Shown one piece after another: positions 1-61,443 of a DNA stretch of 61,443 nucleotides; positions within the stretch are counted from its first letter, which is position 1; each line of letters opens with the position of its first letter. Under the pieces are notes generated by a model that worked only from the letters and a program-made list of their open reading frames with translations, did not search any database and had not been told where the DNA came from. The stretch is from the NCBI GenBank assembly GCA_022824225.1, contig JAJEAH010000003.1, positions 1 to 61,443 on the forward strand, read 5' to 3'. The DNA is from Chloroflexota bacterium. Lineage in GTDB: Bacteria > Chloroflexota > UBA11872 > VXOZ01. A program made the translations under genes and the position numbers.

Positions 1-653
1 TTTTCCTCCGAATGCCGCTCTCCCAGAGCTTGTTGAAGGGCGAATGAAACCACTGCAAGTTGCCAAATGGCCGTTCATGCTTCGACAGGCTTGTACTGAG
101 CTTGTCGAAATGCTCAGCACGAACGGCTTACATCAGCCTTGTAGCCCCCTAAGAAGATCGTAAACAGGCTCTCAGAATGACACGAGGCTCTCAGAATGAC
201 ACGTCGCTCCACTCCTCAGAGTGACACCGCGGTTCGCTCCTCAGGGTGGCACTTTGGGAAGCAGCCGGATGCGTTGACCCTCTATTCTCCCCTGCCTAGG
301 GCCGGGCTTGCCCATGCCGCGCAGGGGAATTCCCAGCGTAAATGGAGGCTGACAGCCGGTGAGTCTATCAGGGCCGTTTGCCCGCCCGAAATTGCCGCAA
401 CTCCCTTGCGGGCTGACACCGAGTGTGGCGGCGGTCGTCCGCGCAGCTTGAAGACACTTTGAGAAGCTCTGGCGGGCGCGCACACCGGCGGCCTCGCCCT
501 TGCCGCACTGGCGCTATCCGAGCCCCTAGGAGCCGGCGCGCGTAGCAGCGGCCAGCGCGCCTTAAAGGAGAAACCGGGAACGTGCTCCCGGTTTCGTGGT
601 TTCCAGACTGATCAAGCGCCCTTGCCGGAGGCGCTTTGCCGGCGGATGGCGGC
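1..653. other. Intergenic, dispersed repeats, no supported gene
   Basis: I see no convincing coding region here. Positions about 72-126 hold an inverted pair of the short element that reads TTCGACAGGCT...GAACGG, which recurs near 15.3, 44.4, 44.5 and 48.3 kb. Positions about 175-250 hold copies of the TCAGAATGACAC-type element that also occurs near 14.0 and 20.5 kb. The short open frames in this stretch lack a ribosome binding site and run through these repeats. Confidence 0.6.
570..595 (-). terminator. Perfect 10-bp hairpin, probable terminator
   Basis: GAAACCGGGA (570-579) pairs perfectly with TCCCGGTTTC (586-595) around a 6-nt loop. It lies about 60 bp beyond the stop codon of the minus-strand gene ending at 654. 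In that direction it is followed by TCCTTT, so it probably ends that transcript. The U-tract is weak. Confidence 0.5.
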
Positions 654-1061
654 TTAGTAGAGCGGATGGTCTTGCCGCATCCAGTTCACAGGCTCCAGCG
701 ATTCAGAGGGGCCGGCGTCGTCGGCGAGTTCAGGCTCGATGTCGGTGTCGTCGTAGATACCTTTGATTTGGTTTGTCTCCAAGAAACGCATTTCCACCAG
801 ATCGTCAAAGAACCGTTCGAGCACCTTATACCGGTCATACCATTCGGCGGGGTTCTCGAATTTCTCGGCCCATTCCGCAAAATAAATGACGACGTCCCGT
901 ACCGAGACATCGTCAATGGACTTGCGCGCACACATGGTGCGGCTAAAATCTTTGAGCCACTTGATTCTTCTGCCCGTTTCCGTGCGCGAAAGCTTTCTCT
1001 GATTTGCCAAATAGGAGGTATATACACGCAAAACGGACTCTACATCGGTGCTACTCGCCAT
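654..1061 (-). CDS. Small protein resembling a tyrosine-recombinase N-terminal (SAM-like) domain
   Basis: This gene encodes 135 residues. The ATG at 1061 is preceded by GGAGAGGAGG with a 7-nt spacer, so I prefer it over the upstream in-frame start at 1115. The residues around SVLRVYTSYLANQRKLSRTE, followed by a helical stretch, look like the core-binding SAM-like N-terminal domain of phage-type integrases. There is no catalytic R-H-R-Y domain, so it cannot be an active recombinase. It could be a truncated recombinase or a free-standing DNA-binding protein. The C-terminus is acidic (DDTDIEPELADD). It is followed by a hairpin terminator and has no obvious partner gene. Function unknown. Confidence 0.6.
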   Translation of the reverse strand: MASSTDVESVLRVYTSYLANQRKLSRTETGRRIKWLKDFSRTMCARKSIDDVSVRDVVIYFAEWAEKFENPAEWYDRYKVLERFFDDLVEMRFLETNQIKGIYDDTDIEPELADDAGPSESLEPVNWMRQDHPLY

Positions 1062-1280
1062 CTGTTGCCTCCTCTCCCGCAGAGATGAATTCCTCTCTGA
1101 AACGCTCTCCTTCATTTTAAGGGAATTCTAAGTTTTCGTCAACCGTTTTATGTCCGGCGCTGCGGCTTGGAGCGAATGCGATGCGCGCGCGGCGCGCGGC
1201 GGGATAGATGCGTTTCCGGCCTGTGTGTGTCATAGTTAAAATACGTGTGCCAAGTGCGATGAGGACAGTGTAGAGAACGA

Positions 1281-2447
1281 ATGAGCGGCATCAAAACGCT
1301 TACCCGACCGGACGACGCCCCCCAAGAGGAGCCGGAGCGCCCCGCAGAGTCTCTGACATCGGAAGTCGAGCCGAGGCCCAGTGTGACGCCGCCCAAAGGT
1401 GTGCGTTTTTCCCCGCGAACCAAGGCCGTGGTAGCGATTGCCCTGCTGGCGCTGGCGATCTTCTTCGTCTATGGCGTGCGCGCCATCATCTGGCCGTTCA
1501 TTTGGGCAGGCGCTCTGGCGTATCTCCTGGCGCCCCTCGTGACGTGGCTCTGCAAGCACACGCGGCTCCACCGCTTCTGGGTGACGCTCATTCTCATGAC
1601 GTTCTTCTTTGGCGGTATCGTGCTGCTCTTTACGTTTGGCTATCCGCCGCTTAGTCGCGAATTGGAAGGGCTGCGGCGCAGCCTGCCGAGCATTGTGGCG
1701 AATCTCGAGAGTACGATCGCCACGTATGCGCAGGTGGACTTGTTTGGCTTGGAGGAGGTGATTGGCACCTCCGGCGAACTTTTGGCGGCGGCTGTGGATT
1801 CGGCAACGTCGCAAGTCATCGACGCTGCGCTGGAAATCGCGATCCACGTGGTGGAACTGCTCCTCAAGTTCCTGCTGTGCCTCTTTGCCACGTTCTACCT
1901 GTTGCTGGAGTCGAAACGCTTTGGCATTTGGGCGCGGCGCATGGTGCCGGCGCCCTACCGCAGCGAAGTGACCATGCTGGGCCGGCAGATTGACCGCATG
2001 GTGGGGCGGTTCATTCGCGGACAATTGATGCTGGTAGTCATCATGTCTGTGGCCACCTACATATCCCTGCAACTGCTGGGCATACCCTATGCCCTCGTCC
2101 TGGCGCCGGTGGCTGGTTTCCTGGAACTCATTCCCTTCATCGGTCCGGTATTGGCGGCAACGCCGGCTGTGATTCTCGCCCTCGTCTATCCGAGCCCCTT
2201 CGGGTGGTCGCCGGTGGTGTACGCGATCGTGGTCGCGCTCACGTACACGGTGCTGCGCCACATCGAAGACTATCTCATCATCCCGAACGTGGTGGGCAGG
2301 TACGTGCAGCTCAATCCGGTAGTAACGCTTTTTGCTATCCTAGCCGGTGGAGCGCTCTTTGGCATATCCGGCATGCTGCTGGCCATTCCCACGGCTGCCA
2401 TTCTCCGTATTGTGCTCAGCTATCTCTACGTCAAGCTCACCACTTAG
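1281..2447 (+). CDS. AI-2E family transporter (PerM/YdiK-like membrane protein)
   Basis: This is a 388-residue polytopic membrane protein of the AI-2E transporter family (PF01594). Residues 1-48 form a hydrophilic Pro/Glu-rich tail. Paired membrane segments begin near residue 50 (VVAIALLALAIFF and IIWPFIWAGALAYLL). A central soluble region rich in charged residues follows, then a C-terminal cluster of hydrophobic segments containing the typical GFLELIPFIGPVLAATPA stretch and a final FAILAGGALFGISGMLLAIP helix pair. Length is normal for the family. Members act as exporters or Na+/H+ antiporters, and only some move autoinducer-2, so the substrate is open. The GNAT gene starts 8 bp downstream and is probably co-transcribed. 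Confidence 0.85.
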   Translation: MSGIKTLTRPDDAPQEEPERPAESLTSEVEPRPSVTPPKGVRFSPRTKAVVAIALLALAIFFVYGVRAIIWPFIWAGALAYLLAPLVTWLCKHTRLHRFWVTLILMTFFFGGIVLLFTFGYPPLSRELEGLRRSLPSIVANLESTIATYAQVDLFGLEEVIGTSGELLAAAVDSATSQVIDAALEIAIHVVELLLKFLLCLFATFYLLLESKRFGIWARRMVPAPYRSEVTMLGRQIDRMVGRFIRGQLMLVVIMSVATYISLQLLGIPYALVLAPVAGFLELIPFIGPVLAATPAVILALVYPSPFGWSPVVYAIVVALTYTVLRHIEDYLIIPNVVGRYVQLNPVVTLFAILAGGALFGISGMLLAIPTAAILRIVLSYLYVKLTT

Positions 2448-2455
2448 GCCCCCGC

Positions 2456-2992
2456 ATGCGTGTACGCCGCGCTGACCGCAGAGATATTGATTTGTGTGCT
2501 CGGCTCGACGCGTCCTATCAGACCCGGACCGTCTGGGCTATGGAAACACGCTGGGAGGGCAACCGGAAGCTCTCCGGGTTCCAGGTCCGGCGTCTGCCCC
2601 GCGTCCTGACGTTGCAGCCGCCCCTGGACCCTGAGGACTTGTACGGCGACTGGCGCAACGGCGACCTATTCCTGGTGGCGGAGGAGTCGAATGTCGTCGT
2701 GGGCTACCTGGACATGCTGACCCCCCGGCGGCTGGGCACGGGCCTGGTGCAGAGCATTGTCGTGCGTCCCGATTTCCGGCGGCGCGGGGTCGGTTCGGCG
2801 CTGCTGCGCACCAGCATGAACTGGGCAAAGCACAATGGCTTGCAGGGCCTGTGCATTGACGTGCAGTCGCGCAACTACCCGGCCATCCAATTCCTGCAGA
2901 AGAACGGCTTTGTGCACAGCGGCTACAATGACCGGTACTACCCCACCCAAGACGTGGCGTTGTTCTTCGTCTACCGTGTCGGCCATACGTAG
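2456..2992 (+). CDS. GNAT family N-acetyltransferase
   Basis: This gene encodes 178 residues from the ATG at 2456, just 8 bp after the AI-2E family gene. A longer in-frame extension overlaps that gene and is unlikely to be used. The acetyl-CoA site motif is visible as VRPDFRRRGVGSALL, with strand beta-4 SIVV before it. It is followed by the C-terminal LQKNGFVHSGYNDRYY segment typical of RimI-like GNAT enzymes. It should transfer an acetyl group from acetyl-CoA to an amine. The closest resemblance is to ribosomal-protein N-terminal acetyltransferases, but the substrate cannot be told from sequence. Confidence 0.8.
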   Translation: MRVRRADRRDIDLCARLDASYQTRTVWAMETRWEGNRKLSGFQVRRLPRVLTLQPPLDPEDLYGDWRNGDLFLVAEESNVVVGYLDMLTPRRLGTGLVQSIVVRPDFRRRGVGSALLRTSMNWAKHNGLQGLCIDVQSRNYPAIQFLQKNGFVHSGYNDRYYPTQDVALFFVYRVGHT

Positions 2993-3088
2993 CAGGCGGG
3001 GGCCGAAGGGGTTTGGGACAGTCGCCCCGGAGTGGGGGCGCGAACGTCAAGATGCCCGTGTGATGCGATCGAGGAGCGTGACTCTGCC

Positions 3089-4402
3089 GTGAACGATGAA
3101 CGGACGATCAATATCGGCCTGATGGGCCTGGGGGTGGTCGGCAGCGGCGTGCTGCGCATCATCCGGGAAAAAGCCCGCGTGCTCGCCAAGGAAACAGGCC
3201 GGAATCTGCACGTTAAGCGAATACTGGTGCGGGAAAAAGGGAAGGACCGCGGGGTGGACGTGAACCCCGCGATCTTGACCAGCAATCCGGACGACATTCT
3301 GGACGACCCGACAATTCACATCGTCATCGAGCTAATCGGTGGCGTCGAGCCAGCCTATGCCTATGCCAAGCGCGCTATCCAAGCGGGCAAACATCTGGTC
3401 ACCGGCAACAAGGACGTAATGGCCGAGCACGGCCCGGAACTCCTGCGCCTTGCCGGCGAACGCAATGTGGACGTCTACTACGAGGCCAGTGTGGGCGGCG
3501 GCATTCCCCTGATCGGCTCTTTCCGGTCGGACCTGGTAGCCAACGAGATTCACGAATTCTACGCCATCATCAACGGCACGACCAACTACATCCTGACCCG
3601 CATGTCGCGGGAAGGGGCGGCCCTGCCCGCCGTGCTCGCCGACGCGCAACGCTTGGGTTACGCGGAAGCGGATCCGACCAAAGACGTGGAGGGCATCGAC
3701 GCCGCGTTCAAGTTGGCCATCTTGACCTCACTCGCGTTTCGCACCCACGTGGACCCGGGGGCAATCTACCGCGAGGGCATCATGCAGCTTGAGCCCGCGG
3801 ACTTCCGGTATGCGCAAGACCTGGGCTATGTAATCAAGCTGCTGGCCGTGGGACGGCAAGACAACGGCCGCTATCAGGCAGCGGTCTATCCCGCACTGGT
3901 GCCCCAGGCCGCGCCGCTTGCCAACGTAGACGGCGTGTATAATGCAGTGTACGTGGTGGGAGACTTGGTCGGAAACGTGATGTTCTATGGCCGCGGCGCA
4001 GGCTCGGAACCGACGGCCAGCGCTATCGTCGCCGACGTGATCGACGTGGCCCACAATATAATCAGCGGCGTAACCAATCGCATTCCCTACGCGCTGGACG
4101 CCGCCAAGACACTGAAACCAATGGCCGAGATCGAGTCGCGCTACTACTTTCGCCTGTGGGCCGCGGACCGGCCGGGCGTGCTGGCGAAGATTGCGGCGGT
4201 CTGCGGCACGAATCACATCAGTATCGCTTCCGTGATCCAGAAGGAAGCCGACCCCGTGGATCGGACGGCCGAGTTGGTGTTTACAACCCATGCCGCAAAC
4301 GAACGTGCGATGCGGGACGCCGTGGGGGATATCGAAGGTCTGGACGTTGTCAAGCGGGTTGCCGGCTTCTTGCGCATCGCGGACGTGGGCGAGACGGCGT
4401 GA
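3089..4402 (+). CDS. hom: Homoserine dehydrogenase
   Basis: The enzyme reduces aspartate semialdehyde to homoserine with NAD(P)H, the branch step toward threonine and methionine. I chose the GTG at 3089 (437 residues), with GAGGAG upstream. An ATG at 3032 would add 19 residues that do not look like the family. The Rossmann motif GLGVVGSG is at residues 13-20. The catalytic domain has ELIGGVEPAY, GNKDVMAEHG and the NGTTNYIL and EADPTKDVEGIDAAFKL signatures. A C-terminal ACT domain (from about residue 350, FRLWAADRPGVLAKIAAV) suggests feedback regulation by threonine. thrC follows 82 bp downstream; no homoserine kinase gene is next to it. Confidence 0.95.
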   Translation: MNDERTINIGLMGLGVVGSGVLRIIREKARVLAKETGRNLHVKRILVREKGKDRGVDVNPAILTSNPDDILDDPTIHIVIELIGGVEPAYAYAKRAIQAGKHLVTGNKDVMAEHGPELLRLAGERNVDVYYEASVGGGIPLIGSFRSDLVANEIHEFYAIINGTTNYILTRMSREGAALPAVLADAQRLGYAEADPTKDVEGIDAAFKLAILTSLAFRTHVDPGAIYREGIMQLEPADFRYAQDLGYVIKLLAVGRQDNGRYQAAVYPALVPQAAPLANVDGVYNAVYVVGDLVGNVMFYGRGAGSEPTASAIVADVIDVAHNIISGVTNRIPYALDAAKTLKPMAEIESRYYFRLWAADRPGVLAKIAAVCGTNHISIASVIQKEADPVDRTAELVFTTHAANERAMRDAVGDIEGLDVVKRVAGFLRIADVGETA

Positions 4403-4483
4403 ACTCAGACGCAAGGATACGAGCATGGAGACTGGTAGGCCCGGCGTGAAACGGCTGCCGCGTCGCGGATGGAGGCATGGGGG

Positions 4484-5593
4484 GTGACTGCAGAGCACGA
4501 CGGCGCCGGAGAGCGTGCGCCCGTGGGAGATACCGCGCCCGCCGGCCGCGGCTTGCTGTCTCACTACGGCGAGTTTCTGCCGGTAACGCCGCAAACGCCG
4601 CTCATCAGCCGGGGAGAGGGCTTCACGCCGCTGGTGCGGGCCCACGCCCTGGAGCGCCGCGTGGGGTGTGCGGAGCTGTGGCTCAAGCTGGAAGGCTGCA
4701 ATCCCACCGGCTCGTTCAAAGACCGGGGCATGGTGATGGCGGTGGCCAAGGCGCTGGAGGAAGGCGCCGAGGCCATTATGTGCGCTTCCACCGGCAATAC
4801 CAGCGCCGCCGCCGCCGCGTACGCCGCCGCCGCGCAAATCAAGGCCGTGGTCGTGGTGTCGGCGGGCAAGATCGCCCTGGGCAAGCTGGCCCAGGCGTTG
4901 ATCTACGGCGCGGTAGTCATCGCCCTGGACGGGACCTTCGACGACGCGCTGCGCATCGTGCGCGAAATCACGGCGCGCAATCCCATCACGGTGGTCAACT
5001 CCATCAATCCCTACCGGCTCCAGGGCCAGAAGACGGCGGCATTCGAGTGCAGCGACGTGCTCGGCGACGCGCCGGACATTCTCGCCATCCCGGTCGGCAA
5101 CGCGGGCAATATCACCAGCTATTGGATGGGCTTTCGGGAGTACCGCCGGGCGGGGCGCACGACCCGCCTGCCGCGCATGTGGGGCCTTGAAGCGGCGGGC
5201 GCGGCGGCAATCGTGGAAAACCGGCCTATTGCCAACCCCGATACCGTGGCGTCTGCGCTGCGCATCGGCAACCCCGCCAATTGGCAACGCGCCGTGCGCG
5301 CCCGCGACGAATCCGGCGGCCTGATCGACACGGTGAGCGATCCCGAAATCCTGGCTGCCTACAAGCTGCTGGCGGAGCAAGAAGGCGTCTTTGCCGAACC
5401 GGCGTCAGCCGCCTCGGTGGCCGGCGTGCTCAAGCTGGCCGCCGCCGGCGAGGTCAAACCCTCCGACCGCATCGTCTGCGTGCTCACCGGCCACGGCCTC
5501 AAGGACCCCGAGATAGCCCTGGACGTCGCCCGGGAGGTGGTGCCGGCTCCCAACGACGTCCACGAGATCGAGAAAATACTCAAGCTGCGCTAG
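4484..5593 (+). CDS. thrC: Threonine synthase
   Basis: This PLP enzyme converts O-phosphohomoserine to threonine. I chose the GTG at 4484 (369 residues) because GGAGG lies 8 nt before it; the ATG at 4469 has no ribosome binding site. The PLP-binding lysine is K79 in [10 protein letters not shown]. The [16 protein letters not shown] motif and the glycine-rich phosphate loop [11 protein letters not shown] are intact. The C-terminal [16 protein letters not shown] segment is also typical. Length (about 350-370) fits the short bacterial/archaeal ThrC class. It forms the threonine operon with hom; the required homoserine kinase must be encoded elsewhere. Confidence 0.95.
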
Positions 5594-5639
5594 GTTGTGT
5601 GGACATTTTGCCGTCATTGCCATGAAAATAGCACGACGG

Positions 5640-5860
5640 GATTCGTCATTCCCGCGAAAGCTTGCCTCCGTACTTGATACGGTGGCGGGAATCCATCATC
5701 GCCGCGAGCGCCCTGGATTCCGACGCAAGCCGGAATGACGATCGGGAAGCCGGGCGCCATTTTCATGACCGTGTGCGGCCTGCGCAAGGCCATGGTGATT
5801 CCCGTGAAAGTTTGCCCCGTATCCCGATACGGGGCGGGAATCCATTTTCACGTTGCGCCA
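5640..5860. repeat. REP-like hairpin elements (two copies)
   Basis: Two related elements lie between thrC and the toxin-antitoxin genes. In the first, ATTCCCGC (5648-5655) pairs with GCGGGAAT (5685-5692). In the second, CCCCGTAT (5815-5822) pairs with ATACGGGG (5827-5834), flanked by GATTCCCG and GCGGGAATCC arms. They belong to a dispersed family whose simpler form (ACCCGCGAAAGCGGGT) appears near 20.12 kb. I see no gene from 5594 to 6293. Open frames here run through the hairpins. Confidence 0.65.
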
Positions 5861-6062
5861 GATTGTCCTTCCATGAGGGGTAGTGAGCGATCTTACGCGC
5901 GAGTATTCGCTTTGTCACAGGTTTCTTCTGTCGCCCCAAAGAGCAAAGCAACCGTGAAGCCCGCACAAACGCTTGAGATTCCTCGCTTTCACTCGGATTG
6001 ACAAGAGTCCTGTCCGGTGAATGCCTCAAACCTAGACCGACTAATTCCCTTACTACAATCCC

Positions 6063-6092
6063 TTGACACCTTTATAGGTGTGGTAAGATATA
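6063..6092 (+). promoter_or_regulatory. Possible sigma-70 type promoter
   Basis: TTGACA at 6063-6068 is followed after 18 bp by GATATA at 6087-6092. It sits about 200 bp before the toxin-antitoxin pair. The surrounding phrase TACAATCCCTTGACACCTT recurs in altered form near 6176-6198, which lacks a good -10. Whether the transcript reaches the antitoxin gene or makes a short RNA is open. Confidence 0.35.
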
Positions 6093-6247
6093 GACGAGGC
6101 GAGGCGCGGCCTCGGCGCATCTCTTCTCTAGGAAAGCTGGGATGCTGGGCCGCGCCTCACTCCTATCCTAGCAGCGTTACAATCCCTCGACACCTTGGTC
6201 AAGCCCGTTTCTACTAATTCCCTCAACTGGGCCACTTGCATGCCCAT

Positions 6248-6282
6248 CAATATACGTATACCATAGCCCAATATACGTATAC
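6248..6282 (+). promoter_or_regulatory. Twin palindromic operators before the toxin-antitoxin pair
   Basis: The 14-bp sequence CAATATACGTATAC occurs twice, at 6248-6261 and 6269-6282. Each copy has the perfect palindrome TATACGTATA at its core. The copies are exactly 21 bp apart, two helical turns, and end 12 bp before the antitoxin start codon. This is the layout expected for cooperative binding by a ribbon-helix-helix antitoxin that represses its own operon. Binding is inferred, not shown. Confidence 0.65.
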
Positions 6283-6293
6283 GGATTCAAGAA

Positions 6294-6536
6294 GTGAAAA
6301 AGCCACTAATTAAGCAAAAGCTCACCATCACCGTCGACGCCGAACTCGTGCCGGCGGCCAAACGCTACGCCCGCGCGCGGGGCGTGTCTCTTTCGTCGCT
6401 GATCGAGCAGTCTCTGAGAGAACTGGCAGGAGAGGGCGCACCGTCCTTCTCCGCGCGGTGGCGCGGCAAGTTCCGGGCGGCGGAACGCAAAGACGACCCA
6501 CGCTACGCCGCCTTGGCCAAGAAGTACCTGCAATGA
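6294..6536 (+). CDS. VapB-type antitoxin, ribbon-helix-helix family (DUF6364-like)
   Basis: This gene encodes 80 residues starting at GTG 6294. The first 45 residues have the pattern of a ribbon-helix-helix DNA-binding fold: a basic beta strand (KQKLTITVDAELV), then two helices (AAKRYARARG and SLSSLIEQSLREL). The C-terminal tail contains Trp and basic residues (SARWRGKFRAAERKDD), a usual toxin-wrapping segment. The stop codon overlaps the toxin start (ATGA), so the two are translationally coupled. It should neutralise the PIN toxin and repress the operon through the twin palindromes just upstream. Confidence 0.85.
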   Translation: MKKPLIKQKLTITVDAELVPAAKRYARARGVSLSSLIEQSLRELAGEGAPSFSARWRGKFRAAERKDDPRYAALAKKYLQ

Positions 6537-6940
6537 TACTGCTCGATACCGACGTGCTCATCGATGTTGCCCTGGATAGACGCCCACACGCAGACTTGGC
6601 CGCAGAACTACTTGATCGCGTTGAGCATGGCGCGGAGGCAGCCTTCATTGCCTGGCATTCGGTAGCGAATTTCTATTACCTCGTGGCTCCGGCGCTGGGC
6701 GGCGCAGATGCCCGCGACTTCATTGTCGATCTCACACGCTTCGCGGCGGTGGCAGCGACCGGCACGGCAGGCATCCGCAACGCTGCCGCGCTGCCGATAG
6801 CTGATTTCGAGGACGCCATGCAGGTGGCCGCCGCCCAGGCATGCGGGGCGCGGCACATCGTGACCAGGAATATCCGGGACTACAATCGTTCACCCGTTCG
6901 CGCGATCAGTCCCCGGGAAGCGCTCGACGAACTATTTTGA
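6533..6940 (+). CDS. PIN-domain toxin (VapC-like ribonuclease)
   Basis: This gene encodes 135 residues from the ATG at 6533, overlapping the antitoxin stop by 4 nt. The PIN fold is recognisable from MILLDTDVLIDVAL with the first metal-binding aspartate at D5, the central FIAWHSVANFYYL helix, and the late acidic cluster PIADFEDAMQVAAA followed by CGARHIVTRNIRDY. PIN toxins cut RNA with Mg2+ and are held inactive by the cognate antitoxin. The length is normal. A hairpin at 7093-7111 may end the transcript. Confidence 0.9.
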   Translation: MILLDTDVLIDVALDRRPHADLAAELLDRVEHGAEAAFIAWHSVANFYYLVAPALGGADARDFIVDLTRFAAVAATGTAGIRNAAALPIADFEDAMQVAAAQACGARHIVTRNIRDYNRSPVRAISPREALDELF

Positions 6941-7092
6941 ATCTCGGCGCTACGGTGGAATGGGGTGGCAAATGCGCGCAAGAGTACGCGGTATCTTGTC
7001 CGGCCTCCTCTACGTGTGAGGGGGGCACGTAAGGACGGTCCGCGGGAATGTCCGCTACGCCCAGCCGGTAGTCTGCCGGTGCGCAGCAATGG

Positions 7093-7111
7093 GCACACAT
7101 TAAATGTGTGC
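7093..7111. terminator. Short hairpin between convergent genes
   Basis: GCACACA (7093-7099) pairs with TGTGTGC (7105-7111) across a 5-nt loop. A second small hairpin GATGC-TTC-GCATC is at 7119-7131. They lie between the convergent toxin gene and the TPR gene. No T-tract follows, so terminator function is uncertain. Confidence 0.3.
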
Positions 7112-7133
7112 GGCGCGTGATGCTTCGCATCCC

Positions 7134-8393
7134 CTAGCAGGAAAGCGCCTCTTTCCGCGCCTCGTCGCGGTTGGCTTCGCTGGTGCGGCCCATGGCGCGG
7201 AAGATTTGGGCCCGGATGCTGAACACGTCCCGGTCGTTCGGTCTGCTTTCCGCAGCCGCGTTGGCGTCGGCCAGCGCCGCATCCAGCCGTTCCTTGGCCA
7301 GGAAGACCTTGGCTCGTCCCACGTAGGCCCAACTCGCTTGATCGCTCAATTGCAGCGCCCGGTCCGCGTCGGATTCCGCCGCGTTGAGGTTGCCCAAGCC
7401 GAGCTGGGCCAGCGAGCGGGTATCGTAGCACTCGGCGCACTCGTCGTCGAGCTGGATCGACCTGTTCGCGTCTTCCAAGGCCTTGGCATATTCGCCGGCC
7501 TTGGCGTAGGCCCAGGCGCGGGCGTTGTAGCCGTAACTGACTTCCGGCGCCAGATTGATCTCCAACGTCGCGTCGGCGATGGCGTTCTCATACTGTTCCA
7601 GCGCCAGGTAGGCGGCAATGCGCGCCAGATATGCGCCGGAGAGGCCCGGGACCATCTCCGTTACCACGTTGGCGTCCGCCAATGCGGCCAGGCAGGCGCC
7701 CACTTTGATGCTCAGATAGGCGCGCACGCGGTACGACTCCGGCTGGGTGGGGTCGAGCAGGATGGCCTCATCGGCGTCGTCCAGCGCTCTTTCATATTCG
7801 CCCATGTCCTGATAGATCTTGGCCCGGGTCAAGTAGCGGTGGGCGGAATCCGGCTCAAGCGAGATCGCCTGGCCGGCATCAGCCAGCGCAGCGTCGTGGT
7901 CGCCCTGCAGCAAGTGCACGTTCGCGCGCAGGCCGTAGGCGTCCGCAATGGTCGGGTCATTGGCAATGACCGTGTCGAGGTCGTCCAGCGCCTTGCTATA
8001 CCGGTCCAACTGCACGGCTACGATAGCGCGCAGCAGGCGGTACAGCGGCTCCTCGCCGTCCAGTTCAACGGCGCTGTCCAATTCACGCATCGCGCCGTTG
8101 AAGTCGCTCTGTCCGATGCGCTCGATGGCGGCGCTATAGTGATCCTGTGCCGCCGCGACCGGGCCGCCCCGCAGGTTGGCGGCCGCGCGTTGCTGCACCG
8201 GTTGCAGAAAGCGGGGATAGATGACGAACGCGATGAGCGCCACCACCACAACGACGCCGACGACGATTATGCCCAGCATGCGCTCGCGCTCTTTCTTGAG
8301 CGCTCCCTCCGGGTCGTCCGAGTGCGCGTCTTGTGGGCCGCGCGGCGGCTGCGGCTCCGGTGTCTCCTCGTCTTGGGGATTTCGCTCGCTCAT
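7134..8393 (-). CDS. TPR-repeat protein with an N-terminal membrane anchor
   Basis: This gene encodes 419 residues. The ATG at 8393 has GGAAGG just upstream and is preferred to GTG 8405. A Pro/Glu/Asp-rich cytoplasmic tail (about residues 1-40) is followed by one transmembrane helix (LGIIVVGVVVVVALIAFVIY). The rest, from about residue 75, is a run of about nine tetratricopeptide repeats, seen as recurring A-x-x-D-x-x-x-A-I-x-L-D-P or E-P phrases. TPR arrays bind other proteins, so this is probably an assembly scaffold at the membrane. Nothing in the neighbourhood identifies the partner. Confidence 0.85.
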   Translation of the reverse strand: MSERNPQDEETPEPQPPRGPQDAHSDDPEGALKKERERMLGIIVVGVVVVVALIAFVIYPRFLQPVQQRAAANLRGGPVAAAQDHYSAAIERIGQSDFNGAMRELDSAVELDGEEPLYRLLRAIVAVQLDRYSKALDDLDTVIANDPTIADAYGLRANVHLLQGDHDAALADAGQAISLEPDSAHRYLTRAKIYQDMGEYERALDDADEAILLDPTQPESYRVRAYLSIKVGACLAALADANVVTEMVPGLSGAYLARIAAYLALEQYENAIADATLEINLAPEVSYGYNARAWAYAKAGEYAKALEDANRSIQLDDECAECYDTRSLAQLGLGNLNAAESDADRALQLSDQASWAYVGRAKVFLAKERLDAALADANAAAESRPNDRDVFSIRAQIFRAMGRTSEANRDEARKEALSC

Positions 8394-8475
8394 GGGACCT
8401 TCCACGTCCTCGTGCTCAGAACCATGCTCCCATGGTACGGCAACCGGCTTTCCCCTGTCATGCCGTAGCCGGAGA

Positions 8476-9378
8476 CTACCCGCCGGTGCGGTATGCCACC
8501 TTGGGAAACGCGACCCAAGAGGTCACGTCCAGGCCGCAATTCGCGGCTTGGCCGATGCGCACGTCGCCATAGGCGCTGATGAGCATGAAGCCCTCGTGGT
8601 ACGGAATCTGAAACTGGCGGGCGAGCAGCGCCGCCATGCCGGCCGCGGCTTCCCGGTTGGCGATTTCAAGCGTCTCGCCGTGACCGTAGGTGATCCACGA
8701 GTCCGGTGTTTCCCACCATACCTTTTCCCAACCGGCGTTCTTCACCACCTCGACCCGCACCGTCACGTCAGCCGAGATTTCGATGGCGCCGCCGGTGGCT
8801 TCCGCGTCGCCCATGGCGGCGTGCACGTCGCCCAGCGCAAGGCGCGCGCCCGGCACCCACACCGGCAGGTGCACCACCGTGCCCTCGGCGATGCTGTTGC
8901 AGTCCATGTTGCTGCCGTTGATGTCGGGGTCGGCCGTATACACCACGCGGTCGGGGAGGGCGGTGCCGATTACGCCGACCATCGGTCGCGCGGGCAGGCG
9001 GATGCCGTTATCCAGCAGCAGCGTATTGCCGTCCACGTCCGCGATGATGATACCGGGCTTCGGCCCCGCATCGGCCAGGATGCCCAAACCCGGCGTGAAA
9101 CGCAGGATTCCCGGCGGCACCAGCGTGATGTCTTCGATCAGTACGTCCAGGCCGTCACCGGGCAGGGCGCCGCGCACCGCCAGCGGCCCGCAGGCCGGAT
9201 TCGACTCCCGCACCTTACGTACTGAGAGGTAGTATCCCAGGTCTTCGCGGCGCTTGATGCGGCCGGTGGAGGAGTCGTGGGTCTCGAACACCACGCGGTC
9301 GCCGGACTCGATCTCCCCGATGGCGGGCGCGTCTTTGTCGAAGCAATACGTGTATTGGGCACGCGCGAATCGTTGCAT
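8476..9378 (-). CDS. Acetamidase/formamidase family protein
   Basis: This gene encodes 300 residues from the ATG at 9378, with AAAGG 7 nt upstream; the longer in-frame extension is not supported. It matches the FmdA_AmdA family (PF03069). Visible features are the early SGDRVVFETHDSSTG segment, NPACGPLAVRGALPGD, the glycine-rich LPARPMVGVIG, and LGDVHAAMGDAEATGGAIE with the HAAMGD motif found across the family. These enzymes hydrolyse short amides such as formamide or acetamide to ammonia plus the acid. Substrate is not determined. It is transcribed divergently from recJ. Confidence 0.88.
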   Translation of the reverse strand: MQRFARAQYTYCFDKDAPAIGEIESGDRVVFETHDSSTGRIKRREDLGYYLSVRKVRESNPACGPLAVRGALPGDGLDVLIEDITLVPPGILRFTPGLGILADAGPKPGIIIADVDGNTLLLDNGIRLPARPMVGVIGTALPDRVVYTADPDINGSNMDCNSIAEGTVVHLPVWVPGARLALGDVHAAMGDAEATGGAIEISADVTVRVEVVKNAGWEKVWWETPDSWITYGHGETLEIANREAAAGMAALLARQFQIPYHEGFMLISAYGDVRIGQAANCGLDVTSWVAFPKVAYRTGG

Positions 9379-9506
9379 CGCTCGCCTTTCGTCCCCTGCG
9401 CTCACAGGGGCGGATTGGGTTCTCCGTCTTGCGGTTTTGTTTTCTACGGCGACGATAGCACAGACGCCCGCGCGCTGCCTACCGGCAAAGGGGCGTCCGC
9501 CGGGCG

Positions 9507-9515
9507 TGGTATAAT
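9507..9515 (+). promoter_or_regulatory. Extended -10 promoter of recJ-relA
   Basis: TGGTATAAT at 9507-9515 is a consensus TATAAT with the TGn extension, 44 bp before the recJ start. There is no good -35 hexamer, as is usual for extended -10 promoters. It would drive recJ and the closely following relA. Confidence 0.55.
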
Positions 9516-9558
9516 ACGTGCATAGGTATATGATTGACAATGTCATCAAGGATAAGAA

Positions 9559-11283
9559 ATGCTCGCGCCCCGCTACCGGTGGGAGGTGGCCGCTCCCGCT
9601 CCCGCGTCGCTCTATTCATCCGTTCCGGAATGCCATCGGGTGGTGGTGCAACTGCTCTACAATCGCGGCTACAGCTCCGGACAGTCTATCCAGGGCTTCT
9701 TGGCGGGCCAGGACGCCCAGGAACACGATCCGTACCTCTTGGCGGGTATGCAAGAGGCCGTAGACCGCATTCGCCGCGCCATTCGCGCCGGTGAGCGCAT
9801 CGGGGTCTTTGGCGACTACGATGCGGACGGCGTGTCTGCTGCCGTGATCATGCAGCAGGCGCTGGCGTTCCTCGGCGCAACGGTCGAGGTCCGGTTGCCG
9901 CACCGGGTCGACGACGGGTACGGTTTGACCGAGCGCGCCGTCGCGGCGCTGGCCGACCGCGGCGTCGGATTGCTCATTACGGTGGACTGCGGCATCAGCG
10001 CGGTGGGTCCCGTCGCGTTGGCGCGGAAGCAAGGTATGGACGTGATCGTCACCGACCACCACCAGCCTCCCGCGGAGTTGCCGGCGGCCCACGCCATCAT
10101 CAACCCGTGGCTGCCTGAGTGCGACTATCCCTTCCGCGAGCTCTGCGGCGCCGGGCTGGCGTACAAACTGGCGTGCGCCTTGCTATCTGCAGCGGAAGGC
10201 AACGCGGTTGACGCCACGCAAGACGAGTTGCGCGGCTTTGCCGCGATAGCCACGGTTGCCGACGTGGTGCCGCTGCTAGGCGAAAACCGCGCCATCGTCT
10301 TGGCGGGGATCGAGGCGCTGCGGCGCACTGAGCACGCCGGGTTGCGCGCTCTCATGCAGGTGGCGGGCGTGGAGGCTGCTGCCGTGGATAGCGGTGTGAT
10401 TGGGTTTGCCCTGGCGCCCCGCATCAATGCGGCCGGACGCATGGCGCATCCCGGGTTGGCATTCGACCTCCTCACGTCGCGGGACCGCATGCGCGCGCTG
10501 GCGTTGGCGGCGCAATTGCAGCAACTCAATCAAGAGCGGCAACGGGTGACCAAGCGCGCCTTGACCGCCGCCCGGCGGCAGGTGGAACGCGGCCAGCAGG
10601 ATGAATCGCTGCTCTGGGTGGAAGGCAAGAACTGGGGGGCCGGAATCATCGGTCTGGTGGCGGGCCGCCTGGCCGACGAATACGGCAGGCCGGCGCTGGC
10701 CGTGGCAGTGGATGGCACGGCGGCCGTGGGATCCGCGCGCAGTATTCCGGAGTACGACATTGCCGCCGCGCTCGCGGAGCGGGGAAGTCTCATGCAGCGT
10801 CATGGCGGGCATCGTCAAGCCGCGGGCTTTTCGCTGGAGAAGGACAAACGCGGTCAGTTGCGGGAAGCGCTGCAGGATGACGCTCGCCAGAGTCTGGACC
10901 CCACGAAAGTGCAGCCCAGGCTGCAAATCGATGGGGAAGCGCCCGCCCAGGACATGGACCTGGACTTGCTCGCCACTGTTGACGTTCTGGCGCCGTTTGG
11001 CGCCAGCAACCCGGAACCGAGCTTCGTCAGCCGAAGCCTCCCGGTCAGCGGCATACGGCCGGTGGGCACGGACCACCTGCGGACCACGTTTGCCGTGGGC
11101 CGGCGGTCTATCACGGGGATTGGCTTCCACATGGCCGACCGTGCGCCCCATTTGCGCGTGGGACAGGAACTCGATGTGGTATATTCGATGCAAGAAAATA
11201 CGTGGGGCGGGTTCTCGCGCTTGGAGTTTCGCCTGCAGGACATGCAGGTGACCGGCGCTGACGGAGAACCCGCCACGACATAA
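9559..11283 (+). CDS. recJ: Single-stranded-DNA-specific exonuclease RecJ
   Basis: RecJ degrades single-stranded DNA 5' to 3' in recombination and mismatch repair. The 574-residue product starts at ATG 9559 with AAGGA 6 nt upstream. The DHH-family metal motifs are intact: GDYDADG (D at about 86-90), VDCGIS, and TDHHQPP with DHH at 166-168. GAGLAYKLAC and the IGFALAPRINAAGR stretch follow. The DHHA1 domain shows QRHGGHRQAAGFSLE. The C-terminal OB-like part is present. relA begins 19 bp after its stop, so the two are probably one transcript. Confidence 0.95.
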   Translation: MLAPRYRWEVAAPAPASLYSSVPECHRVVVQLLYNRGYSSGQSIQGFLAGQDAQEHDPYLLAGMQEAVDRIRRAIRAGERIGVFGDYDADGVSAAVIMQQALAFLGATVEVRLPHRVDDGYGLTERAVAALADRGVGLLITVDCGISAVGPVALARKQGMDVIVTDHHQPPAELPAAHAIINPWLPECDYPFRELCGAGLAYKLACALLSAAEGNAVDATQDELRGFAAIATVADVVPLLGENRAIVLAGIEALRRTEHAGLRALMQVAGVEAAAVDSGVIGFALAPRINAAGRMAHPGLAFDLLTSRDRMRALALAAQLQQLNQERQRVTKRALTAARRQVERGQQDESLLWVEGKNWGAGIIGLVAGRLADEYGRPALAVAVDGTAAVGSARSIPEYDIAAALAERGSLMQRHGGHRQAAGFSLEKDKRGQLREALQDDARQSLDPTKVQPRLQIDGEAPAQDMDLDLLATVDVLAPFGASNPEPSFVSRSLPVSGIRPVGTDHLRTTFAVGRRSITGIGFHMADRAPHLRVGQELDVVYSMQENTWGGFSRLEFRLQDMQVTGADGEPATT

Positions 11284-11302
11284 GACCGCGTGGGGCAAGG
11301 CG

Positions 11303-13720
11303 ATGGCACTCGCACACTCAGCCACCTCACCTGAAGAGACGCCGCTACACACGATCGAGGAATTGATCGCGTCTGTAGCCGCGTATGTCAGCGATCAGCC
11401 CGCCGCCCGCAAAGCGGAACTCAACCGCATCCGGCAGGCTTACGCCTTTGCCGCCAGGGCCCATGACGGGCAGATGCGCAAATCGGGTAGGCCTTTTGTG
11501 CAACACCCACTGGCCACCGCGCTCCTGCTGGCGGAAATCCGCATGGACGCCGGCACGATCTGCGCCGGGCTGCTCCATGACTGCGTGGAAGACACCGAGG
11601 TCACCCTGGATGACGTGCGCGCGCAGTTTGGCGAAGACGTGGCCCTGCTCGTAGACGGCGTCACGAAACTCACCCAACTCGATCTCCTCAACTTGGAGGA
11701 CACCCAGGCGGAGAATCTGCGCAAGATGTTCCTGGCCATGGCGCGGGACATCCGCGTCGTGATCGTGAAGCTCGCGGACCGCCTGCATAACATGCGCACA
11801 TTGGCGTACGTGGAGCCGGAACGCCAGCGCCGCAAGGCCCAGGAAACGCTGGACATATACGCGCCCCTGGCGAACCAATTGGGTATGGGGCACTGGAAGT
11901 GGCAGTTGGAAGACGCGGCGTTCGCCGTCTTGCAGCCTGAGGTCTTCCGGCAGATCGAGGCCACGTTGGCCAAGCGCACGCTGGCGCAGAATGAAGTTCT
12001 GCAAGTAGCGGTGCAGACCCTGACCCGCGAATTGAGGAAGGCCGGTATCGAAGGCGAGGTGAGCGGCCGGCCGAAGCACATCACCAGCACGTGGTTCAAG
12101 ATGCAGCGCAAGGGCGTTGGCATCCAGGAAATCTACGACCTCATCGGCGTGCGCGTCGTGGTCAGCACGGTGCAGCAGTGCTACGCGGCATTGGGGTTGG
12201 TGCACACGTTGTGGAAGCCGATTCCCGGCCAGTTCGATGACTACATCTCCATGCCCAAATCAAATAACTACCGTTCCCTGCATACCGCCGTCATTGGGCC
12301 CAGCGGTCAGCCGGTAGAGGTGCAGCTCCGCACGCAGCACATGCACCAGGAGGCCGAGTTGGGTGTGGCCGCGCACTGGCGCTATAAAGAGGGCGAACGC
12401 GGGGCCAACGTGGATGAGCGCCTGGCCTGGCTGCGCCAGTTGCTCACCTGGCAGGAGGACCTCTCCAGCGCACGCGATTTCGTGGAGACGGTCAAGGCGG
12501 ATATCTTCCAAGACCAGGTATTCGTCTTCACCCCGCGCGGGGACGTGAAGGACCTGCCGGCCGGATCGACGCCCATCGACTTTGCCTACCGCATCCACAC
12601 CGACGTGGGGCATCGCTGTCTTAGCGCCAAGGTCAACGGCCAGATCAAACCGCTCTTCACGGAGTTGCAGAACGGCGACGTGGTGGACATACAGGTCAGC
12701 AAGTCACCCAAAGGCCCCAGCCGCGACTGGATCAACGTGGTCAAGAGCCGGCATACCCGGGAGCGCATTCGCCAGTGGTTCAAGAAGCAGGAACGCGCCG
12801 AAAACGTCGCCCGGGGCCGGGAATTACTGGATAGAGAAATCCGGCGGCTGGGGCAAGGCGACGTAAACAGCATAGATGAGGCCCGCCTGCGCACACTATG
12901 CAAGTCCTTCACCATCAATACGGCGGATGATCTCTTTGCCGCTATTGGCTACGGAGCAATCTCCACCCAGCAGGTGGTGGCAAACTTGAGCCGGGCCAGC
13001 GAGCAACCGTCCCCTGCCGTGAGTGAGCCGGAATTCACGCCGTTCGAGACCCGCGCCGACAAGACGACTGGCACGGTTCAGGTGATGGGCGAGAGCAACA
13101 TGCTCACGCGCTTGGCCACGTGCTGCAAGCCGCTGCCCGGCGATCAGATCGTGGGTTACATCACGCGCGGGCGCGGCGTTACCGTGCACCGGCGGGACTG
13201 CCGCAACGTGCATAGCACCAAGGACAAGGAACGCTTGGTGCCGGTGGACTGGGGCGACCAGGTGATCAGTCACGAGACCCGCAACCTGCCGCTGCAATTG
13301 GCTTTGTGCTGCAGCCCGCAGGCCAGCGACAAGATACGGGGCTACGTGGCGGGCGGCGGTGTGGAAGTGCACCGGCACGACTGCCGGCGCATCGGCCAGG
13401 ACGGGCCGCCGGGCACGTCGGTGCGAGTCTCGTGGTCCCGGGCCAGCCAGCAGCAGTCGCTCTATCCGGTGGCGCTGCGCGCCGAGTGTATGGATAGGCC
13501 GGGGCTGCTGCGGGACATCAGCGCCGTAGTCACTGAAGAGAAGCTGAACATCAGCGCCGCCAGCGTGCATACCGACGGCGGCGCGGCGACGATTACGTTC
13601 ACCGTCGAAGTGTCCGGCGTGGCGCGCCTGGCCGACCTCATGGCCAAGATCGAGCGCGTGGGCGGTGTGGTGGGCGTGGAACGCGACGTGCGCGCCGACC
13701 GGCCGCAACCGGGCAACTGA
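11303..13720 (+). CDS. relA: Bifunctional (p)ppGpp synthetase/hydrolase with duplicated zinc/RIS module
   Basis: This Rel-type enzyme makes and degrades the alarmone (p)ppGpp. It has 805 residues, longer than the usual 720-750. The hydrolase HD motif is LLHDCVEDT (H92, D93), so hydrolysis is probably retained. The synthetase domain has RPKHITSTWFKM and IYDLIGVRVVV. The TGS domain is VFTPRGDVKDLPAGSTPIDF. The C-terminal ACT domain is PVALRAECMDRPGLLRDIS. The extra length comes from two tandem Cys-Cys modules: LATCCKPLPGDQIVGYITRG...HRRDC (CC near 606) and LALCCSPQASDKIRGYVAGG...HRHDC (CC near 667). Normally there is one. Confidence 0.93.
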   Translation: MALAHSATSPEETPLHTIEELIASVAAYVSDQPAARKAELNRIRQAYAFAARAHDGQMRKSGRPFVQHPLATALLLAEIRMDAGTICAGLLHDCVEDTEVTLDDVRAQFGEDVALLVDGVTKLTQLDLLNLEDTQAENLRKMFLAMARDIRVVIVKLADRLHNMRTLAYVEPERQRRKAQETLDIYAPLANQLGMGHWKWQLEDAAFAVLQPEVFRQIEATLAKRTLAQNEVLQVAVQTLTRELRKAGIEGEVSGRPKHITSTWFKMQRKGVGIQEIYDLIGVRVVVSTVQQCYAALGLVHTLWKPIPGQFDDYISMPKSNNYRSLHTAVIGPSGQPVEVQLRTQHMHQEAELGVAAHWRYKEGERGANVDERLAWLRQLLTWQEDLSSARDFVETVKADIFQDQVFVFTPRGDVKDLPAGSTPIDFAYRIHTDVGHRCLSAKVNGQIKPLFTELQNGDVVDIQVSKSPKGPSRDWINVVKSRHTRERIRQWFKKQERAENVARGRELLDREIRRLGQGDVNSIDEARLRTLCKSFTINTADDLFAAIGYGAISTQQVVANLSRASEQPSPAVSEPEFTPFETRADKTTGTVQVMGESNMLTRLATCCKPLPGDQIVGYITRGRGVTVHRRDCRNVHSTKDKERLVPVDWGDQVISHETRNLPLQLALCCSPQASDKIRGYVAGGGVEVHRHDCRRIGQDGPPGTSVRVSWSRASQQQSLYPVALRAECMDRPGLLRDISAVVTEEKLNISAASVHTDGGAATITFTVEVSGVARLADLMAKIERVGGVVGVERDVRADRPQPGN

Positions 13721-13918
13721 GCGCGGACGCCAATCATAGAGGGCAAGTATGCGTGTGCGTGGAGCCGGGCACTGCCGGCCAGCAGACTCGCCCCCGCTAG
13801 CGCGCCGACCACTGTCCCTGGCGTTACCTGCAACGCGGCCGCAACCGGGGCAATGGGGGGAAATAGTGGATTTGGGCCTGAACTCCTTGCCGGGCCAGAA
13901 CTCCTTGCTGGGCTAGAT

Positions 13919-14115
13919 TTAATGTCATTCCGAGCGCAGCGAGGAATCCAGGGTGCTCCCGACTCTAGATTCTTCGTCGCTGCACTCCTCAGGATGACAT
14001 TTTGGCTGCACTCCCCAGGGTGACCATTCGGCTGCACTTCTCAGGATGGCATTTGGGCTGCACTTCTCAGGATGACAATTCGGCTGCGCTCCTCAGAATG
14101 GCATTTCGACGAGCA
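13919..14115. repeat. Degenerate array of TGACAT/TCAGGATG elements
   Basis: The stretch holds several degenerate copies of a motif of the form CTGCACTCCTCAGGATGACATTTTGG. It also holds one copy of a longer element with GTCATTCCGAGCGCAGCGAGGAATC and GACTCTAGATTCTTCGTCGC. An inverted relative is at 19766-19860. No gene is visible between relA (13720) and the Nudix gene (14184). Confidence 0.65.
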
Positions 14116-14183
14116 GCCGTTTACGTTGACACTCATACCTGTGCGGCCTAGGTCAATAGCTACTATTCGCGGCAATGGGCGCG

Positions 14184-14807
14184 CTAGTCCAAGTCCAGCG
14201 CGTGGGGATTGAAACCGGCTATGTCGAACATGGAGTAGGCATAGCCGCTGGTCTGGCCCGCGAATGCCGAGGGCGTGAGCGGCGCGGCGGGGGTCTCCAG
14301 CGCCATCTGCGCGAAGAATTTGCTGACTTCCGCCAGTTCCCCCAGCGCTTCGAATTCGTGCGGCGCCAGAAATTCGGCTCGGTCTACCTCCACTCCGTCG
14401 CATACCGGACCGCCGCCCAGGTCTCTCATGCTAAACACGATGTAGACGTTGCTGTCGCGTTGCGTGAGACTGTTGCGGGCGGCCAGCACGCCTTGCACTT
14501 CCGTCCGAACGCCGGCTTCCTCATAGAGTTCGCGCACCACCGCGATTTCGAACGGCTCGTCCTGCTCCACGTAGCCGCCGGGAATGGTCCAGCGGCCCTT
14601 GCCGGGATCTTGGCCGCGCCGGATGAACAGGACCTTGTTGTCCCGCACCACGACACCGCCCACGCCGAGGGAGAAGGTGCTGAAATGAATGAACCCGCAG
14701 GCCTGGCAGGCGGCGCGTTGTCGTCCGCCGTCAGGCCGCAGCACGAGAGATTCGCCGCAGCGGGGACAAAACCGGTAGTGGTTGGGTACGATCGGGAGTT
14801 CTGACAT
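14184..14807 (-). CDS. Nudix hydrolase with N-terminal zinc ribbon (NudC-like)
   Basis: This gene encodes 207 residues. A four-cysteine zinc ribbon leads (C14, C17, C34, C37: CPRC...CQAC). It is followed by a perfect Nudix box at residues 78-100 (G-x5-E-x7-RELYEEAGV), with catalytic glutamates in RELYEE. Zinc-ribbon Nudix enzymes include NADH pyrophosphatases and mRNA NAD-decapping enzymes (NudC), but the NudC SQPWPFPxS signature is absent. It may act on ADP-ribose or another nucleoside diphosphate derivative. It stands alone between repeat-rich gaps. Confidence 0.88.
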   Translation of the reverse strand: MSELPIVPNHYRFCPRCGESLVLRPDGGRQRAACQACGFIHFSTFSLGVGGVVVRDNKVLFIRRGQDPGKGRWTIPGGYVEQDEPFEIAVVRELYEEAGVRTEVQGVLAARNSLTQRDSNVYIVFSMRDLGGGPVCDGVEVDRAEFLAPHEFEALGELAEVSKFFAQMALETPAAPLTPSAFAGQTSGYAYSMFDIAGFNPHALDLD

Positions 14808-15035
14808 GGCCTCAGTTCGCTTTGGTGTGGCGGTCGTTTCGTTAGATTCTATGGCGATTGGCGCGTGCGGTCAATTCGGTGATGCTCGTTGCAGACAGAT
14901 AGTGGATGTGCGCGTGTGGGCGGGTACGGGGCGTGAGGGGCTGCGTCGGGGGAACACAGTGCTGGATTGATTTACAATAACAGGGATGGTGTGGAGCATG
15001 GGGGTTGGTAGGGAGCGGGGGCGTTCTCAGTGGTA

Positions 15036-15205
15036 TCGCATTGGAGCCGAAAGCCAGGATCAGATTGCCGCTACCCGGACTGTCAACCACGGTAGAGGCA
15101 CGACATGTCGTGCCCCTACATCATTGAGACAATGTTGCCATCGCGTGAGCGAGGCAGTTTTGCCGCACTTGACCCAGTCTGAGCTTGATGCGACAGCATT
15201 GGGGG
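15036..15205. repeat. MITE-like element, copy A
   Basis: About 170 bp match copy B (41203-41400) almost base for base in the core (GCCGCTACCCGGACTGTCAA and beyond). The copy starts with TCGCATTGGAGCC and ends with the inverted relative GAGCTTGATGCGACAGCATT, giving imperfect terminal inverted repeats. A near-perfect 28-bp palindrome is at 15092-15119 (GTAGAGGCACGACATGTCGT...). There is no coding capacity, which is typical of non-autonomous elements. The gap 14808-15465 shows nothing else besides the tandem repeat below. Confidence 0.7.
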
Positions 15206-15276
15206 GCGCACTTGGGACTCCGGGGGGTGGTGTTACGGGGGAGATGCCTGGGCCCCAGGAGTGCTCGGATTGACGG

Positions 15277-15400
15277 CGCTTCGACGAGCTCAGCGCGAAC
15301 GGGGTGGCGCTTCGACAGGCTCAGCGCGAACGGGGTGGCGCTTCGACAAGCTCAGCGGGAACGGAGAGGCGCTTCGACAGGCTCAGCGCGAACGGGTTGA
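15277..15400 (+). repeat. Tandem repeat, 4 units of 31 bp
   Basis: Units run 15277-15307, 15308-15338, 15339-15369 and 15370-15400, each starting CGCTTCGACAGGCTCAGCGC with a few changes. The motif is the same dispersed element seen singly at about 90, 44440, 44520 and 48320. The open frame through it is an artefact of the repeat. Confidence 0.85.
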
Positions 15401-15465
15401 CAGTCGCGGCGGCCGGATGCGCGGCGTGAATTGACATAAGGATCGAATTGTGATGGAGGAAACAT

Positions 15466-16218
15466 ATGGCTGGCCTCTGTTTTGGTAAGGGCGAGAAGAT
15501 CGTCTTCATCGGCGACAGCATTACGGACTGCGGCCGGCGTACGGCGCAGGACGGGCCGTACGGCCGGGGCTACGTGAACCTGGCACAGGCGTTGCTGCAC
15601 GCGCGCTATCCGGCCCATGATTTGACCATCGTGAACCGGGGCATCGGCGGCAATACCGTGCGCGACTTGGCGGCGCGGTGGCAAGAGGACGTGCTGGCCG
15701 AAGAACCGGACTGGCTCTCGGTCAAGGTGGGCATCAACGACGTGGGACGGCTCATCGTCGGGAACCTGGTAGACCACGTGCCTCCGGACGAGTATGAAGC
15801 CACCTACCGCTCGCTCTTGCAGCAGACTCCGGCGGTGGCGAACGGCAAGCTGATTCTCCTGGACCCCTACGTGATCGAGCGTCCGCTTACGGGCGACCCG
15901 GCAGCAACGTCCGGCGTGAGTCTGGCAGAGGTGCAGGAGAAGTTCGCCGACCTGCGCGCCAGCGGCGTACAAGACGGCCCGGTCTACCATGCCGGTTGGC
16001 AGTACTTCCGGCACTATATCGACGCCTACGTCGAGGTCGTCCACCGCCTGGCCGCGGAGTTCGATGCGATCCTGGTGGAAACGCAAGTCGCCTTCGACGC
16101 TGCCACCGCGGCGCAGCAACCGGCGGTGTGGGCCGCGGACCGCATCCATCCCGATACGCCCGGACATGCCGTCATCGCGCGGGCGTTTCTGGCGGCGGTG
16201 GGCTACGGCGACGTGTAG
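15466..16218 (+). CDS. SGNH/GDSL-family esterase
   Basis: This gene encodes 250 residues starting at ATG 15466 with GGAGG upstream. All four SGNH blocks are visible: FIGDSITDCG (nucleophile S18), the glycine in NRGIGGNTVRDLAARW, VKVGINDVG (oxyanion Asn), and DRIHPDTPGH (catalytic Asp and His). No signal peptide is present, so it acts in the cytoplasm. Related enzymes deacetylate sugars or cleave lysophospholipids. The following oxidoreductase gene suggests removal of acyl groups from a sugar substrate, which is an inference. Confidence 0.88.
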   Translation: MAGLCFGKGEKIVFIGDSITDCGRRTAQDGPYGRGYVNLAQALLHARYPAHDLTIVNRGIGGNTVRDLAARWQEDVLAEEPDWLSVKVGINDVGRLIVGNLVDHVPPDEYEATYRSLLQQTPAVANGKLILLDPYVIERPLTGDPAATSGVSLAEVQEKFADLRASGVQDGPVYHAGWQYFRHYIDAYVEVVHRLAAEFDAILVETQVAFDAATAAQQPAVWAADRIHPDTPGHAVIARAFLAAVGYGDV

Positions 16219-16357
16219 CGCCGGCGGGGACGCGTAATGTCGCGCGGGCTCAGGCACACGCGTGAGAACGATCTGAGCGCCGCGCGCCGGCAAGGGGCAG
16301 ACGGCATGCCAAGCATCTGCGGCAAAATGCGTAGGCTAGGAGCACAGGGAGGCAGGC

Positions 16358-17356
16358 GTGAGTACGAAACTTCGGGTAGGCGTAGTTGGTCTGGGAGGCA
16401 ACGGCGGCCAGTTTCTGGAAGCCTATGCCACGAATCCCCGGGCGGAAGTCGCGGCGATCTGCGACGTGCGGGACGATCACCGCCGGGCGCTGCAGGAGAA
16501 GTATGGTGTGCCGACCGGCGTGGCCGACTTTGCGGCGCTCCTGGACATGGACGACGTTGACTACGTCTCAATCCATGCCCCCGACCGGCTGCACGCTCCC
16601 TTTGCGCTGGCTGCCATCGACGCGGGCAAGCACGTCTTCGTGGAAAAGCCCATGGCCACCAGCGTAGAGGACTGCATGCGGCTGGTGGCTGCCGCCGATG
16701 GAGCGTCGACGGGGGTGGCGGTGGGACACGTCCTGCGGACGCGGCCCTTCTACCGCGCGGTCAAGGAATTGGTTGAGTCCGGCGAGATGGGCGGCCTCTA
16801 CGCGCTCCGCACCCACTATCTCACGAATGCCATGCGGCAAAGCCCCGGCTTTCTGACGAGGGCCAATGCCAGCTACGCGCCGCCGATGCTTACCATGGGT
16901 GTGCATCCGGTGGACTTGATGCGGTGGTACGCCGGCGACATCGTCGCGGTATCGGCCATGGGCAATCAAGGCATGGCCATGCCGGGCAATCCCATTGACG
17001 ATGCCGTGACGGCGGTGTACCGCTTTGAATCCGGCGCGACCGGCTGCATCACGGTGTGCTGGGCCTCGCACTACAAGTTCGATTCCTTCTACGGCCTGGA
17101 ATTGCACGGCAGCAAGGCCAGCCTGCTCTGGGATAAGATCCACCGGGTGGAGGAGAGGCAGACTTCGCCGGTCTCCGTGCCGCCTACCACGGCGCGCCCC
17201 GGCTACGCGGCTGAGGTCGACAGCGTAGTGGACAGCTTGCTCGACGACACGCCGCTCTTCTGCGACGTGCGCGAAGGCGCGCGCAGCGCCATCGCGTGCC
17301 TGATAGCCATCGAGGCCGCGGCAACAGGCGCGACGCTGGACGTGCCGAATCCATAG
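16358..17356 (+). CDS. Gfo/Idh/MocA family oxidoreductase
   Basis: This NAD(P)-dependent dehydrogenase has 332 residues. GTG 16358 is preceded by GGGAGG. The Rossmann motif is VGVVGLGGNG, and the family signature EKPMATS follows near residue 103. The C-terminal alpha/beta domain carries MGVHPVDLMRWYAGD, with the catalytic-type His. Family members oxidise or reduce sugars, inositols or their derivatives. It lies 140 bp after the SGNH esterase on the same strand and is followed by a strong bidirectional hairpin. Two more members of the family are in this window (21569-22618 and 47222-48220). Confidence 0.9.
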   Translation: MSTKLRVGVVGLGGNGGQFLEAYATNPRAEVAAICDVRDDHRRALQEKYGVPTGVADFAALLDMDDVDYVSIHAPDRLHAPFALAAIDAGKHVFVEKPMATSVEDCMRLVAAADGASTGVAVGHVLRTRPFYRAVKELVESGEMGGLYALRTHYLTNAMRQSPGFLTRANASYAPPMLTMGVHPVDLMRWYAGDIVAVSAMGNQGMAMPGNPIDDAVTAVYRFESGATGCITVCWASHYKFDSFYGLELHGSKASLLWDKIHRVEERQTSPVSVPPTTARPGYAAEVDSVVDSLLDDTPLFCDVREGARSAIACLIAIEAAATGATLDVPNP

Positions 17357-17480
17357 CCGTAGCGCTGCGGTTGGTTTGGCTAACGCCTCTGGGGGTTTGC
17401 GGCCCGCGCTCTATAGCGCAAGCAGGACGTGCCGCACTGTCGGCGGCGGTTGGGTTCTCGCCCATTTGGGCACATAGCGA

Positions 17481-17511
17481 AAGCCCGGAGAGCAGTACGC
17501 TCTCCGGGCTT
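17481..17511. terminator. Bidirectional terminator between convergent genes
   Basis: AAGCCCGGAGAGC (17481-17493) pairs perfectly over 13 bp with GCTCTCCGGGCTT (17499-17511) across a 5-nt loop. It lies between the oxidoreductase gene (+) and the sugar-binding protein gene (-) and can serve both. A CTCTCTC tract follows on the plus strand. Confidence 0.75.
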
Positions 17512-17559
17512 CTCTCTCCCAAACCGAAACCGTGCAAGGCAACGAGCCGGGTCGTCAGC

Positions 17560-18948
17560 CTACAGGTTCGCGGCGTTCCACTCGTCCACGATCACCTGGC
17601 AGTCTTCCTCAGCCTTCTCCAGAGCCTGCGCGGCGGTCGTTGCTTCTTCGTTCCACCACGGTGACATGGCTTCGCCGTAGGCGCCGCGCAACTCACCGTA
17701 TTGGGGATGCGGGAAGTACGGCTTGGCATAATCGGCCGCACGTGCGAATGCCAGCAGGTTCGCCGGATCCGGACTGTCTTCCGAAGGCACGAAGACTTCC
17801 TCGGCAATTGAATTGATCGCCGGGATGATGTTGCCTTGACCGCCGGTCCAGCTCAGGTGTTCGTCTCCAACGAGGAAGGAGAGGAACTCTGCAGCGGCAT
17901 CCAGCTTTTGCGTGGTGGCCACCGTGAAAATTTCCTCGATGCCGAAGAACGCGCCCTTGCCTTCCTCGCCGCCGCCAACCGCCGTCGGCTGCTCGACAAT
18001 GTCGAAGTTCACGCCGGCCTCGTGGCGCCGGATCGGCTCCAAGCCCCACGTGCCGTACACGGCCATGGCGACTTTACCGTTGGCAAACGAATTGAAGAAC
18101 TGTGCGTCCTCTTGGCGGTTGTAGTCCTCAGGCCGCGGGCCGACCTCATACTTTGCCCAGTTGTCCCGCCACCATTGGACGGACTCGAGCCCCAGCGGGC
18201 CATTCACCGTTACATCGGTGCCGGAATCGTCCATAAAGCCCTGATACATGCCCGCGATCCAGTAGGAGACGTAGTGTATGGTCGCCACGCCCCAGATCTT
18301 CTCATCGGACGTGCTCAGGCTGGCGGATACTTGCTGCGCGGCGGCAAGACGGTCATCGAACGTGTCGCTATCCTGGGGATAGGGTACGCCGGCTTTGTCG
18401 AAAAGGTCCTTGTTGTAGAACCACGCCGTGGTGTTGATGCCGATGGGCGCCGCAATCAATTTGCCCTGCCACGTAAGACCGTTCACCAGCGTCTGATTGA
18501 GCTGGCTCATGTCGTACTTCATGCCCTTCAACAGTTCGTTGGCGTCGTACAAGATTCCGGAAAAGGGATGCAGCCCCACGCCAAACCAGCCCATGTCTGG
18601 GGCCGCGCCGCCCGCCACCGTGGCGAGGAGCTTTGTTCTGGGATTGCCGCCAAAACTACCGGCAACGTCCAGGGTGTTCACATGGACACCGGTTTCTTTG
18701 CCGTTGTAGGTCTCGATAATCCACTCCAGCCAGCGGGTCTTGCCGGCCGAATAATGGGGCCACAGGAAGGTTATTTCCGTCGGCTCCATCATCGCTGGCT
18801 TTTCGGCCTCTGCGGCCATTTCGCCATCGGCCGGAGCCATTTCCGTGGTGGCTACCTGCCCGCAGGCGGCGAGGAAGAGGGAGCCGCCCACCAGGGCAGC
18901 GCCGCCGCGCAGAAAACTACTGCGAGAAATTCGCTTTTCGCTAAGCAT
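17560..18948 (-). CDS. ABC-transporter sugar-binding lipoprotein (family 1)
   Basis: This gene encodes 462 residues. ATG 18948 has AGGAGG 6 nt upstream. The N-terminus is a lipoprotein signal with the lipobox LAAC (C29). The run SRSSFLRGGAALVGG before it resembles a Tat signal although only one arginine is in place. The mature part has the family 1 pattern: an ITFLWPHYSAGKT start, a GAAPDMGWFGVG motif and the late FLVGDEHLSWTGGQGNIIPA segment. It should capture an oligosaccharide or monosaccharide outside the membrane for an ABC importer. No permease or ATPase gene is adjacent. Confidence 0.9.
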   Translation of the reverse strand: MLSEKRISRSSFLRGGAALVGGSLFLAACGQVATTEMAPADGEMAAEAEKPAMMEPTEITFLWPHYSAGKTRWLEWIIETYNGKETGVHVNTLDVAGSFGGNPRTKLLATVAGGAAPDMGWFGVGLHPFSGILYDANELLKGMKYDMSQLNQTLVNGLTWQGKLIAAPIGINTTAWFYNKDLFDKAGVPYPQDSDTFDDRLAAAQQVSASLSTSDEKIWGVATIHYVSYWIAGMYQGFMDDSGTDVTVNGPLGLESVQWWRDNWAKYEVGPRPEDYNRQEDAQFFNSFANGKVAMAVYGTWGLEPIRRHEAGVNFDIVEQPTAVGGGEEGKGAFFGIEEIFTVATTQKLDAAAEFLSFLVGDEHLSWTGGQGNIIPAINSIAEEVFVPSEDSPDPANLLAFARAADYAKPYFPHPQYGELRGAYGEAMSPWWNEEATTAAQALEKAEEDCQVIVDEWNAANL

Positions 18949-19116
18949 GCAAGACCTCCTACTTTTGGCCTTTCCGCATCACTCCTACCCAATCCCAATC
19001 CGGCGCTGCGCCGGATTGATAGTACCTACCATCTTAACACAAACTTCACCGATGCATACCTACGTACCTGTCGGTTTCCTGCGGGGTTCGCGCAGGCGAG
19101 CCGGGCAGGGGCGCGG

Positions 19117-19602
19117 TCAGTCGCCCAACGTGCGAATCATGGCGATCTCATCGCACTTGGAAAACTTGGGGCAACGGTAGCACTCCTGCCACACCTTGAT
19201 GGAGAGCGTATCCCGCTCCACCTGTCGGAAGCCGCACTTCGTGAAGAACGTGGGCTCCAGCGTCAGGGTGAACACCGTCTTGATGCCCAATTCTCGGGCT
19301 TCCGCCACGCAAGCGTCCACAAGCTGCCGGCCGATGCCTTGGCCTTGGTATTCGGGCAACACCGCCAAGCCGCGCACCTCGGCCAGGTCTTTCCACATGA
19401 CGTGCAGCGCGCAACAACCGGCCACTTTGCCGTCCTGCCGCCACACCACGTAGTCGCGGATGCCGCCGTAAAGCTCCGCCAACGAACGAAAGAGCATACG
19501 GTTCTGCTTAGCGTAGAAGTCGATAATCTGCTTCATGGCGGGCACGTCGGTTACCTGCGCCCGCTCTGCCGTGCCGGTGTTCACGATCCGAAGGGCTGCC
19601 AC
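19117..19602 (-). CDS. argA: Short N-acetylglutamate synthase-like GNAT acetyltransferase
   Basis: This gene encodes 161 residues from GTG 19602. The GNAT acetyl-CoA motif is VLPEYQGQGIGRQL. The C-terminus carries the hallmark of the short bacterial ArgA-type enzymes: LEPTFFTKCGFRQVERDTL, then KVWQECYRCPKFSKCDE, with a C-x2-C-P-K-F-x2-C cysteine cluster. These acetylate glutamate, the first step of arginine synthesis, without the kinase-like domain of classical ArgA. The assignment rests on this motif; a generic GNAT role is the alternative. It stands alone 168 bp before the sugar-binding protein gene on the same strand. Confidence 0.7.
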   Translation of the reverse strand: MAALRIVNTGTAERAQVTDVPAMKQIIDFYAKQNRMLFRSLAELYGGIRDYVVWRQDGKVAGCCALHVMWKDLAEVRGLAVLPEYQGQGIGRQLVDACVAEARELGIKTVFTLTLEPTFFTKCGFRQVERDTLSIKVWQECYRCPKFSKCDEIAMIRTLGD

Positions 19603-20500
19603 GACCTCAAATCCTCGATTGCTGCTGTTGCGACTGGAAGATGGCGAGAAGAGAATCTTCCCTCCTATCGTAACGCATACGTCAACGTAGCAAAAGAGCG
19701 CGATTAGTAGGCATTGACTCAGGCTGCACAGGTATGGGTGTCAACTTGAACGGCTGCTCCCCGAAATGTCATTCTGAGGAGTGCAGCGACGAAGAATCTA
19801 GAGTCGGGAGCACTTCAGATTTCGCGAATCCTGTTCGACGCTGCGCTCGGAATGACATGAGATCTAGCCCAACAAGGTGATCATATCGAAAGCTATTTAT
19901 TCCCCCAAGAGAGCGTGTAGCAGCAAACCGCGCCGTCCGGACGGCAGCAGCGAGGACGTATCCTGCCTGCTTTGCTGGTCCCTCTGCAGCGCGCTTCTCT
20001 CTCCAGCGCTAGTCCCTCATCACCACTAGCCCCTCTTCACCGCTAGTCCTCTTCCAGCGAAAGTCCCCATTTCAGCAACCGCCCGAGACCTCAGAACGAC
20101 CCGAAACCTCAATCCGTCATACCCGCGAAAGCGGGTATCCATCCGGTCCGGGGCACGTGCCTAGAGTCGAGAGCGGGAACGTCACCGCGCCCTGGCAACG
20201 GAAAGGCCGCAATCCACTCAGTCTACGCCGTGCGCACGTAGCCAGACTACGCGGTACTGCGGCCTCAGCGACGGCGCATGGCGGGGTTCGAGCCATTCCA
20301 TGGATAGAAACGGGCGAGCTAGGGGTCTTGCCCAGCGACGGACGCAGGTCGCAAACCTACGCTACCGGGCGAACAAGGGAATGTGCGCGCGATCTGGCCA
20401 GCAAGAGTACCGGAAAAGGAGGACACGATCCCGCACGTTGCTCCATCGTTGCGAGCAGCATCGCGCTGGGGTTGCCGGCGCTATGGCTCCAGATTTCTCG
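19603..20500. other. Repeat-rich intergenic region, no supported gene
   Basis: Positions 19766-19860 hold an inverted copy of the element at 13919 (GAGGAGTGCAGCGACGAAGA). About 20000-20075 holds a degenerate 16-17-bp tandem repeat (phrases like CACCACTAGCCCCTCTT). A hairpin ACCCGCGAAAGCGGGT lies near 20125. Positions 20205-20264 form a nested inverted repeat closed by GGCCGCA/TGCGGCC. The 132-codon frame starting at 20157 runs through these repeats and has no homology I recognise. Confidence 0.55.
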
Positions 20501-20640
20501 CTGCGCTCGAAATGACATGGCGCATCTCGAAATGACACGGCGCATCTCGAAATGACATGGCCCATCTCGAAATGACATGGCGCGCCTCGAAATGACACGG
20601 CGCAGCACGAAATGACACGGCGCACCCCGAAAAGACACGG
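20501..20640. repeat. Tandem repeat, 7 units of exactly 20 bp
   Basis: Seven consecutive 20-bp units run from 20501 to 20640, each close to CGCATCTCGAAATGACATGG. The core CGAAATGACA(C/T)GG is invariant in the first six units and has one change in the seventh. The array ends 14 bp before the stop of the SDR gene on the other strand. It appears to have expanded from the dispersed ...CTCGGAATGACAT... element. Confidence 0.9.
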
Positions 20641-20654
20641 CGCGCAAGGGCAAG

Positions 20655-21506
20655 TTAGAGCCTGCCCCCGCTCTTCGCATCGACAAGCACACGCCGGATA
20701 TCATCGGCAAAGACGACCTCCGAGTCGTCCTGCGGCGCGTAGCCGATCACCTTGCGGGCGTTGGCAATGCTCCAGAAGGCGCGGGCGTTGTTGGAAACGC
20801 CGTAGAAGATCTGGAACGGGATGCCGTAGTCGTCTTCGATGTCGGGTGTTTCGAGAGACTTCACGAAGAGTTGCCGCAGGTCGCGGGGGCTGATGTAGGC
20901 GCCGAGGTTGCGTTTGTAGGCCGTTGGGTTCGCGGCGGCATTCTCCGCCGTGATCGGTCGCGGCGCGCCGATGCGCACCTGCACAATTTCCAGGGCGCGG
21001 CCCAAACGACCGGCGGCGAAGAGGAACCCCAGGTGCTCATAGCAGGCTTTCGCCCAGCCGTAGTAGTTGTCCGACAGCGGGGGCGCGGTGACGTCGAGCA
21101 TTTCCAGCTTGCGCTCCCGCAGCAGGTGCTCGTACCAGTCGGCGGCATGGTTCGAGCTGGCCACGACCACGCGGCGCACACCTTCTTCGAGACCGGTCTG
21201 GTACACGTTAAACGCCAGGTCCAGGTTGGCGCGCTCGGCAGAGTAGTCGCCGTCGTTCATGGAGCGCCCGGTTTGGCGGTTGAACGCCAGGTGCACCACG
21301 GCGTCGGCGCCGGTGAAATGGCTGCGGTACGCCTCGCGATCGGGATTCCGCAAGTCGGCGATGGCGATGTCCGGCACCAACTCCCCGTCCCGGGTGCGTT
21401 CGCGGGTATCGAGCAAGACCAGGTCGTAGCGCTCGCGGAACGCGGGCAGGAGTTGCGACGCGATGTAGCCGGAGGCCCCGGTAACCACCACTTTCAGACG
21501 TGCCAT
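20655..21506 (-). CDS. NAD-dependent epimerase/dehydratase (uronate dehydrogenase-like)
   Basis: This gene encodes 283 residues. ATG 21506 has AGGGGG 9 nt upstream. The extended-SDR motifs are VVVTGASGYIASQL (NAD loop), AVVHLAFN, and the active-site pair S..YYGWAK (Y-x3-K in NYYGWAKA), with VASSNHAADWYE. This resembles uronate dehydrogenases, which oxidise glucuronate or galacturonate to aldarolactones, though the exact sugar is uncertain. It lies 62 bp downstream of a Gfo/Idh/MocA gene on the same strand, so both probably serve one sugar pathway. Confidence 0.85.
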   Translation of the reverse strand: MARLKVVVTGASGYIASQLLPAFRERYDLVLLDTRERTRDGELVPDIAIADLRNPDREAYRSHFTGADAVVHLAFNRQTGRSMNDGDYSAERANLDLAFNVYQTGLEEGVRRVVVASSNHAADWYEHLLRERKLEMLDVTAPPLSDNYYGWAKACYEHLGFLFAAGRLGRALEIVQVRIGAPRPITAENAAANPTAYKRNLGAYISPRDLRQLFVKSLETPDIEDDYGIPFQIFYGVSNNARAFWSIANARKVIGYAPQDDSEVVFADDIRRVLVDAKSGGRL

Positions 21507-21568
21507 AGAATGTTGCCCCCTATCGTGCTGGGCCGTCCCTGTTGCGGAATCACGTTGCCGCGCGGCCC

Positions 21569-22618
21569 CTACGCAAGCGTTACCATCTGGCCGCTCTCGG
21601 CGGACTCGTAGATCGCGTCCACGATGCGTTGCACGATCAACGCCTGTTCGGGCTTCACCAGCGGCGGCGTGCCCTCTTTGACATTGCGCACCACGCACGC
21701 AAACTGCTCTTCGTGTATGCGCTCCCGGCCCTCTTCGTGGGCGGGCGTGCAGTCGAGCAGACCGGCGTGGGGCACCTCTTTCAGGATCTTCAGCGGTCGC
21801 AGCGTCGCGCCGCCCTCGGTGCCGCAGAGATACGCGTTCACTTCATTGTCGATGTTCAGCGCCCAACTGGTTTCCAGATTGATGACCGCGCCGGTATCGA
21901 AGCGAATCTGCGCCGTGGCGAAGTCCTCCACGGTATACCGGTCCTGGTCGATGGGCTGGCGCCGTGAATAGAGGCCGGGCCGCTGGGCCAGCTTCGTGAA
22001 GACCGCGCCGGTGACCGCCGTCGGCGTGGGATGTCCCATGAGCCACAGCGTGAGGTCCAGCGTGTGCACGCCGATGTCGATGAGCGGGCCGCCGCCGTTC
22101 TTGTCTTTCTCCACGAATACGCCCCACCAGGGAATGCCGCGGCGGCGCAGGGCCAGCACGCGCGCGTAGTAGATTTCGCCAAGCTCGCCCTGCTCGATGA
22201 GGTGCTTGAGGAACTGGGCGCGTTCGCCAAAGCGCGATTGGAAGCCGATGGTCAGCATCTTGTCGTTCTGCTTGGCCGCGGCAATCATCTGCTCGCCCTC
22301 GGCGGCGTTCATGGCCATGGGCTTTTCACAGATGACGTTGCTCCCCGCATTGAGGGCGGCAACGGTGGCGGCGCAGTGCATGAAAGGCGGCGTGCAGACA
22401 CTCACCAGGTCCAGGTCTTCCGCGGTCACCATCTCGTTGAAGTCGGCGTAGGTTTTCGCAATGCCGAATTCGGCGGCGACCTGCTGCGCGCGCGGCTCGT
22501 CGATGTCGCTGATGGCCACGACTTCCGCTTCATCCGCAATTCTCGCGTATCCCGGCAAGTGCGCGCCCCGGGCGATGCCGCCGGCGCCGATTACGCCTAC
22601 CCGCACCTTGTCGCTCAT
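21569..22618 (-). CDS. Gfo/Idh/MocA family oxidoreductase
   Basis: This gene encodes 349 residues. ATG 22618 is preceded by AGGAGA. The Rossmann motif is VGVIGAGGIARGAHLPGY and the family signature is CEKPMAMN. The C-terminal domain has IDIGVHTLDLTLWLMGHP with the conserved His. Another clear feature is the ALRRRGIPWWGVFVEKDKNG stretch seen in glucose-6-phosphate- or inositol-dehydrogenase-like members. It is the first gene of a two-gene unit with the SDR downstream and is divergent from nagA. Confidence 0.9.
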   Translation of the reverse strand: MSDKVRVGVIGAGGIARGAHLPGYARIADEAEVVAISDIDEPRAQQVAAEFGIAKTYADFNEMVTAEDLDLVSVCTPPFMHCAATVAALNAGSNVICEKPMAMNAAEGEQMIAAAKQNDKMLTIGFQSRFGERAQFLKHLIEQGELGEIYYARVLALRRRGIPWWGVFVEKDKNGGGPLIDIGVHTLDLTLWLMGHPTPTAVTGAVFTKLAQRPGLYSRRQPIDQDRYTVEDFATAQIRFDTGAVINLETSWALNIDNEVNAYLCGTEGGATLRPLKILKEVPHAGLLDCTPAHEEGRERIHEEQFACVVRNVKEGTPPLVKPEQALIVQRIVDAIYESAESGQMVTLA

Positions 22619-22737
22619 GGCTCTCTCCTCAGTCTTCGTAGTGCCTTACGCCAGCATCACTCTAGCATACATTGACGCTGCCTGTGGCGCGCCTTAACAT
22701 GTGCTGTACGAACGGGTATGAGCGAAATGAGCAGGCA

Positions 22738-23910
22738 ATGTTGATTCTAAGCGGCGGCACAGTCTACACCCCCTTGCAGGAACTTCCGGACACCAGCGTG
22801 GCCGTTGTCGGCGGCCGTATTGCACGCGTCGGCCCGGACGGTGCGTGCGCCGAGCTTGGCGGGGCGGCGGAAACCATCGACGTTACGGGCTGCATCGTCT
22901 GTCCGGGCTTCATCGACGTGCACGTGCACGGGGCGTTGGGCTCCTCGTTCCGGTCGTCCCGGGCCGAGGACATTCTGAAGGTTACCGAGTACCGCGCGAC
23001 GACGGGCACCACCGGCTTGCTGGCGACCATCGGCACGTCGGCGTGGGACGATACGCTGGGCGCGCTCAAGGCCGTGGTGCAGGCTGCCGCCGCGCCGGTG
23101 GGCAGCCGCCTGCTCGGCGTGCACATGGAAGGGCCCTACCTCAGCCCGGACCAGCCTGGGGCCATGTCCATTCCGCTCATGCGCGCGCCGAGCGTGGATG
23201 AGGTCGCGGCGCTGCAGGATACCGCGCAGGGCATGATCAAGTCCATGACGCTGGCTCCCGAACGAGAAGGCGGCCTGGTCCTGGCGGAATACCTTGCCAG
23301 CCACGACATCATTCCCGCTATCGGCCATTCCGACGCCACGTTCGCCGAGGTGGCGGCGGCGGTGCGCAGTGGGGTGTGCCAGTCTACCCATACGTTTAAC
23401 GCCATGCGTCCGCTGCACCACCGGGACCCCGGCACGGTGGGCGGCATCCTGGCGCATCCGCAGATTACGGCTGAGTTGATCGGCGACGGCGCCCACGTAG
23501 ACCCCGAAGCAGGCAAGCTGCTCATCGCGGCGAAAGGCTGGGAACGCGTGGCATTAGTGACCGACGGTGTGGAGTTCGCCGGTCTGCCGCCGGGCAGATA
23601 CGAGCGGGCGAACGGGACAACCATCACGGTCTCCGAGGTGCTGGGCACACGCGACGACGGCACCATCACCGGCAGCGCCTCGTCCATGAACCGCAACGTG
23701 CGGGTCTATGCTGAGGCAGGAGTGCCGCTGTCTCACGTGCTGGCCATGGCGAGCTTCGTCCCCGCCCGCCAGCTTGGCTTGAGCGGACGCAAGGGCGTGA
23801 TTCGTCCCGGGGCCGACGCCGATCTTGCTGTGCTTACCCAGGACTTCCGCGTCATGCTCACCGTGATCGGCGGCGAGATCGTTTACCGCGCGCCGGAGTT
23901 TGCAGCGTAA
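22738..23910 (+). CDS. nagA: N-acetylglucosamine-6-phosphate deacetylase
   Basis: The enzyme removes acetate from GlcNAc-6-phosphate, yielding glucosamine-6-phosphate. The product has 390 residues from the ATG at 22738; the in-frame extension upstream looks non-coding. Amidohydrolase landmarks are present: FIDVHVHGALGSSF (metal-site His pair), HMEGPYLSPDQPGAM, GHSDATFAEV, TFNAMRPLHHRDPG and LVTDGVEFAGLPPG with the catalytic Asp. The ROK kinase gene begins 16 bp after the stop, making an amino-sugar catabolic operon. Confidence 0.93.
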   Translation: MLILSGGTVYTPLQELPDTSVAVVGGRIARVGPDGACAELGGAAETIDVTGCIVCPGFIDVHVHGALGSSFRSSRAEDILKVTEYRATTGTTGLLATIGTSAWDDTLGALKAVVQAAAAPVGSRLLGVHMEGPYLSPDQPGAMSIPLMRAPSVDEVAALQDTAQGMIKSMTLAPEREGGLVLAEYLASHDIIPAIGHSDATFAEVAAAVRSGVCQSTHTFNAMRPLHHRDPGTVGGILAHPQITAELIGDGAHVDPEAGKLLIAAKGWERVALVTDGVEFAGLPPGRYERANGTTITVSEVLGTRDDGTITGSASSMNRNVRVYAEAGVPLSHVLAMASFVPARQLGLSGRKGVIRPGADADLAVLTQDFRVMLTVIGGEIVYRAPEFAA

Positions 23911-23926
23911 GGGGGGAGGGAGAGCG

Positions 23927-24889
23927 ATGACGGGAATCGGCCTTGACATAGGCGGCACGAAAGTTGCCGCCGGCGTCGTTGACGACGACGGCCACATCTT
24001 GGCAACCGCGCGCGCGCCCATGGTCAAGGATTCGCACGCGCACATCGTAGAGAGTATCTGCGCGGCGGTGGACGACGTGCTCGCCCAAGCCTCAGAGCGG
24101 CCGCGAGCCATCGGCATCGCCGTGCCTGGCACGGTAGACCGCGATCAGGGCATCGCGGTGTCGGCAGTTAATATAGCCTGGCAGCGGCTGCCGCTGGTTG
24201 CGCTCTTGCGGGAGCGGTACGGTCTGCCCGGCGTAATCGCCAACGACGCGAACGCCGGCGCGTGGGGCGAATATGCGTTTGGCATGGGCAAGGGGTCGCA
24301 GAACCTCGTGTTCATTACCGTGGGCACGGGCATCGGCGGCGGCATCATCGAATCCGGCCGCGTGGTGCGGGGTTACGGCTCCGCGGGCGAAATCGGCCAC
24401 ATTCTCCTCAGTCCCGGCGGCCCGCTGTGTCCGTGCGGCGTGCGCGGCTGCTTGGAGTCCCTCGCCGCCGGGCCCGGCATCGCCCGGCGTGGGCGCGCGG
24501 CAGCGGCAGAGGATCCGAGCGACATCGTCCTGCAACTCACCGGCGGCGACGCGAACGCGCTGACGAGCGAAAACGTACGGGACGCCGCCGCGGCCGGCGA
24601 TCCGGCCATGCAGGCGGTCCGCGACGATACGGCGCGCTGGCTGGCGATGGGCTGCCAAATCTGCCAGCAGATGCTCGCGCCGGAGTGCATTGTATTTGCC
24701 GGAGGCGTGATGCAAGACGGCGGCGGCCTGATTAGCGCCGTGCGGGGCTGGTACCAGCGCTTGTCCGGTAGCGAACACCCGGACGTTGAGTCCTTCATTC
24801 GTTTGGCCGGAGAAAGCGAACACGCCGGCATCCTGGGCGCGGCGGCGCTCGTGCTACAGCCGGAGGATCCTCTCCACACCGGTACCTAG
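23927..24889 (+). CDS. ROK-family sugar kinase
   Basis: This gene encodes 320 residues. ATG 23927 follows a very strong GGGGGGAGGG site. The ATP/phosphate motif GLDIGGTKVAAGVV is at residues 5-18. IANDANAGAWGEYAFG, the GTGIGGGIIESGRVV loop and the zinc site CPCGVRGCLES identify a ROK kinase. There is no N-terminal DNA-binding domain, so it is an enzyme and not a repressor. Placed directly behind nagA it is most likely an N-acetylglucosamine or N-acetylmannosamine kinase supplying the substrate of NagA or its epimerised precursor; glucose kinase is the alternative. Confidence 0.9.
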   Translation: MTGIGLDIGGTKVAAGVVDDDGHILATARAPMVKDSHAHIVESICAAVDDVLAQASERPRAIGIAVPGTVDRDQGIAVSAVNIAWQRLPLVALLRERYGLPGVIANDANAGAWGEYAFGMGKGSQNLVFITVGTGIGGGIIESGRVVRGYGSAGEIGHILLSPGGPLCPCGVRGCLESLAAGPGIARRGRAAAAEDPSDIVLQLTGGDANALTSENVRDAAAAGDPAMQAVRDDTARWLAMGCQICQQMLAPECIVFAGGVMQDGGGLISAVRGWYQRLSGSEHPDVESFIRLAGESEHAGILGAAALVLQPEDPLHTGT

Positions 24890-24975
24890 CGCCGGGGGAG
24901 ACGCCGGGATTAATTGTGCCTGGGCCGCACGCTCGGCCGGCGGAGCGTTACGCCCACGCCGCGGGGCGATACGGT

Positions 24976-25107
24976 TCACACGATCGCAACGCAGCACCAC
25001 TTGCGGAATCCCCCCGCCTTGCCGATGACTGAGCAGTCCTTGCCCTCGGCGTGCTTACAGGTAAACGTACCGTCCACGTAGCGAAGCTCTGCCTCCTTCT
25101 CTCCCAC
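24976..25107 (-). CDS. Possible small cysteine-containing protein
   Basis: A 43-residue frame beginning at GTG 25107 reads GEKEAELRYVDGTFTCKHAE, then GKDCSVIGKAGGFRKWCC. It has the third-position GC bias of real genes here and a C...C...CC pattern that could bind metal. There is no clear ribosome binding site, and the frame is open only from a stop at 25143 onward, so it may be a gene remnant. I do not recognise the family. The rest of 24890-25361 shows no other gene. Confidence 0.3.
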   Translation of the reverse strand: MGEKEAELRYVDGTFTCKHAEGKDCSVIGKAGGFRKWCCVAIV

Positions 25108-25310
25108 CTCTGCGCAGCGGATTCCCGCGTGTATACCTCGTCAATCCAAGCGGACCCACCATGCTCGCGCCTGACCACGCATAGACACCCGCGCCGGGCA
25201 GGCGAACTGACCGGCGGTGCCATGGCGCACGTGTAGTACGGGTGCGCCCCCCGGTAAAGGCTCTCCCGCTGGACTCACGCCTGCGCTGCGCGGCCCCTTT
25301 TGGCGCTAGG

Positions 25311-25316
25311 TATAAT
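25311..25316 (+). promoter_or_regulatory. -10 box before the YtkA/FixH-like gene
   Basis: A consensus TATAAT lies 46 bp before the lipoprotein start at 25362, with no clear -35. It probably drives the lipoprotein and the ferredoxin membrane protein together. Confidence 0.4.
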
Positions 25317-25361
25317 CGTTAACAGAAGCCCTATTGCCTCAGAGGAGAATTTACACTGTCG

Positions 25362-25799
25362 ATGGTTACGCGATTTGCTCTTGCGCTCTCTGTCTTGGCG
25401 GCGCTGGCCTTGGTTGCCTGCAATCCCCGTAGCGATGATACCGGCGGACTCGACGTGCGGATCGTTTCGATTGCGCCCGACCCGGCGGCCGTTGGCGATG
25501 CGACCCTAACCCTTGAGATACGCGACCTCGAGGGCGCGCCCGTAAGCGGCGCGACGGTAGAGGTGGAGGGCACCATGACCCACGCCGGCATGGAGCCGGT
25601 TATCGTTGCCACCGAAGAGACGAGCGATGGCACGTACGTCACGCAGGACTTTGCGTTCACCATGGGCGGCGACTGGGTAATCATCGTGCGGGCCATCCTC
25701 GCCGACGGTTCGACGGCTGAACAACGCGTTGAACTGCGCGGCGTGCAAGGCGAGATGAAGATGGACATGAACTCCGACAAGGCCAAGGAAGGGAACTAG
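25362..25799 (+). CDS. YtkA/FixH-like lipoprotein
   Basis: This gene encodes 145 residues with a signal peptide and lipobox LVAC (C20). The mature part is a single beta-sandwich of the YtkA/FixH type. It has alternating hydrophobic strands (LTLEIRDLEGAPVSGATVEV), the typical GTMTHAGMEP metal-site-like segment, then DGTYVTQDFAFTMGGDWVIIV. Such domains occur in copper handling and cytochrome oxidase assembly. It ends 3 bp before the next gene, and the pairing with a FixG/CcoG-like protein supports a redox-maturation role, which is an inference. Confidence 0.8.
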   Translation: MVTRFALALSVLAALALVACNPRSDDTGGLDVRIVSIAPDPAAVGDATLTLEIRDLEGAPVSGATVEVEGTMTHAGMEPVIVATEETSDGTYVTQDFAFTMGGDWVIIVRAILADGSTAEQRVELRGVQGEMKMDMNSDKAKEGN

Positions 25800-25802
25800 C
25801 CC

Positions 25803-27716
25803 ATGGCAACGCTGCGGGCGCACCAGCCCCGGCAGCGAGACCTTCTCGATGCGCCGGTTGTCGGGCGCTTTCTGCGGTGGAAGCATGCCCGCACCACGCT
25901 GCAGGCCGTGCTCCTGGCGGTGGCGGCGCTCATTCTCTACGACGGGTTTTGGGGTCCGCAGCTTGCGCCGAAGAACCTGGCCGGTGTGCTGCCCTGGGTG
26001 CACTGGCGGGGCTTTGTCGTGCTCGCGTTGCTGGTGGCGGGAAATCTCTTCTGCATGGCGTGCCCCTTCATGCTGCCGCGCCGCCTCGCCAAGAAGCTCT
26101 TGCCCGCCGACCGCCCGTGGCCCGCCTGGCTGCGCAGCAAGTGGCTGGCGATTGGCATCCTGCTCATATTCTTCTGGGCCTATGAAGCATTCGACTTGTG
26201 GGCCAGCCCGTGGCTCACGGCGTGGGTAGTCCTGACGTACTTTGCGGCGGCGTTCGCGATAGACGGTATCTTTCGCGGCGCGGCGTTCTGCAAGTACGTC
26301 TGCCCCATTGGGCAATTCAACTTCGTCCACAGCCTTGTTTCGCCGCTGGAGGTCAAAGTACGCCGGCCCGCGCTGTGCGGAGCGTGCACCACTAAGGACT
26401 GCATCAGCGGGCGGTACGAACCGAAACAGGAGTCGGGCGCGCCCGGTCTTGCCCCCGCAGGCGTGCAACCATCCTTGCTCCGGCAGCCCGGAGCCAGCGG
26501 CAACGCGCCCACACGCCGCCATGCCGGCGCCAGCGCGCTGCCCTCCCCATCCGGTCATTCCGGCGCAAGCCGGAATCCAGAGTTGCGTGGACGACCTGAC
26601 ACAGCGGACGAGAAGCCTGTGTCCCTCAAGCCCGACATGGATGGGGATGGGCGGCTCAGCCGTCATGCCGTCGGGAGCTCAATACAAGAGGAATTGACAG
26701 GGCAAGATGCAGTGCGTGAACAAGGTTCGGCCCACCACACCGGAGCAAGAGGTGATGCGCCGCATGTCGGCCATTCCGGCGTAAGCCGGAATCTATCTTC
26801 GCCTGATACGGAAGGGCAAACCCACGCGGCTGCCACAATTGCGTCGCTTCGCGCACAGGCGCCGGACAAGCCCCATTCCGCCGGTTTGCGGCTCATTCAG
26901 TCCGGCTGCGAGCTGTGGCTCTTCCAGGAGCGTAAGGTCGGCAACATGGACTGCACCTTTTGCCTTGATTGCGTCCAGGCCTGTCCGTACGACAACGTCG
27001 GGATCCAGCTCCGCGCGCCGACCGCTGAGCTTCGCCGGCTCGATGCCTGGCGCTCCGGCGTAGGCGCGGTGGTGCAGCGCACCGATATTGCCGCCCTCGT
27101 GATCGTGCTCGTATTCGCCGCATTTGTCAACGCGTTTGGCATGGTACCGCCGGTCTACGCCTTAGAGGAGTGGCTCGCCGCCGCCCTCGGTGTCCGCAGT
27201 GAGCCGGTGGTGTTGGGCGTGTTGTTTGTCGTCGGACTGATCGCGTTGCCCTTTGCGCTGGTCACACTTGCCGCTTGGCTCAGCCGCGCGTTGTCCGGCG
27301 GCCAAGAATCGCTGGGTGAAACTGTCACGCGCTACAGCTTTGCCCTCATTCCCATTGGCTTTGGCATGTGGCTGGCCCACTACGCCTTTCACTTCCTCAT
27401 TGGGGCATTGACCGTAGTGCCCGTGGCGCAGAGCTTCCTGGCGGACTTCGGCGTGCCCTTCTTGGGCGAGCCGCGCTGGGAGCTAGCGGCTGTTGTGCCG
27501 GATGCGTGGCTGGTACCGCTCGAACTCCTGCTGCTGGAACTGGGTATGCTCGTTTCGCTCACCGTCGGCTTTCGCATTGCGCGCCAACAGCACGGCTCCG
27601 CCGCCGGCGCGGCCCGCGCGCTCTTGCCCTGGGCGGCTTTGATCCTCGCGCTCTTCGCGAGCGGCGCATGGTTGATGACCCAGCCCATGGAAATGCGCGG
27701 GGTGATCCTGGGATAG
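25803..27716 (+). CDS. NapH/CcoG-like 4Fe-4S membrane protein with in-frame repeat insertion
   Basis: This gene encodes 637 residues. About five N-terminal membrane helices carry CxxxCP-type motifs facing the membrane surface (NLFCMACPFML, FCKYVCPIGQF). They are followed by CGACTTKDC. Then comes a long low-complexity stretch (roughly residues 205-370), the second ferredoxin motif DCTFCLDCVQACPYDN, and four to five further helices. The two cysteine clusters normally lie close together. The insert contains two palindromic repeat elements in the same frame. The protein likely passes electrons across or along the membrane in cytochrome oxidase or nitrate/nitrous-oxide type systems; the exact role is unknown. 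Confidence 0.85.
   Translation: MATLRAHQPRQRDLLDAPVVGRFLRWKHARTTLQAVLLAVAALILYDGFWGPQLAPKNLAGVLPWVHWRGFVVLALLVAGNLFCMACPFMLPRRLAKKLLPADRPWPAWLRSKWLAIGILLIFFWAYEAFDLWASPWLTAWVVLTYFAAAFAIDGIFRGAAFCKYVCPIGQFNFVHSLVSPLEVKVRRPALCGACTTKDCISGRYEPKQESGAPGLAPAGVQPSLLRQPGASGNAPTRRHAGASALPSPSGHSGASRNPELRGRPDTADEKPVSLKPDMDGDGRLSRHAVGSSIQEELTGQDAVREQGSAHHTGARGDAPHVGHSGVSRNLSSPDTEGQTHAAATIASLRAQAPDKPHSAGLRLIQSGCELWLFQERKVGNMDCTFCLDCVQACPYDNVGIQLRAPTAELRRLDAWRSGVGAVVQRTDIAALVIVLVFAAFVNAFGMVPPVYALEEWLAAALGVRSEPVVLGVLFVVGLIALPFALVTLAAWLSRALSGGQESLGETVTRYSFALIPIGFGMWLAHYAFHFLIGALTVVPVAQSFLADFGVPFLGEPRWELAAVVPDAWLVPLELLLLELGMLVSLTVGFRIARQQHGSAAGAARALLPWAALILALFASGAWLMTQPMEMRGVILG
26557..26792 (+). repeat. Two palindromic elements inside a coding region
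   Basis: ATTCCGGC-GCAA-GCCGGAAT (26557-26576) and ATTCCGGC-GTAA-GCCGGAAT (26773-26792) are 216 bp apart, so both are read in the same frame. They encode GHSGASRNPE and GHSGVSRNLS. A third copy with loop GTTC lies outside any gene at 28129-28148, and a degenerate one is near 5720. Confidence 0.85.
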
Positions 27717-27747
27717 GCGGGAAAACGTGCACAAGATACTTTGAAGA

Positions 27748-28026
27748 ATGCTCTTGGGCGGCAATGTGCTGATACGCTCAACAGCTTGGCTTTCAACTCT
27801 TGGCGACAGCAGGCGCGGGCTGCTGGGCCGGGCGAGCCGCGCGCGGCTTAAGTCTTGCCCCGCCCTTGCGCTGCCGCTCGCCGCGCTGCCGGCTCCCCTG
27901 GAACACGGCGCGGTGGGCGTGTGGGACGAAGTAGCCGTCGGCGCGCTCCTCATCGGCTGCGCGGTGGCGTATGTGGTGTGGTTCTACGTCACGGGGCGCG
28001 ATGAGCGGCCGCGCGATCCTGATTAG
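27748..28026 (+). CDS. Small membrane protein, function unknown
   Basis: This gene encodes up to 92 residues. The C-terminal part has one clear transmembrane helix (VAVGALLIGCAVAYVVWFYV) followed by a charged tail GRDERPRDPD. It has the look of a real small gene placed 31 bp after the polyferredoxin gene. The first 40 residues are basic and less convincing, so the true start may lie downstream. A helper subunit of the same redox complex is possible. Confidence 0.5.
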   Translation: MLLGGNVLIRSTAWLSTLGDSRRGLLGRASRARLKSCPALALPLAALPAPLEHGAVGVWDEVAVGALLIGCAVAYVVWFYVTGRDERPRDPD

Positions 28027-28128
28027 GCGCCAGTGGCCGGCAAGGGCAGCCCCCAACTCAAGTCCAGGGAGTGAATCGGCGCAGAGCGGCGCCGCGGCCG
28101 GTGCGCGATCCCCTACCATGCACTCTGG

Positions 28129-28245
28129 ATTCCGGCGTTCGCCGGAATGACGGAGAAGGCAGTGCTGTGGAATGACGGAGCAAGCGGCTATGGGGAATGA
28201 CGGAGAAGGCAGTGCTGTGGAATGACGGAGCAGGCGGTAGTGCGG
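28129..28245 (+). repeat. Palindrome plus 2 units of a 50-bp tandem repeat
   Basis: The ATTCCGGC...GCCGGAAT palindrome (28129-28148) leads directly into a 50-bp direct repeat at 28146-28195 and 28196-28245. Each unit has two internal copies of GGAATGACGGAG. No gene is visible between 28027 and 28375. Confidence 0.8.
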
Positions 28246-28258
28246 AATGTTGCGGCAC

Positions 28259-28303
28259 GGCCGGAGTCTACGCGGGCGAGCAGTGTGCGAGACGACTCCG
28301 GCC
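28259..28303 (+). terminator. Long-loop hairpin followed by CTTTTG
   Basis: GGCCGGAGTC (28259-28268) pairs perfectly with GACTCCGGCC (28294-28303). The loop is 25 nt and CTTTTGC follows. It lies between convergent genes and probably ends the plus-strand redox operon. Confidence 0.5.
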
Positions 28304-28375
28304 CTTTTGCTTGTTCCGCTTCTTGCCGGTTACAGGCATGCGGCTGGGAAGTTACAAGAACGCGTCCCGGCCGGT

Positions 28376-29284
28376 CTAGTCGTCTGCCGTGAGTTGGCGT
28401 ACCGGCGTAGAGAGCAAGCCGATCTCATCGATCTCGATTTCCACCACGTCCCCGGCGTGCAGCGCCGCCTCTTCCGTCACGATGATGCCCGTGCCCGTGC
28501 TCACCACCGTGCCCACCGGCACCGGATTGTTGCGCACGAGATACGCCGTCAGGGTTTCGAACGGATGCCGGATTTGATCGGTGTTGGCCGAACCCTCGAA
28601 TATCACCGCGCCGTCGCGGAGGATTCGGGCCGTAATGTCCAGATGATAGGGGTCCGTAAGTTCGCCGGCAGTCACAAACGTTGGGCCCAGCGCCGTGCAC
28701 CCCAGGAAGATCTTCGACTGCGGGAGGTAGAGAGGGTTTTCCCGTTCGATGTCCCAGGCCGACACGTCGTCGCAAATCGTGTAGCCGATGATCTCATTGT
28801 CGTAGCCCAGCACGTAGGCCAGTTCGGGTTCAGGGGCCGTAAATGCGGAGTCGACGCGAATGCCGATGGGTTCATTCGGCCCGGCGCAGTGCTGGGTGTC
28901 GCCCTTATAGAAGATCTCCGGACGGTCGGACTGGTACACCTTGTCGTAGATGCCCATGGGCCCTTCCATGTCGGCGTCGCGGAACTCCGCGCTGCGGCGG
29001 TAGGTAACGCCGCAGCCCCAGACCTGGGGCGGGAAGAGCGGCATGGTAAGGCGCGGTTCATCGGCCTCGAGCAGCTCGGCGTAGTCGTGGGCGCTCCCCG
29101 CGGCATCGGCCACCCGCTCCGCCACCACGTCATCCAGGGTACGCCGCTGGCGGCGGGCAACGTCCACGAAGTCGAGGGAGGTCGTAATGTCCTGGTCGCG
29201 ATCGGAAATGTCGATGACTTGGCCGTCTTGCACCACGCCAACGTGGACGCTCTCATCGACATCATAGAATTGCACGAGCTTCAC
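28376..29284 (-). CDS. Fumarylacetoacetate hydrolase family protein
   Basis: This gene encodes 302 residues. GTG 29284 is preceded by GAGGAG with a 9-nt spacer. The FAH catalytic domain shows VWGCGVTYRRSAEFR, the metal-ligand triad in DSAFTAPEPELAYVLG (E-x-E), and IIGYTICDDVSAWDIE (Asp ligand). It closes with STGTGIIV and the LHAGDVVEIEIDEIG motif. Family members hydrolyse or decarboxylate C-C bonds in diketo acids, including 2,4-diketo-3-deoxy sugar acids. With sugar dehydrogenases nearby, a sugar-acid role is plausible, but substrate is undetermined. Confidence 0.88.
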   Translation of the reverse strand: MKLVQFYDVDESVHVGVVQDGQVIDISDRDQDITTSLDFVDVARRQRRTLDDVVAERVADAAGSAHDYAELLEADEPRLTMPLFPPQVWGCGVTYRRSAEFRDADMEGPMGIYDKVYQSDRPEIFYKGDTQHCAGPNEPIGIRVDSAFTAPEPELAYVLGYDNEIIGYTICDDVSAWDIERENPLYLPQSKIFLGCTALGPTFVTAGELTDPYHLDITARILRDGAVIFEGSANTDQIRHPFETLTAYLVRNNPVPVGTVVSTGTGIIVTEEAALHAGDVVEIEIDEIGLLSTPVRQLTADD

Positions 29285-29591
29285 AATGTCTCTCCTCTAG
29301 ATGCGGATAGATTCTCGCGTTCGCGGAAAATCGTACACATGTGACGGCTTTGCGCACGGGCGCCGCGCGCAGCGCCGTCTACCGCGCCGGAATAGCCTAC
29401 GGTCTACGGCAACACGGCAGGCGTCTCGCAGAAAAAGCCTGTGTCTCTGCGCCTAGCCGCGCCGCCGGCGCCGTACTTCGTTGGCCTGCCAGTCGCTCAC
29501 CTTCCAATGCCGGCAGGGCACACGACGCAACGCCAAGCGCTGAACGCGATGCTGCCATACGCGGCGGTGATATGCCTTGGACAGCGTGTCC
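29285..29591. other. Intergenic, nothing recognised
   Basis: This roughly 300-bp gap holds the upstream region of the FAH gene. I see no gene, repeat array or strong hairpin in it. Confidence 0.4.
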
Positions 29592-30332
29592 CTATTCTAC
29601 TGCTTTCACCACGTGAATGCCGTTCAAGGCCATGTGGTAGAGAAAGACCAGGTGCAGCAGATCGCCGTCGTGGGGCAGCGCGCCGATTGCTTGGGCGGCC
29701 GCGACCGGCAGGTCGTACGTCTGCACGCAGCTTTCGGGCACCACTACCCGGCACTCGCGCTGCGCGGCGTTGGCAGCCAGGCGCAGGAACATGGCGGTCT
29801 GGTAGACGCACAGGTCGGTGCAATCGCCGATTACCAGGAAGTACCGTACACCCGGATGCGCCGCCAGCCAATGCTCCAAGCCGGTGCCGTACGCCGGGTG
29901 GAGCGAATTCTTTGGAATGACGGTATAGTCGGCGGCGGCGGGCAGGGCAGTGAGCTCGGGGGCAGTCTCCGATTCGGTGTGGCCCGCAACGCAATGCGTG
30001 CCGAACTGGGCAAACTCCAGGGCGTCGGGCTGATGCGTATCCTGGGGTAAGAGAAAGTGGCGCACGCCCAAGGCGTGGCAGCGCGTGATCGCGGCCCGTA
30101 CCGGCGCCAAGAGTGCCTGTACTCGTCCCCCGGCCAGCGGGCCCGCGTGACAGAAGCCGTTGACCATGTCCACGACGAATACGGCGACGTGCTGCGCGGA
30201 AATTTCGTGGGCGGCCCAGTCCGCCTGCAAGTTGAGGCTCTCCAGACCGGCATGCCAGCCGGCGATGAATTCCAGAAACGCGCCGCTCCCGGAAAGCTCC
30301 GCCGGTGAACGCTTGGCAAGGGGTGTGCCCAT
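29592..30332 (-). CDS. Isochorismatase-family cysteine hydrolase
   Basis: This gene encodes 246 residues from the ATG at 30332, with GGAGG 7 nt upstream; the long in-frame extension would overlap the SAM hydrolase gene. The family triad can be traced: Asp in VAVFVVDMVNGF, Lys in YTVIPKNSLHPAYGT, and the nucleophile Cys in VIGDCTDLCVYQTAM. Relatives include nicotinamidases and N-carbamoylsarcosine amidases. The metal ligands of nicotinamidase are not obvious, so I leave the substrate open. It is 53 bp downstream of the SAM hydrolase gene and probably co-transcribed. Confidence 0.87.
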   Translation of the reverse strand: MGTPLAKRSPAELSGSGAFLEFIAGWHAGLESLNLQADWAAHEISAQHVAVFVVDMVNGFCHAGPLAGGRVQALLAPVRAAITRCHALGVRHFLLPQDTHQPDALEFAQFGTHCVAGHTESETAPELTALPAAADYTVIPKNSLHPAYGTGLEHWLAAHPGVRYFLVIGDCTDLCVYQTAMFLRLAANAAQRECRVVVPESCVQTYDLPVAAAQAIGALPHDGDLLHLVFLYHMALNGIHVVKAVE

Positions 30333-30385
30333 GGTTACGCCTCCATATCGAGATTCGTGCCTGCGCCGGGGTCTGGCAGGGCGGT

Positions 30386-31168
30386 CTATGGCTGTGCGGG
30401 CAGGACGTGCACTATTTCGCCCACGCCGACACCCAGCGTCTGCGCCGCGCTCGCGCTGGGCAAGGCGATTTCGATGCGCCCGGCGCTGTTTACTAGGGCT
30501 ATGATGCCATTGCCCGCGGCGTAGTGCGACGCAATCCCCCAGATTGTCGCACCGCGCAGCCGCACCCGCGCGCGGCCGGGATCGGACCCCAGGTCCGCCA
30601 ACCGCAGGTTGGTGATCAGGTTGCCAAAGCGGTCCACGTGTATGACCTCGCCGGTGACGGTGTTGCCATCGCGGCAAGGCTGCGGCCAGGGCAAACGTAC
30701 CATGTCTTCGCGCGGCGTGCCGAGAGCTGCCGGCGGCACGCCCGTCGCCAGGTGGGCGGCAACCGGCGCGAACACGTCGCGGCCGTGAAACGTGTTGCTT
30801 ACCCGCGACCGCCAGAATTCCGGCCTATCCAACGCATAGATGCTAACGCGACCGTCGGCCGGCGTCACGCTCGTGAGCACCCCGTTATCCGGGGCCAGAA
30901 ACATGCCGTGGGGCGAGACGACGAGCAGCGCGTCGCGGTCGCTGCCCACGCCCGGGTCTACCACCACGACGTGGATGCTGCCGGGAGGAAAGTGCGGCAG
31001 GGCCGTTTCCAGGGCGAATGCGCCCGCCCGCACGTCGTGGGGCGGGATGTCGTGGGCGATATCGACGATGGTGGCCTGGGGCGCCAACGTCAGGATGACG
31101 CCCTTCATCGCGCCCACGAAACCGTCGGCGGCGCCAAAGTCAGTGGTGAGGGTGATGAGGTCCGCCAT
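30386..31168 (-). CDS. SAM hydrolase / SAM hydroxide adenosyltransferase (DUF62)
   Basis: This gene encodes 260 residues from ATG 31168. The fluorinase-like (DUF62) family is clear: LTTDFGAADGFVGAMKGV at the start, IVDIAHDIPPHDVRAGAFAL, VVVDPGVGSDRDALLVV, LAPDNGVLT and the C-terminal HVDRFGNLITN. These enzymes hydrolyse S-adenosylmethionine to adenosine and methionine using the DHVR-type triad (here the VDPGVGSDR region). They normally occur as trimers in the cytoplasm. The ribosome binding site is poor. The pairing with an isochorismatase-like hydrolase has no assigned meaning. Confidence 0.9.
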   Translation of the reverse strand: MADLITLTTDFGAADGFVGAMKGVILTLAPQATIVDIAHDIPPHDVRAGAFALETALPHFPPGSIHVVVVDPGVGSDRDALLVVSPHGMFLAPDNGVLTSVTPADGRVSIYALDRPEFWRSRVSNTFHGRDVFAPVAAHLATGVPPAALGTPREDMVRLPWPQPCRDGNTVTGEVIHVDRFGNLITNLRLADLGSDPGRARVRLRGATIWGIASHYAAGNGIIALVNSAGRIEIALPSASAAQTLGVGVGEIVHVLPAQP

Positions 31169-31372
31169 GGTGGAGAGGGCCCTGTCGCTGGTGTCAGTCC
31201 CGCCGCGGCCGCTCCCTGGCGTAGCGGTAGCGGACAGCACGGACTACCCAAAACCGCGCGCCACCGCGAACGGCAGCCGGTTTTCGTTGGAATTACCTCG
31301 GAGCGGCCGCCGCGCTGGGCGATCGGCGATTCTGCAAGCCGGTGTCGGGCGCAGCGACCGTACCAAGAGCGG

Positions 31373-32098
31373 CTAATTCGCCTCGGATTCAGACTTTCGG
31401 GTAGTGCGCGGACGGGAAGACGACCGCTGAGAACGACCGGAGGCGGACGTGCGGCGGCCGCCGCGAGCGCGGCTGGATGACGGCTGCCTGCTGCGCGTCG
31501 ACCGGCGCCGCTGCACGGGCCTGGGCCAGAGGTCCGCCGGCGTGAGCAGCGCCTTGAGGCTCTCCTCTACCTGTTTGCCGTCTAGCTCCTCGGACTCCGT
31601 GGCAAACGAGACCGTTTCTTTTGCCACCGTGCGGGAGGCGCGCTTCTTCCAGACTTTCAGCATTGTGTCCACGAGTTTTTCTTCGTACTGCTGGCGCCAC
31701 TCCTGCTGGTAGGCAAACTCGACCGGCCACGGCGCGGTAACCGTCTGCGCCAGGCAACGGACCATGATGCCGTCGGCAGTCTCATTCCACTTGGCCTGGC
31801 GGGCCACGGCGGCCAAGGCGAACAACGCCGACGGGCTCTTCTCCAACGCCCCGGCGGCATCCTTCACCAGTTGCTCGTCCCCCAGGGCGGCCAGTGCGGC
31901 GGCAAAGGCCTCGAAGGGGGCCAGTTCGCATTCGAAGGGGTCCACCGCCGCCGCCGCGGCAATGGCCGCCCGGGCCCAGCCCATTGCTTCCTCATTGTCG
32001 CCGTTGTCACCGCCCGCCTCCGCTAGGCGCTGGACTTCTTTGGCCGCCGTAACGAGCTGCGTGGCGGGAATATCGTTCCAAACTAACGAAATCATCAA
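31373..32098 (-). CDS. Hypothetical protein with Arg/Ser-rich tail
   Basis: This gene encodes 241 residues. About 165 residues of alanine-rich helices (EAMGWARAAIAAAAAVDPF, FAAALAALGDEQLVKDAAGAL) are followed by a strongly basic, low-complexity tail of Arg and Ser (residues about 195-241). The tail resembles those that bind nucleic acid. No catalytic motif is visible and I do not recognise the family. Its base composition matches the core genome, so it lies outside the AT-rich island that begins 41 bp upstream of its start. Confidence 0.6.
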   Translation of the reverse strand: MMISLVWNDIPATQLVTAAKEVQRLAEAGGDNGDNEEAMGWARAAIAAAAAVDPFECELAPFEAFAAALAALGDEQLVKDAAGALEKSPSALFALAAVARQAKWNETADGIMVRCLAQTVTAPWPVEFAYQQEWRQQYEEKLVDTMLKVWKKRASRTVAKETVSFATESEELDGKQVEESLKALLTPADLWPRPVQRRRSTRSRQPSSSRARGGRRTSASGRSQRSSSRPRTTRKSESEAN

Positions 32099-32139
32099 CG
32101 AGTCTTGCTTTCTACTACAAACAGACTATCATTCTAGCC

Positions 32140-33051
32140 TCAAGTTCCGTCTGGCTCTATGCTCCCTAGTTCTGCCTGTACACCCTCCTTAAGCTGCTCA
32201 AGCAGTTCGCTTGGGTCACGGATGCCGGACCGAAATAGTGTGCGAGCTTGGACTAGGACGTCCTGAACAATCGGACCGGGACTTAGGTTGAAAGCGTTCA
32301 TGACATCGTTTCCGTTGATTGGCAGGATGTCACTCGTATGGTCCAGAATGTCGCGCTCTATTATCCCAATCACCTTCGTTCTGGGATCATCTTCTTCAGG
32401 AACGGTTTCAAGATATTGACGCCACTTCGGTAGCCTAGGCTCGCGGAACTTCATTACGTTCAGACTCAGCCCAAAGCGAGTGCATGCATCACTGACAACC
32501 TCGTCAAACCTGCAGGCAGGCCATGACCTATCTAGTCGACGCTGTAAGTCGGCAATTGTGTCATCCCTGTCGTCGGGGCTGCTCAATACTAAGTCTACTG
32601 CGCCCTGACAATGCTCTACGATTAAGCCAACTTTGTAACAGAGATCCTCAAATGACAAGCGCCAAGCGTCGTCACTATCTGGCGGGCACCCGCCGCATCG
32701 CTCAATGAACCAAGTCTGCACTTCGCGCATGATACCAGTGCTTCTGTCACTAGAGAAGCCTATGTCGTGAACACACCATGTTCTCAATGAGTTAACAAGG
32801 CCACGCGCTACTTGAGGGCGGACACTCCCGCTGGGAGTCCTGCTAGGTAACTTGAGCAGGTATGGTACAGTTATCCTTCCTGCCTCAAAGAGAAGAGCGT
32901 AACTCCAATTCACAAGACGGAAGAACGATGCTTCATCGCTTTCTCCCGCTGGAACTCTGATGGTAAGTTCACGGAGCGCTTCTTCGCCTACGGTGCTGCG
33001 TAGTGAGTTGCGCAAATCATGTACCGCAGCACTCAACTCAATAAAAGCCAT
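32140..33051 (-). CDS. Unknown partner protein of the SIR2-like/P-loop NTPase
   Basis: This gene encodes 303 residues. The ATG at 33051 lies 2 bp after the stop of the large NTPase gene, so translation is almost certainly coupled. The protein is mixed alpha/beta without signal peptide or membrane helices. It has two cysteine-rich spots (WFIERCGGCPPDSDD and SWPACRF) and a conserved-looking LPKWRQYLETVPEEDDPRTKV. I find no nuclease, protease or toxin motif. AT content is visibly higher than in flanking genes, as in its partner. It may be the effector or a regulator of the system; that is inference. Confidence 0.65.
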   Translation of the reverse strand: MAFIELSAAVHDLRNSLRSTVGEEALRELTIRVPAGESDEASFFRLVNWSYALLFEAGRITVPYLLKLPSRTPSGSVRPQVARGLVNSLRTWCVHDIGFSSDRSTGIMREVQTWFIERCGGCPPDSDDAWRLSFEDLCYKVGLIVEHCQGAVDLVLSSPDDRDDTIADLQRRLDRSWPACRFDEVVSDACTRFGLSLNVMKFREPRLPKWRQYLETVPEEDDPRTKVIGIIERDILDHTSDILPINGNDVMNAFNLSPGPIVQDVLVQARTLFRSGIRDPSELLEQLKEGVQAELGSIEPDGT

Positions 33052-33053
33052 CC

Positions 33054-36000
33054 CTATCGCCTAATTGGGTCCGCTATTGGGCCGATAAAATTGAAGGCGA
33101 TACCAAAACCTCTTACGGTACGTCCGTAAGCGAGATCCTCGTTAGGAAAGTCGCGGCCCAAAATAACAATTCCTCGATTTATCTGACTTACCCGAATCAC
33201 GAATCGACCCTCACTTCGCTCCCTCTCAACACGTCCCTCAAAGCGGAGCGGCGTACCATCCGAATCAGTCAGAATGTGTCGCTTAATGACGCGTCCAGAA
33301 AACTCGAAAGCTGTTTCCTCATCTAAGTCGCGAAAAACTTGATTGGCTGTATGTTCATCCCCAATCAACCAAGTTAAGACAGCCTCCAAATAGCGGGGCA
33401 AGCGACGCGAAGCTTCCCCTGATGCCTGATTTAGAGCTTGCACAATCTCCAAGACCCCCCGCCTGGTCACCTCATCAAAAGGCAAAGGTTGTCGCTCGCC
33501 ATGCAAGGGCAGCGGCCATCTCCTCATCTCCGCAATCCAGCAGCAATCAAGCAATAGAGACAGGCACCTTGCGTCGCCCTCAATCTTGTTAAATCTGGCA
33601 TGCAAGAATTCAGCAGCGCGCCTCGCATTCACCAGATCCTCTTTAGCAGTTACCTCAATCTTATATCGGTCCAACTCCTTTACAAAATCGCGTGCTCGCA
33701 AGAAGTATCCAGCAGTAGAACCGCTGTTCTCAAGCGCTGCGTAAGCATCATCGGTCAAACTGTTGTCTTGAAGCACACTCCCCGACATCATCCGTCGCGT
33801 TTCGAATTTCTCTCGCTGATTTGGCGGCAATGACTCTGGCTGAACCTGGTCTTGGGTAGAGTAGATGTCAGCCGCTAGCTCAATACGCTGTAATTCAGTC
33901 AGACTATTGGACTTAAGGAGGTCCAAAGGCGTCCATAGACCTACGTCCAAAGGATAGTAGCTGTCAGAAGCGCTCGCCGCTTCATGTATCGCTGTGCGGG
34001 CAGTCAGGTAAGACGACCAAATCAAGGCATCTGGACTATTTAGGTCTGCTCGATAGCGTGCCAGGAACCCATAAATTGCGGCGCGCTCGCCTAGCAGGTT
34101 TTGCTTCGTTCTTTTACCTGAATGAACGCTCCCATCTGCAATACCATCGAGGGCATACTGTATAGCGTCGCGTGCCTCTTCCAAGAGTGGTTCCCTATCC
34201 ATGTCTTCCACCTCGTCGCAGCGAATTGCGCTCCGTCTGAATGCCGACTCCTGCAGAATCAGACTTGCATCCACAACATTGTACTTTTCGCGCAACGTCG
34301 TCAGGGTACGAGCAATTTCGACGTATACATGCTTGTAACGCTGTCCGCGCAAACCGTCGTCACTAACCTGCTGAAGAAGATTCAGCAAGAACCGGACTTC
34401 ATACCTATCCCAGTCAATTCCGGTGCGAACCGCACCAATTAGCTCGAGAAGTCGTCTAGCCTCACCGTCTGCTCCACCGAGGCGACGCCAGCAAATGAGC
34501 TGCGCTTCAAGTATCAGCCTAGGAACTACAAGCAGTTCAGTGCCTTCAGGATCCGCATCTTCCCAGCGGAACAAATCCAAGTCATGGAATAGGTCAGCAA
34601 TCAGCGAATGGTCGACAACTCCAGAGTGCTCAGTTACAGAACGCACAAGCAAATTGACAGGAATAGGACAATTTAGACTCCCAGCCAACATCACTAGATC
34701 GATAATACGCCCTGCCGCATCATCGGCCTCAATCTGCAGCAATTCACTTTGACGTTCATCGAATACTGGACCGTAGTCACTTAGCAGACCTGCATCTTTC
34801 ATCGCCTCCTGCATTTGGGTTATTGGAAGAACTGGGCGAGACTGGCGACCACGCAAGCGCAGAACCTCTTCTGCATCGATTGCTTCAGAGCCAAGACCCG
34901 CACCAATGCGGGGACGGCTTGCAGGTAAGACACGGTAGAGGTAAGCAAGGATGTGATGGTCTAGCGTGGACGGATCAGGCGTTTTGAAGTCGAAGCGCTT
35001 TAGCAGAGCTTCAAGACTGTCCCATTCATCTCCTGAGAGGATGGTAGGGGCTTCACAGCTGACGTATGCACTGCTTCCTGAGCTTTCAGGAACCCGATAC
35101 TGTGAGCCTAGCACTACTACACGACGCCCCCGACTTCTAAGGCCCGTCAGGAGTTCATGGTATTGATCTACATCCTTATTGGCATCACACACAAGCAGTG
35201 TGGCCTTCGCACCAGCCCTCTCAGCTGCCTCGCAAAAGTCCGATACATCCTCGGGTTGCGGGATGCGACCCATAGAATAGAGAACTGGCGCAATCTTCCT
35301 TTCGCGGACACGAGCTACAGTGCGAGCCAAGGCAACTGATTTTCCAGTTCCCGATTGACCTTCTACAATTATTGGGGTCTTGATACCGGCGTGGTTGTTG
35401 ATGGCAGCAAAAACCTTGCGATGTAGCCTACGCTCAAATGTCCTCTCAATTGCAAAATCGCGCCGAACTCCCTCTACGAGCAGGCGAGGACCTTCCAGAT
35501 CGCCATGAAAGCGGCGAAAGGTATCGTATTTTGCATCTTTGCCGAGTGGAGGCAGGAAGGCGGTCCAAGAATCATCCACAATTGAGGCTACAGCTTCGAC
35601 TCGCAACCGTTCTTCAGGTGTTGTTTCTATGGTGCTGCTACCAAGACTGATTACGCCAACATCTTCCGACTCAGGAGGCGTAATGCTTGTTAGCCTATTC
35701 AATGCGCGAAGCTCACCTGCAAGCGTGCCGAGTCGCTGAGCTTCAACAAGGATTCGGTTTGATGCTACAAGTTCATCGAAATCTTCTGCCACATCGCCGT
35801 CAATACCTGGCCTGCCGCCACACCAGATTACTTGTCTTGGATATGCTTTCCCTAGAATACCTAGAAGGTCTTCGATCCTGAACCAGTCTGTGCCAGATTG
35901 GAACCCTTCGACAACAATTATGCCGAGGGTCGTAGCTGTTTCCAAAACACGATTGAGAAGGGGCACTGCATGCCCAGTCCGCCGGCTAGTTAGTTCTGTT

Positions 36001-36470
36001 CTGCTCGCCGGAGGCCGAGCTTGTGAGTCGAGTGTGACAGCGCCAGCGTGACTAAAGAGATAACTGAGTGGTGGACGTGCTCTGCTGCGAACACTGCCCG
36101 GCCGCTCACTCTCAGTAAGCACAATAGTAGGTTCGCGTCCCGAGCTTTCAAGAAGATCGCTCAACGTCGGGTCCAGACTGGAAGTAAACACTGCACTCCA
36201 GGGCAACTCTGCCAAGGCTTCCAACGATGATGAATGGACACGCCGCCTGTAACGTTCAGACAACCACTCATAGAACTCCGGAGACACTGGCTCTCTACTC
36301 AACAAGGCTGACCATCCACCCTGGAACTGGTTGTCACGTTCTAGCCTATGAAGAGCGCTTAATAGTAGTGAATCACCGTCTTCAGAGTCTGCCCATGCAT
36401 CCTGTCCAAGGATCAGGACGATTGGCCGCTGCTCCTCAATAGCAGAAATTAGTAGATCACTTGGTGTCAT
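33054..36470 (-). CDS. SIR2-like / P-loop (STAND-type) NTPase, putative defence protein
   Basis: This gene encodes 1138 residues from ATG 36470; a TTG at 36491 would add 7. Residues about 1-220 resemble a degenerate SIR2-like Rossmann domain. The first strand IVLILGQD stands where GAG would be, and WSAVFTSSLDP (near 92-101) stands where TTNYD would be. YLFSHAG has the HG-like position, and LGIIVVEGFQSGTDWF resembles the GySxxD strand. A P-loop GQSGTGKS is at 371-378 and a Walker B LLVCDAN at about 426-431 (D429). The last 700 residues are mostly helical, as in sensor arms of STAND proteins. The loss of the catalytic Asn suggests an altered activity. AT-rich, so likely acquired. Confidence 0.72.
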   Translation of the reverse strand: MTPSDLLISAIEEQRPIVLILGQDAWADSEDGDSLLLSALHRLERDNQFQGGWSALLSREPVSPEFYEWLSERYRRRVHSSSLEALAELPWSAVFTSSLDPTLSDLLESSGREPTIVLTESERPGSVRSRARPPLSYLFSHAGAVTLDSQARPPASRTELTSRRTGHAVPLLNRVLETATTLGIIVVEGFQSGTDWFRIEDLLGILGKAYPRQVIWCGGRPGIDGDVAEDFDELVASNRILVEAQRLGTLAGELRALNRLTSITPPESEDVGVISLGSSTIETTPEERLRVEAVASIVDDSWTAFLPPLGKDAKYDTFRRFHGDLEGPRLLVEGVRRDFAIERTFERRLHRKVFAAINNHAGIKTPIIVEGQSGTGKSVALARTVARVRERKIAPVLYSMGRIPQPEDVSDFCEAAERAGAKATLLVCDANKDVDQYHELLTGLRSRGRRVVVLGSQYRVPESSGSSAYVSCEAPTILSGDEWDSLEALLKRFDFKTPDPSTLDHHILAYLYRVLPASRPRIGAGLGSEAIDAEEVLRLRGRQSRPVLPITQMQEAMKDAGLLSDYGPVFDERQSELLQIEADDAAGRIIDLVMLAGSLNCPIPVNLLVRSVTEHSGVVDHSLIADLFHDLDLFRWEDADPEGTELLVVPRLILEAQLICWRRLGGADGEARRLLELIGAVRTGIDWDRYEVRFLLNLLQQVSDDGLRGQRYKHVYVEIARTLTTLREKYNVVDASLILQESAFRRSAIRCDEVEDMDREPLLEEARDAIQYALDGIADGSVHSGKRTKQNLLGERAAIYGFLARYRADLNSPDALIWSSYLTARTAIHEAASASDSYYPLDVGLWTPLDLLKSNSLTELQRIELAADIYSTQDQVQPESLPPNQREKFETRRMMSGSVLQDNSLTDDAYAALENSGSTAGYFLRARDFVKELDRYKIEVTAKEDLVNARRAAEFLHARFNKIEGDARCLSLLLDCCWIAEMRRWPLPLHGERQPLPFDEVTRRGVLEIVQALNQASGEASRRLPRYLEAVLTWLIGDEHTANQVFRDLDEETAFEFSGRVIKRHILTDSDGTPLRFEGRVERERSEGRFVIRVSQINRGIVILGRDFPNEDLAYGRTVRGFGIAFNFIGPIADPIRR

Positions 36471-36656
36471 CTTCGTTGCAGCTTTTCCCAAATTGAGTCG
36501 TTCCCTACCTGTTACGCAGCGAGAACTGTGTCATCAGGCTTGCCTTACCCCACCCAATGTATAGAAACCCTGAAGCGCCATATTGCTCCATTTAGTCCCG
36601 ACTTGCCCTTGTTGCTGAAGCAAGTAACCTAGGCAGCAGTCAAAACGCATTCCTTC

Positions 36657-39350
<2,694 letters not shown>

Positions 39351-39412
39351 CCTGGCGCTTTCCTCTCTCGTCCACGCTGCGTTTTCTCGGTCCAATTCTC
39401 TGCGTCATAGCA

Positions 39413-39446
39413 ACAAAAACCCGCTCTCATCACCTGACGAGAGCGG
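39413..39446 (-). terminator. Intrinsic terminator in the valS leader
   Basis: On the minus strand CCGCTCTC pairs with GAGAGCGG (39439-39446 with 39421-39428) around a 10-nt loop, followed by GTTTTTGTT. It lies about 65 nt before the valS start and about 200 nt after tRNA-Glu. It may simply end the tRNA transcript or act as an attenuator for valS. Confidence 0.7.
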
Positions 39447-39464
39447 CCGGACGACACCTACTGC

Positions 39465-39514
39465 GGTTAGCATAGCAGTTGCCGCGCATGCAGCCGAGCG
39501 CGGCAACGCTAACC
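39465..39514 (-). ncRNA. Long hairpin in the tRNA-Glu/valS spacer
   Basis: On the minus strand GGTTAGC + GTTGCCGCGC (39514-39498) pairs with GCGCGGCAAC (39487-39478) and GCTAACC (39471-39465). This gives 17 perfect base pairs interrupted only by a 6-nt bulge (TGCTAT) on one side, with a 10-nt loop. It directly precedes the terminator at 39413-39446. It lacks the T-box consensus. It is a candidate cis-regulatory leader of valS or a transcript stabiliser. Confidence 0.5.
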
Positions 39515-39646
39515 AATTAGCATCCTTGTAGTTTTCTCTCCGATACCCCACTGTCCATGAGGACCATCTCAATAAGCTATACGGCAATAGTGTCTCACGA
39601 AAATAGACTTCACAACAAGCCAGCTACCTGCTGTGAAGCCCAATCT

Positions 39647-39723
39647 TGGTAGCGCATACGGGATTCGAACCCGTGATCTCCGCCTTGAGAGGGCGGTGTC
39701 CTAGGCCTCTAGACGAATGCGCC
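39647..39723 (-). tRNA. tRNA-Glu (anticodon CTC), CCA encoded
   Basis: The full cloverleaf folds. The acceptor stem GGCGCAT/ATGCGCT has one G-U pair at its end. The D arm is GTCT...GGAC. The anticodon stem CCGCC/GGCGG closes loop CTCTCAA (anticodon CTC). The T arm is ACGGG-TTCGAAT-CCCGT. A73 and the CCA end (39649-39647) are encoded. A consensus promoter lies 34 bp upstream. Confidence 0.96.
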
Positions 39724-39757
39724 ACGTTGCGGTGCGCCGCACAATCTCCTCAGACTG

Positions 39758-39786
39758 AGTATAGGTAAAATCACCGTGCCAGTCAA
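39758..39786 (-). promoter_or_regulatory. Sigma-70 promoter of tRNA-Glu
   Basis: TTGACT (39786-39781) and TATACT (39763-39758) on the minus strand are separated by exactly 17 bp and end 34 bp before the tRNA. This is the best-matching promoter in the window. It may also supply read-through transcription into valS. Confidence 0.8.
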
Positions 39787-40025
39787 GGCTATGGCCTGCC
39801 GGATGGGACACCACGCCATGGCAGTGGCAGGACACGACGGACAACGTCAATCGCGCGAACACTACACGGGCGCAGCGCGCGTACGCAGAGCCGGCCGGAA
39901 CGTGAAGGGCTGCGGTCGCCAGCCAAATCGAGTCGCCGAGGTGTCCCTGCGCACCACCTTGACATACAATGGTGACGCGCCACACTGACCAGTCGCGCCA
40001 AAGTTTTCCTATGGAGCCGGTACGG

Positions 40026-41156
40026 ATGAATACGGTCCTGCGCGTATTGCGCCCACTATGCTTCCTTCTGCTTTGCGGTAGCCTGTTGCTGACGAGTTGC
40101 CTGACTGCCGCTGAAGAACGGGCGATTCTCAAATCCGCGCTGCTGCTGACTGAGGTGCTGCCGCAGATTCCCTTCAAGCCGCTGGACACTCTTGGCAATC
40201 CCATGCGCCAAGAGCGCACCACGTACGGCGGCGACGATCCGGCGCTGTATGGCGATTACTACCTGCCGGAGGGGGCGGGCCCGTACGGCGCAATTCTCAT
40301 CTACCTGGGCATCGCCTCACCGGCGGACGATCCCTACGCGCAGGCGCTGGTGCGCGGTCTGGCGCGGCAGGGCGTTGTGGTGCTCATCCATCAATCGAGC
40401 CGCATGGAAGCCGGCATCATCGATCCCATCGAGGTCGAGGGTATCGTGCAGGCGGTGCGCCACCTGCGGGACCGGCCGGAGGTCGACCGGGAGCGCATCG
40501 GTATCCTTGGCTTTTCGGTGGGAGCGGGGCTGGCCCTGCGGGCGGCGGCCGATTCCCGGGTGCGCGACGACGTGGCGTTCGTGCATAGCTTCGGCGGCTA
40601 CTTCGATGCGGCAAGCGTGCTGAGCGCGGTGACAACCGAACAGGTACGGGTGCACGGTCGCGCCGAACCCTGGACGCCGGACCCTCTGGCCGCCAGCCTC
40701 TTCCAAAACGCGCTGCTGGCGACGGTGCCGAGCGCCGCGGAACGAGCGCAACTCCACGCCGCCCTGAACGGCGACGGCGAGCCGCCGGCAACGTTGTCCA
40801 GGCGGGGGCGGACGCTGCTCGCCCTCTATGCGAACCGCGACCCGCGCCGCACGGCGCAGATACTGGCGGACGACCCGATGCTGGCTCGCTGGCTGGCCGA
40901 GATTTCGCCGGCGGCTGTGCTGCATGACGTGCGGGCGCGGCTCTACATCGCCCACGACCACGCCGACGCGTTTCTGCCCTACAGCGAATCTCTGGATCTT
41001 GCGGCCGCCGCGCGTGAGCACACCACCGTGGTCTTCCGGTCTTTCGTTCTATTCGCCCACTTGTATCCCACCAACGACGCCGACCAATTCATCTTTTTGC
41101 GGGAGGTGTGGAATCTCTATTGGCACGTGGTTGCCGTGCTGGAGGAAGTTGCCTAA
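40026..41156 (+). CDS. Alpha/beta-hydrolase lipoprotein (dienelactone-hydrolase-like)
   Basis: This gene encodes 376 residues from ATG 40026, with GGAG upstream. The signal peptide ends in a lipobox LTSC (C25), so the enzyme is anchored outside the membrane. The hydrolase fold shows GAILIYLGIASP, the nucleophile elbow ILGFSVGAGLAL (Ser in G-F-S-V-G), the Asp-bearing LYIAHDHADAFLPY and a C-terminal VLFAHLYP His. Substrate unknown; esters or lactones are likely. It stands alone, divergent from the tRNA-Glu/valS unit. Confidence 0.8.
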   Translation: MNTVLRVLRPLCFLLLCGSLLLTSCLTAAEERAILKSALLLTEVLPQIPFKPLDTLGNPMRQERTTYGGDDPALYGDYYLPEGAGPYGAILIYLGIASPADDPYAQALVRGLARQGVVVLIHQSSRMEAGIIDPIEVEGIVQAVRHLRDRPEVDRERIGILGFSVGAGLALRAAADSRVRDDVAFVHSFGGYFDAASVLSAVTTEQVRVHGRAEPWTPDPLAASLFQNALLATVPSAAERAQLHAALNGDGEPPATLSRRGRTLLALYANRDPRRTAQILADDPMLARWLAEISPAAVLHDVRARLYIAHDHADAFLPYSESLDLAAAAREHTTVVFRSFVLFAHLYPTNDADQFIFLREVWNLYWHVVAVLEEVA

Positions 41157-41202
41157 GGGCTGACGTGGGGTGATGCGCGTTCCTGCGTCAAGAGGCGGGG
41201 GA

Positions 41203-41400
41203 CAAGCCCCAATAGAGTCGCATTAAAGCCAACAGCCAGGGTCGGATTGCCGCTACCCGGACTGTCAACCACGGTAGGGGCACGACATGTCGTGCCCCTA
41301 CAACGTGGGACAGCGTTGCCATCACGTAAGCAAGGTAGTTTTGCCGCACTTGACCGAGTGTCTGGGCTCAATGCGACAGCATTGAGGACAAGCCCCCGCG
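41203..41400. repeat. MITE-like element, copy B
   Basis: About 190 bp are bounded by imperfect terminal inverted repeats. The left end is CAAGCCCCAATAGAGTCGCA (41204 on). The right end reads GGCTCAATGCGACAGCATTG followed by AGGACAAGCCCC. A perfect 28-bp palindrome is at 41274-41301 (GTAGGGGCACGACATGTCGT...). Copy A is at 15036-15205 and a partial left end is at the window end. There is no coding capacity. Confidence 0.75.
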
Positions 41401-41512
41401 CTACGCGCGAAGAGGTTGCCGTGCTGGAGGGGGTTGCTGTGGTCGCAGCGGCGGTGGACAAGCTGCAAGACTCGCCTGAGACCATGCGGATGGAGCGCGG
41501 ATTCAGCGCCGC

Positions 41513-43180
41513 CTACATATGGTCTGGCGCGGACATGCCCATCAGGTGCAGGCAGCGCGCTAGCACGAGCCTTGCGGCGTGCACGAGTTGCAGCCGCGCG
41601 TGAGAGAGCGGGCGATCGTCGGCGTCCAACACGCGGCAGTCGCGGTAGAACGCGTGGAAGAGGCCCGCCAACTCTTGCGCGAAGAACGCCAGCCGGTGGG
41701 GGGCTAGTTGCACGGCAATGTCCTCGACGAGTTCAGGCAAGCGCACCATGTGGCGGAGCATGTCCAACTCGGCCGGATGCCGCAGCAGGGCCAGGTTGGC
41801 CGCATCGCGGTCGAAGCCTTCCTGTTGGGCGCGGTCGAGAATGCTCACCGTGCGGGCGTGGGCGTATTGGATGTAGTAGACGGGATTCTCGTCGGACTCT
41901 TGCTGGGCGAGATCGAGGTCGAACGTCATGGCGGTGTCCGGCGACCGAGCCACCAAGAAATAGCGGCTGGCGTCCACGCCAACTTCATCCACCACCTCGC
42001 GCACGGTCACCACGTCACCCGTGCGCTTGGACATGCGCACCTCTTCGCCGCCCCGCAGCACCCGCACGAGTTGATAGAGCAGCACCGTCAGCCGCTCCGG
42101 GTCGTGACCGAGGGCGGCCATAGAGGCTTTCACCCGCGGCACGTGCCCGTGGTGGTCCGCGCCCCACACGTCGATGAGGGTGGTGTAGCCGCGTTCCAGC
42201 TTGTAGGCGTGGTAGGCGATGTCGGCGGCAAAGTAGGTGGGGTCGCCGGTGCTGCGCACGAGCACGTTGTCCTTGTCTTCCTCCACGTCCGTAGAGACGA
42301 ACCAGACCGCGCCCTCCCGCTCGGCCACGCGTCCGCGCTCCCGCAACGTGTCGATCGCGCCTTGCACGCGCCCCTCGTCTTCCAGCCAGGCTTGGGAGAG
42401 CCACTCGTCGAACTCCACACCCAGCAGGGCGCAGTCGTCCCGGATGGAGGTCAGCATCAAGGCCAGGCCGCGCTCGTGAAGTTGCTGCAGCGCCTCGCTT
42501 TCCGGCAAGTCCAGCAACGAGTCTCCTTCTGCTTCCTTGACCTGCGCCGCAAGCTCCACCATGTATTCTCCGGCGTAGCCGTCCGCCGGCACATGCGCGT
42601 CAACGCCGTGCAACTGCCGGTAGCGCGCCAGCAGCGTGCGGGCAAAGGTGTCCATCTGGCTGCCCACGTCATTGACATAATACTCCCGCTGCACCGCAAA
42701 GTTCGCGGCGGCGAGCACGCGGGCCAGCGTGTCGCCCAGCACGATGTTGCGTCCGCTGCCAATCGTCAACGGGCCGGTGGGGTTGGCGCTGCCAAATTCG
42801 ATTTGCAGCGCCGCGCCGCCGCCCACGTCGCAGTCGCCGTAGGTGGATCCTTGCGCGCTGATGTCCCCCACCTGGCGTGCTAACCACTGTTCGCTCAGCC
42901 GGAAGTTGATGAATCCCGGCGGGGCCGCGGCAGCCTCCGCAAGGTAAGGGCTTTCCGGCAGCGCCGCCACGATGACCTCAGCCACCTGCATGGGCGGCAT
43001 GCGCACCGCGCGCGAAAGCCGCAAGGCAAGATTGGAGGCGTAGTCAGCCTTCTCCGGCGGGGCGTACTCCACGGTGACGTCGGTGGTAGCAAGAGGCGGG
43101 AGCCGATTTTCCCGCTGCGCAGCCAGTAGGGCGTGTGTCAGCAGGTCGTGTATGTGGGCGCGCGCGGATTGTGTGCTCAT
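41513..43180 (-). CDS. argS: Arginyl-tRNA synthetase with altered HIGH motif
   Basis: The enzyme charges tRNA-Arg. It has 555 residues with the usual N-terminal Add-1 domain, class Ia core and DALR anticodon domain (residues about 430-555, with YIQYAHARTVSILDRA). The context SANPTGPLTIGSGRN is clearly the HIGH region, but HxGH is replaced by T139-I-G-S142. KMSKS reads RMSKRTG. The editing-free core has REYYVNDVGSQMDTFA and VWGADHHGHVPRVKA, which are typical. Both histidines of HIGH are missing, an unusual feature for an essential enzyme. The gene is monocistronic. Confidence 0.93.
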   Translation of the reverse strand: MSTQSARAHIHDLLTHALLAAQRENRLPPLATTDVTVEYAPPEKADYASNLALRLSRAVRMPPMQVAEVIVAALPESPYLAEAAAAPPGFINFRLSEQWLARQVGDISAQGSTYGDCDVGGGAALQIEFGSANPTGPLTIGSGRNIVLGDTLARVLAAANFAVQREYYVNDVGSQMDTFARTLLARYRQLHGVDAHVPADGYAGEYMVELAAQVKEAEGDSLLDLPESEALQQLHERGLALMLTSIRDDCALLGVEFDEWLSQAWLEDEGRVQGAIDTLRERGRVAEREGAVWFVSTDVEEDKDNVLVRSTGDPTYFAADIAYHAYKLERGYTTLIDVWGADHHGHVPRVKASMAALGHDPERLTVLLYQLVRVLRGGEEVRMSKRTGDVVTVREVVDEVGVDASRYFLVARSPDTAMTFDLDLAQQESDENPVYYIQYAHARTVSILDRAQQEGFDRDAANLALLRHPAELDMLRHMVRLPELVEDIAVQLAPHRLAFFAQELAGLFHAFYRDCRVLDADDRPLSHARLQLVHAARLVLARCLHLMGMSAPDHM

Positions 43181-43475
43181 CGTATCTCGTGACCAATGTG
43201 GGGGAGCAACGCGGCATCGTGCCGCCGCTGTGTGCCAGTTCGGCGCCGAGCGCTAAGCTCCGCTACTACGAAATGAAGATAGCGACCGGGTCGGGGCCGC
43301 TATTGGTACCCTCTATAGTACGCCAGCGGCGCCGCTTGTTACAAGCTCTGGCGCGGCCTGGCGGCCAAGGCGCGGGAATGATGCGCGGACCCGCGTGGTA
43401 TCCTTACCGTAATCCAAGAATCTGGCGGGAAGAATCCGCGCTGACGCGCCAACGCACAGGAAAGCAGCAACCAAC

Positions 43476-44315
43476 ATGATCGTTGACGTTCACTCCCACA
43501 TGTCGGACGCGAATCTGCATTTGACGGACGAATTCAAAGCCGATCTCGGTTCCTCGTGGCAGGGGCTTACCATCGACGCAACGCCAGCGATACACCAACA
43601 GGCCGTGGACGCCGTGGACGCCATCATCGTCTTCCCGCTCTACGCGCCGTACAGCGGCATCGTGGTGCCCAACGAGTACGTGGCCGACTACGTGCGCGGC
43701 GCCGGCGCAAACGTCATAGGCTTTGCGAGTGTCGACGCCAACGACGCGGACGCTCCCGATCAGCTCGAGCACGCCGCAAAGCAACTAGGCTTGCGCGGTC
43801 TCAAGATTGGCCCCATCTACCAGGGATATGATCCGCTTGGCCAGGGAGCGGCTGCCATGTTTGCCAAAGCGGAAGCCCTCGGCCTGCCCGTTATGTGGCA
43901 CCACGGCACGACCTTCGTGCGCAAGGCCCCGCTCAAGTACGCGCAGCCGTATCAGGTCGATGAGGTTGCCATCCGCTTCCCCGATCTCAAGATTATCGTG
44001 GCACACATGGGCCATCCCGGCATCGGCGAGACGGTTTCAGTCGTGCGCAAGCATCCGAACGTCTACACCGATATTAGCGGTCTCTACCCCCGCCCGTGGC
44101 AGTACTACAACGCGCTCATCACCGCCATTGAGTACGGCACCGCCGACAAGCTGCTCTTCGGTACCGACTTCCCGCTCTTCTCCGCCGCCGACACGTTGGC
44201 CGGACTGCGCAACGTCAACGCCTTGGTGGAGGGCACGGCGCTGCCGCGCGTGCCGGAAGGCGTGATCGAGGGCATCATCCACCGTGAGAGCCTGTCGCTG
44301 CTTGGCTTAGCGTAA
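43476..44315 (+). CDS. Metal-dependent amidohydrolase (TIM-barrel, PF04909)
   Basis: This gene encodes 279 residues from ATG 43476. The metal-binding H-x-H is MIVDVHSHMSD at the N-terminus. MWHHGTTFV, IIVAHMGHPGIGETV and LLFGTDFPLFSA (with the catalytic Asp) follow in the usual order for the amidohydrolase-2 family. Members act as hydrolases or decarboxylases on ring acids and lactones. No signal peptide is present. It is transcribed divergently from argS. Substrate cannot be assigned. Confidence 0.87.
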   Translation: MIVDVHSHMSDANLHLTDEFKADLGSSWQGLTIDATPAIHQQAVDAVDAIIVFPLYAPYSGIVVPNEYVADYVRGAGANVIGFASVDANDADAPDQLEHAAKQLGLRGLKIGPIYQGYDPLGQGAAAMFAKAEALGLPVMWHHGTTFVRKAPLKYAQPYQVDEVAIRFPDLKIIVAHMGHPGIGETVSVVRKHPNVYTDISGLYPRPWQYYNALITAIEYGTADKLLFGTDFPLFSAADTLAGLRNVNALVEGTALPRVPEGVIEGIIHRESLSLLGLA

Positions 44316-44560
44316 GTTCTACACCGTATGAGGCGCCCATGGCGTATCATTTGTTCCCTTGGCCGTACGCCTCCTGTTGGCAAGACTATCAAGGGAGAAG
44401 ACAGCCGGAGTTGCTGCGAGCGAATCAGCCGTTCGTGCTGAGCTTGTCGAAGCACTCTTGGCATTGCGGGCAAGTGTGTAGCTAGTACGCTTCCTTCCGC
44501 CACTTGGACTTCGACAGGCTCAGTCCGAACGGTAAAGGGAGATTTCCGAGCGGTGATACG

Positions 44561-44770
44561 GTCAGCCCCGTGCGGTGAAGGGATAGTTGGTACGTGGCCG
44601 GGCCGGAACCCGTGATCAAGGGTCAGCCCCGTGCGGTGAGGGGATAGTTTCACCGTTCCGGTCGTGGTGCAGCGGAATCGCGTCAGCCCCGTGCGGTGAG
44701 GGGATAGTTCTAATGACGTGGTGCTCCGTGCTGGACTCGAACGTCAGCCCCGAGCGGTGAAGGGATAGTT
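44561..44770 (+). CRISPR. Orphan CRISPR array, type I-E-like, 4 repeats and 3 spacers
   Basis: Four 28-bp repeats lie at 44561-44588, 44622-44649, 44682-44709 and 44743-44770. Consensus begins GTCAGCCCCGTGCGGTGAGG and ends GGATAGTT, with the CCCC...GGGG dyad of type I-E repeats. Spacers are 33, 32 and 33 bp and differ from one another. Repeat 4 has one change in the core (CGAGC for CGTGC), and repeats 1 and 4 share GAAGGGAT instead of GAGGGGAT. A degenerate half-repeat (CCGAGCGGTGA) lies just before the array. There are no cas genes in the window. By analogy with type I-E the leader should be on the left. The rest of 44316-44843 holds two copies of the TTCGACAGGCTCAG element. Confidence 0.88.
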
Positions 44771-44843
44771 TCGAACGGTGAAGTCTCACTGTTGCGGCGG
44801 TGCGACAACTTGCCTTTGTCCGCGGCTGTAAGACTCTTGCCGC

Positions 44844-45287
44844 TTACTCTTCCGGGACTTCTTCCGCATGCTCCACCGGCTCGCGTCGGAAGAAGCGCTG
44901 CGTGATCCAGTCGTTAATGCCCCAGGCGCGGATGGCCGAGTAGAGCACCCAGAGGCTGAAAACCCGTTGCAGCGTCGATTGTGAGAGTTGCTGGGCCAGC
45001 GTGGACGCCAGGAGACCGGCAGCTACCGCGCCGATAGCGATGAGGAAGACCGGCCGCAGCTTGAGGTTCTTCATGCGGTAGTGGGTAATCGCGCCGGCCA
45101 GCGTGGTGGGAATCATCACGGCCAAGGAAATGCCCTGGCCGATGTGCTGACCGTAGCCCAAGATGAGGACCGCCGCCGGCACCATGATGATGCCGCCTCC
45201 TACGCCCATGGTGCCGCTGAGCATGCCGGCGCCAAAGCCGATAACGAGACTGAAGAGAAAGACGGAGAGTTCCGGGCCGAGGTTCAT
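44844..45287 (-). CDS. TauE/SafE family protein, second half
   Basis: This gene encodes 147 residues. It is a half-size TauE/SafE permease domain with the signature GAGMLSGTMGVGGGIIMVPA, four membrane helices and a charged C-terminal tail (EPVEHAEEVPEE). Its ATG overlaps the stop of the preceding half gene by 4 nt. Full-length TauE/SafE proteins of about 260-300 residues contain two such halves, so this protein is expected to pair with its neighbour. The family exports sulfite, sulfoacetate or other anions. Confidence 0.85.
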   Translation of the reverse strand: MNLGPELSVFLFSLVIGFGAGMLSGTMGVGGGIIMVPAAVLILGYGQHIGQGISLAVMIPTTLAGAITHYRMKNLKLRPVFLIAIGAVAAGLLASTLAQQLSQSTLQRVFSLWVLYSAIRAWGINDWITQRFFRREPVEHAEEVPEE

Positions 45288-45796
45288 GCTTCACTTTCCT
45301 CATCCGCTGCCGCTTCCTCGCTATCATCCCGCTGGTAGAGGACACTCCAGATGCCCATTACGACCATTACGACGAATCCGGCAATGAGGATAGCGTTTCC
45401 CAACACGGGGTGTTGCAGGAGCATGCGCAGCCCCACGGCGGTGAGGAGGATGGCAAAGATCCGCTTGAGTTGCTTCTGATTGATGCGGTGGGAAATGCGC
45501 ACGCCGATGGGCGCGGCGATCACGGCGCTGATCATGAAACCGGCGCCGGCAATGTACGCGGGGACATCGTTGCCGGGCGGCTCGTCACGAGGCCACAGGG
45601 CGTAGACCAATGCGGACGCAATGGCTGTGGGCACGATCGCGCCCAGGCTGACCGCGTGGGCCTCGCGCTGCGCCAATGCCAGGTAGGCGGTTATCAGAGG
45701 GACGATGACGACACCGCCGCCGACACCGGCGAGACCGGATAGCGTGCCGCCGGCAACGCCAACGGCAATGAAGCGCCAAAGGGGAATGGAGTTCAT
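45284..45796 (-). CDS. TauE/SafE family protein, first half
   Basis: This gene encodes 170 residues. It contains the repeat signature GGTLSGLAGVGGGVVIVPLI at the N-terminus, four to five membrane helices and an acidic tail (SEEAAADEESEA). Start ATG 45796 has GAGG 2 nt upstream. Together with the next gene it makes up one normal TauE/SafE transporter, split at the point between the two internal repeats with coding overlap. Both are predicted to sit in the inner membrane. Confidence 0.85.
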   Translation of the reverse strand: MNSIPLWRFIAVGVAGGTLSGLAGVGGGVVIVPLITAYLALAQREAHAVSLGAIVPTAIASALVYALWPRDEPPGNDVPAYIAGAGFMISAVIAAPIGVRISHRINQKQLKRIFAILLTAVGLRMLLQHPVLGNAILIAGFVVMVVMGIWSVLYQRDDSEEAAADEESEA

Positions 45797-45872
45797 GGCC
45801 TCAAAATACTAGCACTGTTAGCGCTCGGCTACAAAGCAGGGCAGTCAAGTTCCGCTTGGGCTGAGGCGGCAC

Positions 45873-45898
45873 GTAGGGGCACGATATATCGTGCCCCT
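45873..45898. repeat. Palindrome related to the MITE core
   Basis: GTAGGGGCACGATATATCGT continuing to GCCCCTT is an almost perfect palindrome. It differs from the core of the MITE-like element only at the centre (ATAT for CATG). It lies in the gap between the TauE genes and the propeller protein gene and lacks the terminal repeats. Confidence 0.6.
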
Positions 45899-45998
45899 TT
45901 GTATCCTGCCCCTACTCTATGGCGTGCCCCTACTTTGCGCGGTGAATCCTCTCAACCGATTTCGCGCGCGCGACGCCTTCATCGAGAATTCGGCCGCA

Positions 45999-47006
45999 TC
46001 ACTTGGTTGGGAGAGGCTCGGTGCGCGGCAGGACGGCCAGCCGCAGGTCGTGGGCGCCGTCGGCGCGGGCGCACTCAAAATAGACGTACAGTTCGTCCCC
46101 CACGGGCACAACGTCCACGTAGCGCACGGAACGCGACCCGCCGGCCGCTTGCACAACCGGGCCGTCCACGCTGAGGCGGATAAACGTGCGTAAATCGGCG
46201 GACAGCGCCAAGCCGCACTGTTCCTCGTAATTCTGGGCAACGTCGGCGGAGCCGTCGTAGAAGGCAAGCCACTGGTGCTCCATACGCGCTAGGGAGGAAA
46301 TTCTGCTGCAGTAGCTATCCCAGCCGTGGTCCCGGGGGGCAAAGATGTCCCCTTGCCACTCCCAGTCGCGGCCGTCGCCGCTGACCGCGAGGCCCGTGCT
46401 CGATTTGGCAATGCCGGTGTTATACACGTCAGCCGTGGCGTGCATCTCCTGCCGCGCGGCGGCGTCCGCCGTCGCGGGAGGCGGCGCATAGCTCGCGATC
46501 ATGTGCCATAGGCCGGCGACGTTGATGACGTAGGGGTCTTTTACGCCTTCCGCGTGGATGTCCGCCGCCGTCAGCACGGGCCGGCGCGCGGCCGGATCGA
46601 ATGCGGCGGGCGAGTCCGCTTCCAGCATATCGATGCGCCAGCGGTTGTCGGCGCTGTCCACATACGAGACGAAGAGCAGGAAGCGGCCGTTCGGATCACG
46701 AACCAGGCTGCTCTTCTCCACGGATGAGGAGTTTCCAAACGCCGCTTTGGGCGCCGACCAGATGTCCTCGAAGTGCTTGCCGTCCGAGCTGCGGGCCACG
46801 TAGCAGGCAAAGCCGCGGTCCGGTTCCTGTCCGCGCGGCCTGCGGCGGCGGTAGTAGAGGTAGAAAGCGTCTTCGTCCGGCAGGTAGAGCACACACGGCG
46901 CTCCCACCCAGTGGCCGTTGCCGGCTGCCAGCGGCTCCCGCACGACGTGGGCGGCTTCAGGATCGAAGAGCGTGATGGGGAGGTGGTACGTCTTGGCGTC
47001 GCGCAT
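45999..47006 (-). CDS. Glycosidase-like five-bladed beta-propeller protein
   Basis: This gene encodes 335 residues. ATG 47006 is preceded by AGGAGA. Recurrent blade strands such as FYLYYRRRR, VARSSDGKHFEDI, SSLVRDPNGRFLLFVSYVD, GVKDPYVINVAGLWHMIASY and HQWLAFYDGS fit a GH43/GH130-like five-bladed propeller. The acidic residues of KDP-Y and RDP-N occupy the usual active-site strands. It has no signal peptide, so it would act on imported sugars. Enzyme class and linkage are not determined. The Gfo/Idh/MocA gene lies 215 bp upstream on the same strand. Confidence 0.72.
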   Translation of the reverse strand: MRDAKTYHLPITLFDPEAAHVVREPLAAGNGHWVGAPCVLYLPDEDAFYLYYRRRRPRGQEPDRGFACYVARSSDGKHFEDIWSAPKAAFGNSSSVEKSSLVRDPNGRFLLFVSYVDSADNRWRIDMLEADSPAAFDPAARRPVLTAADIHAEGVKDPYVINVAGLWHMIASYAPPPATADAAARQEMHATADVYNTGIAKSSTGLAVSGDGRDWEWQGDIFAPRDHGWDSYCSRISSLARMEHQWLAFYDGSADVAQNYEEQCGLALSADLRTFIRLSVDGPVVQAAGGSRSVRYVDVVPVGDELYVYFECARADGAHDLRLAVLPRTEPLPTK

Positions 47007-47221
47007 TGGTAGTGTCTCTCCTTGAACCGGACAGCCGCAGCGTGATTACGGGGTCTCTAGGCAGGTAGCAAGCTATGCGACGGCGGGGTTGCGCAAGAAC
47101 TGCGAGACTGCTAGCCAAAGGACCTCAACGCCCATGATAGCGCCGATCTGCCCGCTGAGCCCCGGCGCAAGACGTCGTGACGCGGGTGGCGGGAGTACTC
47201 GCGCCGGCGTGCCGCTCGCGC

Positions 47222-48220
47222 CTAGGCAAAGATCTCCTTTTCGATCTCCGCCGGGGAGACTGTGCGCCCATGCTCGGCAGCGCGGTTGAACGACAGCGTG
47301 AGCGCCAAGGTCTTCAGCGCGTCATCCAGCGGCGACCGCAGCAGCACGGGATTGTCCGTTTCCACAGCGTGCAAGAACGCCGCCGCCATGCGCACCTCCA
47401 AGGAGGGTTCTTCGGCAGTGAGCGACTCCGTGCCGTCCGGCGTGATGTGCTGCAATCCACCCCCGGAGAACCGCAGCAACAATTCCTCGCTGACAAAGTC
47501 AAGGCCTGAGCTCTGCGGGAGGCCGAAGAAGAGGGCGTACGTGGTCGCCACGCTGCCGACAGCGCCGGAAGCAAAGGCAAACGTGCCGGAGTACACGTCC
47601 CAGTTTTGAAAGTCCGCGTCGTCTTGCCACGCGCGCCGGCCGAACTGCGCGTAGACGTGGTCGATTTCGCCGCCGAGCAACCGGCAGAGGTCGAAGAGGT
47701 GGGTTGCCTGTTCCACGATCTGCCCGCCGCCCTGGGCGGCATCCAGATTCCAGGGCACTTTTGGCACGCCCTGGTACCACCAAATGCGCGCCATGCCGAG
47801 GTCGCGATCGGCTAGGAGAGACCGGGCGCGCTCGATGAGGCTGGTGTAGCGCTGCTGGTAGCCCACGCAACAGAGCACGCCGCCCTGTTCAACCGCCATG
47901 CGAATCCGGCGGGCGTCCAGCACGGTAAGGGCCACCGGTTTTTCCACGAAGATGGCGGCTTTCTGGGTCGCGGCGTATTCGACTTGCTCCGCGTGCAGGT
48001 TCGGCGGCGTGATGATGTAGACGGCGTCAGGCTGCTCCGCGTCGAGCATGTCGCGGTAGTCCGCGTACGTCTCCGCACTGAAGGGCGCGGCGGCGGCTTG
48101 GGCGCGCTCCTCATCTACGTCGCAGATCGCCGCGACTTCGGCGTTTTCGACTTGCGCCAACGCGCGGTAGTGCGCCTGCGCGCGCCGCCCGGCCCCGATA
48201 CCTGCTACCCGTAGTTTCAT
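47222..48220 (-). CDS. Gfo/Idh/MocA family oxidoreductase
   Basis: This gene encodes 332 residues. ATG 48220 has GAGGTG upstream. The Rossmann segment is KLRVAGIGAGRRAQAHYRAL and the family signature EKPVALTVLDARR follows. AQGGGQIVEQATHLFDLCRLLGGE carries the conserved His. It differs clearly from the other two family members in the window, so the three are not recent duplicates. Placed before a glycosidase-like gene it likely oxidises the released sugar or derivative. Confidence 0.9.
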   Translation of the reverse strand: MKLRVAGIGAGRRAQAHYRALAQVENAEVAAICDVDEERAQAAAAPFSAETYADYRDMLDAEQPDAVYIITPPNLHAEQVEYAATQKAAIFVEKPVALTVLDARRIRMAVEQGGVLCCVGYQQRYTSLIERARSLLADRDLGMARIWWYQGVPKVPWNLDAAQGGGQIVEQATHLFDLCRLLGGEIDHVYAQFGRRAWQDDADFQNWDVYSGTFAFASGAVGSVATTYALFFGLPQSSGLDFVSEELLLRFSGGGLQHITPDGTESLTAEEPSLEVRMAAAFLHAVETDNPVLLRSPLDDALKTLALTLSFNRAAEHGRTVSPAEIEKEIFA

Positions 48221-48402
48221 CTGGTCACCTCAATATCAACGAGGAATCCTAAATTAAGAACGTGCGACCCGTTACGCTAATGCTCGTCATGCTCAAGAGG
48301 CAAATTGCATCCGTTCGTGCTGAGCTTGTCGAAGTATGAACGGATGCAATTTGCCGTTCACTTTGGAACCGCAGAACGAATCTCAATGAAAAAGACAGTT
48401 CA

Positions 48403-49698
48403 CTAAGCCACCGCCGTGCCGCGCAGCGAGTAGGCCGTCGTTTCGTCGATGCGCACGGGCAGAACCTCGCCCACCAGGTTTTCACGCGGATCGGCGAAGA
48501 ACGTCACGCGGTCGGTGCGGATGCGGCCCCACCACTTGCCGTTGCGTTGGCCTTCCACCAGCACGTCTAGAGTCCGCCCCTGCAAGTGGGCATTCTTCGC
48601 GGCCATCACCCGTTCCTGCAGAGCTTCGACTGCCAGCAGGCGTTGGTGCTTCTCGTCGCGGGGCACGTCGTCGTCCATTTCCTCGTCGGCTTTCGTGCCC
48701 GGCCGCGGCGAGTACATAGCCGTGTGCACCACGTCGAGTTCGAGCTGTTCCAGCATCGCCAGGGTATTCGCGAATTGGCGCTCCGTTTCGCCGGGGAAAC
48801 CCACGATGATGTCCGTTGCGATAGACGCGTTTGGAATAATCTCGCGAATGCGCGCCACCAAGTCCACGTACCGTTGGGCGGGATAACCGCGCTTCATGCG
48901 CCGCAGCACCAGGTCGTCGCCGCTCTGCACGGCAATGTTGAAGTGCTCGCACACGTTAGGCAAGCTGCCGACGGCTTCGATGATGCGGTCGCTCATGAAG
49001 AGCGGGTGCGAGGTGAGGAAGCGAACGCGCTCCAGGCCTGGCACGGCGCTGGACGCCGTGAGCAGGTCTGCTAGATCCGGCCGGCCCTCCAGGTCGCGGC
49101 CGTAGTCGTCCACGGTCTGCCCCAGGAGCGTCACTTCCCGCGTGCCGTGCCGCACCAGCCAGCGCAGTTCACGCACGACTTCAGGAATTGGGCGACTGCG
49201 CTCGGGGCCGCGCCGGATGGGCACGATGCAGAAGGCGCAGCGCATATTGCAGCCGTAGATGACCGGCACCCAGCGGCACGGCCCGCCCAGCGCCAGCGGC
49301 GAGCCCTCCAGGCAGCCCTCGTCCAGCATGCCCCGGTTGCCGGCCTTCTGCTGGGCGAATTCCAGGATGGGTTCGTACTCCACCGGCTTCGTGAAGACGT
49401 CCACCTGCGGCAAGCGCGCCTGCAAGCGCTCCAGGCTGTCCTCACCCACCATGCAGCCCATCATGGCTATGGAGAGATCGGGGTTTTTCTTCTTCATGCC
49501 GGAGAGCCAGCCGAGTTGTCCCAGGGCGCGGTCTTCGGCGCTCTGGCGCACGGCGCAGGTATTCACGACGACCAAATCGGCCTGCATGGGCTCTTCCGCA
49601 TACGTGTACCCCAGCGCCTCCAATGAACCGCCGAGCCGTTCGGAATCGGCTTTGTTCATCTGGCAGCCGTATGTGATCAGGTGGTAGCGCAGGTCCAT
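48403..49698 (-). CDS. miaB: tRNA (2-methylthio-N6-isopentenyladenosine-37) methylthiotransferase
   Basis: MiaB adds the 2-methylthio group to N6-isopentenyladenosine at position 37 of tRNAs. I use ATG 49698 (431 residues); an ATG at 49758 would give 451. The N-terminal cluster domain starts YHLITYGCQMNKADSERLGG. The radical-SAM motif is C150-x3-C154-x2-C157 (CNMRCAFC). HFNIAVQSGDDLVLRRMKRGY, IIVGFPGETE and a C-terminal TRAM domain (to about residue 431) follow. It is divergent from the MEMO1-family gene with about 165 bp between starts. Confidence 0.93.
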   Translation of the reverse strand: MDLRYHLITYGCQMNKADSERLGGSLEALGYTYAEEPMQADLVVVNTCAVRQSAEDRALGQLGWLSGMKKKNPDLSIAMMGCMVGEDSLERLQARLPQVDVFTKPVEYEPILEFAQQKAGNRGMLDEGCLEGSPLALGGPCRWVPVIYGCNMRCAFCIVPIRRGPERSRPIPEVVRELRWLVRHGTREVTLLGQTVDDYGRDLEGRPDLADLLTASSAVPGLERVRFLTSHPLFMSDRIIEAVGSLPNVCEHFNIAVQSGDDLVLRRMKRGYPAQRYVDLVARIREIIPNASIATDIIVGFPGETERQFANTLAMLEQLELDVVHTAMYSPRPGTKADEEMDDDVPRDEKHQRLLAVEALQERVMAAKNAHLQGRTLDVLVEGQRNGKWWGRIRTDRVTFFADPRENLVGEVLPVRIDETTAYSLRGTAVA

Positions 49699-49862
49699 AG
49701 ATTCGGGGCTTTCCCTGTCGCTGGGCAGTAGCCTGCAAATGTAGTTTCGTCTACTCATTGTAGCAAGCCCCGGCGGCAGCGTGAAGAAGGCGCCCGGTGG
49801 CGTTTGCCGGGCTGCCGCCGCATTTTCTATACTGGTGCTTTGGCAAGCTACGGAAGGCAAGA

Positions 49863-51104
49863 ATGCAGGAACCATCCATGTCCACGCCGGTTCAACCCAA
49901 GGTCCGGCCGCTCATCACCGAATGGGTGCGGGCCGACGGCGACGTGTGCCTGGCGTTGCGGGATCCCGATGAATTGCTCCCGGGCACGGCGCTCATTCCC
50001 GCCGGTCTCGCGCCGGTGCTGGAGCTCTGTGACGGCGAACACACCCTTGCCGCCATGCAAGCGGCGCTCTCCGTACGCTACGGCATGTCGCTGCCGATTG
50101 AGGCGCTTCAGTCTCTCGTCGCGCAGCTTGAGGAGGCGTTGATTCTGGAGAGCGAGCGCGTGCGGGCGGCCCGACAGGAAGCCTGTCGCGCCTATCGCAG
50201 CGCGCCCTGTCGTCCACCGGCGCTGGCCGGGGCCTCGTACCCGGCCGACCCCGATGAGCTTACGGCAATGCTCGCGAGGTTCGAGGACGCAGCGGGACCT
50301 CCGGCGGAATTGCGCGCGAACGGTGTCCGTGGGATTGTCAGCCCGCACATCGACTACCAGCGCGGCGGGACAGTCTACGCCCGCACCTGGCAACACGCCC
50401 AGAATGCCGCGCGGGAAGCCGAGATCGTCGTGATATTCGGCACGGACCATGCGGGCAGCCCCGGGACGTTGACGCCCACGCGCCAGGACTACGCCACGCC
50501 GTGGGGCAGCTTGCCGACCGACCAGGGCATCGTGGACCGTCTCGAGGCGGCGTGGGGTGACGACTCGCTGTTTGACGAGGAACTACATCACCGCAAGGAA
50601 CACTCAATCGAATTGGCTGCCGTGTGGCTGCACTACGTCCGGCAGGGCGAGCCGGTGGCGCTGGCGCCGATCCTGTGCGGGTCGTTCTTGCCGTTTACGA
50701 CGAGCGAGGCCGGCCCCGGCGAGAATGGGCGGTTCGTAGCAAGCATCACCGCTCTGCGGGACGCTCTGGCCGGACGGCGCGCCCTCGTGGTCGCGGCGGC
50801 CGACCTGGCTCATGTAGGTCCGGCGTTTGGCGATCCGCAGCCCCTGGAACAGAAAGAAAAAGAGGACCTGAGGAGATTTGACCATGAGCTGTTGGCCGCG
50901 GTGTGTCAAGGCGACGCGGAGGGCTTTCTGGGACGCCTGCGGCAGAGCGGTGACAAACAGAAAGTGTGCGGCCTCCCACCCATCTATGCCGCTCTACACC
51001 TGCTTGGCCCCGTGGCGGGCCGCGTTGTGGACTACGCCCAATGCCCCGCCGACGACGCGGCGGGTTCGGTGGTCTCCGTGGCGGGCGTGGTCTGGACCGG
51101 CTAG
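49863..51104 (+). CDS. amrB: AmmeMemoRadiSam system protein B (MEMO1 family)
   Basis: This gene encodes 413 residues from ATG 49863, with GGAAGG 5 nt upstream. Residues about 1-100 form an extra N-terminal domain resembling PqqD-like winged helices (CDGEHTLAAMQAALSVRYG). The MEMO1 domain begins at ALAGASYPADP. It carries the metal-site residues of GIVSPHIDYQRGG, VIFGTDHAGS, HHRKEHSIELAAVWLHY and the late VVAAADLAHVGPAFGDP. Its usual partners (AMMECR1 protein and the AmmeMemoRadiSam radical SAM protein) are not in the window. The function of the family remains poorly defined. Confidence 0.85.
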   Translation: MQEPSMSTPVQPKVRPLITEWVRADGDVCLALRDPDELLPGTALIPAGLAPVLELCDGEHTLAAMQAALSVRYGMSLPIEALQSLVAQLEEALILESERVRAARQEACRAYRSAPCRPPALAGASYPADPDELTAMLARFEDAAGPPAELRANGVRGIVSPHIDYQRGGTVYARTWQHAQNAAREAEIVVIFGTDHAGSPGTLTPTRQDYATPWGSLPTDQGIVDRLEAAWGDDSLFDEELHHRKEHSIELAAVWLHYVRQGEPVALAPILCGSFLPFTTSEAGPGENGRFVASITALRDALAGRRALVVAAADLAHVGPAFGDPQPLEQKEKEDLRRFDHELLAAVCQGDAEGFLGRLRQSGDKQKVCGLPPIYAALHLLGPVAGRVVDYAQCPADDAAGSVVSVAGVVWTG

Positions 51105-51140
51105 CGCCGCCGGCTACGGCTTGACGGGCAATTGCCCGAC

Positions 51141-51905
51141 CTAGCGCGCCAGCCAGCCGCCGTCGATGGGCACGATCGAGCCGTGCATGAAGTCGGACTC
51201 GCTCGACGCCAAATATACTGCCAGCTTGCCGATGTCTTCCGCCGTGCCCCAGCGGCCGGCGGGCGTGCGCAGTGTGATTTCGGGCGCGCGTTCCGGATTC
51301 TGCTTCAGGGCTTCGGTCATGTCCGTATCGATGTAGCCGGGCGCGATGGCATTGACGTTTACACCGTGAGCAGCCCAGTCCGTGGCCAGGGCCCGGGTGA
51401 TGCCGGCCACGCCGTGCTTGCTCGTGACGTACGGCGCAATCTGCACCCCGCCCTGGTACGACATGAGCGAGGCGATATTGACGATCTTGCCCCGGCCTTG
51501 CGGTACGAAATAGCGGCCCGCGGCTTGGCAGAGAAAGAACACGGCGTGCAGATTTACCTGCATTACGTTGTGCCAGTCGTCTGCCGTAAGCTCCAGCGCA
51601 GTTTTACGGATGGTGACGCCTGCATTGTTGACCAGGATGTCGATCCTGCCGAAGTGCGCCGCCGTCTGGTCCACGAGCGCGTTGAGATCGGCAGCGGATG
51701 CCGCCGCCAAATCGGCTTGCAGCGACAGGTAGCGCCGCCCCGCGGCCTCCACCAGGGCTTGCGTTTCCGTGGAAGCCGAGCGCGAAACCCCGGCCACGTC
51801 CGCCCCCGCTTCGGCAAAGGCTTTGGCGATGCCCCGACCGATGCCCCGGCTGGCGCCGGTGACCAAGGCGACGTTGTTCTCTAAGCAAAACGCTACTTTT
51901 GACAT
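51141..51905 (-). CDS. Short-chain dehydrogenase (KduD-like)
   Basis: This gene encodes 254 residues. The NAD loop is ALVTGASRGIGRG, followed by ILVNNAGVT, the catalytic Ser in IVNIASLMSYQGG and Y-x3-K in YVTSKHGVAG. The C-terminal IAPGYIDTDMTEAL and GSIVPIDGGW are classical-SDR hallmarks. The QGG-x-x-APYVTSKHG pattern is shared with 2-deoxy-D-gluconate 3-dehydrogenase (KduD), pointing to sugar-acid metabolism, but other SDR substrates are possible. It converges on the MEMO1-family gene. Confidence 0.85.
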   Translation of the reverse strand: MSKVAFCLENNVALVTGASRGIGRGIAKAFAEAGADVAGVSRSASTETQALVEAAGRRYLSLQADLAAASAADLNALVDQTAAHFGRIDILVNNAGVTIRKTALELTADDWHNVMQVNLHAVFFLCQAAGRYFVPQGRGKIVNIASLMSYQGGVQIAPYVTSKHGVAGITRALATDWAAHGVNVNAIAPGYIDTDMTEALKQNPERAPEITLRTPAGRWGTAEDIGKLAVYLASSESDFMHGSIVPIDGGWLAR

Positions 51906-52132
51906 CGCTGGAGCTGCTCCTCTTCGCCGCGTCCGTAGCTGCAGTTACTCGCGAATCCCTTGAAGGCTAGTTTACCTCAGGGACTCACGCCAAAGTATCC
52001 GCCCGCGCTCGCAGTGGGTAGGGTCCCAGCACGAAGAAGGTCAGTTCAACAGGATCGGAGGGGCAGGACTTGGCGGGCCCTACACTCCGCTGAAATCGAT
52101 TCTGGCAAGTTGGCGCGCGCAGTGCGGGTATG

Positions 52133-52375
52133 CTATCTGACACCGTATTGATTGGCGGCCTGTCTAAACGCCTTCTGAGTTGCGTCTGTCACGGCGTATT
52201 CGTTTGAGCCGCTGCGATCATAGAAGACCGATGCAATACCAGTCCGTCTACGCTTGCCAATAGTAATATGCACTTTGACCACGGTAACAGCGCCATACTT
52301 GTCTTCGACTGTCTCGATTTCAGACGACCAGTCCTTATCGACTTTGTCCAAGCCATCTATGATATTTTGATCCAT
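52133..52375 (-). CDS. Small hypothetical protein, second gene of a HEPN-like pair
   Basis: This gene encodes 80 residues from ATG 52375. A beta-rich middle (KYGAVTVVKVHITIG, RTGIASVFYDR) is followed by AVTDATQKAFRQAANQYGVR. This C-terminus recalls the helix of Rad52-like annealing proteins but is too short to assign. It follows the upstream gene by 2 bp. More AT-rich than its neighbours. Its role is unknown; antitoxin or accessory protein of the first gene are possible. Confidence 0.5.
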   Translation of the reverse strand: MDQNIIDGLDKVDKDWSSEIETVEDKYGAVTVVKVHITIGKRRRTGIASVFYDRSGSNEYAVTDATQKAFRQAANQYGVR

Positions 52376-52377
52376 CG

Positions 52378-52743
52378 CTATGTCCTCCAGATAACGCTCT
52401 CGATTCTACCTATGAACAGCCGCACATCAGCGATGCACTCGCGCACGTCTTCCTCGAGCTTATTTCCTTGGTAAAAGTTCTCGTGAAGGCCATAAGCAGA
52501 CCTGAAAAGGCGCTTTAGCTCCTGATCTTCTGTTGCACCGGCAATCTTCGCCACACTCCTGCGTATAGCAGTATTGGACTGATGTTTCCAGCCCCGCGTT
52601 ACGCTAGCGGCCTTAACTGCACGCACAGCGGCGCCCCATGCCTTTTCCGAAGCCTGGAGAGTATCGCCCGCATTTAGCTCATCTGCTGCTTGTTCGATGA
52701 ATTGGTAGCAGACCTGGAGATGCTCAATCGCTCTCTCGTCCAA
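52378..52743 (-). CDS. HEPN/PaREP1-like helical protein
   Basis: This gene encodes 121 residues, starting at TTG 52743 since no ATG lies in frame. The order of helices (HLQVCYQFIEQAADELNAG, LQASEKAWGAAVRAVKAAS, LKRLFRSAYGLHENFYQG) and the central A-x-E-K-x-W-G-A motif resemble the HEPN/PaREP1 group, which includes nucleotidyltransferase partners and RNases. A classical R-x4-6-H catalytic motif is not clear. With the 2-bp spaced small gene behind it, the pair looks like a toxin-antitoxin or a small defence unit. Confidence 0.55.
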   Translation of the reverse strand: MDERAIEHLQVCYQFIEQAADELNAGDTLQASEKAWGAAVRAVKAASVTRGWKHQSNTAIRRSVAKIAGATEDQELKRLFRSAYGLHENFYQGNKLEEDVRECIADVRLFIGRIESVIWRT

Positions 52744-52989
52744 TAGGGAAACTCTCTCTTACTAGAAGAGGCTGCTGCAGGTATATGCATTCACACTAGC
52801 CTACCATCCGCAACTTGGGCAATTCGATAAACTGGCGACCATGCGCTCTGAGAATATCCCGAACGACTGTCTCAACTTCGGACGCCTGTGCGTCCACTGG
52901 CCCTCAACACAGCAAAGACCGGCAACGTCACCTGTTTTGCAAATCTATACGGACAGCCCTTCCAACAAAGAGGCGTGTCCCCATCTTGC

Positions 52990-53131
52990 TTGACGCTCGA
53001 CGCACCTACGTGACAGAATGCCATGCGTAGGAGCAGCTTGTGTGTGACGGATTTACCGCCGAGAACGCTGCTCTTAGGCCCGACGTGATTGATCGCGTTT
53101 GGGCACTTCCCAAATCAATGGTGCCCAAGCG
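52990..53131 (+). promoter_or_regulatory. Promoter and structured leader of ileS
   Basis: TTGACG (52990-52995) and CAGAAT (53014-53019) are 18 bp apart and could start a leader of about 200 nt before ileS. In the leader, CGTTTGGGCAC (53096-53106) pairs with GTGCCCAAGCG (53121-53131) over 11 bp with one G-U. I looked for the T-box consensus GGTGGNACCGCG and found only a poor match (CACCTGTACCGCC near 53154). Leader regulation is therefore possible but not identified. Confidence 0.35.
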
Positions 53132-53226
53132 CAACTTCTACAACATGGAGCGCCACCTGTACCGCCTGTCAAGTAGCGCACGCCAAGCCCAACTCCATTG
53201 CGGAACTGACACTGAGGAGGCACGAA

Positions 53227-56200
53227 TTGGCCGGGTTCAAGGAAGTCGGAGACCTGGACTTTCCCAGTATGGAGCATCGGATTCTCAAGTTTTGGGAGGA
53301 TACCGATGCCTTTCAAAAGCTCGTTGCGAAGAATGAAGGCAATCCACGCTGGTCCTTCATTGACGGTCCTATTACGGCGAATAACCCCATGGGCGTCCAT
53401 CATGCCTGGGGGCGCACCTACAAGGACGTCTACCAGCGCTTCAAGGCCATGCAGGGCTACGCCCAGCGCTATCAAAACGGCTTCGACTGCCAAGGGCTCT
53501 GGCTGGAAGTGGAAGTAGAACGCGAGCTTGGCTTCGACTCCAAGCACGAGATCGAGGAATTCGGCCTCGACAACTTCTCCCGCGAGTGCCGCAAGCGCGT
53601 GGAGCGTTTTTCCACGGTGCAGACGAACCAGTCCATCCGTCTCGGCCAGTGGATGGACTGGGACAATTCGTACTACACCATGGACGACTCGAACATCGAG
53701 CACATCTGGCACTTTCTGAAGCGCTGCCACGAGAAGGGCTGGCTCTACAAAGGCTGGCGCTCCATGCCGTGGTGCATTCGCTGCGGTACCAGCCTTTCGC
53801 AGCACGAGTTGGTCGGCACGGACACCTACCGCGAGGTCACGCACCCCAGCATCACGCTGCGGCTGCCGGTCAAGGGGCGGGAAAATGAGTATTTCATGGT
53901 CTGGACCACCACGCCCTGGACGCTCGCCGCGAACACCGCGCTGGCGGTCCATCCCGATCTGACCTACGTGGCCGCCGAGGCTGACGGGAACACGTACTAC
54001 CTCTCCAAAGGAACCCTTGAGAGCGTCGGGCGCGGCACGCTGAATGTTGTCCGTGAGTTCAAGGGCGCTGAACTCGTCGGCCTGGAGTACGTTGGGCCCT
54101 GGCCCGAACTGCCGGCCCAGCAGGGCTTTGCCACCACCGTGGTTGGGTGGGACATCGTCGGCGAGGAAGAAGGCACGGGCATCGTGCATATCGCCCCCGG
54201 CTGCGGCGCGGAAGACTACGAACTCTCGCAAGAGCGCGACCTCCACGTCATCGTGCCCATTGACGGCAACGGCGTTTACGAGGACGGCTTCGGCCCGCTC
54301 ACCGGCAAGAGCATCACCGAGACCAACGACATGATCTTCGCCGCGCTGGAAGGCGTCGGTTCTGTATATCGTATCGAGGACTACACCCACCGCTACCCAG
54401 TCTGCTGGCGCTGCGGCGAGGAAGTGGCATTCCGGCTGGTGGATGAGTGGTTCATCTCCGCCGAGGAGATCAGGCCGCGCATGTTGGCGGAAAATCAGAC
54501 CGTCGACTGGGTGCCCGAATACGGCCGCAAGCGCATGGACGACTGGCTGAACAACATGGGCGACTGGTGCATTTCCCGCAAGCGCTTCTGGGGCTTGCCG
54601 CTGCCCTTCTACCATTGTCAAAGCTGCGACCACGTGACCATCGTCGGCACGGTGGCAGAGCTTGAGGAGCGGGCGGTGGATGCGGAGAAAGTAAAGGCGC
54701 TCCCCGAACTGCACCGCCCGTGGATCGACGAGATTGCTATCCGGTGCGAACAGTGCGGCGGCGAGACCGGGCGCATCCCGGAAGTCGGCGACTGCTGGCT
54801 GGATGCCGGCATCGTGCCGTTTTCCACCCTGGGGTACCTGGAAGGCAGCGCCGAGTGGGGCAAGTGGTTCCCCGCCGACTGGGTCAGCGAAATGCGCGAG
54901 CAGATTCGCCTCTGGTTCTACGCGCTGGCGTTCATGAGCGTCACCTTGGAAGACGTGCGCCCCTACCGCAACGTGCTCATCTACGAAAAAGTGAACGACG
55001 AGCGGGGCCGGCCCATGCACAAGAGCCACGGCAACGCCATCTGGTTCGACGACGCCGTGGAGCAAATGGGCGCGGACGTCATGCGCTGGCTCTATTCAGA
55101 AAGCAATACCCAGCAGAACTTGAACTTTGGCTACGGGGTGGCGGCTGACGTCAAGCGCCGGCTGCTGCTCTTCTGGAACGTCTATAATTTCTTCGTCACG
55201 TACGCCCGGCTGGAGGACTTCGATCCCACCAAGGTGAGCGTGCCGCTGGAAGTGCGGTCGATCCTGGACCGCTGGATCACCGCCCTGCTCCACAAGCTCG
55301 TGCGGGACGTGACCGCCGATCTGGAAGCATTCGACGCCTACAGCGTCTCGCGGCGGGTCAACGACTTCATCGACCAGTTGTCCACGTGGTACGTGCGGCG
55401 GGGCCGCCGCCGCTACTGGAAGTCGGGCCAGGACCGCGACACGCTGTCCGCCTATGTGACGCTCTACGAGGTCTTGACCACCCTGACGCGCACTATCGCG
55501 CCCGTGATGCCGTTCATGACGGAAGAGGTCTACCAAAACCTGGTCCGCGCGGTGGACGCCGCCGCGCCGGAGAGCGTCCACCACACCGAATGGCCGCGTT
55601 ACAACGCCTCTCTCATCGACGAGGACCTGCTCAGCCACATGGCGCTGGCGCAGCGCGTCGTCAGCCTGGGCCGGGCCGCCCGCAGCACGAGCAGGATCAA
55701 GGTCCGCCAACCCCTCCCGGAATTGCTGGTGCACGTCAAGACCACCGACGAACAGGCGGGACTGGAGCGCTTGCAGGAGCACATCCTGAGCGAATTGAAC
55801 GTGAAGGCGCTGCGCTTCGTGGGACCGGAAGAGGAGCTTGTAACCTATGAGCTCAAACCGCGCTTCAACCTGCTCGGCCCCAAGTACGGCCGGCAGGTCA
55901 AGGCTATCGCGGCAGCACTCGCTCAGGCCGATGCCCAGGAGGGCGCGCGGCTGGTCGCGCAGGGATCCTCGCTTTCGGTAGATGTGGACGGCCAGACCAT
56001 CGCGCTGCTACCGGAAGAGCTAGACTTGCAAGCACGGGAGCGCGCCGACTATAGCGTTGCCACAGAAGAGGGCTATCTGGTCGCACTCCACACGGAGATT
56101 TCGCCTGACCTCGAGCGCGAGGGCATGGCACGGGAACTGATCCACCACATCCAGAATCTCCGGCGCGAGGCCGACTTCGCGCTCTCCGACCGCATCGTGA

Positions 56201-56394
56201 CGTATGTCGGCGTGACCGACGGGGAGGCGGATAGTGCAGGTGTGGCGGCAATGCTGCAAGCGCACGGCGCCGCCGTGGCGCAAGAAACCCTCTCCATCCG
56301 CTTGGAGCCGTCTACCGCGCCGGAGCAGGCACAGCAGGAAGTCGTAAACCTAAACGGTATCGCAGTCAGGCTCGGCGTCGAGCGCGCCACATGA
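53227..56394 (+). CDS. ileS: Isoleucyl-tRNA synthetase, TTG start
   Basis: The enzyme charges tRNA-Ile. TTG 53227 is preceded by a perfect GAGGAGG with a 6-nt spacer, giving 1055 residues. The next ATG (53269) lacks such a site. The HIGH region reads NNPMGVHHAWGRT (residues 52-64) and the KMSKS region reads MHKSHGNAI (from about 597). Both differ from the common form, as in a variant IleRS group I associate with Chloroflexota. The CP1 editing domain (MVWTTTPWTLAANTALAVHPD) and tRNA-binding C-terminus are complete. The length is closer to archaeal/eukaryotic-type IleRS. Confidence 0.95.
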   Translation: MAGFKEVGDLDFPSMEHRILKFWEDTDAFQKLVAKNEGNPRWSFIDGPITANNPMGVHHAWGRTYKDVYQRFKAMQGYAQRYQNGFDCQGLWLEVEVERELGFDSKHEIEEFGLDNFSRECRKRVERFSTVQTNQSIRLGQWMDWDNSYYTMDDSNIEHIWHFLKRCHEKGWLYKGWRSMPWCIRCGTSLSQHELVGTDTYREVTHPSITLRLPVKGRENEYFMVWTTTPWTLAANTALAVHPDLTYVAAEADGNTYYLSKGTLESVGRGTLNVVREFKGAELVGLEYVGPWPELPAQQGFATTVVGWDIVGEEEGTGIVHIAPGCGAEDYELSQERDLHVIVPIDGNGVYEDGFGPLTGKSITETNDMIFAALEGVGSVYRIEDYTHRYPVCWRCGEEVAFRLVDEWFISAEEIRPRMLAENQTVDWVPEYGRKRMDDWLNNMGDWCISRKRFWGLPLPFYHCQSCDHVTIVGTVAELEERAVDAEKVKALPELHRPWIDEIAIRCEQCGGETGRIPEVGDCWLDAGIVPFSTLGYLEGSAEWGKWFPADWVSEMREQIRLWFYALAFMSVTLEDVRPYRNVLIYEKVNDERGRPMHKSHGNAIWFDDAVEQMGADVMRWLYSESNTQQNLNFGYGVAADVKRRLLLFWNVYNFFVTYARLEDFDPTKVSVPLEVRSILDRWITALLHKLVRDVTADLEAFDAYSVSRRVNDFIDQLSTWYVRRGRRRYWKSGQDRDTLSAYVTLYEVLTTLTRTIAPVMPFMTEEVYQNLVRAVDAAAPESVHHTEWPRYNASLIDEDLLSHMALAQRVVSLGRAARSTSRIKVRQPLPELLVHVKTTDEQAGLERLQEHILSELNVKALRFVGPEEELVTYELKPRFNLLGPKYGRQVKAIAAALAQADAQEGARLVAQGSSLSVDVDGQTIALLPEELDLQARERADYSVATEEGYLVALHTEISPDLEREGMARELIHHIQNLRREADFALSDRIVTYVGVTDGEADSAGVAAMLQAHGAAVAQETLSIRLEPSTAPEQAQQEVVNLNGIAVRLGVERAT

Positions 56395-56904
56395 GCAGAC
56401 GCCGGTGACTGGCTGTAGCTATTGGTGTCGCCCTCAAACCATTCAGACTCATCGTTGCGTTGGAAGTCTCCTGAGAGACTGGCTCGCAGCAGGACGTAGC
56501 CTGGAGTCACGTCTTTGGAAGCCTTTGTCTGTGCGCACATCGCCATAGCTCGGGCCACGCAGCGGTTTCCAAAGGAAGAGGCGCCGCGGGCCTGACCGTG
56601 AGCCCCAAGAGTGGTCGCAGGTTCGCCAATGGCGCACGTCCCGCCGCAATTGGTGCTGGGTTCAGTGAATGCTGCAGCCGAACGCGGACTCCGCGGCGTG
56701 AGTCCGGCGCACGCCGCGAGCAACTGACCGGATTTCCTCACCGCTCCCCGACATCGAACTGGAACCGTGTCTACGCGGGCACCGTCGTTGCTACGATGGC
56801 GCATTAGCTTGCGGAAGGGCGCTTCTAAGTAGTACAGTTGTTTCGATCTTTAGTACATACGTATCAGCACGTTTGGGTAATTGGAATGCAAAGGAGCTTT
56901 CCAG
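56395..56904. other. Intergenic, possible decayed reading frame
   Basis: About 500 bp lie between ileS and the secreted-protein gene. A minus-strand frame passing through 56400-56650 contains protein-like phrases (SEWFEGDTNSYSQSP, GYVLLRASLSGDF), but it continues antisense into ileS and has no start signal. It may be a decayed gene. No tRNA, terminator or clear promoter is seen. Confidence 0.35.
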
Positions 56905-58242
56905 GTGAACAGACCTCTCGTTGGGATCTTGCTCGGCCTCAGCTTGGCCCTCTTTGCCGCGTCCTCCGTCCACGCCGAATCGGATTGCCGATTCGTGCTT
57001 GGCTTCAATACGCTCAGAGACCTTATCGGTCACGAAGTCGTCGGCGCATGTCTGGAGAGCGAACGTTACAACCACATCGGCGACAGCGTGCAGCAGACCA
57101 CCGGCGGGCTGCTGGTCTGGCGCAAGGCGGACAACCGGACCGCATTCACGGATGGCTACCGCACCTGGCTCAACGGCCCAAACGGCCTGGAGCAGCGTCT
57201 CAACACTGAGCGCTTCGACTGGGAGGACGGCCTCGCCTTCCGCACTGCTTTGGAGACGCTGCAGACGACAACCAGCGGCCAAACTCTGTACGATCAGTTA
57301 TTGGAAGCGGGCCCCGGCCTATCCTTCGACAAACTCCCGGTGGGCTGGAACTCCCATTACTTCGATCACCCACGCCACGAGCTTGTCAGCAACCAAGATC
57401 TGCGCAACGCGAGCGCCGACGTGATCGCGGCCCTCATCACCTATGAAACGGTGCTGGCGATAAATGCCAAACGAAACGGGCCGCAAGACGTACGCTGGCA
57501 TTCCGGCGCCGATTGTCTGGATGAGGCGGTCGCGGCCAATATGGTCCTAGGGCAGTGGTGGTATGAGCGGTTTGGCGAGGAGGGCTTGCGCGATGTCAAG
57601 ACTGTTTTGGAAGCTCAGCTGAATCGCGAAGCACGGGATTTCCGCGAACAGACTTTGGCGGCGAAAGTGCCTTTTTCACGATCTCTCCGTAGGTTTTGCG
57701 CTGAATTTGGCGCGCTGCCGCCGCTCCCTCCGCCCATCCCCGTCGCCGAGCGGCCCGTCGCCCCCTTGATCGAAGAGGCATTGCTGGAATTACGGAGCAC
57801 GGAGTCCGGTGAAGTCCTCTACGCGGACTATGTGGCGTCCCATATTGCCTACTTAGGATTTGCCGAACTTGGTGGCGGAGACCGGATTACGGCCTGGCTA
57901 GCCGACGATGGCTTACATTACGAGGTCTTCTTCGACGAAGTGTTTCGTGAAGCCAGTCCTTTCGCTCGTACAGTGGCACTTGTCGACGTGCTCTACGTAC
58001 TTCGTCCCTCAGGGAACTCTGAAATTGAGACTAGAGAGCAGTGCTTCGAGTATTATGTGCTGCAGAGCGGAGCGAGGGCCAAATGGTGGCACGAGAAATT
58101 CGGCGCTGTCGGCAAGCTGGACCCAACTGCCAGAGAACGGAATGAAAACGAAAACATGTGGCTGTGGCTTACGGAGAGTCTCGGCGAATGGGTGCGATTA
58201 AGCGAACGCTATCAGTTGACATGCGCACAATATGATGACTGA
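56905..58242 (+). CDS. Secreted protein with two related C-terminal repeats
   Basis: This gene encodes 445 residues. GTG 56905 has AAGGAG 8 nt upstream. A signal peptide ends at about VHA|ES (residue 24). Residues about 28-110 form a module with FVLGFNTLRDLIGHEVVGAC, TTGGLLVWRKADN and TAFTDGYRTWLNGPNGLEQR, which I have seen attached to diverse Chloroflexota proteins. Two related segments follow: the first ends with ANMVLGQWWYERFGEEGLRD and the second with ARAKWWHEKFGAVGKLD. A Pro-rich linker (LPPLPPPIPVAERP) separates them. No enzymatic motif is visible. It is more AT-rich than its neighbours. Confidence 0.65.
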   Translation: MNRPLVGILLGLSLALFAASSVHAESDCRFVLGFNTLRDLIGHEVVGACLESERYNHIGDSVQQTTGGLLVWRKADNRTAFTDGYRTWLNGPNGLEQRLNTERFDWEDGLAFRTALETLQTTTSGQTLYDQLLEAGPGLSFDKLPVGWNSHYFDHPRHELVSNQDLRNASADVIAALITYETVLAINAKRNGPQDVRWHSGADCLDEAVAANMVLGQWWYERFGEEGLRDVKTVLEAQLNREARDFREQTLAAKVPFSRSLRRFCAEFGALPPLPPPIPVAERPVAPLIEEALLELRSTESGEVLYADYVASHIAYLGFAELGGGDRITAWLADDGLHYEVFFDEVFREASPFARTVALVDVLYVLRPSGNSEIETREQCFEYYVLQSGARAKWWHEKFGAVGKLDPTARERNENENMWLWLTESLGEWVRLSERYQLTCAQYDD

Positions 58243-58495
58243 GGGCGCCCGGTCGAGCGCGATGCGACCGCGTCTCGCCACAGGCGCCACACGCTCTTAC
58301 TCTTGCTAGAGAAGAGCTGCGCCACTGCGGCCGGTGGTGCGTGCATGCCTACATGTCCCCGGGGGATCTTTCTCTCCGTTCGCCCTCCTCTAATGTCCAA
58401 AAGGCAGCGCCAGAGCATCCTCTGATGGGGCAAGGCTTCTCTCCCCCTCAAGCGCAGCTTTGCAGCGTTCTCCTGCGGGGAGGGCTAGGGTGAGG

Positions 58496-58501
58496 TATAA
58501 T
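58496..58501 (+). promoter_or_regulatory. -10 box before the phosphatase-like gene
   Basis: A consensus TATAAT lies 73 bp upstream of the ATG at 58575. There is no good -35. The gap 58243-58574 otherwise shows only a GC-rich stretch with CTCTCCCCCTC phrases and no gene. Confidence 0.35.
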
Positions 58502-58574
58502 CCCTGCGGGCGAGTGCACACTAAGCGCTTAGCGACACAACGGTAACAGTCGCCAGAGCGGAAGGGATTCGGAC

Positions 58575-59039
58575 ATGACTGAAAACGCGCAGACTCTGCC
58601 CCGTATTTTCAAGTGGTTCAAGGAGGGCGAGGTCGCCGCCTCCGGGTTCCCGGAGAGCGAAGAGGAATTGTGCGCCGTGGCGGACCAGGGCATCAAGCAC
58701 ATCGTGGCCGTGACCAGACAGAAGCCGGATACAGAGGCCATCGAGCGTCTCGGCATGACGGTGGAGAGCTTCAGCGGGGCCACCAGTGACGTGGCAACGC
58801 TCGACTTCGCCATCGAGTCCCTGCACGCGGCGGCGCTGCGGGATGACAAAGCCCTCATTCACTGAGGCGGCGGCTTCGGCGGGGCCGGTACGGTCCTGGC
58901 AGGCTACTTGGTGAAGTACGAGGGGTACGCGCCCGGGGATGCGGTGCAGGCGCTGCGCGATTTTCGCCCCGGTGACTTGAAGGGCGGAGAGGTAGTGGAT
59001 TTCATTGCGCAATATGCGGAGAGCCTGAAGGCAGATTGA
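58575..59039 (+). CDS. Dual-specificity phosphatase-like gene with TGA at the catalytic Cys codon
   Basis: The frame is open for 154 codons except for one TGA at codon 97 (58863-58865). The N-terminal part (KWFKEGEVAASGFPESEEEL, GIKHIVAVTR) and the C-terminal part (AGTVLAGYLVKYEG, ALRDFRP) match small protein-tyrosine/dual-specificity phosphatases. The TGA stands exactly where HCxxGxxR needs its nucleophile Cys: ALIH-TGA-GGGFGGAGT. The P-loop Arg is also changed to Gly. Options are a selenocysteine codon, a pseudogene, or a sequence error. A weak hairpin with a GGUAC loop (58880-58898) lies where a bacterial SECIS would be. If TGA is a stop, a 96-residue fragment results. Confidence 0.6.
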
Positions 59040-59075
59040 ATGGTCCCCTAGGGAGACCAACGAAAGAATGAAAGC

Positions 59076-59107
59076 AGCCCGCTACGGCCATTGTAGCGGG
59101 CTCTTTT
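59076..59107 (+). terminator. Intrinsic terminator between convergent genes
   Basis: AGCCCGCTAC (59076-59085) pairs perfectly with GTAGCGGGCT (59093-59102) across a 7-nt loop, followed by CTTTTG. It closes the phosphatase-like transcript and lies 20 bp from the end of glyS. Confidence 0.85.
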
Positions 59108-59126
59108 GATTCGGATTGACCGTGGG

Positions 59127-60479
59127 TCAGTCGCTTGGAACTTCAGGATTCGGTTCCGGCCGGATGTGCTGCGCGAGAAACGCCGTAAGTTCCGCAATCG
59201 GCACGCGTTCCTGCTCCATGCTGTCGCGGTGGCGCACCGTCACGGTGTTGTCGTCTTTCGTATCGAAGTCCACCGTTAGGCAGAACGGCGTGCCCACCTC
59301 ATCCTGCCGCCGGTAGCGGCGGCCGATGCTTCCGCCCTCGTCGTAGAAGACGTCCCAGTGCAGTTGCAGTTCCGCCACAATCTCCTTGGCAATGTCCGGC
59401 AGGCCGCCTTTCTTCACCAGCGGCAAGACCGCCGCCTTGATTGGGGCAAGAAAGGGATGGAACCGCAGCACGACCCGCGTATCGCCTTTGGCGTCTTCGT
59501 CCTTGCCGTAGGCGTCGAGCAAGAACGTGAGCAGTGCGCGGTCCGCTCCGGCCGCGGGCTCGATGACGTAAGGGAAAATGTGCTCCCGCTTCTCCTCGTC
59601 GAAGAAATTGAGGTCTTCTCCGGTGGCGGCGCTGTGGTTGCGCAGGTCGTAGTCCGTCCGGTTTGAGATGCCTTCCAGTTCGCCCCAGCCAAAGGGAAAC
59701 TGGTATTCGATATCCCAACAGTACTTGGCGTAGAACGCCAGTTCATCCTCGCCGTGTTGGCGCAGGCGCAGATTCTCTTCTTTCACGCCGTAGGCGACGT
59801 ACCATTGCCGCCGCGCCTCCAGCCAATAGGCGTGCCAGTGGTCGTCGGCGCCCGGTTCGCAGAAGAACTCCAACTCCATTTGCTCAAACTCGCGCTGGCG
59901 GAATATGAAATTCCCGGTCGTAATCTCGTTGCGATAGGATTTGCCGATTTGCGCAATGCCGAAAGGCAGCCGCTGCCGCGATGAATTGAGCACGTTCTTG
60001 AAGTTCACGAACATGCCCTGCGCGGTTTCCGGGCGCAGGTAGGCCACGGCGGAATCATCTTCCACCGGCCCGACGTGCGTTTTGAACATGGTGAGGAAGC
60101 GCCGGGGGTCGGTAAACTCGCCTTCGCAATTGGGGCAGGAATCACCTTCGAGATGATCGACGCGAAACCTCTGATGGCAGTCTTTGCACTCCACCAGCGT
60201 ATCGGCAAAATGGGAGGCGTGACCGGTCGTCTGCCACACCTCGGGATTCATCACCACTCCCGTCTCCACGCCAACCACGTTATCGCGCGTGCGCACTGTG
60301 CTGTGCCACCAGGCCTCGCGCACGTTGCGCTTTAGGGCAATGCCCAACGGCCCGTAGTCCCAGAAGCTCTCGAAGCCGCCGTAGATTTCGCTGGAAGGGA
60401 AGACGAATCCCCGCCGCTTGCACAAGCTTACGATTTCTTCCATCACATCGGTTTTGGCTGCCAACGTAGTATCCTTCAC
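59127..60479 (-). CDS. glyS: Glycyl-tRNA synthetase, class II alpha2 type
   Basis: The enzyme charges tRNA-Gly as a homodimer. It has 450 residues, starting at GTG 60479, which overlaps the recO stop as GTGA. Class II motifs are visible: FVFPSSEIYGGFESFWDYGP at the start, the PFGIAQIGKSYRNEI and FRQREFEQMELEFF motif 2 region, and EPAAGADRALLTFLLDAY motif 3. The anticodon-binding domain follows (APIKAAVLPLVKKGGLPD to about residue 440). It includes CKDCHQRF...CPNCEGEF, a zinc-binding insertion. This is the eukaryote/archaea-like form, distinct from the alpha2-beta2 GlyQS of many bacteria. Confidence 0.95.
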   Translation of the reverse strand: MKDTTLAAKTDVMEEIVSLCKRRGFVFPSSEIYGGFESFWDYGPLGIALKRNVREAWWHSTVRTRDNVVGVETGVVMNPEVWQTTGHASHFADTLVECKDCHQRFRVDHLEGDSCPNCEGEFTDPRRFLTMFKTHVGPVEDDSAVAYLRPETAQGMFVNFKNVLNSSRQRLPFGIAQIGKSYRNEITTGNFIFRQREFEQMELEFFCEPGADDHWHAYWLEARRQWYVAYGVKEENLRLRQHGEDELAFYAKYCWDIEYQFPFGWGELEGISNRTDYDLRNHSAATGEDLNFFDEEKREHIFPYVIEPAAGADRALLTFLLDAYGKDEDAKGDTRVVLRFHPFLAPIKAAVLPLVKKGGLPDIAKEIVAELQLHWDVFYDEGGSIGRRYRRQDEVGTPFCLTVDFDTKDDNTVTVRHRDSMEQERVPIAELTAFLAQHIRPEPNPEVPSD

Positions 60480-61240
60480 GATTGAGTCTTCAACGCGCGC
60501 ATGCGTTCAAGAAAGGGTGTGGTTCTCAGGTCCTGTTCGGCCACGTAGCGCACAAACGCATCCGCGGCGAGCTCGAGTTGGGCTATTGTGGCTGGGTCGG
60601 CTTGCAGGCGCGAGACGGAATCCAAGGGCTCGCGGGCCAGCCAGCGCAGACACTTGATACCGCGCACCTCGATGGGCAAGCCGGAAAGACCGCCGCACGG
60701 GGCGCAGACCACGCCGCCCGCATCCGGGCGCACCCGGTTGTCGCTCGACGACAAGGGGTCGCCGCAGCGCGCGCACGTAACCAGTTGAGTTTGATAGCCC
60801 AGGCTCGCCAGTAGCTGTAGTTTAAAGGCTACCAAGACCAGCGGCAAGGCGGCGCTGGCGGCCAGAACGCTCAGCGCCTTGAGGAGCAGGATGAATTCGG
60901 CGTGCGCTTCCACTTCCTCCGTCACCAGGATGAGGGCGGCCTCGATCGCTTGGTAGGCATACGGCACGCGGGACAGATCATCGCGCAGTTCGGGGAACGT
61001 CTGCACCGTTTCGGCTTGCACCACCAGGTCCAGGCCGCGGCGGCGCACCACGAAGACTTTGGCGAGCGTGAAGAGTTCCAAATGCCCCGCCAACCGGCTG
61101 GTGGGCCGGCGCACGCCTTTGGCGACAACGGTGAGGCGTCCCCGCTCAGGCGTCAGCAAGGTCAGCCGCCGGTCGGCTTCCAGGTAGTCCGATCGGCGTG
61201 CTACGAGGGCTTCCGCGATATATGTTCGTTCGTTGGACAT
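60476..61240 (-). CDS. recO: DNA repair protein RecO
   Basis: RecO helps RecR load RecA at gaps and anneals single strands. It has 254 residues from ATG 61240. The N-terminal OB fold has ALVARRSDYLEADRRLTLLTPERGRL and VVAKGVRRPTSRLAGHLELF. The helical C-terminal domain carries a zinc site (CARCGDP...CAPCGGL). Length is standard. It forms a two-gene operon with glyS through a 4-nt overlap. Confidence 0.92.
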   Translation of the reverse strand: MSNERTYIAEALVARRSDYLEADRRLTLLTPERGRLTVVAKGVRRPTSRLAGHLELFTLAKVFVVRRRGLDLVVQAETVQTFPELRDDLSRVPYAYQAIEAALILVTEEVEAHAEFILLLKALSVLAASAALPLVLVAFKLQLLASLGYQTQLVTCARCGDPLSSSDNRVRPDAGGVVCAPCGGLSGLPIEVRGIKCLRWLAREPLDSVSRLQADPATIAQLELAADAFVRYVAEQDLRTTPFLERMRALKTQS

Positions 61241-61384
61241 GCCTATTTCGGCCTGCGACTTGCCGCGAATGGAGTCTGGCGCTCACCTGAGGCAAGGCGG
61301 CGATTGAGGGTGTCAGGGCTCCCCCGCTTTGCGGTCTCATTACCTACCTGCGTTCATTATGACAGTCGGAGGGCTGGGGGCGAA

Positions 61385-61412
61385 CCCCAATGTTGTCGCA
61401 TTAAGTTCCTGC
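61385..61412. repeat. Partial MITE-like terminal repeat
   Basis: CGAACCCCAATGTTGTCGCA followed by TTAAGTTC matches the left end of the element at 41203-41400 (CCCCAATAGAGTCGCATTAA). Only the terminal repeat is seen before the sequence changes, so it may be a solo end. No gene lies between recO (61240) and the window end. Confidence 0.5.
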
Positions 61413-61443
61413 CTTGGGATACCATGGTAATCTCTGTTGCTAA

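What the first reader, a model, noticed from the sequence alone, without database searches (positions are those of the whole stretch)
44561..44770. Orphan CRISPR array with type I-E-like repeats and no cas genes
Four 28-bp repeats with spacers of 33, 32 and 33 bp are directly visible. The repeat has the CCCC...GGGG dyad of type I-E. No cas gene lies within the window. The array is small, flanked by dispersed repeats, and its outer repeats carry shared changes, so it may be a fossil or may be served by Cas proteins elsewhere.
Basis: partly seen in the sequence, partly recalled or inferred. Interest (0 to 1): 0.62.

Follow-up and report, generated by a model that had tools for sequence, protein, structure and literature searches.

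The report
Orphaned CRISPR array with self-derived spacer
This is a real but stranded four-repeat CRISPR array: one of its three stored "memories" is an exact 33-letter copy of the bacterium's own aminotransferase gene, and the genome has lost nearly all the CRISPR machinery needed to use it, keeping only the Cas3 gene elsewhere.

Summary
In detail: four 28-nt repeats with 33/32/33-nt spacers at 44561-44770. Nothing like the repeat occurs elsewhere in this genome, in five congeners, or as an array in the scan of about 85,000 species genomes.

Spacer 1 is a 33/33 copy of the host's own class I/II aminotransferase gene on another contig, ending flush at both repeats. That is a strong signature of Cas1-Cas2 spacer acquisition and argues against a chance repeat cluster. 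The last 24 nt of spacer 3 match the 3' end of phage tRNA genes (22/24).

The genome carries an intact cas3e, followed by four diverging type I-E repeats (plus one truncated copy) of different sequence, with a phage gene fragment among them. Cascade and cas1 are gone from that locus; cas1 and cas7e are absent from the assembly. One congener keeps a complete I-E system with the same 28+33 architecture.

Most likely the window array was built by type I-E adaptation in this lineage and is now inert. Its repeat may not be an inherited CRISPR repeat: repeat 4 plus its right flank is homologous (30/38) to sequence just left of the array, across the repeat boundary. That suggests ectopic ("neo-CRISPR") integration, which I rate at about 0.35.

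The parts
44561..44588 (+). Repeat 1 GTCAGCCCCGTGCGGTGAAGGGATAGTT
44589..44621 (+). Spacer 1 (33 nt), exact 33/33 copy of the sense strand of the genome's own class I/II aminotransferase gene (G000:C30:96834-96866, nt 755-787 of 1164)
44622..44649 (+). Repeat 2 GTCAGCCCCGTGCGGTGAGGGGATAGTT
44650..44681 (+). Spacer 2 (32 nt), no convincing protospacer found
44682..44709 (+). Repeat 3, identical to repeat 2
44710..44742 (+). Spacer 3 (33 nt); its reverse complement begins with a tRNA 3' end (T-loop, acceptor strand, CCA; 24 nt, 22/24 to phage tRNA-Arg and tRNA-Lys genes) followed by 9 nt
44743..44770 (+). Repeat 4 GTCAGCCCCGAGCGGTGAAGGGATAGTT, the copy most like the left flank
44771..44781 (+). 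Right flank still homologous to the left flank (9 of 11), beyond the repeat boundary
44520..44556 (+). Left-flank segment homologous (30/38, one gap) to repeat 4 plus right flank; possible sibling of the ancestral target site
44510..44532 (+). Dispersed REP-like element TTCGACAGGCTCAGTCCGAACGG
44429..44451 (-). Second REP-like element copy, opposite strand
43476..44315 (+). Left neighbour gene: amidohydrolase (PF04909), conserved neighbour in congeners
44844..45287 (-). Right neighbour gene: TauE/SafE family (PF01925, N-terminal half of the profile)

Best explanation
It is a genuine short CRISPR array laid down by type I-E Cas1-Cas2: 33-bp prespacers were inserted at a 28-bp site, duplicating the site each time. 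In one event the machinery took DNA from the host's own aminotransferase gene. The genome later lost Cascade and the adaptation genes and kept only cas3e and a few decaying canonical I-E repeats on contig C47. The window array can therefore no longer be processed, used for interference or extended, and the self-matching spacer is tolerated because there is no effector. Shown: the array, the self match and its flush ends, the missing genes (cas1 and cas7e genome-wide; all other Cascade genes beside cas3e), the intact cas3e and I-E remnants, the complete I-E system with the same 28+33 unit in one congener, and absence of the array in congeners. Inferred: that I-E machinery itself built this array, the order of events, and that the array is inert now.
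For: Period 61/60/61 with 28+33 units, identical to the congener's complete I-E array (28+33, 37 repeats). Spacer 1 matches an unlinked host gene 33/33 with no extension into either repeat. The two congener copies of that gene found both differ from it by 2 nt, so the spacer came from this lineage. Repeat core CCCCGTGC...GGGGATAG is shared with the congener's I-E repeat (0.1-0.2% of shuffles score as high). Own cas3e is intact (865 aa, PADLOC Cas3e E=1.3e-165, 60% identity to the congener's; HD, Walker A, DEVH, SAT and motif VI present). Directly downstream lie four mutually different I-E repeats and one truncated copy, with no Cascade, cas1 or cas2 between. cas1 and cas7e are absent genome-wide. 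The array is absent between the same two genes in four congeners. Spacer 3 resembles a phage tRNA 3' end, with no such tRNA gene in the genus within 3 mismatches.
Against: The repeat differs from the genome's own C47 I-E repeats; the only strong shared stretch is GGGGATAG. It lacks the 7-bp I-E stem. No leader is evident: the left flank is 56% G+C, and no promoter-like site was found. The spacer 1 protospacer has TGG, not the E. coli AAG motif, on its 5' side; the PAM of this genus is unknown. The assembly is 95% complete in 87 contigs, so missing genes could lie in gaps. cas2, cas5e, cas6e, cas8e and cas11 were not searched genome-wide.
Confidence: 0.75

Rival explanations
1. Neo-CRISPR: Cas1-Cas2 integrated off-target into an ordinary intergenic sequence that happened to resemble a repeat. 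The 'repeat' is then a duplicated stretch of local DNA (repeat 4 plus right flank being the ancestral site), not an inherited CRISPR repeat. This is a more specific form of the best explanation, about how the array originated.
For: Left flank 44520-44556 aligns to repeat 4 plus right flank 44744-44781 (30/38, score 42; 0 of 2000 shuffles reach it, largest 36) and the match crosses the repeat's 3' boundary by 11 nt, as expected if repeat 4 and its right flank are original DNA. The best score anywhere else in the 249 kb (both strands counted) of this genome examined is 30. Similarity to the left flank falls from R4 to R1 to R2/R3 (28, 24, 20). Repeat unique in genus and database; array absent in congeners; no leader. 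Ectopic integration under Cas1-Cas2 overexpression is reported (Nivala 2018, as cited in PMC11788318).
Against: The most I-E-like repeats are R2/R3, not R4, which fits decay of an I-E repeat equally well. Similarity of the repeat to the dispersed REP core alone is not significant. The left-flank similarity could be a later local duplication or gene conversion. The empty site was not found in any genome.
Confidence: 0.35
2. Diverged canonical orphan: the array was originally a normal I-E array (perhaps of a second, lost I-E locus) with its own repeat, and has drifted.
For: Shared CCCCGTGC and GGGGATAG with the congener's I-E repeat; R2/R3 are the most I-E-like copies; same 28+33 unit.
Against: No genome in the genus or the database holds the repeat in an array. 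The four copies are more alike than the C47 remnants are to each other, so drift is not advanced. It does not explain homology across the array boundary.
Confidence: 0.35
3. Not a CRISPR: a cluster of REP-like elements that mimics one (a 'false-CRISPR').
For: The genus has many REP elements, often in tandem clusters of period 33-69 nt, one with period 61. Short CRISPR-like elements without cas genes are a known annotation error (PMC5294841).
Against: In most REP clusters seen here the intervening sequences are related or shared between units; here they are unrelated, and one is an exact 33-nt copy of a distant gene with flush ends, which tandem duplication cannot produce.
Confidence: 0.05
4. 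Still functional: remote or unassembled Cas proteins process the array, or its RNA regulates the aminotransferase gene.
For: Intact cas3e in the genome; about 5% of the genome is missing.
Against: Cas3 without Cascade has no guide. cas1 and cas7e are absent. In the I-E orientation the spacer 1 RNA would be sense, not antisense, to the mRNA. Repeats R1 and R4 have lost hairpin pairs.
Confidence: 0.07

Closest known systems
Type I-E CRISPR array of the congener G003 (contig C60: cas3-cas8e-cas11-cas7e-cas5e-cas6e-cas1 plus 37 repeats)
   Same: 28-nt repeat with 33-nt spacers, 61-nt unit, CCCCGTGC...GGGGATAG core and orientation
   Different: That repeat is GGTTCCCCCGTGCACGCGGGGATAGACC with a 7-bp stem, 37 copies beside a full cas operon; the window repeat has different ends, no full stem, 4 copies and no cas genes beside it
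Own-genome I-E remnant on contig C47 (cas3e plus four diverging repeats and one truncated copy)
   Same: 61-nt spacing and GGGGATAG in the repeat; same genome, so possibly the former machinery
   Different: Repeat ends differ (GGTTC...GACC versus GTCAG...GTT); repeats more decayed; linked to cas3e
Neo-CRISPR loci made by off-target Cas1-Cas2 integration in E. coli (Nivala et al. 2018; paper not held, known through PMC11788318)
   Same: Array at a non-CRISPR site with a site-derived repeat and acquired spacers
   Different: Those were seen under Cas1-Cas2 overexpression; here a natural genome with three spacers and no adaptation genes left
Orphan CRISPR arrays with self-targeting spacers (for example P. 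aeruginosa PAO1, PMC11687729; review PMC6990116)
   Same: Small array without adaptation/effector operon, a self-matching spacer, a stray Cas3
   Different: Here the self match is a metabolic gene and a decayed locus of the same subtype is identifiable elsewhere in the genome
False-CRISPR elements (PMC5294841)
   Same: Short, cas-less, embedded among dispersed repeats
   Different: Spacers here are unrelated, of fixed length, and one has an identified external source

Membership tests
CRISPR array | Near-identical direct repeats separated by unrelated spacers of regular length | tested here: met
CRISPR array | Spacers copied from DNA elsewhere (protospacers) | tested here: met
   Spacer 1 33/33 to the host aminotransferase gene with flush ends; spacer 3 resembles a phage tRNA end; none for spacer 2
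CRISPR array | Leader next to the first repeat | tested here: inconclusive
   Left flank not strongly A+T-rich (56% G+C against 62.5% for the window), no promoter-like site
Type I-E array | 28/29-nt repeat plus 32/33-nt spacer, about 61-nt unit | tested here: met
Type I-E array | Palindromic repeat with the 7-bp stem of the I-E family | tested here: not met
   4 pairs in R2/R3, 3 in R1/R4, no better than shuffles
Type I-E array | Repeat related to a known I-E repeat | tested here: inconclusive
   Core shared with the congener's repeat (0.1-0.2% of shuffles), ends different
Type I-E CRISPR-Cas system | Cascade (cas8e, cas11, cas7e, cas5e, cas6e) in the genome | tested here: not met
   cas7e absent genome-wide; none of the five on contig C47 beside cas3e; the other four were not searched genome-wide
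Type I-E CRISPR-Cas system | cas1-cas2 in the genome | tested here: not met
   cas1 absent; cas2 not searched
Type I-E CRISPR-Cas system | cas3 | tested here: met
   Intact cas3e on contig C47
Neo-CRISPR (ectopic integration) | Repeat equals the pre-existing sequence of a non-CRISPR target site | tested here: inconclusive
   Homology of the left flank to R4 plus right flank across the boundary; no empty site with a single copy found
False-CRISPR / REP cluster | Units of a dispersed repeat with related or non-diverse intervening sequence | tested here: not met
   Spacers unrelated, one of external origin

The most novel reading that the evidence does not exclude
A natural neo-CRISPR locus: type I-E Cas1-Cas2 turned an ordinary intergenic sequence, next to a dispersed REP-like element, into a CRISPR repeat and grew a three-spacer array there, including a spacer from the cell's own genome, before the lineage lost its I-E machinery.
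Probability: 0.35. Interest if true: 0.62.

Novelty: new member of a known kind. Interest (0 to 1): 0.4.

Why it matters
Orphan arrays and self-targeting spacers are known, but this case ties together several pieces in one genome: a lineage-specific array with a unique repeat, an exact self-derived spacer, a decayed I-E locus that kept only cas3e, and a congener with the complete system. If the repeat is site-derived, it would be a natural example of how new CRISPR arrays (and new repeat sequences) can arise by off-target integration, something I know of only from laboratory overexpression. It also fits the idea that self-acquisition and loss of interference go together.

Tried and rejected
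Same repeat elsewhere: none in own genome, genus or viral contigs; the four genome contigs matches are single 26-nt coincidences, not arrays.

Spacer 2 protospacers: only partial 18-19-nt matches, at most 25/32 overall. Spacer 3 exact matches in viral contigs: none.

Repeat as a copy of the REP core: the similarity of R4 to the REP consensus alone is not significant; only the extended local homology is. The pattern TCAGTCCGAACGGTGAAGGGA occurs nowhere else in the genome within 3 mismatches.

Rfam: no CRISPR or other RNA family near its gathering score in the array region.

Plasmid and phage blastn with the whole array: only weak chance matches, apart from the tRNA ends.

Repeat order (which repeat is ancestral) cannot be decided by parsimony: each ancestor considered needs three changes.

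The library does not hold the Nivala 2018 paper, so its integration-site motif could not be compared.

Full report
OBSERVATION. The window holds four repeats of 28 nt at 44561-44588, 44622-44649, 44682-44709 and 44743-44770, separated by spacers of 33, 32 and 33 nt. Shuffled windows never contain the pattern. R2 and R3 are identical, R1 differs from them by one base and R4 by two. The described CCCC...GGGG dyad is present only in R2/R3; R1 and R4 keep three pairs, and none of the repeats folds better than shuffled versions. The array sits between two convergent genes, an amidohydrolase (43476-44315) and a TauE/SafE gene (44844-45287).

HOW UNIQUE IT IS. The repeat occurs only here in the genome (3.37 Mb, 87 contigs, 95.4% complete) and not in five congeners. 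A scan of about 85,000 species genomes allowing any loop of 7-9 nt found four isolated single matches, none an array. Viral contigs gave none. The amidohydrolase-TauE pair is conserved in congeners; in the four where the whole interval could be read, it holds REP-like elements but no array.

SPACERS. Spacer 1 is a 33/33 match to the sense strand of an aminotransferase gene (PF00155) on another contig of the same genome, at nt 755-787 of 1164. The match stops exactly at both repeats. Two congeners have the same stretch with 2 differences each, so the spacer was taken from this lineage, after it diverged from those congeners. A 33-nt exact match in 3.4 Mb is not expected by chance (order 1e-13, my estimate). 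Together with the fixed 28+33 unit it is what Cas1-Cas2 integration produces. Spacer 3, reverse-complemented, is GTTCGAGTCCAGCACGGAGCACCA + CGTCATTAG: the first 24 nt have the layout of a tRNA 3' end with encoded CCA and match phage tRNA-Arg and tRNA-Lys 3' ends at 22/24. No such tRNA gene occurs in the genus within 3 mismatches. The E-value is only 0.3, so a phage source is likely but not shown. Spacer 2 has no convincing source.

CAS GENES. cas1 and cas7e are absent, but an intact cas3e of 865 aa lies on contig C47. It matches PADLOC Cas3e at 1.3e-165, is 60% identical to the congener's Cas3e, and keeps the HD, Walker A, DEVH, SAT and motif VI motifs. About 150-200 bp after it come I-E repeats of the form GGTTCCCCCGCRNRCGCGGGGATAGACC at locus L057 11147-11174, 11208-11235, 11844-11871 and 11905-11932, plus a truncated copy ending at 11114. 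All four differ from one another. There is no Cascade, cas1 or cas2 between cas3e and the repeats, and no Cascade gene or cas1 elsewhere on that contig. Among the congeners only G003 has a complete I-E operon and array, with 28-nt repeats and 33-nt spacers. So the genome carries the ruin of a type I-E system.

WHERE THE REPEAT COMES FROM. The window repeat shares CCCCGTGC and GGGGATAG with G003's repeat (0.1-0.2% of shuffles score as high), but its ends differ and the 7-bp stem is gone. A second resemblance is stronger. The left flank 44520-44556 aligns to R4 plus its right flank 44744-44781 with 30 identities in 38 columns. None of 2000 shuffles reaches that score (42; largest 36), and the best score elsewhere in the 249 kb (both strands counted) of this genome examined is 30. 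The alignment runs 11 nt past the end of the repeat. That is what one expects if R4 and its right flank are original intergenic DNA, one of two tandem units, and Cas1-Cas2 integrated at this site and duplicated it. It is not proof: local duplication or gene conversion could also do it, R2/R3 rather than R4 are the most I-E-like copies, and the genus is full of REP-like elements in tandem clusters. I give a site-derived origin about 0.35, and drift from an inherited I-E repeat about the same.

WHAT IT DOES NOW. Most likely nothing. Without Cascade there is no crRNA processing or targeting, and without Cas1-Cas2 no further acquisition. Cas3 alone has no guide. In the usual I-E orientation the spacer 1 RNA would be sense to the aminotransferase mRNA, so antisense regulation is unlikely. 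The self-matching spacer is therefore tolerated; whether self-acquisition drove the loss of the system is speculation. Mutation or deletion of the CRISPR-Cas system is described as one way for hosts to avoid death by self-targeting (PMC6990116).

COMPARISON. Orphan arrays with self-spacers and a stray Cas3 have been described (PMC11687729), false-CRISPRs have been catalogued (PMC5294841), and ectopic Cas1-Cas2 integration is known in E. coli under overexpression (Nivala 2018, cited in PMC11788318; the paper itself was not available). As a CRISPR array it passes membership; as a type I-E CRISPR-Cas system it does not. Verdict: a new member of a known kind, with a minority reading (neo-CRISPR in nature) that would be more interesting.

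Noticed in passing
L057 11236-11844 (G000:C47): A 609-nt stretch lies exactly between two I-E repeats downstream of the solitary cas3e. It carries a phage gene (PF25682 Phage_VG64; relatives at 57-72% identity in IMG/VR) and the end of a preceding frame: phage DNA embedded in a decaying CRISPR array, some 18 times the normal spacer length.
   Followed up: partly
L088 (G000:C3:62500-63100), L089 (G000:C43), L090 (G003:C57), window 15280-15395: REP-like element TTCGACARGCTCAGNNCGAACGG is abundant across the genus and forms tandem clusters with periods from about 31 to 69 nt; the C3 cluster has period 61 and could be mistaken for a CRISPR.
   Followed up: partly
window 44844-45796: TauE/SafE is carried by two overlapping half-length ORFs on the minus strand; the first-transcribed one (45284-45796) matches the C-terminal half of PF01925 and the second (44844-45287) the N-terminal half, i.e. 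reversed order.
   Followed up: no
L032 (G003:C60:36000-55967): Complete type I-E operon with a 37-repeat array in one congener, no cas7e or cas3 above cut-off in the other four; patchy distribution of I-E in the genus.
   Followed up: partly
L057 12787-12950 and 17376-17667: Tandem arrays of a 27-nt unit (CCGTTCGGAATGACA...) near the cas3e locus.
   Followed up: no
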